In this document: piece after piece, positions 1-25,448 of the stretch | Numbering within the stretch: position 1 is the first letter of the stretch | Layout of the letters: each line of letters begins with the position of its first letter | DNA from: a virus | IMG/VR virus record: IMGVR_UViG_3300021963_007164 | Span: 1-25,448 of that record | Strand: one strand, 5' to 3' | DNA: 25,448 bases | The notes under the pieces: model-generated | Database searches by the model: none | Told to the model about the DNA's origin: nothing | The model's input: only the letters and a program-made list of their open reading frames with translations | Made by a program: the position numbers and the translations under genes

Positions 1-632
1 GACTTGATATGATCTATGTTCCTCGTAATCCTGTAAGCATTGATGTCGTATACGGCGAAGATCCTCTTCGTGAATACTTGCATGCTGTTCCTGTTGAAAT
101 GTACATTAAGAACATTGAAGGGTTTGCTGGAGAGGGTGATTTCCTTTCAAAGTTTAATATCCAGATTCGCGATCAGATTACATTCAGTATAGCAAGAAGA
201 GTATTTGCTGATGAAGTTGGTGTACTTGAAACTATCACAAGACCACGCGAAGGTGATCTTGTATATCTGCCGCTCAATAAGAAGTTATTTGAAATCAAGT
301 TTGTAGAACACGAAGCAATCTTCTACCAGCTTGGTGCTTTGCAAATGTGGGACTTGAAGTGTGAGTTGTTTGAATACAATAATGAATACTTTGAGACAGG
401 TATTGAAGATATTGATAAACTGATGACAAAGTTTAGCCACGATGCTTCGATATTTTCTATTCAAACGGAGTCCGGTCTTTCTCTTACAGATCAAGATGGA
501 TATACACTTATGCAAGAAAATTATGACATTAACGAAAACGATCCGTTGGCTACGAATGATGAGCTTGAGCTAGAAGCTGAGTCACTGCTGGACTTCTCTG
601 AGCGTGATCCTTTCAGTGAGGGAACGTACTAA
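1..632 (+). CDS. gp14: gp14-like neck protein, 5'-truncated by window edge
   Basis: Structural protein of the neck that joins the filled head to the tail. The frame is open to the left edge: codons for Leu-Asp precede the first ATG at position 9, so that ATG is probably internal and about 45 residues are missing compared with T4 gp14 (256 aa). The visible part has the conserved block of T4-like neck proteins, Y-V-P-R, then G-E-D-P-L, then P-V-E-M-Y, G-F-x-G-x-G-D-F and K-F-x-I-x-I-R-D-Q, in the first 60 or so residues. The C-terminal third is acidic. Its stop codon overlaps the ATG of the gp15 gene by one base, and the gp14-gp15-gp16-gp17 order is that of T4. The family call rests on recalled motifs plus synteny. 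Confidence 0.85.
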   Translation, partial: LDMIYVPRNPVSIDVVYGEDPLREYLHAVPVEMYIKNIEGFAGEGDFLSKFNIQIRDQITFSIARRVFADEVGVLETITRPREGDLVYLPLNKKLFEIKFVEHEAIFYQLGALQMWDLKCELFEYNNEYFETGIEDIDKLMTKFSHDASIFSIQTESGLSLTDQDGYTLMQENYDINENDPLATNDELELEAESLLDFSERDPFSEGTY

Positions 633-1438
633 TGTTTGGACATACATTTTATCACGGAACGATTCGTAGATATGTTGTTCTATTTGGAACATTATTTAAC
701 GATATCTATTTGAACCGTCCGGATACAACACATAACCAGATTAAGACTATTAAAGTACCGATTGCATATGGACCAAGAGAAAAGGTACTTGCTCGTCTCA
801 CAGCTGATCCAGACTTAAACAGACAAACAGCAATCTCCTTGCCAAGAATTTCTTTTGAAATTACTGATATTCAGTATGCACCAGAAAGAAAGATGAATAC
901 GATTGGTAAACGCTATAAGAAATATGGTGAAGATGCTGATGTGATGATGTATCAGTATAACCCTGTACCTTATAATATAAACTTTTCAATGTCTGTTATT
1001 GTTAAAAACACGGACGATGGTACTCGTATTATTGAACAAATTCTTCCGTTCTTTACGCCAGAGTGGACGGCAACAATTCAATTGATTCCTGATATGGATA
1101 TCAATATGGACATTCCTATTATTCTTAATGATGTTAGAGTAAGTGATACATACGAGGGTGATTTTGAAACTCGTAGAGCGTTGACGTGGGATTTAACATT
1201 TACGCTGAAAGGCTATCTGTTCGGTCCGATTCGTAAAGGTGGAATTATTAAGTTTGCTAATAGCAATATCTTTTCTACACTTACATCGAATACGCAACTA
1301 TCAAATATCAATATTACACCCGGGTTGTTGGCAAATGGTGCACCAACAACAAATGCAGAGCTTTCCATTAGTCAGGCATTGATATATCCTGACGATGATT
1401 TTGGTTATATTATTACGAAGACAAACTTAAATGAATGA
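632..1438 (+). CDS. gp15: gp15-like tail terminator / sheath stabilizer
   Basis: In T4, gp15 forms a hexameric ring that caps the finished tail tube and sheath and provides the surface to which the head neck docks. At 268 aa this protein matches the T4 length (272 aa). It starts with the family-typical M-F-G-x-x-F-Y...R-R-Y segment, with later conserved stretches around I-T-D-I-Q-Y and N-D-V-R-V-S-D-T-Y-E-G-D-F. No signal peptide or membrane segment is visible. The gene overlaps the upstream neck gene by one base and the downstream small-terminase gene by 8 bases, suggesting translational coupling. Confidence 0.88.
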   Translation: MFGHTFYHGTIRRYVVLFGTLFNDIYLNRPDTTHNQIKTIKVPIAYGPREKVLARLTADPDLNRQTAISLPRISFEITDIQYAPERKMNTIGKRYKKYGEDADVMMYQYNPVPYNINFSMSVIVKNTDDGTRIIEQILPFFTPEWTATIQLIPDMDINMDIPIILNDVRVSDTYEGDFETRRALTWDLTFTLKGYLFGPIRKGGIIKFANSNIFSTLTSNTQLSNINITPGLLANGAPTTNAELSISQALIYPDDDFGYIITKTNLNE

Positions 1439-1817
1439 TGATCCAATTGCAAAGACTCTTGACATTACACCTCTGACCCAATTGCCTGTTGTTGAAAAGT
1501 ATGAAGACAACCAGGCAACAGATGATTTCGAGTATGCAAGAGGTAATATGATTGCAGTGATTGAAAAAGGTCAAGAAGCATTGAATGGTATTCTTGATGT
1601 TGCAGGAATGTCACAACATCCAAGAGCATACGAAGTCGCTGCGACTCTTGTAAAAACTATTGCCGATGCCAATAAAGATCTGCTTGAGTTACAAAAACGC
1701 AAGAAGGATCTAACAGGAGTAGGACCAAATCCAACAACGGTTAATAACAACTTGTTCGTTGGTAGTACTGCTGAATTGCAGCAGTTGATTAGAAAGCAAA
1801 ATGAGCAGAGTAAATGA
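1431..1817 (+). CDS. gp16: gp16 small terminase subunit
   Basis: Small terminase subunit, which regulates the gp17 packaging motor and helps select concatemeric DNA for packaging. At 128 aa it is shorter than T4 gp16 (164 aa) but close to the lengths seen in marine T4-like phages. The middle (about residues 30-95) is a helical, probably coiled-coil segment, with the conserved D-D-F-x-Y-A-R and P-R-A-Y-E-V motifs and a K-x-L-L-E-L-Q-K-R-K-K-D-L run. The T4 oligomerization core has the same layout. It overlaps gp15 by 8 bases and the gp17 gene by 17 bases, as expected for a co-translated terminase pair. Confidence 0.85.
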   Translation: MNDDPIAKTLDITPLTQLPVVEKYEDNQATDDFEYARGNMIAVIEKGQEALNGILDVAGMSQHPRAYEVAATLVKTIADANKDLLELQKRKKDLTGVGPNPTTVNNNLFVGSTAELQQLIRKQNEQSK

Positions 1818-3480
1818 ATCGTATCTAGGTAATCAAAACCTAAAACGTTCTAATGTACAGCACACATGGTCTCCATATGAAGTACAGGAGTGGATGAGGT
1901 GTGCAGAAGATCCTGAATTCTTTATTGAAAAATATGTAAAGATCGTTAACGTTGATCGTGGTTTAATCAACTTTGAGCTTTATGAATATCAAAAAGAGAT
2001 TGTTGATTTAGCTGTCAGTGAGCGTTTTGTTATTTGCAAAATGCCTCGTCAGTGTGGAAAGACAACTACGTTAGTTGGTATCATGCTGTGGTATGTTCTG
2101 TTTCATCAGAACTATAATATTGCTATCCTTGCTCATAAGTTACAACAAGCTCGAGAGATTCTTTCTCGTATTCAACTTGCATATGAACATCTTCCAAAGT
2201 GGATCCAACAGGGTATCATTGAGTGGAACAAGGGTAACATAGAATTAGAAAACGGATCTAAAATCCTTGCATCTGCAACTTCTTCAAGCGCAATTCGTGG
2301 TGGATCTTTCAACCTAGTTTACTTGGACGAGTTCGCGTTCGTTGAGAACAACATGCAAGAAGATTTCTTTGCTTCTGTATACCCAACAATTTCTTCTGGT
2401 CAAACGACGAAGGTGTTAATCACATCAACACCCAACGGTCTTAATATGTTTTATAAGATCTGGACCGATAGTGAAGAAGGTAAGAATGATTATAAACGAA
2501 TTGACGTTCATTGGAGCCAGGTACCTGGTCGCGATGAGAAGTGGAAGATTGAAACAATTCGTAACACATCGGAAGAACAATTCCGTGTTGAGTTTGAGTG
2601 TGAATTTATTGGTTCATCACACACTCTAATTAGTGCAACAAAACTTAGATTGTTGAGATCAATTAAACCAGAAGCATCTAATGAAGATACCAGAATCTTC
2701 ATGCAACCAATGGAGGGTAGACAATATGTAACGGTTGTTGATACTTCTCGAGGTGTGATGGGTGATTATTCAGCTTTCATTGTTTTTGATGTATCTGAGC
2801 TTCCGTATAGGGTGGCTGCAACATACAAAAATAATATGATCTCACCACTGTTATATCCAAATGTTGTGTTTCAGTTATCCAAACATTATAACAAAGCATA
2901 TGTTTTAGTAGAAACAAATGATATTGGTGAACAAATTGCAAATATCCTTCAGCACGATCTTGAATATGAAAATGTATTAACAACTGTCAATAACGGTAGA
3001 AGTGGTCAAGTAATATCACCCGGGTTTGGACAGCAAACAAGACTTGGTGTAAGAACAACAAAGGCAGTTAAGCGTATTGGGTGTATGGGTTTGAAGACGC
3101 AAGTTGAGAGTGACAAATTAGTAATTCATGATGAGCGTATATTATATGAGCTGTTCCGTTTTGTAAATATTGGAGATAGTTATGAAGCAGAAGAAGGCCA
3201 TGACGACTTAGTTATGTGTTGTGTTCTATTTGCATGGGCAATGGAGCAGTCATATGTTAAAGAGTTAACAAGCGTTGATCTACGTAAAAAACTTGAGGAT
3301 GAGAATGAGGATGCAATGGAAGAAAGTCTATTGCCTTTTGGTATTGTTAATAGAGGTGAGTCATTAATACAACCAATGATCGCGGCTAAGAAAGGTGACG
3401 ACTCGTGGTTATTTGCCGGTGATGATGAGTTTGATCAATCTATGTTGGAGAAAAATGGCTCGTATGGTTGGGCTCATTAG
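1801..3480 (+). CDS. gp17: gp17 large terminase subunit (ATPase-nuclease)
   Basis: Packaging motor: the N-terminal ATPase drives DNA translocation through the portal and the C-terminal RNase H-fold nuclease cuts the concatemer. It has 559 aa (T4 610). The ATPase shows Walker A RQCGKTT (83-89, K87), Walker B VYLDE (173-177, catalytic E177) and coupling motif TST (208-210). The nuclease acidic residues are visible as D314 (V-V-D-T-S-R-G, followed by G-D-Y-S), E371 (V-E-T-N-D) and D469 (G-H-D-D-L-V), matching T4 D401/E458/D542. All catalytic residues are present, so the enzyme looks intact. The ATG lies inside the end of gp16. The N-terminus is trimmed relative to T4. Confidence 0.97.
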   Translation: MSRVNESYLGNQNLKRSNVQHTWSPYEVQEWMRCAEDPEFFIEKYVKIVNVDRGLINFELYEYQKEIVDLAVSERFVICKMPRQCGKTTTLVGIMLWYVLFHQNYNIAILAHKLQQAREILSRIQLAYEHLPKWIQQGIIEWNKGNIELENGSKILASATSSSAIRGGSFNLVYLDEFAFVENNMQEDFFASVYPTISSGQTTKVLITSTPNGLNMFYKIWTDSEEGKNDYKRIDVHWSQVPGRDEKWKIETIRNTSEEQFRVEFECEFIGSSHTLISATKLRLLRSIKPEASNEDTRIFMQPMEGRQYVTVVDTSRGVMGDYSAFIVFDVSELPYRVAATYKNNMISPLLYPNVVFQLSKHYNKAYVLVETNDIGEQIANILQHDLEYENVLTTVNNGRSGQVISPGFGQQTRLGVRTTKAVKRIGCMGLKTQVESDKLVIHDERILYELFRFVNIGDSYEAEEGHDDLVMCCVLFAWAMEQSYVKELTSVDLRKKLEDENEDAMEESLLPFGIVNRGESLIQPMIAAKKGDDSWLFAGDDEFDQSMLEKNGSYGWAH

Positions 3481-3492
3481 AAACCATAGAAT

Positions 3493-3500
3493 TATAAATA
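3493..3500 (+). promoter_or_regulatory. T4-type late promoter upstream of gp18
   Basis: This is an exact match to the T4 late promoter element TATAAATA, lying in the 76-base gap between gp17 and gp18. The gp55 sigma factor (15256-15807) is the expected reader. A second, one-mismatch copy, CATAAATA, lies at 3527-3534, and either could drive gp18. The gp18 ribosome site (GAGGGGAG, about 3543-3550) follows. No longer upstream element is expected for this promoter class. Confidence 0.75.
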
Positions 3501-3502
3501 CC

Positions 3503-3525
3503 AGGAACCAAATTTTTTGTTTCCT
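3503..3525 (+). other. Near-perfect stem-loop between gp17 and gp18
   Basis: AGGAA pairs with TTCCT, then one C/T mismatch, then CAAA pairs with TTTG around a TTT loop. The element sits between the exact TATAAATA and the CATAAATA motif. No U-run follows it, so it is not a classic intrinsic terminator. It could be a 5' UTR structure on the transcript from the first promoter, or an attenuator of read-through from gp17. Confidence 0.4.
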
Positions 3526-3556
3526 ACATAAATAAAACCTCAGAGGGGAGATAGAC

Positions 3557-5665
3557 ATGCCATTTCAAGTTAGTCCTGGCGTAAATGTATCTGAAATTGA
3601 CCTAACTACAGTTGTCCCCGCAGTTTCTACAACCGAAGGTGCCCTAGCAGGTGTGTTCCGTTGGGGTCCTGTGGAACAGCGTGTTCTTGTTGATTCAGAA
3701 GCCAATCTTGCAGCAAGATTCGGAAAGCCAACAAACCACAACGCGGAAACGTTCTTTACTGGAGCGAACTTCCTTTCATATGGTAACAAGTTATATATTG
3801 CTCGCGTAGCAAACACAACATCGACAAACACAGGTATTGTGTGCCGTAACGCTATTGCCAACACTGCTGCATTATCTGATTGGTCAGACGCAGACAACAA
3901 TACAAGTATTGACAATGCTAGATATGTTGTTAAAAATACAGACCATTATGACAATTCAATTACATCTATCCAGGCAGGTGACGGTGATCTTGCATACATT
4001 GCAAAGTACCCAGGCTTGATTGGTAATTCACTTAAGATTTCTGTATGTGACTCTTCTGCTGCTTATAGTTCTTTGGCTAACCTGGACAATGGTGGTGGTA
4101 ACCTTAGCACAACATTGGGCAACGTTGCTATCACTGTCGGTTCATCAAACGTAACTGTTAACATTGCCGTTGGTAATGGTACAATTGCAAACGCTGTTAC
4201 ATACGCCGGTACAGTTAGAAGTGGTATTACAGCTGGTGACTATATTGAAGTTGGAAACACAACAATTGGTCTCCAATATCTGAAGGTGTCATCTGTAGCA
4301 GCGGTTACAAACACATCGACAGTAGCAACATTTACTATCGTGACAGAAGACGTATATGGTCTTTCAACAGACTACACAACAGCTGTTGGATTCACACGTA
4401 AATGGGAATATTGGAATGCTGTTGATGCAGCTCCTGGTCAAAGTGCATATCAAGCCAACTTTGGTAACACATCTGTTAGCGATGAATTACACGTGGTTGT
4501 TTCCGATCATGATGGTTTGTTCACAGGTACTCCAGGAACAATTCTTGAAGTGTTCAACAATATGTCTCGTGCAAGCGATGCAAAAACTGAAGATGGTGCA
4601 ACAAACTACTACAAGACTGTAATTAATACTAACTCAAATTACATTTGGTGGGTAAGAGATCGTAGTGGTGCCGCATCAGGAACAGCAGCAGCTATTATTA
4701 ATTCAACAACAACTACACCTCTATCGTTAGAGTTTATTGGTGGTAGAGACGGATTAGATGAAAATAATATTGCACTTGCATCAGTATTGACGGGTTACGA
4801 TATGTTTGCATCAGCAGAAGATGTTGATGTATCACTGATCTTGACAGGCACAGCTCGTGGTGGATCAAATGGTGAACAAACACCAAATTATCTAATCGAC
4901 AACATTGCTGAGAAGCGTAAAGACTGCGTTGTTTTTGTATCACCACAAAAAGCTGACGTTGTTAATGCAGCTGGTAGTGAAGCAACAAACGTTGTTACAT
5001 TCCGTAACAGCCTACGCAGTACTTCATATGCTGTGCTGGATTCTGGTTACAAGTATCAATACGACAAATACAACGACATATATCGTTGGATTCCATTGAA
5101 CGGTGATACAGCTGGTCTATGTGTTCGTACAGACGATACAAGAGATCCATGGTGGTCTCCTGCTGGTTTCAACCGTGGCCAAGTGAAGAATATTGTTAAG
5201 CTAGCGTTTAATCCACGTCAAGCTGATCGTGATATCCTTTACAAAGCTGGTGTTAACCCTGTTGTTACATTCCCAGGTCAAGGAACAGTATTGTACGGCG
5301 ATAAGACTTTGCTTGCTAAGCCAAGCGCTTTTGATCGTATTAACGTTCGTCGTCTGTTTATTGTACTTGAGAAAGCAATTGCTACAGCTACTAAGTTTAC
5401 ATTGTTTGAATTCAATGATGACTTCACACGTGCTCAATTCCGTAATCTGGTTGAACCGTTCCTACGTGATGTCCAGGGTCGTCGTGGTATCTATGACTTC
5501 AAAGTTGTTTGCGACACAACAAACAATACTGGTGAAGTTATTGACCGCAATGAATTCATTGGCGACATTTATATTAAACCAGCAAAGAGCATCAACTTCA
5601 TTCAGTTGAACTTTGTTGCTGTAAGAACTGGTGTTGAGTTCTCCGAAGTAGTCGGCCAGTTTTAA
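3557..5665 (+). CDS. gp18: gp18 contractile tail sheath protein
   Basis: Main protein of the contractile sheath, which shortens to drive the tail tube through the host envelope. At 702 aa it is somewhat longer than T4 gp18 (659 aa). The N-terminus (S-P-G-V-N-V-S-E-I-D-L-T) is the sheath hallmark, followed by F-R-W-G-P-V and F-G-K-P-T. The variable middle (about residues 130-330) is rich in Thr, Asn and Gly and is likely the surface-exposed inserted domains. The C-terminal conserved core has D-P-W-W-S-P-A-G-F-N-R-G and a final I-Y-I-K-P-A-K-S-I-N-F-I-Q-L-N-F segment. It has its own late promoter and strong ribosome site, fitting a very abundant product. Confidence 0.96.
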   Translation: MPFQVSPGVNVSEIDLTTVVPAVSTTEGALAGVFRWGPVEQRVLVDSEANLAARFGKPTNHNAETFFTGANFLSYGNKLYIARVANTTSTNTGIVCRNAIANTAALSDWSDADNNTSIDNARYVVKNTDHYDNSITSIQAGDGDLAYIAKYPGLIGNSLKISVCDSSAAYSSLANLDNGGGNLSTTLGNVAITVGSSNVTVNIAVGNGTIANAVTYAGTVRSGITAGDYIEVGNTTIGLQYLKVSSVAAVTNTSTVATFTIVTEDVYGLSTDYTTAVGFTRKWEYWNAVDAAPGQSAYQANFGNTSVSDELHVVVSDHDGLFTGTPGTILEVFNNMSRASDAKTEDGATNYYKTVINTNSNYIWWVRDRSGAASGTAAAIINSTTTTPLSLEFIGGRDGLDENNIALASVLTGYDMFASAEDVDVSLILTGTARGGSNGEQTPNYLIDNIAEKRKDCVVFVSPQKADVVNAAGSEATNVVTFRNSLRSTSYAVLDSGYKYQYDKYNDIYRWIPLNGDTAGLCVRTDDTRDPWWSPAGFNRGQVKNIVKLAFNPRQADRDILYKAGVNPVVTFPGQGTVLYGDKTLLAKPSAFDRINVRRLFIVLEKAIATATKFTLFEFNDDFTRAQFRNLVEPFLRDVQGRRGIYDFKVVCDTTNNTGEVIDRNEFIGDIYIKPAKSINFIQLNFVAVRTGVEFSEVVGQF

Positions 5666-5693
5666 TAATAAATAAGAATAAAGGAGAACAAAC

Positions 5694-6245
5694 ATGGCGT
5701 TTAATGTAAATGAGATTAGAAGTCAGTTAACTCTGGGGGGAGCTCGTGGCTCCCTTTTCCAGGTTACTTTTTCTAATCCCGCAAACAGCGTTGCTGACAT
5801 TAAAGTTCCTTTCATGGTTCGCGCTACTCAGATTCCTGAGTCTACTTTAGGCACAATTGAAGTTCCATACTTTGGTCGTAAAGTAAAGCTAGCTGGCGAC
5901 AGAACTTTTGGTGACTGGTCTGTGACCGTTATCAATGATGAGGACTTTTTAATCCGTAATGCAATGGAAGAGTGGTCAAGTCAGATTAATTCAAATCAAA
6001 CGAACTTACGTGGATTTGGGTCTGCTGCTCCTCTCCTATATAAGTCAACAGCGGAAGTAACACAGTTTTCAAAGACTGGTGTTCCAATTCGCTCTTACAA
6101 GTTCAACGGTATTTTCCCAACAGCAATTTCTAGTATCGATCTTAACTGGGGTGATACAGATTCTATTGAAGAGTTTCAAGTAACCTTCAATTATGATTGG
6201 TGGGAAGTATCCGGAGGAATTACCGGCCTAGGTGGCGGCGCTTAA
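5694..6245 (+). CDS. gp19: gp19 tail tube protein
   Basis: Forms the stacked hexameric rings of the inner tail tube, inside the gp18 sheath. It has 183 aa (T4 163). The sequence has the family pattern G-x-x-R-G-S-L-F-Q-V near the N-terminus, P-F-M-V-R-A-T-Q-I-P-E-S-T-L-G, and Y-F-G-R-K-V-K-L-A-G-D-R-T-F, with a C-terminal F-x-V-T-F-x-Y-D-W-W-E. A good AAGGAG ribosome site precedes the ATG. A partial late-promoter-like AATAAATA (5667-5674) lies close to that site, so transcription probably comes mainly from the gp18 promoter. A stem-loop follows the stop codon. Confidence 0.93.
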   Translation: MAFNVNEIRSQLTLGGARGSLFQVTFSNPANSVADIKVPFMVRATQIPESTLGTIEVPYFGRKVKLAGDRTFGDWSVTVINDEDFLIRNAMEEWSSQINSNQTNLRGFGSAAPLLYKSTAEVTQFSKTGVPIRSYKFNGIFPTAISSIDLNWGDTDSIEEFQVTFNYDWWEVSGGITGLGGGA

Positions 6246-6252
6246 TAAAGAT

Positions 6253-6278
6253 GGGCGACATAAAGTCGCTCTTCTTTC
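6253..6278 (+). terminator. Possible terminator or mRNA stabilizer after gp19
   Basis: A 7-bp stem (GGGCGAC paired with GTCGCTC, one G-T pair) has an ATAAA loop and is followed by TTCTTTC. The U-run is interrupted, so termination is likely partial. It lies in the gap between gp19 and the portal gene, where reduced read-through from the high-level sheath/tube transcript would make sense. Confidence 0.45.
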
Positions 6279-6295
6279 AATGGAGTAATTAAATA

Positions 6296-7918
6296 ATGGC
6301 CAATTTATTTGGATTTGAGATTCGTCGAGCGGTCGACCCCCAAGAAGAGCAAGAAAAACAACCGGCATTTGCACCAGAAATCAAAGATGATGGTGCTGTT
6401 GTCGTTGCAGCTGGCGGAGCATATGGTACCTATGTTGACTTACAGGGTGCTGCTCGTACTGAGGCTGAGCTTGTAACAAAGTATCGTGAAATGTCTATGC
6501 ACCCAGAAGTCGAGCGTGCTACTGATGACATTCTAAACGAAGCTATTGTTATTGAAGATAAAGAAAAGATTGTTCAGATTAATTTAGACGATACTAAGTT
6601 ATCAAACAATATCAAAAAATTAATCACGACAGAATTTGAAAATGTATTAACGTTGTTAGACTTTAATAAGTCAGCATATGACATTTTCAAGCGCTGGTAT
6701 GTTGATGGTAGGATGTACTACCATATCATCATTGATGTAACAAAGCCTAATGAAGGCATTAAGGAAATGCGTTACATTGATCCACGTAAGCTACGTAAGA
6801 TTCGTGAAGTAAAGCGTAAGCGTGATAAGCAATCACAAGTAACGCAAACACAAACGGTACAAGAATATTTCATATACAATGAAAAAGGCTTTCAGAATAA
6901 GGCCGGCGAAGTAGGTACAGCAACAGCAGTACAAGGTTTAAAGATTGCTCCAGATAGTATTGTTCACATTACATCTGGTGTATTGGATCCAATGAACACG
7001 GTTGTATTGAGTCATCTACACAAAGCAATTAAGCCATTGAATCAGCTTAGAGCTTTAGAAGATGCAACAATTGTTTACCGCATATCTCGTGCTCCAGAAC
7101 GTCGTATATTCTACATCGACGTTGGCAATCTTCCAAAGATGAAAGCTGAACAATATCTTCGCGATATGATGCAGCGTCATAAGAACAAGGTAGTGTACGA
7201 CTCATCAACAGGTGAGATTCGTGATGATCGTAAGTTCATGACGATGTTAGAAGATTACTGGTTGCCACGTAGAGACGGTTCACGTGGTACAGAAATTACT
7301 ACATTACCAGCAGGTCAAAATCTTGGTGAGTTGGCTGATGTTGAATACTTCCAAAAGAAATTATACGAATCGTTAAATGTACCATCAACACGTTTGCAAC
7401 AAGACGGTGCATTTATTTTTGGTCAAGACCAAGAAGTATCAAGAGACGAAATTAAGTTTAGTAAATTTATTGATCGTCTTCGTATGAGATTTAACCATCT
7501 CTTCTTAGAGGCACTGAAAAAGCAATTGCTGCTTAAGAATATTATGACCGACGAAGATTGGGAATTAATCGAGTCTCATGTTAAGTTTGATTACACAAAA
7601 GATAATTATTTTGAGCAGCAGAAATCAACAACTGTAATGCGCGATAGATTAACAACGTTAGATCAACTGCAACCATATATTGGTAAGTATTATTCCAACG
7701 AATGGGTACGCAAACACGTCCTCTATCAATCCGACGAAGAAATTGAAGAGATGGATGAGCAGAACATGGCTGAGCAAGAGAATCCATTATATCAACAACA
7801 GGTTGATCAGAATGGTAATCCAGTACAAGGTGGTAATGCACCTCCAGGTCAAAGTAATCCTCAAGGCCCAGGTGGCGGTGGATTTGGCTCGGTAGCTCCC
7901 ACAGAACAATTCAACTAA
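6296..7918 (+). CDS. gp20: gp20 portal vertex protein
   Basis: Portal dodecamer at one capsid vertex. It starts head assembly, docks the gp17 motor and later joins the neck. It has 540 aa (T4 524). Typical portal features visible are the N-terminal Y-R-E-M-S-M-H-P-E-V-E-R-A-T-D-D-I-L-N-E-A block, the R-W-Y-V-D-G-R-M-Y-Y wing segment, R-I-S-R-A-P-E-R-R-I-F-Y-I-D-V-G-N-L-P and L-P-A-G-Q-N-L-G-E-L. The C-terminus is a disordered Gln/Pro/Gly-rich tail (about residues 490-540). The widely used gp20 diversity marker is this gene. It has its own GGAG ribosome site. Confidence 0.96.
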   Translation: MANLFGFEIRRAVDPQEEQEKQPAFAPEIKDDGAVVVAAGGAYGTYVDLQGAARTEAELVTKYREMSMHPEVERATDDILNEAIVIEDKEKIVQINLDDTKLSNNIKKLITTEFENVLTLLDFNKSAYDIFKRWYVDGRMYYHIIIDVTKPNEGIKEMRYIDPRKLRKIREVKRKRDKQSQVTQTQTVQEYFIYNEKGFQNKAGEVGTATAVQGLKIAPDSIVHITSGVLDPMNTVVLSHLHKAIKPLNQLRALEDATIVYRISRAPERRIFYIDVGNLPKMKAEQYLRDMMQRHKNKVVYDSSTGEIRDDRKFMTMLEDYWLPRRDGSRGTEITTLPAGQNLGELADVEYFQKKLYESLNVPSTRLQQDGAFIFGQDQEVSRDEIKFSKFIDRLRMRFNHLFLEALKKQLLLKNIMTDEDWELIESHVKFDYTKDNYFEQQKSTTVMRDRLTTLDQLQPYIGKYYSNEWVRKHVLYQSDEEIEEMDEQNMAEQENPLYQQQVDQNGNPVQGGNAPPGQSNPQGPGGGGFGSVAPTEQFN

Positions 7919-7933
7919 ATAATTGGAGAAAAT

Positions 7934-8179
7934 ATGAGTGAAAAACAATACACAATTGATGACATGATTAATGCTGCACGTGCAGAGAGTCCAAGTGATT
8001 TTCAATCAGCATTTGCATCGATTGTATTAGATAAAATCGCAGATTCTATTGAAGCAAAGAAAATAGAAGTTGCAAAGAATTATTTTAACTACGAAGACGC
8101 TGATGCGGAAGCATCGGAAGAACAAGAGGAAGAACCGAATGAAAACATTGAAGCAGCTGCTGGAACTGAAGAAGCCTGA
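7934..8179 (+). CDS. gp67: gp67-like prohead core protein (PIP)
   Basis: Small protein of the internal scaffolding core of the prohead, cleaved by gp21 during maturation in T4. At 81 aa it matches T4 gp67 (80 aa). It shares the helical first half ending in I-x-x-K-K-I-E-V-A-K-N-Y-F and a strongly acidic second half with many Glu/Asp residues. The position directly after the portal gene is also that of T4. A GGAG ribosome site lies 7-8 bases upstream. The last 41 bases overlap the start of the next gene in another frame. The call is based on composition and position as much as on sequence, since the family is poorly conserved. Confidence 0.7.
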   Translation: MSEKQYTIDDMINAARAESPSDFQSAFASIVLDKIADSIEAKKIEVAKNYFNYEDADAEASEEQEEEPNENIEAAAGTEEA

Positions 8180-8990
8180 AGTACCTACTCCATCTTCGCC
8201 TGTCGAGCCTGACTCGGTAACATCCTATGTCCCAAAGACAAAGGATGAAAAGCGTTTCATGGACAAGCATGTTATTAAAAAGACAGATGATGTCAATGGT
8301 AACGGTGATGATCACTTCCGTGCAACAAACATTAAGCCACATGATCGTTCAAATGGACACGGATATAATCCTGGCGAAGATCAAAAAGTGTATGAATCAA
8401 AAACACTTAAGCAAGTATTGGGTGAGAAACACTTGACACCAGCAGAGCTTAAAAAGCGTGAAGATATTGCCCAGGGTATTGAGAAATCAAATCCTGGTAT
8501 GCCAATGGGAAAGAAGATGGCTATTGCTACAGCCCAAGCCAAAAAGGTTGCTGAAGAAGTTGAGCAGCTGGACGAGAAGGTGGCTCATGATCAGTATCAC
8601 ACATACAGCAAAGCTGTGAAGGATATGCTTGCAAAAATTGGTACGCACGTAGACTCTCATGCAAAAGCTGCAATGTCACCAACAAGTTGGAATAAAGAAA
8701 AAGGTGGCAACATGCATAGCGGTCATGTTTACACAATGAAAAATCTACACCGTACATTACAAGATATGCACGATGATCTCCAACAACAAGTTGAATATAC
8801 TCAGCCACCCAAGCTAGTTAAAGAAGAAGCAAACGATTTGTTTGATGTATTTGCAGAAGACGTTCGTGGCGATGTATTGAAAGTGTATGAGCTTTTAGAC
8901 GAAGCACATCAACAAATCTTCATCGAATTAATTGAAGCAGAGGATTACGATGCTGTTATCGAAGTGACTAAGGAGGTCCTAAATGGCTGA
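8139..8990 (+). CDS. Putative prohead-core-associated protein, function unknown
   Basis: A 283-aa protein of unknown function placed between the gp67-like and gp21 genes. I chose the ATG at 8139 because it has an AGAGGAAG ribosome site just upstream and gives a M-K-T-L-K-Q-L-L start. An upstream ATG at 8070 in this frame adds only a basic out-of-frame shadow of the gp67-like gene. The start lies 41 bases inside that gene. The motif K-T-L-K-Q recurs at about 88-92, followed by P-A-E-L-K-K-R-E-D-I-A and N-P-G-M-P-M-G-K-K-M-A-I-A-T-A, a module I associate with T4-like phage proteins in this locus. Position suggests a core or scaffold component (gp68-like role), but this is inference. Confidence 0.7.
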   Translation: MKTLKQLLELKKPEVPTPSSPVEPDSVTSYVPKTKDEKRFMDKHVIKKTDDVNGNGDDHFRATNIKPHDRSNGHGYNPGEDQKVYESKTLKQVLGEKHLTPAELKKREDIAQGIEKSNPGMPMGKKMAIATAQAKKVAEEVEQLDEKVAHDQYHTYSKAVKDMLAKIGTHVDSHAKAAMSPTSWNKEKGGNMHSGHVYTMKNLHRTLQDMHDDLQQQVEYTQPPKLVKEEANDLFDVFAEDVRGDVLKVYELLDEAHQQIFIELIEAEDYDAVIEVTKEVLNG

Positions 8991-9228
8991 ACCGATTAAA
9001 ATCATTGGATCGGAAATTGCTCTTTCAACAGCTAATACAGTTGGTTCTGCTAGCCTTGTTCGAGTATTCAACAATACAGCTGGTGCTGTATTAATTACTC
9101 GTGCTAATACAACAGGAACAATTGGTACTTGCACACTAGGTGCAGGGAGTGTTGAATATTACGCTAAAATTTCATCAGACACACTTGCTTCAAATGTGGC
9201 TGTAAGAGCAACATCAGTTGCATTCTAA
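8983..9228 (+). CDS. Small beta-rich conserved protein, unknown function
   Basis: An 81-aa protein with no Lys/Arg-rich or membrane segment. It is rich in Ala, Thr, Val and Ser and patterned as alternating beta strands (V-R-V-F-N-N, then V-L-I-T-R, then S-V-E-Y-Y-A-K-I). An AAGGAGG ribosome site lies just upstream of the ATG, inside the end of the previous gene, with an 8-base overlap. Lying inside the capsid operon between core genes and the protease, it may be a structural or decoration protein. I do not recognise a named family, so the role is inference from place only. Confidence 0.75.
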   Translation: MAEPIKIIGSEIALSTANTVGSASLVRVFNNTAGAVLITRANTTGTIGTCTLGAGSVEYYAKISSDTLASNVAVRATSVAF

Positions 9229-9236
9229 GGACAGAC

Positions 9237-9896
9237 ATGAAGTTAATTACTGAATTAAATGAAGACGTAAAATACATTGTCGAAGAAAAAGAAGGCAAGA
9301 AGCACGTTTTTATTGAAGGTATTATCATGCAGGGCGAGATAGAAAATCGCAACGGTCGCATGTATAGAATTAATACGCTAGAAAAAGAAATGAATCGTTA
9401 CAACGAACAGTATGTAACAAAGAATAGAGCGTATGGCGAATTAGGACATCCTTCTGGTCCAACAATTAATCTTGAGCGTGCATGTATTATGTTCAAGAAA
9501 TTATATCGCGAAGGCAATAACATTATGGGTAAAGCCAAGGTGCTTGATACCCCAATGGGAAATATTGTCAAGGGATTAGTAAGTGAGGGAGCTTCACTTG
9601 GTATCTCTTCTCGTGGTATGGGTAGCATTAAAGAAAACAGCAACGGTATTATGGAAGTACAAGACGACTTTCATCTAGCTACTGCTGGAGATATTGTTGC
9701 TGATCCTTCCGCTCCTGACGCGTTTGTCCGTGGTATTATGGAAGGTGTTGAGTGGGTGTGGGATAACGGTCTTCTTAAAGCAGAGCGTGTAGAGCAATAT
9801 AAACAAGAAATTAATCGTGGTGCCCGCCAAAAAATATCTGAAGAAACTGCAATAAAAGTATTTAATCAGTTCTTCAAAGACCTTTCGAAAAGATAA
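9237..9896 (+). CDS. gp21: gp21 prohead maturation protease
   Basis: Serine protease inside the prohead that cleaves scaffold, gp67-type core proteins and the gp23 N-terminus, then itself. At 219 aa it matches T4 gp21 (212 aa). The core has E-G-x-x-M-Q-G-E-I-E-N-R-N-G-R-M-Y near residues 27-43, the catalytic His motif G-E-L-G-H-P-S-G (H71) and the nucleophile region L-G-I-S-S-R-G (S124/S125). These match the His and Ser of the herpesvirus-like protease fold used by T4 gp21. The C-terminal tail is basic and helical, as in pro-forms of such proteases. It sits directly upstream of the scaffold gene, its main substrate. Confidence 0.93.
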   Translation: MKLITELNEDVKYIVEEKEGKKHVFIEGIIMQGEIENRNGRMYRINTLEKEMNRYNEQYVTKNRAYGELGHPSGPTINLERACIMFKKLYREGNNIMGKAKVLDTPMGNIVKGLVSEGASLGISSRGMGSIKENSNGIMEVQDDFHLATAGDIVADPSAPDAFVRGIMEGVEWVWDNGLLKAERVEQYKQEINRGARQKISEETAIKVFNQFFKDLSKR

Positions 9897-9899
9897 TTT

Positions 9900-9907
9900 T
9901 ATAAATA
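9900..9907 (+). promoter_or_regulatory. T4-type late promoter upstream of gp22
   Basis: Exact TATAAATA, directly after the gp21 stop and 23 bases before the gp22 ATG. It is followed by a further ATAAAT repeat and the AAAGGAG ribosome site. It would let scaffold and capsid be made at higher levels than the protease upstream. The expected reader is gp55. Confidence 0.75.
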
Positions 9908-9930
9908 AATAAAAGTCAAAGGAGCCTTAA

Positions 9931-10950
9931 ATGACCGTTAAACAAAAACAACTGGATGAAAAGATCCAAACTGGTGGCGGAGCTACTGGTGTTTCTCATA
10001 CAGCTGATCCTGTTGCAACAAATGCAACTCTACCTGCATCTAATCTAGGTAATGGTGAATCGATGAATAAAATCGACCACATTACACCAGGCGAAGGTGA
10101 AGAAGAGACAAGCACAGAGAATAATGTTAAGACAACAAAAGATACTGCTGGTAGCAACAAGGCTACTGTTGGTATGAAGGGTAGCGCAGCTACACCTGGT
10201 CAGACATACAGCTTTGAGCCAAACAGTGTTAAAGAAGATGTTGCTGCTATGTTCAGTGGTTCTGATCTATCAGAAGACTTCAAAGAGAAAGCAACAATTA
10301 TTTTTGAAGCAGCTGTTACAGCAAAAGTTAACGAAGCAATTACTGAACTCGAAGAGCAATACAATACTGCTCTTGAAGAAGAAACACAAAAGCTTTCAGA
10401 AGATCTAACACAGAAGATTGACCAATACATGGAGTATGTGGTTGAGCAGTGGATGGAAGAAAACAAAGTTGCTATTGAGCACTCTCTGAAATCTGAAATT
10501 ACAGAAAACTTCATTACAAAGCTAAAAGGCTTGTTTGAAGAAAGCCATATTTCCGTTCCTGAAGAAAAATTCGATGTGGTCGAAGAGCTGACAGGAAAGG
10601 TTGAAGAGATTCAATCACGCCTTGACAAAGTTATGGAAGAAAACATGACATTGAAAGGTGAGCTGAGTGAATCGACTCGCGCAAAGATTCTTGCTGATGT
10701 GACAGAAGGACTTGCTGCTACACAAGCAGAAAAGCTGGTTGCTCTTGCAGAGGGTGTTGAATTTGATTCAGCTGAAAACTATCGCAAGAAACTAGAACTC
10801 GTTAAGGAAAATTATTTCCCTGCTGAGAAGTCTGGTAAGCAAAATCTTCTAGAGCAAATCGAAGAAGATAATGCAGAACCACAAAAAGCAACTGTAAATA
10901 GCCCCGTGTCATTCTATGCACAAGCTATTTCCAGAACGGTTAAAAAATAA
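9931..10950 (+). CDS. gp22: gp22 major prohead scaffold protein
   Basis: Main scaffolding core protein, which sets head size and is degraded by gp21 before packaging. It has 339 aa, longer than T4 gp22 (269 aa). The first 90 residues are low-complexity Thr/Ala/Gly/Asn-rich, perhaps disordered. From about 95 on, the protein is highly charged and helical (D-V-A-A-M-F-S-G-S-D-L-S-E-D-F, then long Glu/Lys heptad stretches), typical of the scaffold coiled coil. Several L-x-E or I-x-E sites could be gp21 cleavage points. The last residues (F-Y-A-Q-A-I-S-R-T) match the conserved C-terminus that binds the shell. Place between gp21 and gp23 is diagnostic. Confidence 0.92.
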   Translation: MTVKQKQLDEKIQTGGGATGVSHTADPVATNATLPASNLGNGESMNKIDHITPGEGEEETSTENNVKTTKDTAGSNKATVGMKGSAATPGQTYSFEPNSVKEDVAAMFSGSDLSEDFKEKATIIFEAAVTAKVNEAITELEEQYNTALEEETQKLSEDLTQKIDQYMEYVVEQWMEENKVAIEHSLKSEITENFITKLKGLFEESHISVPEEKFDVVEELTGKVEEIQSRLDKVMEENMTLKGELSESTRAKILADVTEGLAATQAEKLVALAEGVEFDSAENYRKKLELVKENYFPAEKSGKQNLLEQIEEDNAEPQKATVNSPVSFYAQAISRTVKK

Positions 10951-10955
10951 GCAAA

Positions 10956-10963
10956 TATAAATA
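10956..10963 (+). promoter_or_regulatory. T4-type late promoter upstream of gp23
   Basis: Exact TATAAATA, 41 bases before the gp23 ATG, with an AAGGGG ribosome site between. The spacing leaves about 30 bases of 5' UTR, the usual T4 late arrangement. This is the third exact copy in the window and drives the most abundant virion protein. Confidence 0.8.
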
Positions 10964-11004
10964 TAAACATTCCAATTAACTAAACCAAGAAGGGGATAGA
11001 GAAA

Positions 11005-12357
11005 ATGTACCTTAATGAAGAAATTCAACAAAAGTGGGCTCCAGTACTGAACCACGAAGACCTAAGTCCTATCAAGGACGTTCACAAGCGTAGCGTTATT
11101 GCTACATTGCTTGAGAACACAGAGAAAGCTTTGATGGAAGCAAGCAACCAGTCCGCTGGTAGCCAGTTCCTGTCTGAGTCTCCTGTTCCTATCAATAGCG
11201 GTGTTTCCGGTGGCGCTGGTAACATTGCAACTTTCGACCCTGTGCTTATCAGCCTGGTTCGTCGTGCGATGCCTAACCTGATCGCTTATGACATCTGCGG
11301 TGTGCAGCCTATGACTGGCCCAACAGGCTTGATCTTCGCTATGCGCTCACAGTATGGCAACACAACTTCTGCAAACGTTGCAGAAACATTCTACAACGAA
11401 GTTAACACTGAGTTCTCATCTGTTGTTTCTGGTGCCAACACGCTTGGTCTGAAGCACACAGGTACATTGCCTGGCAATACAACTCAGACAATTAACTTGG
11501 CTTCTACTGGCGTGTACAACTACGCTGGTGGTATGTCAACAGCACAAGCAGAAGCTTTGGGTACAACAAGCAACACAGCTTTCCCACAAATGGGCTTCAC
11601 AATTGAGAAAGTTACTGTAACTGCTCAATCACGTGCTCTGAAAGCTGAGTACACAATGGAATTGGCTCAAGACCTGAAAGCAATCCATGGTCTGGACGCT
11701 GAAACGGAATTGTCAAACATTCTGACTGGTGAGATTCTTGCTGAGATCAACCGTGAAGTTGTTCGTACAATCAACGTAACAGCTAAGCAAGGTTGCGACA
11801 CAGGAACAACAACAGCTGGTATCTTCGACTTAGACGTTGATGCTAACGGTCGTTGGTCAGTTGAAAAGTTCAAGGGCTTGATGTTCCAAATCGAACGTGA
11901 AGCTAACCAAATTGCCAAAGACACACGTCGTGGCAAAGGTAACATCATCATTTGCTCATCAGACGTAGCTTCTGCTCTGCAAATGGCTGGTGTTCTTGAC
12001 TACACTCCTGCTCTAAACAGCAACAACCTACAAGTTGACGATACAGGCAACACATTTGCTGGTGTTCTGAATGGTCGCATGAAGGTTTACATCGATCCAT
12101 ACGCTGTAGGCAACTACATGGTCATTGGTTACAAAGGTTCTAGCGCATTTGATGCTGGCCTGTTCTATTGCCCATACGTTCCTCTACAAATGGTTCGTGC
12201 TGTTGACCAAGACAGCTTCGCTCCAAAGATTGGTTTCAAAACTCGCTACGGCATGGTTGCGAACCCATTTGCTCAAGGTCTAACACGTGGTGCCGGTGCT
12301 CTTGTAAAAGACAGCAACGTTTACTACCGTCGTACTTTGGTTACAAACCTACTGTAA
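11005..12357 (+). CDS. gp23: gp23 major capsid protein
   Basis: Main hexamer-forming shell protein with an HK97-like fold. It has 450 aa, shorter than T4 gp23 (521 aa) and similar to marine T4-like phages. The conserved D-P-V-L-I-S-L-V-R-R-A-M-P-N-L-I-A-Y-D block follows the N-terminus, with Q-P-M-T-G-P-T-G, then A-R-N-type later segments and an F-A-P-K-I-G-F-K-T-R-Y-G-M region near the end. The probable gp21 cleavage site is after E58 (F-L-S-E/S-P-V-P), which would remove an N-terminal propeptide. Codon use is richer in C-ending codons than in its neighbours, as expected for very high expression. An exact late promoter precedes it and a strong terminator follows. Confidence 0.97.
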   Translation: MYLNEEIQQKWAPVLNHEDLSPIKDVHKRSVIATLLENTEKALMEASNQSAGSQFLSESPVPINSGVSGGAGNIATFDPVLISLVRRAMPNLIAYDICGVQPMTGPTGLIFAMRSQYGNTTSANVAETFYNEVNTEFSSVVSGANTLGLKHTGTLPGNTTQTINLASTGVYNYAGGMSTAQAEALGTTSNTAFPQMGFTIEKVTVTAQSRALKAEYTMELAQDLKAIHGLDAETELSNILTGEILAEINREVVRTINVTAKQGCDTGTTTAGIFDLDVDANGRWSVEKFKGLMFQIEREANQIAKDTRRGKGNIIICSSDVASALQMAGVLDYTPALNSNNLQVDDTGNTFAGVLNGRMKVYIDPYAVGNYMVIGYKGSSAFDAGLFYCPYVPLQMVRAVDQDSFAPKIGFKTRYGMVANPFAQGLTRGAGALVKDSNVYYRRTLVTNLL

Positions 12358-12385
12358 TAATAATAACAAAACAGTATGTTTCTTT

Positions 12386-12412
12386 AAAAGGGCTCTTCGG
12401 AGCCCTTTTTTT
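12386..12412 (+). terminator. Strong intrinsic terminator after gp23 (UUCG tetraloop)
   Basis: The stem GGGCTC pairs with GAGCCC around a TTCG tetraloop, a very stable class. It is extended by AAAA pairing with the first Ts of a 7-T run. It lies 29 bases after the gp23 stop and has all features of a rho-independent terminator. It closes the capsid operon and separates it from the following tail/recombination genes. Confidence 0.93.
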
Positions 12413-12416
12413 ATTG

Positions 12417-12424
12417 GATAAATA
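12417..12424 (+). promoter_or_regulatory. Probable late promoter (one mismatch) upstream of gp3-like gene
   Basis: GATAAATA differs from TATAAATA only at the first base. It begins 5 bases after the terminator's U-run and lies 17 bases before the next ATG, with a CAGGAG ribosome site between. A promoter is expected here because the upstream terminator should stop gp23 transcripts. Confidence 0.6.
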
Positions 12425-12441
12425 GGAAACAGGAGTGACAA

Positions 12442-12966
12442 ATGAGTGTATTAGACAATCAACCAATCAATCAAAGTTTTCTTTCTCCTCTTGGTTTTAA
12501 ACTCCAGATTAAGAAAACGCCAACAGTAAATTACTTTGTACAGAGTGTAAACATTCCTCAGGTATCATTGGGTACAGCTGATGTAGAGACACCGTTTTCC
12601 AAGATTCCTTTGCCTGGTACAAAGCTGACATATGGATATCTCCAAGCAACATTCAAGATAGACGAGGATATGAAAAACTATCTTGAGCTCTATGACTGGT
12701 TAAAGGGTGTTGGTTTTCCTGATAACTTTGCACAATATACAAACATTGCTGGAGCAGGCGTGACGACTGGTGATGGAATTTATTCTGATATCACATTGGT
12801 TGTTTTATCAAGCGCCATGAACCCAAACCTAGAAATAACATTTTATGATTGCTTCCCCGTTGACCTTTCATCCATAGAGTTTGATAGTACATCTGTGGAT
12901 GTTCAGTACGCTACTGCTACTGTATCTTTTGCTAATAGAAGGTTTGATATAAAAGCTTTGGGGTAA
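12442..12966 (+). CDS. gp3: gp3-like tail completion / sheath stabilizer protein
   Basis: A 174-aa structural protein, close in length to T4 gp3 (176 aa), which closes the end of the tail tube. In cyanophage genomes the gene after gp23 is usually annotated gp3, and this sequence fits that pattern. Visible are Y-F-V-Q-S-V-N-I-P-Q-V-S-L-G, P-F-S-K-I-P-L-P-G, and D-E-D-M-K-N-Y-L-E-L-Y-D-W-L-K-G-V-G-F-P. The Q-S-V-N-I-P segment recalls the A-T-Q-I-P of tube protein gp19, so a tail-tube fold is likely. A baseplate tube protein of the gp54 type is an alternative. The next gene begins one base after its stop. Confidence 0.62.
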   Translation: MSVLDNQPINQSFLSPLGFKLQIKKTPTVNYFVQSVNIPQVSLGTADVETPFSKIPLPGTKLTYGYLQATFKIDEDMKNYLELYDWLKGVGFPDNFAQYTNIAGAGVTTGDGIYSDITLVVLSSAMNPNLEITFYDCFPVDLSSIEFDSTSVDVQYATATVSFANRRFDIKALG

Positions 12967-12967
12967 T

Positions 12968-13402
12968 ATGAAATTTGATGATATTATGGATTTGTGGGCC
13001 CAAGACTCACGAATGGATGACACTGAGCTGGGCGCAGAGAGTTTAAAGATTCCCCTACTGCACCACAAGTATTATAAGATGTATGTGCAAGAAGCAATAC
13101 AGTTAAAAGCATATGAGCAACAATACAAAACGTTGTATCGTTTAAAATATGAATACTACATGGGTGTTCTTGATCAAGAGACGTTAGCAGAATACGGATG
13201 GAACCCAAACCCGTTAAAGATCCTCAAACAAGATCTTACAATATACATTGATGCTGATCAAGACTTACAGCGTATTCAACAGAAGATAGATATACAGAAG
13301 CAAAAAACTTCGTTTCTTGAGTCAGCAATTAAGACAATATCAAACCGAGGGTTCCTAATAAAGAACGCAATCGATTGGGAAAGATTTAAGGTAGGTGGAT
13401 GA
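12968..13402 (+). CDS. uvsY: UvsY recombination mediator
   Basis: Recombination mediator that loads UvsX recombinase onto ssDNA covered by gp32. It has 144 aa (T4 137). The pattern follows UvsY: an N-terminal acidic helix (M-D-D-T-E-L), a central K-x-x-Y-Y-M-G-V-L-D segment, then I-Y-I-D-A-D-x-D-L, and a C-terminal A-I-K-T-I-S-N-R-G-F-x-I-K-N-A-I-D-W-x-x-F block that matches the T4 C-terminus (A-I-K-S-R-G-F-A-I-K). It overlaps the uvsW start by 4 bases, as is usual in marine T4-like genomes. uvsX is not in the window. Confidence 0.87.
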   Translation: MKFDDIMDLWAQDSRMDDTELGAESLKIPLLHHKYYKMYVQEAIQLKAYEQQYKTLYRLKYEYYMGVLDQETLAEYGWNPNPLKILKQDLTIYIDADQDLQRIQQKIDIQKQKTSFLESAIKTISNRGFLIKNAIDWERFKVGG

Positions 13403-14856
13403 CGGATACAATCCGTGTAACTAAATTTAATAATGTTCACTTAAAGCTTCATTGTGACAGCAGTATAGCATATGAACTAAGCGAGTACTTTACATTTAAT
13501 GTTCCTGGTGCAAAGTTTTCACCAGCATACAAGAACAAAATGTGGGACGGTAAGATTCGTTTGTTTCATTTAATGCGTGGCACGTTGTATGTCGGATTAA
13601 TAAATCAAGTAAAGCTGTTTGCACAAGAACGTGAATACAATCTTGAGTATGACAGTATAGAAGACTTTAGTGAGAGGAGCTTTTCTATTGTTGAAGCCAA
13701 ACAGTTTATTAAAAATATTGATCTACCGTTTGAGGTTCGTGACTATCAACTAGATGCTTTTGTACATGCTGTAAGAAAGAAGAGAGCTGTCCTTGTATCT
13801 CCAACAGCATCAGGTAAGTCATTAATTATATTTTTGTTGGCAACATACTTTGTTGCAAAGAAGGTTTTAATAGTTGTTCCTTCTACAGGCCTTGTTCATC
13901 AGATGGCTTCTGACTTCATTGACTATGGTTGTCCGCCTGATTTAATCCATAAGATTTATTCAGGTCAAGAAAAGGTAACAGAGACAGCATACTTTGTTAT
14001 TACAACTTGGCAAAGCATATACAAGCTCCCCAATAACTGGTTTGATACGTACGGTGTTGTCATTGGTGATGAGGCACACCAATTCAAGGCAAAGAGTCTT
14101 GTTGATATCATGGAAAAAATGACAAAATGTGAATACAGGTTTGGCTTTACCGGGACGCTCGATGGTACAAATACAAACAAGCTAGTTCTTGAAGGATTGT
14201 TTGGAGCTGTTAAACAAGTAACAACAACTTCAGAATTGATGGAGCAAGGAACAGTAGCATCACTTAAAATTAAGTCACTAGTCCTTAGTTATAATGAAGA
14301 CACACGTAAGTTGTTTGCAAAGACGAAGCCCTCATATACCGACGAATTGAATCATATCATTTTGAATGGCGCAAGAAACAAATTCATTAGTAACCTCACA
14401 AATTCATTAAATACTAACACATTGCTGTTGTTTAATTACGTGCAACATGGTAAAATGTTATATGACATGATTAAAGCATACGATCCAGATAGAGAAGTGT
14501 ATCTTGTCTATGGTAAGGTAGAGGGTGAGGAGAGGGAGGAGATTCGTAAGTTAGTTGAGAAGAGTGACAATGCTGCTGTTGTTGCATCATACAAAACATT
14601 CTCAACAGGTATCAATATTCCCAATCTACATAATGTTATATTTGGAAGTCCTAGTAAGTCTCGTATCAGAGTTCTTCAATCAATTGGTAGGGGTTTGAGA
14701 ACGAGTGAAGAAAAGACAAATGCTGTGCTTTATGATATAGCTGATGATATGTCGTGGAAGTCGTTTCAGAACCACACGATTCGTCATTTTTCAGAACGCG
14801 TTCAAATGTATAATCAAGAAAAGTTTGAATACAAGATTTACACAATCAAATTGTAA
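13399..14856 (+). CDS. uvsW: UvsW superfamily 2 DNA/RNA helicase
   Basis: ATP-dependent helicase that unwinds R-loops, branched DNA and stalled forks, helping the switch from origin-dependent to recombination-dependent replication. It has 485 aa (T4 503). Motifs in order: Walker A SPTASGKS (134-141), DEAH box (224-227) in V-V-I-G-D-E-A-H-Q, motif III F-T-G-T-L (250-254), and motif VI Q-S-I-G-R-G-L-R (427-434) with arginine fingers. The N-terminal 100 residues match the UvsW double-stranded-DNA-binding region (F-S-P-A-Y-K-N-K-M-W-D-G-K-I-R-L-F). The gene overlaps uvsY by 4 bases. It looks complete and catalytically intact. Confidence 0.95.
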   Translation: MTDTIRVTKFNNVHLKLHCDSSIAYELSEYFTFNVPGAKFSPAYKNKMWDGKIRLFHLMRGTLYVGLINQVKLFAQEREYNLEYDSIEDFSERSFSIVEAKQFIKNIDLPFEVRDYQLDAFVHAVRKKRAVLVSPTASGKSLIIFLLATYFVAKKVLIVVPSTGLVHQMASDFIDYGCPPDLIHKIYSGQEKVTETAYFVITTWQSIYKLPNNWFDTYGVVIGDEAHQFKAKSLVDIMEKMTKCEYRFGFTGTLDGTNTNKLVLEGLFGAVKQVTTTSELMEQGTVASLKIKSLVLSYNEDTRKLFAKTKPSYTDELNHIILNGARNKFISNLTNSLNTNTLLLFNYVQHGKMLYDMIKAYDPDREVYLVYGKVEGEEREEIRKLVEKSDNAAVVASYKTFSTGINIPNLHNVIFGSPSKSRIRVLQSIGRGLRTSEEKTNAVLYDIADDMSWKSFQNHTIRHFSERVQMYNQEKFEYKIYTIKL

Positions 14857-14864
14857 GGATACAG

Positions 14865-15254
14865 ATGGTCACAATCATAAAACTAAACAACGGAATAGAG
14901 ATTGTTGGTGAGCTTGTAGATTCATACAAAGACGTTGTTACCATAGCAAAGCCTTTGCAAATTAATTATAGATACTTCCTAGGTGCTACGCCTTCTGTAT
15001 CGTTTGTTCGTTATATAATGTTCTCTAAAACAAATGAAATAACATTTCATCGAGACAACATTGTTAATGAAGTAGAAGCAAGAGAATCATTTGCAAACTA
15101 CTATAAAGATGTTGTTGATTATTACTTTGATGAGTTAGAAAAATTAATCGATGCAGAGTTTGAGTCTCTTATTCAATCTTCTAACTCCAATCAAGAACAA
15201 CATATGAGAAAGATTCTTGAAATGATGCCTACTGATGATACGCCGGTGAATTGA
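14865..15254 (+). CDS. Small Sm-like-fold protein, function unknown
   Basis: A 129-aa protein. The first 55 residues (I-I-K-L-N-N-G-I-E-I-V-G-E-L-V-D, then V-T-I-A-K-P-L-Q-I-N) follow the beta-strand pattern of Sm/LSm-like domains (N-G-x-x-x-x-G, then a second strand and a bulky basic patch). The remainder is acidic and probably helical, with a disordered tail. It lies between uvsW and the late sigma factor, separated by 8 bases and 1 base, so it is co-expressed with both. The fold is inferred from pattern, not confirmed. A role in RNA binding or late transcription would be speculation. Confidence 0.65.
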   Translation: MVTIIKLNNGIEIVGELVDSYKDVVTIAKPLQINYRYFLGATPSVSFVRYIMFSKTNEITFHRDNIVNEVEARESFANYYKDVVDYYFDELEKLIDAEFESLIQSSNSNQEQHMRKILEMMPTDDTPVN

Positions 15255-15255
15255 T

Positions 15256-15807
15256 ATGGCCAATTACGTTGATAATAAGCAGCTGTATGCTGTGATACTT
15301 GAATATAAAGCAAAAGTCCAAGAAGCCAAACATAGTGGAGCGGGTAAACCGCAAATACCTAATTACGTTGGTGAATGCATTCTTTTAATTGCTCAGCGGT
15401 TGGCTACAAAGCCTAACTTTATAAATTACTCCTACCGTGATGAAATGATAAGTGATGGAATTGAAAACTGTATTAGTTATTTTGACAATTTTGATCCTGC
15501 TAAATCCGACAATCCATTTGCTTATTTTACTCAGATCATATATTATGCTTTTCTCCGTCGCATTCAAAAAGAGAAGAAGCAAGTGTACATAAAGCATAAG
15601 ACATCAGAAAATAGTATGTTGTTTGATGAGCTTGTTCAGCAAGGTGAGGATGGAGAGTTCAATGTAAATGCAATGGAATTTGATACTGAGAATATATCTG
15701 ATTTTATAAAAGCGTTTGAAGATAATATTGACAAGAAAAAAGTCAAGCGCAAAAAAGGAATTGAAGCTTTCATAGAGGATGATAATGAAGATAGCGTTAC
15801 TGGGTGA
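15256..15807 (+). CDS. gp55: gp55 late sigma factor
   Basis: Small sigma factor that directs host RNA polymerase to T4-type late promoters. It has 183 aa (T4 185). A reduced sigma region 2 is visible at about 60-110, with R-D-E-M-I-S-D-G-I-E-N-C-I-S-Y-F-D-N-F-D-P, then F-A-Y-F-T-Q-I-I-Y-Y-A-F-L-R-R-I-Q-K-E-K-K. These residues recognise the TATAAATA element found at 3493, 9900 and 10956. Regions 3 and 4 are absent, as in T4. The C-terminus (I-E-A-F-I-E-D-D, about 169-176) is hydrophobic plus acidic, like the sliding-clamp-binding tail of T4 gp55. It overlaps the gp47 gene by 23 bases. Confidence 0.95.
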   Translation: MANYVDNKQLYAVILEYKAKVQEAKHSGAGKPQIPNYVGECILLIAQRLATKPNFINYSYRDEMISDGIENCISYFDNFDPAKSDNPFAYFTQIIYYAFLRRIQKEKKQVYIKHKTSENSMLFDELVQQGEDGEFNVNAMEFDTENISDFIKAFEDNIDKKKVKRKKGIEAFIEDDNEDSVTG

Positions 15808-16840
15808 TACACATATTGGTGCACGAAACGATAGTCCACACTTCCATAAATTTTTTGCTAAGTTTTACAATGATGTATTCTTTCCATATCTTGAAAAAGA
15901 AAACATCATTCATGTAGTGCAACTTGGTGATGTTTTTGATAGACGTAAGTATATCAACTTCAATTCATTAAAACAAGCTCGTGGATATTTGTTCGATCGC
16001 TTGAATAAAGAATATTCGACATGGATGCTTGTTGGCAACCATGATACTTACTTCAAAAACACAAACGATGTAAACTCACTTGACCTGTTACTTGATGGGT
16101 ATCATAACATAGTACCTGTAGATCGTTGTACGACAATAATGTTTGAGGATATTCCTTTTCTTTTAGTTCCGTGGTGGTGTGATGATAATGACAGTCATGT
16201 TAGAGAATCTCTTGCTTCAACCAATGCCACACACATTATTGGTCACTTCGAGATAGATGGATTTGAGATGTATAAAGGTGCTATACACCAAGGTGGTACA
16301 ACGAAAGATATATTCAGTAACTTTGAGGCTGTGTGGTCTGGTCACTTCCACCACCAATCAAAGATTGGTAACATTCACTATCTTGGGACACCTTATGAAA
16401 TGACGTGGTCAGACTATGGAGATCAAAAAGGGTTTCATGTGTTTGATACAGACACACGTGAATTGACGTTTGTTCCCAATCCTTATAATATCTTTAACAA
16501 AGTACACTATGATGATACTGACAAACAAATAAGTGAGGTTGTCAACATAGACTTTAAAGTGTATAGTGAAACGTTTGTAAAGTTAATTGTAAGAAATAAA
16601 ACCAACCCATATTGTTTTGATATGTTTGTGGATAAACTTGAAAAAGCTGGGGTGTACAATGTACAAGTTGTTGATGATCATTTTCATATGGATAGTACTA
16701 ATGATAGTGACATTATCAGTGAAGCCGAAGACACAAGAACAATTCTTACCAAATACGTCAACCAAATGGACGTAGCAGGTAAGAAAAAGTTGGAGACATT
16801 AATGTTGTCACTGTATGAAGAAGCAATGAGTGTGGAGTAA
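15785..16840 (+). CDS. gp47: gp47 recombination nuclease subunit (Mre11/SbcD-like)
   Basis: Metallophosphoesterase subunit of the gp46/gp47 complex, which resects DNA ends for recombination-dependent replication. It has 351 aa (T4 339). I chose the ATG at 15785 rather than 15779: GAGG (15775-15778) lies six bases before it and it starts M-K-I-A-L-L-G-D-T-H. Motifs: D8/H10 (G-D-T-H), D49 (G-D-V-F-D), N85/H86 (G-N-H-D), H154 (G-H-F) and H187/H189 (S-G-H-F-H), the complete dinuclear metal set. The start lies inside gp55. The gp46 gene follows after a 3-base gap, so the two subunits are made together. Confidence 0.95.
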   Translation: MKIALLGDTHIGARNDSPHFHKFFAKFYNDVFFPYLEKENIIHVVQLGDVFDRRKYINFNSLKQARGYLFDRLNKEYSTWMLVGNHDTYFKNTNDVNSLDLLLDGYHNIVPVDRCTTIMFEDIPFLLVPWWCDDNDSHVRESLASTNATHIIGHFEIDGFEMYKGAIHQGGTTKDIFSNFEAVWSGHFHHQSKIGNIHYLGTPYEMTWSDYGDQKGFHVFDTDTRELTFVPNPYNIFNKVHYDDTDKQISEVVNIDFKVYSETFVKLIVRNKTNPYCFDMFVDKLEKAGVYNVQVVDDHFHMDSTNDSDIISEAEDTRTILTKYVNQMDVAGKKKLETLMLSLYEEAMSVE

Positions 16841-16843
16841 TAA

Positions 16844-18559
16844 TTGATCGTATTCAAAACGTTGCGTTGGAAAAATTTATTAAGTACAGGTAATACATTT
16901 ACAGAAGTATCGCTCAACACTCATAACAATACTCTTATTGTTGGTGATAACGGAGCTGGCAAGTCAACTATTCTTGATGCTCTATCATTTGCTTTGTTTG
17001 GTAAGCCTTTTCGTAAAGTAAACAAAGGTCAGTTAATCAATTCAATCAATAACAAAGGTTTGTTGGTTGAATGTGAGTTTATTGTTGGTAGTAAAAATTA
17101 TCTGGTTAAGCGTGGATCAAAGCCGACAGTGTTTGAGATCTATATGGACGGAGTGTTGATAAACGCAGATGCTGCTTCATCTGATTATCAGGATGTGCTT
17201 GATAAGCAAATTCTAAAAATAAATCACAAATCGTTTTCACAGATTGTTGTACTTGGTAGTGCTTCTTTCATTCCGTTCATGCAACTTGCTGCAGCAGCAA
17301 GAAGAGAGGTGATTGAAGATCTATTAGACATACAAATCTTTACAACAATGAATACGTTGTTAAAAGAAAAGATATCTCAGAATAAAAATGATATTGTTGA
17401 TGTCACATATAAGATACAGGGCGTTGAAGAGAAGATTGAGATGGAAAATTCTCATATCAATGAAATACAACAAAGCCAAGAGAGTGTTGTTAAACAAAAG
17501 ACTGAACAAATATCCTTCTATAAAAAGATGGTGCATGATGTAGAGGTGAGTACATCATCATTGTTGCAGGAAATATCACAGCTAAGTGAAACAATTTCTG
17601 ATCAACCAAAGGTGCAATCTAGATATGAAAAGGTAACCCATCTTGCAAGACAGATTAATGTAAGAGCAGCTTTGATAGAAAAGGATGCAGAATTCTTTGC
17701 AAACAATCACGATTGCCCAACTTGCAGACAGGGAATATTAGGTGATCATAAAACCACTGTTGTCGAGCGTGCTAACAAACAACTTGCAGAAATAGAAGAA
17801 GGCAAAGTAAAACTGACAGAAGAGATTACACGTCTCAATCAAAGACTTGTTGATATTGCATCCACGTTGGAGTTAATTGCTTCAAAACAACAACAAGTCA
17901 ATACAAACCAAATTCAATCTAGTGCATGGGTTAACTTTATTAGTAACATTGAGTTGGAGCTTAATAACATTGAGCAAGCGACAAAAGCAGATACAAATAA
18001 AGATAGATTAAAGGAGCTTAAAGCAAGTTTAGGTGCATTAAAAGATACATTAAAACAATTGGTCGAGGATAAACAGATCCTTGATGTTGCTGGTGTCCTT
18101 CTTAAAGATGCAGGAATAAAAACAAAAATAATTCGTCAGTATATACCTGTAATCAACAAATTGATTAATAAGTATTTGGCTGCAATGGATTTCTTTGTCA
18201 ACTTTGAGCTAAATGAAAACTTTGAAGAAACAATTAAGTCACGGTTTAGAGATGAGTTTAGTTATGCATCTTTCAGTGAAGGTGAAAAATCCCGGATAGA
18301 CCTTGCATTGTTATTTGCATGGCGATCAATTGCAAAACTTCGTAACAGTGCAAGTACTAACTTGCTAATCTTAGACGAAGTGTTTGATGGTTCTTTGGAC
18401 TCGCAAGGTAATGAGGAGCTTTTGAAGATTCTTCAAGCAATCACGGAAGGTAACAATGTGTTTGTTATATCACATAAGACCGATGTATACCTGGATAAGT
18501 TTGAGCGTGTATTGAAATTTGAAAAGCAGAAAAATTTTAGTAGAATGGTGCAATTATGA
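16844..18559 (+). CDS. gp46: gp46 recombination nuclease subunit (Rad50/SbcC-like), TTG start
   Basis: SMC-like ATPase partner of gp47. It has 571 aa (T4 560). Walker A G-D-N-G-A-G-K-S-T (34-42, K40) is followed by F-G-K-P-F-R. The zinc-hook cysteines C-P-T-C are at 291-294, between two coiled-coil arms (about 175-285 and 300-430). The signature S-E-G-E-K-S-R-I-D (478-486) and Walker B L-I-L-D-E-V-F-D-G (508-516, D511/E512) complete the ATP site. The start codon is TTG, preceded by GGAG at 16834-16837 with good spacing. Starting there gives the expected V-x-x-x-x-x-W-K-N-L-L-S-T-G-N N-terminus. Confidence 0.95.
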   Translation: MIVFKTLRWKNLLSTGNTFTEVSLNTHNNTLIVGDNGAGKSTILDALSFALFGKPFRKVNKGQLINSINNKGLLVECEFIVGSKNYLVKRGSKPTVFEIYMDGVLINADAASSDYQDVLDKQILKINHKSFSQIVVLGSASFIPFMQLAAAARREVIEDLLDIQIFTTMNTLLKEKISQNKNDIVDVTYKIQGVEEKIEMENSHINEIQQSQESVVKQKTEQISFYKKMVHDVEVSTSSLLQEISQLSETISDQPKVQSRYEKVTHLARQINVRAALIEKDAEFFANNHDCPTCRQGILGDHKTTVVERANKQLAEIEEGKVKLTEEITRLNQRLVDIASTLELIASKQQQVNTNQIQSSAWVNFISNIELELNNIEQATKADTNKDRLKELKASLGALKDTLKQLVEDKQILDVAGVLLKDAGIKTKIIRQYIPVINKLINKYLAAMDFFVNFELNENFEETIKSRFRDEFSYASFSEGEKSRIDLALLFAWRSIAKLRNSASTNLLILDEVFDGSLDSQGNEELLKILQAITEGNNVFVISHKTDVYLDKFERVLKFEKQKNFSRMVQL

Positions 18560-19074
18560 TTCTTAAGCATGTAAAACCTGACAGCCCAATACTCAACCAA
18601 GTAACCGAGCAATTTAACCTTAGTAATCCTCCAACGGATCCTATTCAGCTAGCCAAGGACTTGTATGAGACCCTTATGTCAACAAAGTACCTGGGGTTAT
18701 CAGCTCCTCAAGTAGGGTTGCCATATAGAGTATTTGCTTTGAGGTCACAACCTGGTATAGTGTGTTTTAATCCACGTATTGTTGATGTATCAACAGAGGA
18801 AGTGATCCTCGATGAGATGTGTATGACGTTTGCTCACTTGGCTGTTCCTGTAAAGAGACCGAAAAAAATTAAAGTTCGTTATGCTGAACCAAATGGTAAT
18901 GTTAAAACAGAAACGTTTGACGGACTAACAGCTCGATATTTTCTTCATGAGCTTGACCATTTGAATGGAATATTGTATACTCAAAAAGCAAACAAGATGC
19001 ATGTGGAGCGCGCTATGCGCAAAAAGAAACAAATAGAAAGACAACTTAAACGGAATCAAAAGGATATAGAATGA
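18556..19074 (+). CDS. def: Peptide deformylase
   Basis: Metal-dependent enzyme that removes the formyl group from the N-terminal Met of new proteins. It has 172 aa, a full-length PDF domain. The three motifs are present: motif I G-L-S-A-P-Q (47-52, Q52), motif II with the metal ligand C89 in E-M-C-M-T, and motif III H-E-L-D-H (131-135; H131, H135 ligands, E132 catalytic). Motif II differs from the usual E-G-C-L-S. The C-terminus is a very basic tail (K-K-K-Q-I-E-R). It overlaps gp46 by 4 bases (ATGA) and lacks its own clear ribosome site, so it is probably coupled. PDF genes are known from marine phages. Confidence 0.93.
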   Translation: MILKHVKPDSPILNQVTEQFNLSNPPTDPIQLAKDLYETLMSTKYLGLSAPQVGLPYRVFALRSQPGIVCFNPRIVDVSTEEVILDEMCMTFAHLAVPVKRPKKIKVRYAEPNGNVKTETFDGLTARYFLHELDHLNGILYTQKANKMHVERAMRKKKQIERQLKRNQKDIE

Positions 19075-19829
19075 GTGTAGTTATATTTGGTAGAGGTAAG
19101 GTTGGTATGGCAACTGATCTTACGTTAAAAACGCAGGCCGACTTCCATGATCCTTTCAAGGGATTTGTTGTTGATAATTTTAGCAAATATAATATTGCAT
19201 TCATTTGTGTGTCTTCATTAGAAAGTGGGCCATTTGATCACGAAGCAATCTATAGTTGTCTGTCTACATTGGCGCGTGATAACTTTGCAGGCACAGTTGC
19301 TATTCGTTGTACTGTGTCACCTGTATTCCTTTCTGGGTGGAAGAGTCAGTTTCCGAAATTAAAAATAATCCACTTCCCTGAGTTTATGAAGCAGGGAGAT
19401 GACAATTATCTTGATACACCTTGGATCTTGGTGTTGGGTGGTGATAAAGAGTTGACAGCACCATTTGGTAAATGGTTAATCAGTCATGGTTATGGTACAG
19501 AGGATCAACTGCATCTTGTCACGCTTGAAGAGAGTGCTCTTATCAAGTTGCATCAAAATGCAGGTCTTGCATTGAAAGTTGTGTATGCAAATATTATGTA
19601 CGAGACATGCAAGTACTACGGTGCTGATTACGAGAAGGTTCGTCAAGGTGTTGCTGCTGATGTTCGTGTCGGTCCTGGTCACTTACAGGTACCTGGTGAA
19701 CATGGGTTTGGATTTGCTGGACATTGTTTACCAAAAGACCTTAGATGTCTAAACAGCGTTGCAACAAATAGAGGTTTTTGGGATAGTATACTTAAGATTA
19801 ACGAACAGTTGAGAATGAAGAATGTCTAA
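19071..19829 (+). CDS. Short UDP-glucose/GDP-mannose dehydrogenase-like protein
   Basis: Nucleotide-sugar dehydrogenase family, which oxidises a sugar C6 alcohol to a uronate with NAD. The N-terminus has a Rossmann entry, V-V-I-F-G-R-G-K-V-G-M-A (3-14, weakened glycine pattern), then F-I-C-V-S-S, H-F-P-E-F-M (sugar-site N-P-E-F relative), I-K-L-H-Q-N-A-G-L-A-L-K, and the catalytic-Cys block G-F-A-G-H-C-L-P-K-D-L with C219. It has 252 aa, whereas family members usually exceed 380, so the C-terminal nucleotide-sugar-binding domain is missing. It could be a reduced enzyme with a new substrate. It overlaps its neighbours by 4 and 8 bases. No substrate is visible. Confidence 0.75.
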   Translation: MSVVIFGRGKVGMATDLTLKTQADFHDPFKGFVVDNFSKYNIAFICVSSLESGPFDHEAIYSCLSTLARDNFAGTVAIRCTVSPVFLSGWKSQFPKLKIIHFPEFMKQGDDNYLDTPWILVLGGDKELTAPFGKWLISHGYGTEDQLHLVTLEESALIKLHQNAGLALKVVYANIMYETCKYYGADYEKVRQGVAADVRVGPGHLQVPGEHGFGFAGHCLPKDLRCLNSVATNRGFWDSILKINEQLRMKNV

Positions 19830-20730
19830 AATTGCATACAGCGAGATCTTTCACTCTATTCAAGGTGAAGGTCATTACACAGGACGCCCTACAGCATGGT
19901 TAAGATTTTTTCTGTGCAATCTTCAGTGTGATGGATTTGGTCAAAAGGATCCTACCGATCCATCTACATATGTTCTGCCATACAAAGAAATTAAGATTGA
20001 AGACATAAAGAAGCTAGAGGATCTTCCTGTATGGAAGTATGGATGCGATTCTTCTTACTCGTGGTCTGCTAAATTTAAGCATCTTCAACATAAACATACA
20101 GCAGAAGAGATATGTGATCGTATTCGTCAGTCAATGTATCATCCGACGAACCCAGAAGGTCATTTTAATAAATCTGATGGTACCATGCAGCATATGTGCT
20201 TTACAGGTGGTGAGCCAATGATGAAGCATGCACAACTTGCTGCAGTAGATATTATTGATCATTTTGCAACAGAAGGTGACTTCCCTTTGTATATGACATG
20301 GGAGACAAATGGTACACAACCTATAACAACAGATTTTGCTAATTACTTTGGTGCTGCATATCCAGGTGAAGTATTCTTCTCTGTATCACCAAAATTATTT
20401 ACAACATCGGGAGAGAAGCCAGAGGATGCTATCTGTCCAGATATAGTTAAGAGTTATGAAAATTTATCCCCTAACGGTCAATTGAAGTTTGTCGTTAGTG
20501 GGACGGAAGAATCGTGGAACGAGCTAGAGGTAACTTTAGCAAAGTTCCGTGAAGCAGGCGTGACATATCCTGTCTGGATTATGGGTGTTGGTGCAACACT
20601 CGAGGCCCAGAAGGGAACCGAAGCTGGTTATATCGGCGAAGCTAAAATTGCTACAGAAGCGTTTAAGCGTGGTTACAACTATTCCTCTCGTGTGCATGTT
20701 CACATTTGGGGTAACACAATGGGTACTTAA
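19822..20730 (+). CDS. queE: QueE-like 7-carboxy-7-deazaguanine synthase (radical SAM)
   Basis: Radical SAM enzyme turning 6-carboxytetrahydropterin into 7-carboxy-7-deazaguanine. It has 302 aa, longer than the usual QueE of about 210-230. The N-terminus has the diagnostic E-I-F-x-S-I-Q-G-E-G-x-x-x-G-R-P. Cluster cysteines are C32 and C36, while the third cysteine is displaced to C75 in G-C-D-S-S-Y-S-W, so the spacing is C-x3-C-x38-C. The insert (about 37-74) contains G-F-G-Q-K-D-P-T-D-P-S-T-Y. The SAM motif C-F-T-G-G-E-P is at 126-132. The start overlaps the upstream dehydrogenase by 8 bases. QueD-like and FolE genes lie downstream. Confidence 0.87.
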   Translation: MSKIAYSEIFHSIQGEGHYTGRPTAWLRFFLCNLQCDGFGQKDPTDPSTYVLPYKEIKIEDIKKLEDLPVWKYGCDSSYSWSAKFKHLQHKHTAEEICDRIRQSMYHPTNPEGHFNKSDGTMQHMCFTGGEPMMKHAQLAAVDIIDHFATEGDFPLYMTWETNGTQPITTDFANYFGAAYPGEVFFSVSPKLFTTSGEKPEDAICPDIVKSYENLSPNGQLKFVVSGTEESWNELEVTLAKFREAGVTYPVWIMGVGATLEAQKGTEAGYIGEAKIATEAFKRGYNYSSRVHVHIWGNTMGT

Positions 20731-20731
20731 A

Positions 20732-21265
20732 ATGAAAGAAGAATTTACATCACATCCATGGCGTTCAGCAAGGCAGTACAAATACGTATCAACGAAAGAG
20801 TATCACGACTCTTTTCCATGTGCGTATCGTCAATGGAGAGCAGACAGTCATTGCAACTTGATCCATGGATACAGTTTCTCGATGAAGTTTTACTTCGGAA
20901 CAGATAACCTCGATGCTCGTAACTGGGCAGCAGATTATGGTGGACTGAAAGATCTTAAAGGTATACTTGAAGATCAGTTTGATCATACGTTGTTAGTTGC
21001 AGAGGATGATCCTGAGCTTGAGATATACAAAGAGCTCGAGCGTCGAAAGCTTGCAAAGTTAACTATCCTTCCTAAGTTGGGATGTGAAGGTCTTGCAGAT
21101 CAACTTTACAAGTTTGTCAATGGTGTTTATATTCCTGACTATTGGGGTCCTGGTGAGGCAGAACGACTATGGTGCTTCCGTGTTGAGGTACGTGAGACCC
21201 AATCGAATATGGCTTTCCGTGAAGGTCATCGTGAGTGGAATGAAGATTTATTTGAAGGGGTTTAA
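20732..21265 (+). CDS. queD: QueD-like 6-carboxytetrahydropterin synthase (PTPS family)
   Basis: T-fold enzyme family that converts dihydroneopterin triphosphate to 6-carboxytetrahydropterin, the step before QueE. The ATG at 20732, one base after the QueE stop, gives 177 aa; an upstream in-frame ATG at 20585 lies inside queE and was rejected. The catalytic-Cys block is S-H-C-N-L-I-H-G-Y-S (C41, H45). D-Y-G-G-L-K (68-73) and F-D-H follow, then a C-terminal C-E-x-L-A and R-V-E-V-R-E-T. Of the three usual zinc histidines, the first position reads Tyr32 (C-A-Y) and the third Tyr47 (H-G-Y). The protein is therefore divergent, or uses other ligands such as H40. Confidence 0.8.
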   Translation: MKEEFTSHPWRSARQYKYVSTKEYHDSFPCAYRQWRADSHCNLIHGYSFSMKFYFGTDNLDARNWAADYGGLKDLKGILEDQFDHTLLVAEDDPELEIYKELERRKLAKLTILPKLGCEGLADQLYKFVNGVYIPDYWGPGEAERLWCFRVEVRETQSNMAFREGHREWNEDLFEGV

Positions 21266-21267
21266 TA

Positions 21268-22059
21268 ATGCAACGTATCCTTATTATGGGTCTACCAGGG
21301 TCGGGTAAAACGACTCTGGCACAAGCCTTAAAAAAACAATTAGAGTCAGTAGGTAAAGTGGTCGGTTGGCTCAATGCTGACAAAGTACGAGAAGAATACA
21401 ACGATTGGGACTTCTCAGAGGCCGGACGTATCAGGCAAGCAAAACGAATGCGTGAGATAGCTGATAGGTTTCAGCATTACGATTATGTGATTGCTGACTT
21501 CGTTGCTCCTTTGGTAGAAATGCGAAACATCTACAAAGCCGATTGGGTGATATGGATGGATACGATTCGTGAAGGACGTTACGCTGATACAAACAAAGCG
21601 TTTACTGAACCGACCATATATGATTTCAGGGTCAATGAGCAACATGCATCTAAATGGTCTATGTTCATATTTGATCATCTTATTGATAACCGTAGACGAC
21701 CTTCATTCAATTGGCAAAAAGAAACTGTTCAAATGCTAGGTCGTTGGCAGCCATGGCACGAAGGTCACAGAGCTTTGTTTGAGAGAGCAATAGCCAAAAC
21801 AGGACAAGTTGTTATTCAGATTCGTGATTGTCAAGGATGGCAAAATAGTAATCCATTTGAGATTGCAAAGGTTGAAGCCTTCATTAGAAGAGATCTTGAT
21901 CCTCTCTACCAAGGGCAATATATTATTCAAGTTGTTCCAAACATTGTTAATATTACATATGGTCGTGATGTTGGGTACAAGATTGAACAGGAAACATTTG
22001 ATAAGAGTGTTACTGATATTAGTGCGACAAAGATTAGAAAAGATTTAGGTATTGAGTAA
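21268..22059 (+). CDS. APS-kinase-like / nucleotidyltransferase fusion
   Basis: Two-domain protein, 263 aa. The N-terminal domain (1-150) is an adenylylsulfate-kinase-like P-loop kinase: Walker A G-L-P-G-S-G-K-T-T (8-16), L-N-A-D-K-V-R near 35-41, and a central A-D-F-V-A-P-L-V-E-M-R like the A-x-I-S-P-Y-x-x-x-R of APS kinases. The C-terminal domain (152-263) is a nucleotidyltransferase with G-R-W-Q-P-W-H-E-G-H (158-167, HxGH) and a terminal I-S-A-T-K-I-R (251-257). NadR has the same two activities in the opposite order with a different kinase. Substrate is unknown. The start is 2 bases after the QueD-like stop. A sulfotransferase-like gene follows one gene later. Confidence 0.82.
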   Translation: MQRILIMGLPGSGKTTLAQALKKQLESVGKVVGWLNADKVREEYNDWDFSEAGRIRQAKRMREIADRFQHYDYVIADFVAPLVEMRNIYKADWVIWMDTIREGRYADTNKAFTEPTIYDFRVNEQHASKWSMFIFDHLIDNRRRPSFNWQKETVQMLGRWQPWHEGHRALFERAIAKTGQVVIQIRDCQGWQNSNPFEIAKVEAFIRRDLDPLYQGQYIIQVVPNIVNITYGRDVGYKIEQETFDKSVTDISATKIRKDLGIE

Positions 22060-22061
22060 TC

Positions 22062-22265
22062 ATGTTCCAACAGTTTAAGTGGGTACCGGATGGTACCTAC
22101 GATTATGAAGATTACTTGGTTCGTTATCAAATTGTTAACGGTAACTCAACAAGAGTTATATCTAAGATGTGGATTGATATCGGTGGGCCCGATGATGTGT
22201 CTGATGAATTGAGACAACCATGGGGCACATTTCCTAACTTTCCTCCAAAGCCAGCAAAAAAATGA
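22062..22265 (+). CDS. Small hypothetical protein
   Basis: A 67-aa protein I do not recognise. It is aromatic-rich and acidic in the middle (D-Y-E-D-Y), contains M-W-I-D-I-G-G-P-D-D, and ends in a Pro/Lys tail. No membrane segment or metal motif is visible. The ribosome site is weak (GAG). It is placed 2 bases after the kinase fusion and overlaps the sulfotransferase-like gene by 4 bases (ATGA), so coding status is supported mainly by packing and composition. Confidence 0.6.
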   Translation: MFQQFKWVPDGTYDYEDYLVRYQIVNGNSTRVISKMWIDIGGPDDVSDELRQPWGTFPNFPPKPAKK

Positions 22266-22852
22266 TAGTATGTGCAACTCCCCGTTCAGGTGGTACTGTA
22301 TTTGGATTTGATAAGGCAAAGGAGCTAGGTATTCCTTTTCTCAATGAGGTCGTTCCTGGAAACACGGAACCGTTTCAATTTAGAACGACATGGAAAAACA
22401 AATATCACGAGTTACCTTGTCAGCCTATTATTACGACACAGACTCTTTTTGATGTAAGTGCATATCCAGAGTCGGAGTCATTTGTTGTTCTTGTTAATGG
22501 AACAAACAGTCATTGGCTTTTTCATAAGGCAGATTGGTTTGTTGCTCGACGAAACATTAGAGAGTGGCTATTCTCTGTTTGTAACTTTTGGATAAAGAAC
22601 AGACAAGGGAAAATGAGTTTGGATTTAATTCAAACCTATCTTATCTTTACTATAGAGAACGGATATGCTTTGTATGCATATTGCAAATCACATGATACAA
22701 ATATTTTGTGGTATGAGGATATGTATTACAGAAAGAATGATTACAAAGATTTGTTCAATCATCCAGACAGACGACAAATTATACTAATTATAGATTACTT
22801 AGTCGAACAAACAAAAATACTTGACACTAATAAACATTTGGTGTACACTTAA
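22262..22852 (+). CDS. Sulfotransferase-like P-loop protein
   Basis: A 196-aa protein with the two PAPS-binding signatures of sulfotransferases. The N-terminal strand-loop C-A-T-P-R-S-G-G-T (4-12) resembles the 5'-phosphosulfate loop. A later R-R-N-I-R-E-W-L-F-S (96-105), with Arg and Ser at the expected spacing, resembles the 3'-phosphate loop. It is short compared with typical members (250 or more). A C-terminal L-W-Y-E-D-M segment recalls the family's x-Y-E-D/E strand. It starts at the ATGA overlap with the preceding small gene. An APS-kinase-like gene lies just upstream, which would fit supply of PAPS. The acceptor is unknown. Confidence 0.68.
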   Translation: MIVCATPRSGGTVFGFDKAKELGIPFLNEVVPGNTEPFQFRTTWKNKYHELPCQPIITTQTLFDVSAYPESESFVVLVNGTNSHWLFHKADWFVARRNIREWLFSVCNFWIKNRQGKMSLDLIQTYLIFTIENGYALYAYCKSHDTNILWYEDMYYRKNDYKDLFNHPDRRQIILIIDYLVEQTKILDTNKHLVYT

Positions 22853-22871
22853 ATATTTACAAGGAGCCTTT

Positions 22872-23546
22872 ATGGAAAAGACGGATGCAGTTTTGGGTGC
22901 GCTAGTGCACGAACACCTTTTGAAAGTTGGTCTTGAGACGCCAATGAATTATGAACAAGTTCAAGTAAAAGATGAAAAGAAAATTAAAAATATTGCAAAG
23001 CACTTTACTGCAATTATGGAGGAGCTGGGGTTAGATCTTACCGATGACTCCTTGATTGATACTCCTAACCGTGTTGCTAAGATGTATACTCGTGAGATCT
23101 TTCTTGGTTTAAACTATGACAACTTTCCTAAGTGTACAAAGATTGAAAACAAGATGGGAGAGAGCAGCAGTTTTGTTCTTGAGCGTAACATCAACGTTCA
23201 GTCCAATTGTGAGCACCACTTTGTTGTGATTGATGGTAAGGCCACTGTTGCTTATATTCCAAAAAAGACCATTCTCGGTTTGTCTAAGCTGAATCGTATT
23301 GTTCAGTTTTTCTCAAAGCGTCCTCAAGTGCAAGAGCGTTTGACTGAGCAGATTGCAGAAACGATTAGTTTTATTACAGGATCAGATGATGTTGCTGTAT
23401 ACATCGAAGGCGTTCACTATTGTGTTAAATCGCGAGGAATTCAGGATGTTACATCTTCGACAATGACATTGGCTACACGCGGTGCCTTCGCAACTATTAA
23501 CTCAGAGCTCCGTCGCGAGTTTTTAAATTCTGCACGCATGAAATGA
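22872..23546 (+). CDS. folE: GTP cyclohydrolase I (FolE)
   Basis: Converts GTP to 7,8-dihydroneopterin triphosphate, the first step of both folate and 7-deazaguanine synthesis. I chose the ATG at 22872 because an AAGGAG site lies just upstream. The longer in-frame ATG at 22821 is inside the preceding gene. It has 224 aa, full length. Zinc ligands are C113 and H116 (N-C-E-H-H) and C184 (H-Y-C-V-K-S-R-G). The conserved G-L-S-K-L-N-R-I-V-Q-F-F-S-K-R-P-Q-V-Q-E-R-L-T block is complete. With QueD-like and QueE genes nearby, the likely end product is a deazaguanine rather than folate. Confidence 0.95.
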   Translation: MEKTDAVLGALVHEHLLKVGLETPMNYEQVQVKDEKKIKNIAKHFTAIMEELGLDLTDDSLIDTPNRVAKMYTREIFLGLNYDNFPKCTKIENKMGESSSFVLERNINVQSNCEHHFVVIDGKATVAYIPKKTILGLSKLNRIVQFFSKRPQVQERLTEQIAETISFITGSDDVAVYIEGVHYCVKSRGIQDVTSSTMTLATRGAFATINSELRREFLNSARMK

Positions 23547-24097
23547 TACCATTCAAGCATTTAGATTGGGATGAGCCGTTTGATAGTTACACAAAAGAAC
23601 TTCAACGGTTTATCCAATCAACTGGGCTTGTAGAAAAGGGTACGTTCTTCAATCCCATAGGTGCTGCACGTGTCTATGAAGCAATACCTAGCCTCAAAGA
23701 TTTGTTTGTTCGTCACAACCTAACAGACTTCCACTCAATGGCTGTTATAAGAGTATTGCCAGCAAGCGTTGCTCCTAACTTTCCTCATACAGATGTAATG
23801 CCGAATCCAGATCAAAAGATTGCTCTCAACTGGCCTGTATTTAATTGTGAGGATACTTACACAGCGTTCTATGAAGAGAAGAGTGATGCTAATCCCGAGC
23901 TTGTTAAGCTATCAAATGGATTGCCATACAAAAAATACAAGTACAGCGATGTAGTCGAGACTCATAGAATAAAAATTAACTTGCCAACCGCTATTAGATA
24001 TGATATACTTCATGCGGTCGTAAACGAAACGGAAAGAGTTAGGATAACTGCTTCATTCAGGTTTGTGTCTAATCATTGGGAGCTGTTTAATGGCTAA
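23543..24097 (+). CDS. 2OG-Fe(II) oxygenase-like double-stranded beta-helix protein
   Basis: A 184-aa protein with the metal triad pattern of Fe(II)/2-oxoglutarate dioxygenases: H82-T-D84 in F-P-H-T-D, then a distal H157 in D-I-L-H-A-V-V-N, and R167 at a fit distance to bind 2-oxoglutarate (R-V-R-I-T). The segment A-L-N-W-P-V-F-N-C-E-D-T-Y-T-A-F-Y lies between, as in many marine phage proteins annotated as 2OG oxygenases. The substrate is unknown. It overlaps folE by 4 bases, so it may act in the same pathway, for example on a modified base or nucleotide, but this is inference. The C-terminus overlaps the next gene. Confidence 0.65.
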   Translation: MIPFKHLDWDEPFDSYTKELQRFIQSTGLVEKGTFFNPIGAARVYEAIPSLKDLFVRHNLTDFHSMAVIRVLPASVAPNFPHTDVMPNPDQKIALNWPVFNCEDTYTAFYEEKSDANPELVKLSNGLPYKKYKYSDVVETHRIKINLPTAIRYDILHAVVNETERVRITASFRFVSNHWELFNG

Positions 24098-24482
24098 AGT
24101 GTATTTTTGTAAATTTACTGATAAGAAAACTGGTAAGTTTTTTTATAAGTTTGGACACACAACAAAAAGTGATGTGTTAGAAAGATTCGATGTAAAGTAT
24201 GATGCACGTTACGGAGAATTTCACATTAAAGCGATCTGTAGTATTTGGGGTGATATAAGTTGGTGCCAGGATGTAGAGGAAGTATACAAGGCAAGATATC
24301 CTAAAAATATTTGGCTTGAGGATTTTTTTGGTGATGATCGTAAGTGGGATAATTTTTCTGGTATCACGGAAATTGTTTATATGGATGACCTAACATACAA
24401 GTGGGCGGTGAAATCATTTTACCAATTGAAAGAATCGCAAGATAAAGTTTATAAACGAAAAGAAAGTAACTATGGAAAGTAA
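24090..24482 (+). CDS. Small protein, possible GIY-YIG/T5orf172-like domain
   Basis: A 130-aa protein. The ATG at 24090 has a GGGAG site seven bases upstream, and an earlier in-frame ATG (24063) lies inside the previous gene. V-Y-F-C-K-F near the start and F-Y-K-F-G-H-T-T-K-S-D-V-L-E-R-F resemble the strand-and-K-x-G-x-T pattern of GIY-YIG-related T5orf172 domains. A second half contains E-E-V-Y-K-A-R-Y-P and ends basic. The GIY-YIG call is weak because the G-I-Y motif is not exact. It overlaps its neighbours by 8 and 11 bases. Confidence 0.6.
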   Translation: MAKVYFCKFTDKKTGKFFYKFGHTTKSDVLERFDVKYDARYGEFHIKAICSIWGDISWCQDVEEVYKARYPKNIWLEDFFGDDRKWDNFSGITEIVYMDDLTYKWAVKSFYQLKESQDKVYKRKESNYGK

Positions 24483-24882
24483 AAGTTTTATTTGGGTGAC
24501 GTTTCAGAAAGAAGGTATTCACAAATACCCAGCAGCTGCTACAGATCCAACGCTTGCTACAGGTGACTGGTTAGATGTCAGCTTCCTTGGAACACCACAC
24601 CGACACATCTTTCATTTTCGAGTAGAAATGGAAGTGTTCCATGATAATAGAGATGTTGAGTTTATTCAGTTTAAACGTTGGCTTGAAAGTTGGTATGCAG
24701 ATGGTACACTTTCTTTAGACTACAAGTCGTGTGAAATGATGTCTAAGGATCTATATAGTAAAGTGATTGAAAAATGGCCTGGTCGTGATTATGTGATTGA
24801 AGTATCTGAAGATGGTGAGAATGGATGTCGCATGTACTTCCCCAGTAAAGATGAACTTAGTTGGAAAATTTATAATGCTTAA
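24472..24882 (+). CDS. Second T-fold (QueD/PTPS-like) protein lacking catalytic Cys
   Basis: A 136-aa protein that I read as a T-fold relative of QueD. The first zinc ligand is H17 in F-x4-I-H-K-Y-P (compare A-A-H-R-L-P). The pair H43 and H45 is in P-H-R-H-I-F-H-F-R-V-E (compare H-G-H-x-F). D-V-E-F-I-Q-F-K-R-W-L matches the D-F-x-x-L-K helix, and S-C-E (compare P-T-x-E) precedes L-Y-x-K-V and V-I-E-V-S-E-D. The Cys four residues before the first H of HxH is absent (L39). It therefore keeps the zinc triad but loses the catalytic Cys. It overlaps the next gene by 8 bases. The fold call is from pattern, not alignment. Confidence 0.6.
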   Translation: MESKSFIWVTFQKEGIHKYPAAATDPTLATGDWLDVSFLGTPHRHIFHFRVEMEVFHDNRDVEFIQFKRWLESWYADGTLSLDYKSCEMMSKDLYSKVIEKWPGRDYVIEVSEDGENGCRMYFPSKDELSWKIYNA

Positions 24883-25448
24883 TTTTTGTCATATCTCTCC
24901 TACAGCATATTTGCAAAGATACACCAATACGAATGGTGCTCATCTATTGCTAGCTCATCTTGTCGAAGAAGATCCGGAGTACCGTGATTACTATGCTAAT
25001 CTCGATGATGGCAAGTATAAGATTATGGACAATAGTGCATTTGAGATGTTCAAGCTCGGTCGTGATATGTACGAATCGGATAAGCTAATTGAAATGGGCA
25101 CTGCATGTAAAGCGGATTGTATTGTTCTATCTGATTATCCAAAGCAACACTCTCAACGTACGACAGACGCAGCAAAGAGGCTGATCCCTGAATTCAAAGC
25201 TGCAGGGTTTGATACATTTTTTGTTCCACAAAGCAATCTTGGTGATATGAACGATTATGTCAACTGCATTGAGTGGGGATTGGCACACGAGTCAATTGAT
25301 TTGATTGGATTGTCTATTTTAGGTGCACCTATTGCGTGTGGTGTTGATGAGTCAACGTTTGAGGGTGGTAAGCGTAGTGATGCATATAAGATGCAACGTT
25401 ATCTCTCTCGTTTGAACGTCTTTAGAGAGCTTGAGAAACGTAAACTAC
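24875..25448 (+). CDS. dpdA: DpdA/TGT-like 7-deazaguanine transglycosylase, 3'-truncated by window edge
   Basis: Open reading frame from ATG 24875 to the window end (191 codons), continuing beyond. The pattern fits the tRNA-guanine transglycosylase superfamily, in its phage DNA-modifying DpdA branch: I-M-D-N-S-A-F-E (50-57, D52; compare D-S-G-G-F-Q in TGT), A-D-C-I-V-L-S-D-Y-P (80-89, D87), then F-F-V-P-Q-S-N, and D-L-I-G-L-S-I-L-G-A-P. DpdA proteins exchange guanine in DNA for a deazaguanine. The N-terminal L-L-L-A-H-L-V segment is also typical. It overlaps the T-fold gene by 8 bases. The zinc-binding region would lie past the edge, so the family call is not fully testable here. Confidence 0.72.
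   Translation, partial: MLNFCHISPTAYLQRYTNTNGAHLLLAHLVEEDPEYRDYYANLDDGKYKIMDNSAFEMFKLGRDMYESDKLIEMGTACKADCIVLSDYPKQHSQRTTDAAKRLIPEFKAAGFDTFFVPQSNLGDMNDYVNCIEWGLAHESIDLIGLSILGAPIACGVDESTFEGGKRSDAYKMQRYLSRLNVFRELEKRKL

Follow-up and report, generated by a model that had tools for sequence, protein, structure and literature searches.

A QueC-less phage 7-deazaguanine gene cassette with a QueD-like T-fold protein as candidate CDG decarboxylase

The window and its gene cassette

The stretch of DNA analysed here (the window) has a length of 25,448 bases and is the complete viral contig of a T4-like myovirus, with terminase, sheath, portal, scaffold and major head protein. Near its right end are the genes for QueE, protein A, a kinase, FolE and protein B, and a DpdA-like gene, D, begins there as well. 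The QueE-like radical SAM enzyme, which makes 7-carboxy-7-deazaguanine (CDG), is encoded at 19822..20730 on the plus strand and was identified by phrog_2076 (QueE-like, E 4.9e-51). The genes for protein A, FolE, protein B and D lie on the same strand. Protein A (20732..21265) is an HGY-type QueD (6-carboxytetrahydropterin synthase-like), assigned from Pfam PTPS, phrog_2389, a structure model and a family motif. FolE, GTP cyclohydrolase I (22872..23546), was identified by Pfam (4.4e-57) and by NCBIfam above the cut-off. Protein B (24472..24882) is a QueD-like T-fold protein and candidate CDG decarboxylase, characterized by phrog_17812, AlphaFold2, Foldseek and residue invariance. Gene D (24878..25448, truncated by the window end) encodes a putative DpdA-like transglycosylase of family D, placed by a weak profile match to phage DpdA. 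These genes are best explained as a QueC-less phage cassette for 7-deazaguanine modification of DNA, and the virus seems to exchange the guanine of its DNA for another base.

A UDP-glucose/GDP-mannose dehydrogenase-like gene at window positions 19071-19829 adjoins QueE; a gene noted as sugar dehydrogenase-like also lies near QueE in Campylobacter phage CP220. An ORF between QueD and FolE (22262-22852) starts with CATPRSGGT, which we take to be reminiscent of a sulfotransferase P-loop; Pfam and PHROG searches gave no family match for it.

Protein A and the HGY-type QueD subfamily

Protein A begins with an ATG at 20732, has its stop ending at 21265 and is 177 aa long. It matches Pfam PTPS (E 7.6e-13, 48.9 bits against a cut-off of 22.4) and phrog_2389 (QueD-like, E 1.3e-36), and Foldseek links its structure model to 3jyg and E. 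coli QueD. A preliminary description had noted Cys41 in this QueD-like protein and tyrosines at 32 and 47, and alignment with canonical QueD bears this out: C41 stands at the catalytic Cys position, H45 and Y47 at the first and second His of HGH, and Y32 takes the place of the upstream zinc His, while D84, H85 and E155 are kept. Protein A retains the T-fold, catalytic Cys, Asp-His pair and Glu of QueD / PTPS-I (E. coli QueD, 4NTK), but carries CxxxHGY where the published motif is CxxxHGH (PMC5041015); only H45 of the three canonical zinc histidines is present, and this holds family-wide. For the NCBIfam QueD equivalog TIGR03367 it scores 32.3 bits, below the cut-off of 89.25, as do cellular HGY proteins.

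The subfamily was characterized from 198 aligned A-type relatives drawn from phages and cells. C41, H45, G46, Y47, D84 and H85 are invariant in 198/198 sequences, and E155 is found in 197, the remaining one having a gap. Position 32 is Y in 106, F in 81, H in 4 and another residue in 7. Judged from the alignment, in which all 198 rows share it, HGY is the signature of a large QueD subfamily, and the tyrosines of protein A would be no damage. Seeing HGY as normal for this subfamily keeps many alphaproteobacterial, archaeal and phage QueD genes from being called defective.

Chromosomal members occur in Bradyrhizobium, Microvirga, Caulobacter, Maricaulis, Phenylobacterium and marine group II archaea. 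In six genomes (Maricaulis alexandrii, M. parjimensis, a Caulobacter MAG and three of marine group II) the HGY protein is the only PTPS-family match; QueC is present in 6/6 of these and TGT in 5/6, with no B involved. With HGY-type QueD as the sole PTPS-family match in these genomes, alongside QueC and usually TGT, the simplest reading of the gene context is that it works as QueD alone. In the window, protein A is encoded next to QueE. A different reaction or another metal set, for example with H40 as substitute ligand, would account for the replacement of two canonical ligands throughout the subfamily and for the presence of H40 in 196/198 sequences. We regard this as improbable, given that the subfamily keeps the catalytic Cys, Asp, His and Glu and that QueC adjoins the HGY gene in the three marine group II archaeal genomes. 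The QueD of phage 9g, which complements E. coli queD (PMC6884629), was dropped as proof that HGY functions because its motif is HGH-type. Some Microvirga and relatives (G046-G050, G074, G075) carry HGY-type QueD and TGT without a QueC match at the threshold used.

Protein B and its relation to protein A

Protein B (24472-24882) consists of 136 aa and matches only phrog_17812 (function unknown; E 5.1e-31), with no Pfam match above cut-off and no usable NCBIfam match. Copper amine oxidase was discarded as an identity, the Pfam score of 15 bits being below cut-off and attributed to chance. The AlphaFold2 model, built from 31 viral sequences, has a pLDDT of 91.6 and the strand/helix order EEHHEE of a T-fold. 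Among PDB structures, E. coli QueD (4ntk; Foldseek E 1.2e-4, prob 1.00, TM 0.61-0.74) scores best against it, in agreement with the T-fold first suggested for this protein. B also matches the BFVD viral models A0A6J5LEZ6 and A0A8S5V119, named alcohol dehydrogenase and AAA domain.

In a single profile comparison with HGH-type QueD (E 7.8e-5), H17 of B aligns with the upstream zinc His, H43 and H45 with HGH, and E113 with the Glu that binds the base. The profile of B also picks up QueD from phage Erebus (E 4.4e-4). Among 169 distinct B sequences, H17/H43/H45 are kept in 168/168 and C87/E88/E113 in 169/169, and the three histidines are a probable zinc triad. There is no Cys four residues before H43, where an invariant Leu39 stands, so that the apparent triad and the missing QueD-type Cys of the preliminary description both hold. 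B shares with QueD / PTPS-I (E. coli QueD, 4NTK) the T-fold, a His3 pattern and a Glu at the base-binding position, but differs in that neither the catalytic Cys nor the Asp-His (LDH) pair is conserved, position 84 being Y, H or F, and in its invariant SCE motif at helix 2 (C87-E88) and EDGE motif (E113-D114).

Relatives of B are encoded on at least 591 viral-contig stretches; a viral-contig search with the B of phiST gave no relatives. In some genomes B is the C-terminal part of a larger protein (L171:5467-6348; L396:3230-4381). It follows a stretch resembling an HNH endonuclease in phage MA9V-3 and 260 aa of unknown type in Bakedbeans.

It had been proposed that protein A is incomplete and rescued by B in a mixed T-fold oligomer, with the Cys from A and the zinc site from B restoring one QueD activity. 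The idea draws on the location of T-fold active sites at subunit interfaces, established for PTPS/QueD, and on the many loci that hold both A and B, yet a survey of phage genomes found each without the other. HGY QueD occurs without B in six QueC-carrying phages (Erebus, R5C, RHEph04, ART, Pan1 and PhiXhv-15; HGY motif read directly), and in several QueC-carrying genomes it is the sole PTPS-family match. Conversely, B stands alongside a complete HGH-type QueD in Bakedbeans and both HGH and HGY copies in PA5oct, and in D479 and Roos B is present with no PTPS-family match found. No joint active site of A and B is therefore required, and a shared pathway explains their co-occurrence. On these grounds the mixed oligomer was rejected, and we consider it most improbable, although the two proteins may still make contact.

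Gene context and proposed role of protein B

Canonical QueC (7-cyano-7-deazaguanine synthase) is absent from 13/13 complete named phages with B, and gives a strong match in 12/13 named phages that carry 7-deazaguanine genes without B, Mendera being the weak one (Fisher p 2.7e-6, relatedness ignored). This sample includes the near-identical phi13:1 and phiST, and its phages with and without B came from different searches. QueC was likewise not found in any of 178 unique B loci; the counts of loci and phages include related genomes, and virus contigs may be fragments. The QueC search left a sub-threshold trace in phage X1. In D479, a divergent QueC-like protein with an SGIDS motif and C(x)6CxxCxxC spacing is encoded about 100 kb from B. 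The QueC signature is SGGxDS with C(x)8CxxCxxC (PMC13329287), and from these motifs the D479 gene, with SGIDS and the wrong Cys spacing, was judged non-canonical. Campylobacter phage CP220 was set aside as a carrier of B, which is absent there; QueC is present instead.

B seems to stand in for QueC, which is near-absent when B is present. B is encoded together with FolE/QueE, and QueE is found in 12/13 of the named phages with B. With QueE present and QueC absent, the product available to B would be CDG; B probably acts on this QueC substrate. Among the phage genes B occupies the QueC step, after CDG synthesis and before DpdA; the two folds are unrelated, and QueC needs ATP and ammonia. In Faecalibacterium phage Roos (L170:6022-7890), B is accompanied by a YhhQ-like transporter (Pfam Vut_1) and a TGT-like gene, a gene set that is possibly a salvage version of the pathway.

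The gene directly after B had been called DpdA-like, and this stands in a weak form. Gene D starts at 24878, inside the stop of B (24878-24882 overlap). Its family profile matches phage DpdA weakly (hhalign E 1.1e-5, prob 82), its sequence has no match among PDB TGT, its comparison with DpdA2 is not significant, and together with motifs the profile match weakly suggests a DpdA-like protein. B nearly always adjoins one DpdA-type transglycosylase. Family D occurs in 47 of the 178 unique loci, DpdA2 in 31 and a DSGGYQ type in 84; none was found in 16, and no locus (0 of 178) has two of these families. D is the sole putative transglycosylase of its cassette, never accompanied in B loci by DpdA2 or the DSGGYQ type. 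The distance to B is at most 300 bp for D in 41/47 loci and for DpdA2 in 30/31. The DpdA2 assignment was made because the neighbour of B is 31% identical to a VH7D protein encoded between folE and a reductase gene, the position of DpdA2 in KVP40 (PMC8056088). The DSGGYQ family (L221:6175-7734), unannotated and about 520 aa in length, comprises transglycosylases related to DpdA2 by profile comparison (E 3.9e-9) and has no Pfam or PHROG match. All three families are related to the phage DpdA and DpdA2 of Hutinet et al. 2019 (PMC6884629), D tentatively so, being short (about 285 aa) and only weakly similar to phage DpdA.

B stays constant beside a changing DpdA, as expected for an enzyme setting which base DpdA receives. 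Its near-constant place next to a DpdA-type gene, whichever family is present, would also suit a protein that binds CDG and serves that DpdA as carrier or specificity subunit without being an enzyme, with CDG itself entering DNA as dCDG, reportedly described as a phage base in 2023. We consider such a non-catalytic role fairly unlikely, as three His, one Cys and acidic residues are strictly conserved in B, a pattern that looks catalytic.

For B as an enzyme, the following pathway is proposed. FolE, protein A (as a complete HGY-subfamily QueD) and QueE would convert GTP to CDG, which B, a QueD-derived T-fold, would take instead of QueC. The conserved T-fold Glu (E113) would hold the base, and a metal at H17/H43/H45 would handle the C7 carboxylate. 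B would then most likely remove CO2 from CDG to give 7-deazaguanine, and the adjacent DpdA-type protein would swap this product for guanine in the phage DNA. No ATP-site motif was seen in B, and a QueC-type amidation is therefore unlikely. Decarboxylation needs no cosubstrate, and it would be the simplest chemistry for a base-binding T-fold that receives CDG, has a probable His3 metal site and shows no trace of an ATP site. That the cassette uses B as a CDG decarboxylase giving 7-deazaguanine, with substrate, reaction and final base as outlined, we put at about an even chance. Against it stand Roos, which has B yet no QueE or PTPS found, the chance that hosts may supply QueC, the divergent QueC-like gene elsewhere in D479, and the tentative nature of the DpdA assignment of D. 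A CDG decarboxylase, DpdL, was reportedly predicted by Cui et al. in NAR in 2023, with dDG and dCDG reportedly found in phages; its inferred substrate and reaction would be the same as those proposed for B, which may belong to the DpdL family.

Should B decarboxylate CDG, or use CDG in another way as a T-fold, it would fill a gap in the QueC-less cassettes of many aquatic phages, would let DNA of the dDG or dCDG type be recognized from sequence, and would add another reaction of the T-fold on the same family of molecules. More speculatively, and with the balance against it, B may found a new enzyme class: a QueD T-fold that has come to process CDG in a large set of phages, most of them aquatic. 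It would pair with one of three transglycosylases and, in two of the layouts, with a glycosyltransferase-like gene as well, giving undescribed 7-deazaguanine-type DNA bases, possibly sugar-bearing.

That glycosyltransferase-like family is found in 122/131 B loci of the DpdA2 and DSGGYQ layouts, where B might make or tailor a CDG-derived base that is then decorated further. As a general account of B this has only a small chance of being right: the family occurs in 0/47 loci of the window's own layout (D), is missing from 8/13 named phages with B, and is present in one QueC-carrying phage without B. The last two counts also led to its rejection as an exclusive partner of B. Examples of these genes, which may point to a sugar-bearing modified base, lie at L206:8574-9746, L042:6377-7546 and L163:6963-7988.
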